Shown: piece after piece, positions 1-6,290 of the stretch
Layout of the letters: every line of letters begins with the position of its first letter
How positions within the stretch are numbered: position 1 is the first letter of the stretch
NCBI GenBank assembly: GCA_028291285.1
Contig: JAQGIJ010000029.1
Span: forward strand, 1-6,290
Direction of reading: 5' to 3'
Length of the DNA stretch: 6,290 nt
Origin: Phenylobacterium sp.
GTDB lineage: Bacteria > Pseudomonadota > Alphaproteobacteria > Caulobacterales > Caulobacteraceae
Position numbers and translations under genes: made by a program
Notes under the pieces: generated by a model
Databases searched by the model: none
The model's input: only the letters and a program-made list of their open reading frames with translations
Told to the model about the DNA's origin: nothing

Positions 1-1
1 C

Positions 2-1477
2 GACCAGCGGATCGTCACCCACCACCCGGGCTCCTTCCTGGGCGAGCTGGCGCAGCTCTCCGGCCGACCGGCGCTGGTGGACGCGGTCGCCGAGAGCGAC
101 GTCGACGCGGTGCTGATCTCGCCCGACCGGCTGCGCGCCCTTTTCGTCGAGGAGGCCGAGCTCGGCGAACGGATCATGCGCGCCCTGATCCTGCGGCGGG
201 TCGGGCTGATCGAGCGTGGCGCGGGCGGGCCGGTGATCGTCGGCCGCCGCGAGGACCCGGACGTCCTCAGGCTGGCGGGCTTTCTGACCCGCAACGGCCA
301 CCCGCACCAGCTGCTGGACCCCGCCGAGGAGCCGGCCGCTGCCGCCCTGGTGGACAAGTTCCAGGTCGCCGCCGAGGAGCTGCCGATCGTGCTCTGCCCG
401 CGCGGGCAGATGCTGCGCAATCCCAGCGAGGACCAGCTGGCCCGCTGCCTCGGCCTGGTCGCGGCGCTGGACGCGGAGCGGGTCTACGACGTCGCCGTGG
501 TCGGCGCGGGCCCGGCCGGCCTGGCGACCGCGGTCTATGCGGCCACGGAGGGCCTGGCGGTCATCGTGCTCGACTGCCGCGCCTTCGGCGGCCAGGCGGG
601 CGCTTCGAGCCGGATCGAGAACTACCTGGGCTTTCCCACCGGCATCAGCGGCATGGCCCTGATGGCCCGAGCCTACAACCAGGCGCAGAAGTTCGGGGTC
701 GAGATGGCCATCCCTGACGAGGTCGTCGCCCTGGGCGCCGAGCCCGGCGGGCTGCAGCGCCTGACGCTCGCCAACGGCGAAAAGGTCCGCGCCCGGGCCG
801 TGGTGCTGGCGAGCGGCGCCGCCTACCGCCGGCCGGCGGTCGCCAGGCTGGAGGAGTTCGAAGGCTCCTCCGTGCACTACTGGGCCTCGCCGCTGGAAGG
901 CCGGCTCTGCGCCGCCCAGGAGGTGGCGATGGTCGGCGGCGGCAATTCCGCGGGCCAGGCGGCGGTCTACCTGGCGAGCCAGGCGGCCAAGGTCTGGATG
1001 CTGATCCGCGCGCCGGGGCTCGAGGCCAGCATGTCGCGCTATCTGATCGAGCGCATCGCCGCGGCGCCGAACATCGAGGTCGTCGCCCACGCCAGCGTGA
1101 CCGAGCTGGAAGGCGAGGCCGGCGTGCTGCGGGCCCTGGCCTGGCGCGACGCGCGCTCCGGGGCCGTCGCGCGGATCCCGACGCGCCACCTCTTCCTGTT
1201 CATCGGCGCGGATCCGAACACCGACTGGCTGGCAGGCTCCGGCGTGCCGCTCGACCACAAGGGCTTCGTCCGCACCGGCGGGGGCGGCCAGGCTGGCGGG
1301 CTGGAGACCGAGGCGCCCGGCGTCTTCGCCATCGGCGACGTGCGGTCAGGCTCCATCAAGCGCGTGGCCGCCGCGGTGGGCGAGGGCGCCCAGGTGGTGG
1401 CCGCCCTGCACGCCTACCTGGCCGCAAATCCCGTGGCCGTCGCGCCGCGCCGGGAGGCCGCGCCGGCCGGCGCTTGA
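2..1477 (+). CDS. cNMP-binding / thioredoxin-fold / TrxR-like FAD oxidoreductase fusion (5' truncated)
   Basis: The frame is open from the left edge, so the true start lies outside; 491 residues are visible. Visible residues 10-30 (GSFLGELAQLSGRP and following) match the phosphate-binding cassette at the end of a Crp/Fnr-type cyclic-nucleotide-binding domain. Residues about 77-151 resemble the thioredoxin/glutaredoxin-like domain of this fusion family (FLTRNGHP, ELPIVLC, LRNPSEDQLARCLGL) without a CxxC. Residues about 160-480 form a thioredoxin-reductase-like module: FAD motif GAGPAG at 168-173, GGQAG at 196-200, NAD(P)H motif GGGNSA at 312-317, and a second FAD-contact motif FAIGDVRSGS at 442-451. 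Where TrxR carries its CATC disulfide, this protein has YWASPLEG (about 293-300), so thiol-disulfide transfer by the classical route is unlikely. Family knowledge supports an annotation of FAD-dependent oxidoreductase with regulatory domain; the ligand and electron acceptor are unknown. A GTG at 77 is internal to the cNMP domain and is not the start. The nitrobindin-like gene follows after 63 bases on the same strand. Confidence 0.9.
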   Translation, partial: DQRIVTHHPGSFLGELAQLSGRPALVDAVAESDVDAVLISPDRLRALFVEEAELGERIMRALILRRVGLIERGAGGPVIVGRREDPDVLRLAGFLTRNGHPHQLLDPAEEPAAAALVDKFQVAAEELPIVLCPRGQMLRNPSEDQLARCLGLVAALDAERVYDVAVVGAGPAGLATAVYAATEGLAVIVLDCRAFGGQAGASSRIENYLGFPTGISGMALMARAYNQAQKFGVEMAIPDEVVALGAEPGGLQRLTLANGEKVRARAVVLASGAAYRRPAVARLEEFEGSSVHYWASPLEGRLCAAQEVAMVGGGNSAGQAAVYLASQAAKVWMLIRAPGLEASMSRYLIERIAAAPNIEVVAHASVTELEGEAGVLRALAWRDARSGAVARIPTRHLFLFIGADPNTDWLAGSGVPLDHKGFVRTGGGGQAGGLETEAPGVFAIGDVRSGSIKRVAAAVGEGAQVVAALHAYLAANPVAVAPRREAAPAGA

Positions 1478-1491
1478 CGGGCGCTTGACGG
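1470..1491. repeat. 11-bp perfect tandem duplication at the stop codon
   Basis: The unit GCGCTTGACGG occurs twice without a gap, at 1470-1480 and 1481-1491. The first copy holds the TGA stop of the oxidoreductase. It overlaps a 14-bp perfect palindrome (CGGCCCGCGGGCCG, 1489-1502). There is no T-run after it, so it is not a standard intrinsic terminator. Slipped-strand duplication is the simplest origin. Confidence 0.6.
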
Positions 1492-1540
1492 CCCGCGGGC
1501 CGGGCGCGAGCTTGCCCCCGGCCACGAGCGGAGGGCGCCC

Positions 1541-2194
1541 ATGAACCCGTTTCCGGAAGACATCTTCACCGAACCGAGCGACGTCGATCCCGACACCCTG
1601 GCCAACCTGGGGCCGCTGCGCCGCCTGGCCGGCGTCTGGGAGGGCCGCAAGGGCGTCGACCTCAATCCCAAGGCCGAGGGGCCCGAGCGGCGGGATTTCA
1701 TCGAGCGCATCGAACTGCAGCCGATCGACCCGCAGGCCAATGGTCCGCAGCTGTTCTACGGCCTGCGCTATCACACCCACATCCTGGCGACCGACGAGGA
1801 CAGCACCTTCCACGACCAGATCGGCTACTGGCTGTGGGAGCCGGCCACCGGCCTGGTGCTGCAGAGCCTGACCATCCCGCGCGGCCTGGTGGCGCTCGCC
1901 TCCGGCCACGCCGCCGCCGACGCCCGCGTCCTGCGGGTCAGCGCCCGGCGCGGCGAGACCGAGTACGGCATCTGCTCGACGGCCTTCCTGGAGTACGCCT
2001 TCCGCACGGAGTCGTACGAGCTCGAGGTCGAGTTCCATGCCGACGGCAGCTGGTCCTACCTCTCCGACACCATGCTGGCGGTCCGCGGCCGCGCCGAGCC
2101 CTTCCGCCACCGCGACCGCAACACCCTGACCAAGGTCGCCGAGCCCGCCCGCAACCCGCTGGCCGTCATCCGCGCCGCGGCCCTGCCCGCCTGA
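1541..2194 (+). CDS. nitrobindin-like haem-binding beta-barrel protein (THAP4/DUF1794-type, FABP-like)
   Basis: This encodes 217 residues starting at ATG 1541, preceded by a strong Shine-Dalgarno GGAGGG at 1530-1535 with a 5-base spacer. No signal peptide or membrane segment is visible, so it is probably cytoplasmic. Residues 26-38 (LRRLAGVWEGRKG) carry the GxWxGxxxG motif that opens nitrobindin-type ten-stranded barrels. Further family-like stretches are RYHTH (76-80), IGYWLWEPATG (94-104) and FRHRDRNTLTKV (188-199). By analogy with nitrobindins, whose haem-ligating His lies near the C-terminus, H190 is the candidate haem ligand; this is inference. At 217 residues it is longer than typical nitrobindins of about 160, with extra sequence at the N-terminus and at 40-70 and a short C-terminal tail. 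In the wider family haem binding is associated with NO or peroxynitrite chemistry; the role here is unproven. It may be co-transcribed with the oxidoreductase upstream, since the gap is only 63 bases and has no clear terminator. Confidence 0.8.
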   Translation: MNPFPEDIFTEPSDVDPDTLANLGPLRRLAGVWEGRKGVDLNPKAEGPERRDFIERIELQPIDPQANGPQLFYGLRYHTHILATDEDSTFHDQIGYWLWEPATGLVLQSLTIPRGLVALASGHAAADARVLRVSARRGETEYGICSTAFLEYAFRTESYELEVEFHADGSWSYLSDTMLAVRGRAEPFRHRDRNTLTKVAEPARNPLAVIRAAALPA

Positions 2195-2342
2195 GGGGCG
2201 GGCGGAGGCGGACCTTGAGCGGCTGCCGTGGAGGCGGTAGGGTCCTTGCGCCGGGCTGATGCGGGTCGCCCGGATTTAGACGGTCCCCCGTCCAAGAACC
2301 CGCTCTTGGGCCGTGCCTTGGCGCGGGCCTTGGAGCGCGTCC
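2195..2342. other. intergenic leader upstream of chrA with small inverted repeats
   Basis: These 148 bases separate the nitrobindin-like gene from chrA. They contain two adjacent inverted repeats: ACGG-tccc-CCGT at 2280-2291 and CCAAGA-acccgc-TCTTGG at 2292-2309. The second is a 6-bp perfect dyad with a 6-base centre and lies 33 bases before the chosen GTG start, a fitting place for an operator. No convincing sigma-70 hexamer pair or terminator T-run was seen, and no chrB-type regulator gene is present in the window. Confidence 0.35.
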
Positions 2343-3749
2343 GTGGACACAGCGACGGCCGACCTCACCCCCACCGAGCGAGCGGTCCCATTTGCCGAGG
2401 CGGTGCGGGTCTGGGCGCGGATCGCGGTCCTCAGCTTCGGCGGGCCGGCCGGGCAGATCTCGGTCATGCACCGCATCCTGGTGGAAGAGAAGCGCTGGAT
2501 CGGCGAGCGCAGGTTCCTGCATGCGCTCAACTACTGCATGCTGCTCCCGGGCCCTGAGGCTCAGCAGCTCGCCATCTACATCGGCTGGCTGATGCACCGG
2601 ACCCGCGGCGGCCTGGTCGCCGGGGCGCTGTTCGTCCTGCCGGGCTTCCTCTCGATCATGGCGTTGAGCGTGCTCTACGCCCGCTTCGGTCATGTGGGCC
2701 CGGTCACGGCGCTGTTCTTCGGCCTGAAGGCGGCCGTCCTCGTCGTGGTGGTCCAGGCGGTGCTGCGGGTGGGTCGCCGCTCGCTGAAAAACCCGCTGAT
2801 GATCATCCTGGCGGCCAGCGCGTTCGGCGCGCTGTTCGTCTTCAAGGTGTCCTTCCCACTGGTCATCCTGGCGGCCGGCCTGATCGGGTTCCTCGGCGGC
2901 CGCGCCGGCGTGCCCGCCTTCCTGGCCGGCGGCGGCCACGGGGCGCCGTCGCCGAACGACGTCGCCGACGCCGACACCGTGCTCGGCGAGGAGACGCCGG
3001 AGCACGCCCGCTATGACCTGCGCCGGTCGCTGTCGATCAGCGCGGTGCTGCTGGCGCTGTGGTGGGCCCCGGTCCTCGCCTGCGGCCTGTTCCTGGGCTG
3101 GGGCAGCGTCTTCGCCCAGATCGGCCTGTTTTTCAGCAAGATGGCCGTCGTCACCTTCGGCGGGGCCTATGCGGTGCTGGCCTATGTGGCGCAGGAGGCC
3201 GTGCAGACCTACGGCTGGCTTCGCCCCGGCGAGATGCTGGACGGCCTGGGCATGGCCGAGACCACGCCCGGCCCGCTGATCATCGTCACCCAGTTCGTCG
3301 GCTTCATGGGCGCTTTCCGCAACGCCCATGGCCTGAGCCCACTCCTGGCCGGCGTCCTGGGCGGCATGCTCACGACCTGGGTGACGTTCACCCCGTGCTT
3401 CCTCTGGATCTTCCTGGGCGCGCCGTTCGTGGAAGCCCTGCGTGGGGCCAGGGCGCTGAACGCGGCGCTCGCCGCCATCGGCGCGGCGGTGGTGGGCGTG
3501 ATCCTGAACCTCGCGATCTGGTTCGCGCTGCACGTCCTCTTCCGGCAGATGCTGGAGGTCCGCCGGCTGGGACTCTCCTTGGAATTGCCCGTGCTCTCCT
3601 CGCTGAACGTGGCGAGCGGGGTGCTGACACTGATCGCTGCGGTCGCCGCCTTCCGCTTCAAGGTGGGGATGATCCCCCTGCTGGCCGCCTGCTCGGCCGC
3701 CGGCGTCATCTATTACCTGCTGACCGGCGCGGCTCCGGCGGCGCACTGA
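2343..3749 (+). CDS. chrA: chromate efflux transporter ChrA (two-domain CHR family)
   Basis: An inner-membrane transporter of the CHR superfamily, which exports chromate from the cytoplasm; 468 residues, the normal size of a two-domain (long-chain) ChrA. I chose GTG 2343 because GGAG at 2332-2335 sits 7 bases upstream; a GTG at 2313 in the same frame would add ten residues but has a poor ribosome-binding site. The protein is two homologous halves. The N-terminal half has SFGGP at 31-35, VEEKRWIGERRFL at about 47-59 and LLPGPE at 67-72. The C-terminal half has TFGGAYAVL at 271-279 and TTPGPL at 307-312. Many hydrophobic helices occur throughout, with a hydrophilic linker at about 195-230. These FGG and PGP motifs mark the family and are strongly conserved in both halves. 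The DUF1259 gene starts 20 bases downstream, indicating an operon. Substrate specificity is assigned by family only; sulfate or another oxyanion cannot be excluded. Confidence 0.93.
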   Translation: MDTATADLTPTERAVPFAEAVRVWARIAVLSFGGPAGQISVMHRILVEEKRWIGERRFLHALNYCMLLPGPEAQQLAIYIGWLMHRTRGGLVAGALFVLPGFLSIMALSVLYARFGHVGPVTALFFGLKAAVLVVVVQAVLRVGRRSLKNPLMIILAASAFGALFVFKVSFPLVILAAGLIGFLGGRAGVPAFLAGGGHGAPSPNDVADADTVLGEETPEHARYDLRRSLSISAVLLALWWAPVLACGLFLGWGSVFAQIGLFFSKMAVVTFGGAYAVLAYVAQEAVQTYGWLRPGEMLDGLGMAETTPGPLIIVTQFVGFMGAFRNAHGLSPLLAGVLGGMLTTWVTFTPCFLWIFLGAPFVEALRGARALNAALAAIGAAVVGVILNLAIWFALHVLFRQMLEVRRLGLSLELPVLSSLNVASGVLTLIAAVAAFRFKVGMIPLLAACSAAGVIYYLLTGAAPAAH

Positions 3750-3769
3750 CCCGGAAGGAGAACGGTGAG

Positions 3770-4654
3770 ATGACGATGCGCGCGATATTGACGGGCTTGG
3801 CCGCCGCGGCGGCCCTGGCTTTGCCGGCCCATGCGGCGAGCGACTGGACGGCGGTCGGCAAGGCCCTCGGCAAGACGGGCGCCCTCCAGGCCGGCGGCGT
3901 CTACCGCGTGGGCCTGCCGCGCTCGGACCTGAAGGTGACGCTCGACGGGGTGGCGATCAAGCCGGCGCTGGCGCTCGGTTCCTGGGTCGCCTTCCGCGAC
4001 ATGGGAGACCAGGCCATGGTGATGGGCGACCTGGTGCTCACCCAAGCCGAGGTCAACCCGGTGATGTCGGTGCTGGAAGAGAACGGCATTCAGATCACCG
4101 CCCTGCATAACCACCTGCTCCGCTCCAGCCCGGCCACCATGTACATGCACGTCGACGGCCACGGTGACGCGGTGAAGCTGGCCGCGGCCCTGCACCTGGC
4201 GCTCGCCAGGAGCCTGACCCCGTTCGGCGATTCGCCCCCTGCCGCGCCCGCCGCGCCGCTTGCGCTCGAAACGGCGAAGCTCGACCAGACCATCGGGGCG
4301 AAGGGGACTGTGAACGGCGGCGTCTATCAGTTCAGCATCCCGCGCGCGGACGCGCCGAAGTCCGACGGGATGCCGATCCCCCCGGCGATGGGCTCGGCGA
4401 TCGCGATCAACTTCCAGCCCACCGGCGCCGGCAAGGCGGCGATCACCGGCGACTTCGTGCTCACGGCCGACGAAGTGAACCCGGTGATCCGGGCGCTGCG
4501 CGGGAACGGGATCGAGGTCACGGCCATCCACAACCACATGCTCGACGACGAACCGCGGCTCTTCTTCATGCATTTCTGGGCCAACGCCGACGCTCTGAAG
4601 CTCGCAGGAGGGCTGCGCGCGGCGCTCGACCATGTGAAGGTCGCCGGCCGATGA
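3770..4654 (+). CDS. exported tandem DUF1259 (LppY/LpqO family) protein
   Basis: This encodes 294 residues from ATG 3770, with AAGGAG at 3755-3760 nine bases upstream; the open frame extends further upstream but only as a shadow of chrA. Residues 1-22 form a Sec signal peptide (MTMR, hydrophobic Ala/Leu core, cleavage after AHA-22), so the product is probably periplasmic. The mature protein is a direct duplication at a constant offset of 141 residues: GGVY 42/183, MGD or TGD at about 85/226, EVNPV 94/235, HNH 113/254 and MH 126-127/267-268. The two halves are joined by a Pro/Ala-rich linker (about 155-166). The paired HNH and MH histidines look like a metal or ligand site; this is inference, as the family has no biochemical function known to me. 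Co-directional placement 20 bases after chrA suggests a role linked to oxyanion or metal stress. Confidence 0.88.
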   Translation: MTMRAILTGLAAAAALALPAHAASDWTAVGKALGKTGALQAGGVYRVGLPRSDLKVTLDGVAIKPALALGSWVAFRDMGDQAMVMGDLVLTQAEVNPVMSVLEENGIQITALHNHLLRSSPATMYMHVDGHGDAVKLAAALHLALARSLTPFGDSPPAAPAAPLALETAKLDQTIGAKGTVNGGVYQFSIPRADAPKSDGMPIPPAMGSAIAINFQPTGAGKAAITGDFVLTADEVNPVIRALRGNGIEVTAIHNHMLDDEPRLFFMHFWANADALKLAGGLRAALDHVKVAGR

Positions 4655-4664
4655 CCGAGGCCGC

Positions 4665-4686
4665 GCCGGACGGCTCCGTCGCCGGC
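4665..4686. terminator. possible stem-loop between convergent genes
   Basis: The 50-base convergent gap holds a GC-rich hairpin: GCCG 4665-4668 pairs with CGGC 4683-4686, and GACG 4669-4672 pairs with CGTC 4677-4680, with a 4-base loop and a two-base bulge. There is no T-run on either side, so it could be a bidirectional transcript-end structure or a chance feature of GC-rich DNA. Confidence 0.25.
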
Positions 4687-4704
4687 GCCGTATGATCCCA
4701 TGAC

Positions 4705-5712
4705 CTAGAGGCGCAGGGCGACCAACAGGATCACGAACAGCCCGTAGAACAGGCCCATGCTGGCGAGGAGCGCGCGCGAGATCACGCCACGCCGGAAGGC
4801 GACGAACATCACCGCCACCGCGAGCGCCGTGATCCCGCCCGCCAGGATCAACGAGCGGTCCAGCAGCCAAGGCGTCCAGAAGATCCCGAAGGCGGTGGGC
4901 ACCGTCGCCTGGATCATCATGGCCCCGCTGATGTTGGCGAGCGCCAGCCGGTGCTTGCCCTGACGCACCCAGATGATGGCGTTCATGGTCTCCGGCAGTT
5001 CGGTGGCGATGGGGCTGAGCAGCAGCGCCAGGAGCTGAGGCTTCAGGCCCAGCGCCGGGCCGAGCGTGTCGAGCTGGCTGACGAAGACGCGGGAGGCGCC
5101 GAAGATCACCAGGAGGGCCGCCGAAGTCTGCAACAGGCTCAGGCCCAGCGGCGCCTCGGGCCGCTTCCTGGCGATGATCAGGGGTTCCAGCGCCTCCTCG
5201 ACTTCGCCGCTCTCGTCGCGGCGCATCTCTTGCCAGAAGTAGAGCGCGTACGCCGCGAGGAAGAGGATGCCCAGCCACGGCTTGAAGGCGAAGGCGACGA
5301 GGCCCACCGCCAGTTTCACGGCGAAGATCGTCAGGAACCAGCCCTGGTCACGGCTCAGGCGGGTGAAGTCCCGACGCACGTCCGCCGTCCGCTTCAGCGG
5401 CTGTCGGGAGAGCAGCAGCGTCGCACCCACCGTCGCATAGGCGATGGTGGCGAGCACCAGCGGCCCGCCGAGGGCGGCGCCCACGCCCAGCTCCCGCTGA
5501 GCATCGCCCTTGCCCAGGGCCACGGCCACGAAGGTGACCACGCTCTCGGGGAGCGCGGTGCCGAAGGCCGCCAGGATGGTGCCGGTGGCGGTGCTGCCGA
5601 CGGAGAGCTTGCGGCCAACCCATTCCACGCCGTTCACGAAGAACTCGCAGGCGAAATAGATGACCACGGCCGAGCCGAGCAGCAGCAGCAGGTTCAGGAG
5701 AAGCGGATTCAT
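4705..5712 (-). CDS. CaCA-family cation antiporter (Na+/Ca2+ exchanger-like), likely Mn2+-linked
   Basis: An integral membrane protein of 335 residues, ATG complementary to 5710-5712, stop TAG at 4705-4707. A weak Shine-Dalgarno GGGA (5720-5723 on the complement) lies 7 bases before the start. It has the two alpha-repeats of the Ca2+/cation antiporter superfamily (sodium/calcium exchanger membrane region): alpha-1 at about 36-67 with GTALPES at 51-57, and alpha-2 at about 233-275 with ATELPETMNA at 236-245 followed by ANISGAMM. The acidic residues E56 and E241 in these motifs are the expected ion-coordinating positions. About ten hydrophobic segments are visible, with a charged loop at about 161-186 between the halves. 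Homology alone says Na+/Ca2+ or H+/cation exchange. The yybP-ykoY riboswitch in its leader points instead to manganese, and export of excess Mn2+ is my inferred role. It is convergent with the DUF1259 gene and downstream of the cupredoxin gene on the same strand. Confidence 0.88.
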   Translation of the reverse strand: MNPLLLNLLLLLGSAVVIYFACEFFVNGVEWVGRKLSVGSTATGTILAAFGTALPESVVTFVAVALGKGDAQRELGVGAALGGPLVLATIAYATVGATLLLSRQPLKRTADVRRDFTRLSRDQGWFLTIFAVKLAVGLVAFAFKPWLGILFLAAYALYFWQEMRRDESGEVEEALEPLIIARKRPEAPLGLSLLQTSAALLVIFGASRVFVSQLDTLGPALGLKPQLLALLLSPIATELPETMNAIIWVRQGKHRLALANISGAMMIQATVPTAFGIFWTPWLLDRSLILAGGITALAVAVMFVAFRRGVISRALLASMGLFYGLFVILLVALRL

Positions 5713-5782
5713 CAGGCGGTCCCAGGGTCAGGCAGAGCGCACCAAGGGTCGGGCTCCGCCGCCTGACGTTGGGCGAAGTCGA
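5713..5782 (-). promoter_or_regulatory. putative riboswitch expression platform before the antiporter start codon
   Basis: In mRNA sense, a GTCAGGCGG segment (complement of 5759-5767) can form two exclusive pairings. GTCAGGC (5761-5767) pairs perfectly with GCCTGAC (5727-5733), or CAGGCGG (5759-5765) pairs perfectly with CCGCCTG (5713-5719), which touches the ATG. Separately, the 3' strand of aptamer helix P1 (CCAGGG, 5784-5789) is complementary to CCCTGG (5722-5727), which overlaps the weak Shine-Dalgarno GGGA (5720-5723). No U-run follows any hairpin, so control of translation fits better than transcription termination. Which fold goes with bound metal is inference. Confidence 0.5.
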
Positions 5783-5888
5783 CCCCTGGTCTCGCCATGC
5801 CCGGTGGGCCGCTCGCGCCATGCCGGCGAACCGGCAAGCCTGTTGACGCGAGCCCCGCTGAAGTCCGCGGGCGGCTACTCCCCAAGAG
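5783..5888 (-). promoter_or_regulatory. yybP-ykoY manganese riboswitch aptamer
   Basis: Read on the minus strand, P1 is CUCUUGG (5882-5888) paired with CCAGGGG (5783-5789), including two G-U pairs. The conserved GGAGUAGC follows P1 directly (5874-5881). Hairpin P2 is CCCGC/GCGGG (5854-5858 with 5867-5871). P3 is CUCGCG/CGCGAG (5847-5852 with 5812-5817), with the conserved CGUCAAC strand inside it and a distal GCCGG-UUCG-CCGGC hairpin (5822-5835). P4 is GCCC-acc-GGGC (5799-5809). The 3' conserved GCGAGACC (5788-5795) then runs into P1. This layout matches, element by element, the Lactococcus lactis yybP aptamer as I recall it (GGAGUAGC, CGUCAA loop, GCAAGACC). The class binds Mn2+ and usually raises expression of Mn exporters. 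It lies 70 bases before the antiporter start codon. Confidence 0.9.
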
Positions 5889-5897
5889 GAGCCGGAC

Positions 5898-5925
5898 ACC
5901 TAGGGATCGCCGGCTGCGCTGGCAA
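5898..5925 (-). promoter_or_regulatory. putative sigma-70-type promoter for the riboswitch-antiporter transcript
   Basis: TTGCCA (complement of 5920-5925) and CTAGGT (complement of 5898-5903) are separated by 16 bases. A start about 7 bases after the second hexamer would fall near 5891, just ahead of the first base of riboswitch helix P1 at 5888. The position is right, but the -10 match is weak, so transcription entering from the cupredoxin gene remains possible. Confidence 0.4.
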
Positions 5926-5940
5926 GCCGAAAGATGCGCT

Positions 5941-5961
5941 CGCCCGCCGACGCAGGCGGCG
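5941..5961 (-). terminator. possible terminator hairpin after the cupredoxin gene
   Basis: Just after the cupredoxin stop, CGCCGCC (complement of 5955-5961) pairs with GGCGGGCG (complement of 5941-5948) with one bulged G and a 6-base loop. Only a short, distant TCTTT follows, so termination would be weak. If active, it separates the cupredoxin transcript from the antiporter promoter. Confidence 0.3.
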
Positions 5962-5963
5962 CG

Positions 5964-6290
5964 TCAGGGCTGGGCGGCGGTGATCGTCCCGCTGGCCGTC
6001 TCGGGGTGCAGCTCGCCCATGAAGCCGTAGCGCCCCGGCTCGAGCGGCCCGATCTCGAAGCTCGCCTTCCCGTGCGGGGTCACGTCCTGTTCGACGTGCA
6101 GGTCCTCGCTGTCGAACTCCTCGCTGGCGGCATCCTCGTTGCGCAGCTCGATGCGGATGCGCTGGCCCGCGGGGACGGTCAGCTGGTCCGGACTGAACCG
6201 GTGGTCCTTGAGCACCAGCGTGAAAGCGCGGGGCGGCTCGGCGTGGGCCGCGCCCGTCAGCAGGGCTCCGGCGGCGAAGGCGGCGATCAG
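5964..6290 (-). CDS. exported cupredoxin-domain protein (EfeO/Cupredoxin_1-like), 5' truncated
   Basis: The frame is open to the right edge, so the start codon is missing; 108 residues are visible. Visible residues 1-17 are the tail of a Sec signal peptide (hydrophobic Ala/Leu stretch ending AHA, then EPP), placing the protein in the periplasm. A GTG at 6213-6215 lies inside the mature domain and is not the start. The rest is a single cupredoxin-like fold: FTLVLKDHRFSPDQLTVPAG (23-42), NEDAASEEFDSEDLHVEQ (about 51-68), GPLEPGRYGFMGELHPETASG (about 81-101), then a final beta strand. The Cys ligand of blue copper proteins is absent; the acidic EEF/SED cluster, H65, M91 and H95 are the visible metal-ligand candidates. 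Proteins of this type often neighbour FTR1-type iron permeases, but no permease is visible here and any such partner would lie beyond the right edge. Metal identity is not resolved. Confidence 0.82.
   Translation of the reverse strand: MIAAFAAGALLTGAAHAEPPRAFTLVLKDHRFSPDQLTVPAGQRIRIELRNEDAASEEFDSEDLHVEQDVTPHGKASFEIGPLEPGRYGFMGELHPETASGTITAAQP

Follow-up and report, generated by a model that had tools for sequence, protein, structure and literature searches.

The DNA analysed here (the window; 6,290 nucleotides of a Phenylobacterium sp. genome, contig JAQGIJ010000029.1) carries genes on both strands. On the plus strand lie a protein that resembles thioredoxin reductase and has a partial cyclic-nucleotide-binding domain scoring below the Pfam cut-off (2-1477), a THAP4-like heme-binding beta-barrel protein beside it (PF08768; 1541-2194), a match to the chrB-b RNA (RF03086; 2251-2303, 34.3 bits, below its cut-off of 36.5, E 2e-4), a chromate transporter just downstream of that match (PF02417; 2313-3749) and, directly 3' of the transporter, a protein with two DUF1259 stretches (PF07485; 3770-4654). 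RF03086 was found in 20 of 99 genomes of the family to which Phenylobacterium aquaticum belongs (16 over the cut-off); an open frame lay behind the match at 7 of the 12 loci viewed, of several kinds, and one of these (L236) is chrB-like by our own reading. On the minus strand, the gene for a small cupredoxin-domain protein (PF13473; 5964-6290) ends about 75 nt before a riboswitch aptamer, which is followed by the gene for a CaCA-type antiporter. A match to the CRISPR repeat family RF01336 inside the antiporter gene (4832-4902, minus strand; 23.4 against 45 bits, E 0.58) was taken as chance. The features of the leader and the antiporter gene are:

5766..5889, minus strand: yybP-ykoY (Mn2+) riboswitch aptamer, RF00080 (49.7 bits against 45)
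5882..5888, minus strand: 5' strand (CUCUUGG) of the switch helix P1.1; all 7 positions form standard pairs with 5789-5783, two of them G-U
5875-5872/5797-5794, minus strand: P1.2; standard pairs
5854..5871, minus strand: P2 hairpin (5871-5867/5858-5854); 5 of 5 pairs
5811..5853, minus strand: P3 (5853-5844/5820-5811); 10 pairs, bearing the GCGUCAACA signature (Rfam alignment)
5843-5837, minus strand: L3, a 7-nt loop (ACAGGCU) inside the P3 element
5836-5831/5826-5821, minus strand: P3.1; 6 pairs
5799..5809, minus strand: P4 hairpin (5809-5806/5802-5799); 4 of 4 pairs
5783..5789, minus strand: P1.1 switch helix, 3' strand CCAGGGG; pairs with 5888-5882
5727..5767, minus strand: hairpin H, GUCAGGC (5767-5761) with GCCUGAC (5733-5727); 7 of 7 pairs
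5742..5750, minus strand: anti-P1 element GACCCUUGG; its complement is the 3' strand of P1 in the extended form 5789-5781
5720..5723, minus strand: GGGA, a probable Shine-Dalgarno 7 nt upstream of the start codon; a weak motif, read from the sequence
4705..5712, minus strand: CaCA-type antiporter of 335 aa, probable Mn2+ exporter (PF01699, E 6.5e-28)

The aptamer was located by an Rfam search, in which RF00080 matched 5889-5766 on the minus strand (E 3e-11; model positions 1-177, untruncated) with a score only 4.7 bits above the gathering score of 45 bits. A sequence-only reading had placed a manganese (yybP-ykoY) riboswitch on this strand at 5783..5888 and had named the Rfam covariance model as the check, which the leader passes; the limits given there turn out to be the outer ends of P1.1, and the helices and loops that it listed (P1, P2, the P3 signature, P4 and the hairpins) are all found in the sequence. 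Calling the riboswitch hidden was an overstatement, as the score clears Rfam's own cut-off. The aptamer before the antiporter gene of P. aquaticum (L001; protein 84% identical to that of the window) scores 36.7 bits, below the cut-off, and together with the narrow margin of the window this indicates that the lineage fits the Rfam model poorly. All listed helices consist of standard pairs, some of them G-U, as read from the sequence, and they give the four-way-junction layout of the RF00080 class (P1.1, P2, P3 with L3, and P4). The L1 sequence GGGGAGUAGC is present, as is GCGAGACC, which comes after the P4 hairpin in the order of elements.

According to the X. oryzae work (PMC6754395), contacts or key roles in that riboswitch belong to G8, G9 and A10 of L1 and to A46, A48, C51 and U52 of L3. 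The window keeps the equivalents of all of these in our mapping through the Rfam consensus, and by the same mapping its L3 differs from the consensus at two positions only, U49 and A50 (X. oryzae numbering), both of which are G in the window. The metal-site nucleotides (the L1 GGA with the A-minor adenosine, and the invariant L3 adenosine) are kept in GGGGAGUAG and UCAACA, the crystal numbering having been mapped by hand. We infer that the leader RNA of the window binds Mn2+.

The antiporter gene is the next gene downstream of the aptamer on the same strand (start at 5712), and from this arrangement the aptamer appears to sit in the 5' leader of a gene for a metal transporter. Transcription of the riboswitch could come from read-through out of the cupredoxin gene or from a promoter of its own. 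Two Na_Ca_ex stretches (PF01699, 98 bits) place the protein in the CaCA superfamily. Its scores against the NCBIfam models fall far short of their cut-offs, with 69.5 bits for the Ca2+/Na+ antiporter model TIGR00367 (curated cut-off 179.65) and 41.2 for NF008005 (cut-off 432). The repeat motifs are GTALPE (first) and ATELPE (second). Among 80 related loci, GTALPE was seen in 78, the other two (L078 and L079) being partial matches in which the motif is not visible, and the second motif was ATELPE in 71 and ATEMPE in 9, a conservation that is partly selection because the words used to search for the loci covered part of the second repeat. Seven Bordetella loci (L041, L059, L060, L061, L062, L065 and L075) encode proteins with 54-57% identity to the window protein, and in every one of them the leader contains an RF00080 match that exceeds the cut-off.

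The aptamer recurs before many of these antiporter genes. The L1 motif GGGGAGTAGC (at most one mismatch) lay within 450 bases before the protein match in 68 of the 80 loci, and in 63 of those 68 a script placed the best L3 match behind it. It was not found in the leaders of the other 12, which include the second and third loci by identity (L002, 81%; L003, 79%) and two partial matches with the gene start outside the view (L078 and L079). Rfam scans of the genomes of all 80 loci gave a match in the leader of at least 62, of which 56 exceed the cut-off and 6 fall short of it (L001, 36.7; L006, 43.0; L022, 41.3; L047, 44.2; L067, 30.4; L071, 30.9 bits); many genomes were scored for part of the first-look candidates, so a missing match is not a firm absence. 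The motif was present without an Rfam match in six loci, all actinomycete (L069, L070, L072, L074, L076 and L077). A further locus outside the 80 (L181; antiporter 87% identical) also bears the aptamer. As a side observation, eight actinomycete CaCA leaders (L067, L069-L072, L074, L076 and L077) carry diverged Mn aptamers with AAGGGGAGUAG and an L3 containing UCGACA; these score near 30 bits in L067 and L071 and are missed by Rfam in the other six, and they are perhaps an undercounted variant.

A wider view of what the aptamer controls came from 149 genomes drawn from the family of P. aquaticum, whose own aptamer locus in this survey is L087. RF00080 was present in at least 106 of the 149 (83 over the cut-off), with at least 107 matches in all. 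Behind 107 aptamers stood GDT1/UPF0016 genes (82), CaCA genes (13), MntP genes (8), CDF genes (2) and two unclassified cases, one at a contig end (L137) and one in which the script found no motif (L152). A sequence motif served to call UPF0016, BLAST against the window protein served for CaCA, and MntP and CDF were assigned by eye; Pfam agreed with the call in 10 of 10 genes checked. The Mn riboswitch before genes of the cation diffusion facilitator family (L197 and L203) is a side observation, at 2 of the 107. Two genomes had two aptamers each, one before GDT1 (L164) and one before CaCA (L181) in G088 and both before CaCA (L083 and L088) in G004. Because GDT1/UPF0016, MntP and CDF genes stand behind the same aptamer, CaCA takes the place of other Mn exporters here and is one choice among several interchangeable exporters served by a single switch. 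Despite its calcium-pump label, the window antiporter most likely exports Mn2+.

A candidate for the switch lies between the aptamer and the start codon. The 3' strand of P1, CCAGGGGUC (5789-5781), pairs with the anti-P1 element (5750-5742) through nine standard pairs, one of them G-U. The anti-P1 element is 9 nt long and begins 38 nt ahead of the start codon of the antiporter, and the strength of its pairing was matched in 0 of 200 mononucleotide shuffles of the window. As in the RF00080 class, the P1.1 3' strand is thus common to P1.1 and an alternative helix. Many other leaders have a partner for the P1 strand at 32-50 nt from the start, and others have it further upstream; in single-sequence shuffles, a partner at p 0.05 or less was obtained in only 17 of 69 leaders (among which the P1 strand of L049 was taken at a wrong boundary). 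Partners were also exchanged in a set of 26 leaders whose P1 strands all differ: the leader's own partner was favoured by a mean of -1.52 kcal/mol after double centring, with 17 of the 26 below zero and 0 of 10000 permutations as low, although the sequences are related and this last figure is not a strict probability. The remaining 9 leaders show no preference for the partner of their own sequence; one of them is the near relative L001. A comparison of the window with L181 shows two of the nine anti-P1 pairs changed on both sides (G-C to A-U and U-A to C-G) and two further pairs on one side, with all pairing preserved. L001 keeps eight of the nine pairs. The P1/anti-P1 pairing covaries among relatives, though not in all.

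The arms of hairpin H, which encloses the anti-P1 element, recur in L001 and also in L181, where one pair is G-U; in a nested fold, H and the anti-P1 helix are mutually exclusive. Folded freely, the leader RNA of the window takes the anti-P1 form at -111.6 kcal/mol, and forcing P1 gives -94.0 kcal/mol, in a folding model that omits metal and tertiary contacts. As free folding favours anti-P1 so strongly, an effect of Mn2+ would have to act during transcription. The Shine-Dalgarno GGG is predicted to be paired in both folds. Openness of the start region showed no clear difference in the window (0.56 free, 0.46 after P1) and was mixed in 18 relatives (for L005, L019 and L057 the start of the protein match was used and not a start codon), and we do not claim a translational switch through openness of the ribosome site. 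Neither an intrinsic terminator (with a U run) nor a sigma-70 promoter was found by consensus in 5640-6060.

We consider it highly probable that the antiporter leader senses Mn2+ as a riboswitch and, at high cytosolic Mn2+, switches on a Mn exporter of the CaCA superfamily. Bound Mn2+ would dock L1 with L3 and stabilise P1.1, whose formation would withhold its 3' strand from the anti-P1 element; without Mn2+, the anti-P1 helix would form, hairpin H would be lost and expression would drop, with Rho-dependent or other termination, or ribosome blocking, as candidates for the OFF step. The exchange of the P1.1 3' strand between its two partners is likely to be the switch itself, and its direction in the window would be ON. 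To our knowledge, the characterised yybP-ykoY members are ON switches.

Alternatively, the riboswitch may be real while the antiporter moves mainly Ca2+ (or Na+/H+), Mn2+ being just the signal, for example in rebalancing Ca2+ under Mn stress. The Pfam name Na_Ca_ex and the best NCBIfam name, calcium/sodium antiporter, suggest as much, but the latter is assigned at 69.5 bits where 179.65 are called for, the second repeat reads ATELPE where NCX_Mj has GTSLPE, and the aptamer in the surveyed family otherwise precedes GDT1/UPF0016, MntP and CDF genes; PMC8546581 moreover describes Mn export by the CaCA protein of B. pertussis, and an expression of that protein that is insensitive to Ca2+. We regard a mainly Ca2+-moving antiporter as improbable.

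A reversal of sign, in which Mn2+ favours P1.1 together with hairpin H and H masks the ribosome site to turn expression OFF, seems to us very unlikely. Hairpin H does adjoin the Shine-Dalgarno, the base of H could by our reading extend over it in L004 and L013, and the GGG is predicted paired with P1 forced; as drawn in the window and L181, however, H leaves the Shine-Dalgarno outside the stem, and the riboswitches of L. lactis (PMC11087558) and BP3410 (PMC8546581) are ON switches in these two reports. Least probable of all is that the aptamer is degenerate, its fold retained by descent and its control of expression lost: the modest score and the existence of related loci without an aptamer would fit such decay, whereas the intact L1, an L3 off consensus only at U49 and A50 (our mapping) and the joint change of the P1 strand and anti-P1 between the window and L181 speak against it. 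The Mn2+-responsive exporter switch remains our preferred reading, and under it a riboswitch can correct the annotation of a transporter: many genes of the subfamily named 'calcium antiporter' probably encode exporters of manganese. Anti-P1 and its covariation also offer a concrete, testable switch for a GC-rich leader that lacks an intrinsic terminator by consensus. With somewhat better than even confidence, we extend the reading to the whole CaCA clade with GTALPE and ATE(L/M)PE, which may be a family devoted to Mn2+ export that goes by the wrong name, Ca2+/Na+ antiporter, in both Proteobacteria and Actinomycetes, with the Mn riboswitch undercounted (the actinomycete variant with UCGACA in L3, at about 30 bits or missed).

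Among known systems, the Ca2+/Na+ exchangers of the NCX_Mj and YrbG type share with the window protein the CaCA superfamily and the two repeat motifs. The solved exchanger NCX_Mj has GTSLPE in both repeats where the window has GTALPE and ATELPE, and the window protein, unlike these exchangers, is far under the NCBIfam cut-offs for Ca2+/Na+ antiporters. The GDT1/UPF0016, MntP and CDF cases have the same regulator with other transporter families by Pfam, and probably serve the same purpose as the CaCA case.

The RF00080 riboswitches of L. lactis and X. oryzae, as described in PMC11087558 and PMC6754395, resemble the window in the L1 and L3 sequences, the four-way junction and the use of the P1.1 3' strand as the switching strand; E. 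coli mntP and alx are further known Mn2+ riboswitches of RF00080. In L. lactis, P1.1 is the switch helix and shares its 3' strand with an intrinsic terminator (PMC11087558), whereas consensus yields no such terminator in the window leader.

The closest precedent is the B. pertussis CaCA antiporter BP3410, whose gene is likewise preceded by a yybP-ykoY riboswitch (PMC8546581; Capek et al. 2021). That report describes induction by Mn2+ with Ca2+ without effect, no induction when the promoter or the riboswitch was mutated, and a cell Mn content about 5-fold lower with a working exporter. The use of this riboswitch on a CaCA antiporter is already known from experiment in Bordetella; of what the sequence-only reading had said on this point, the aptamer, its leader position and the established class hold, and the novelty of the CaCA target does not. 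The BP3410 system is betaproteobacterial with a mapped promoter and early stop (PMC8546581), whereas the window is GC-rich, from Phenylobacterium, and has another anti-P1 sequence; the likeness to Bordetella rests on the seven loci of other Bordetella species, through their 54-57% identity and their aptamers. In both systems the aptamer directly precedes the CaCA antiporter gene, and the window extends the published Bordetella arrangement to Phenylobacterium.
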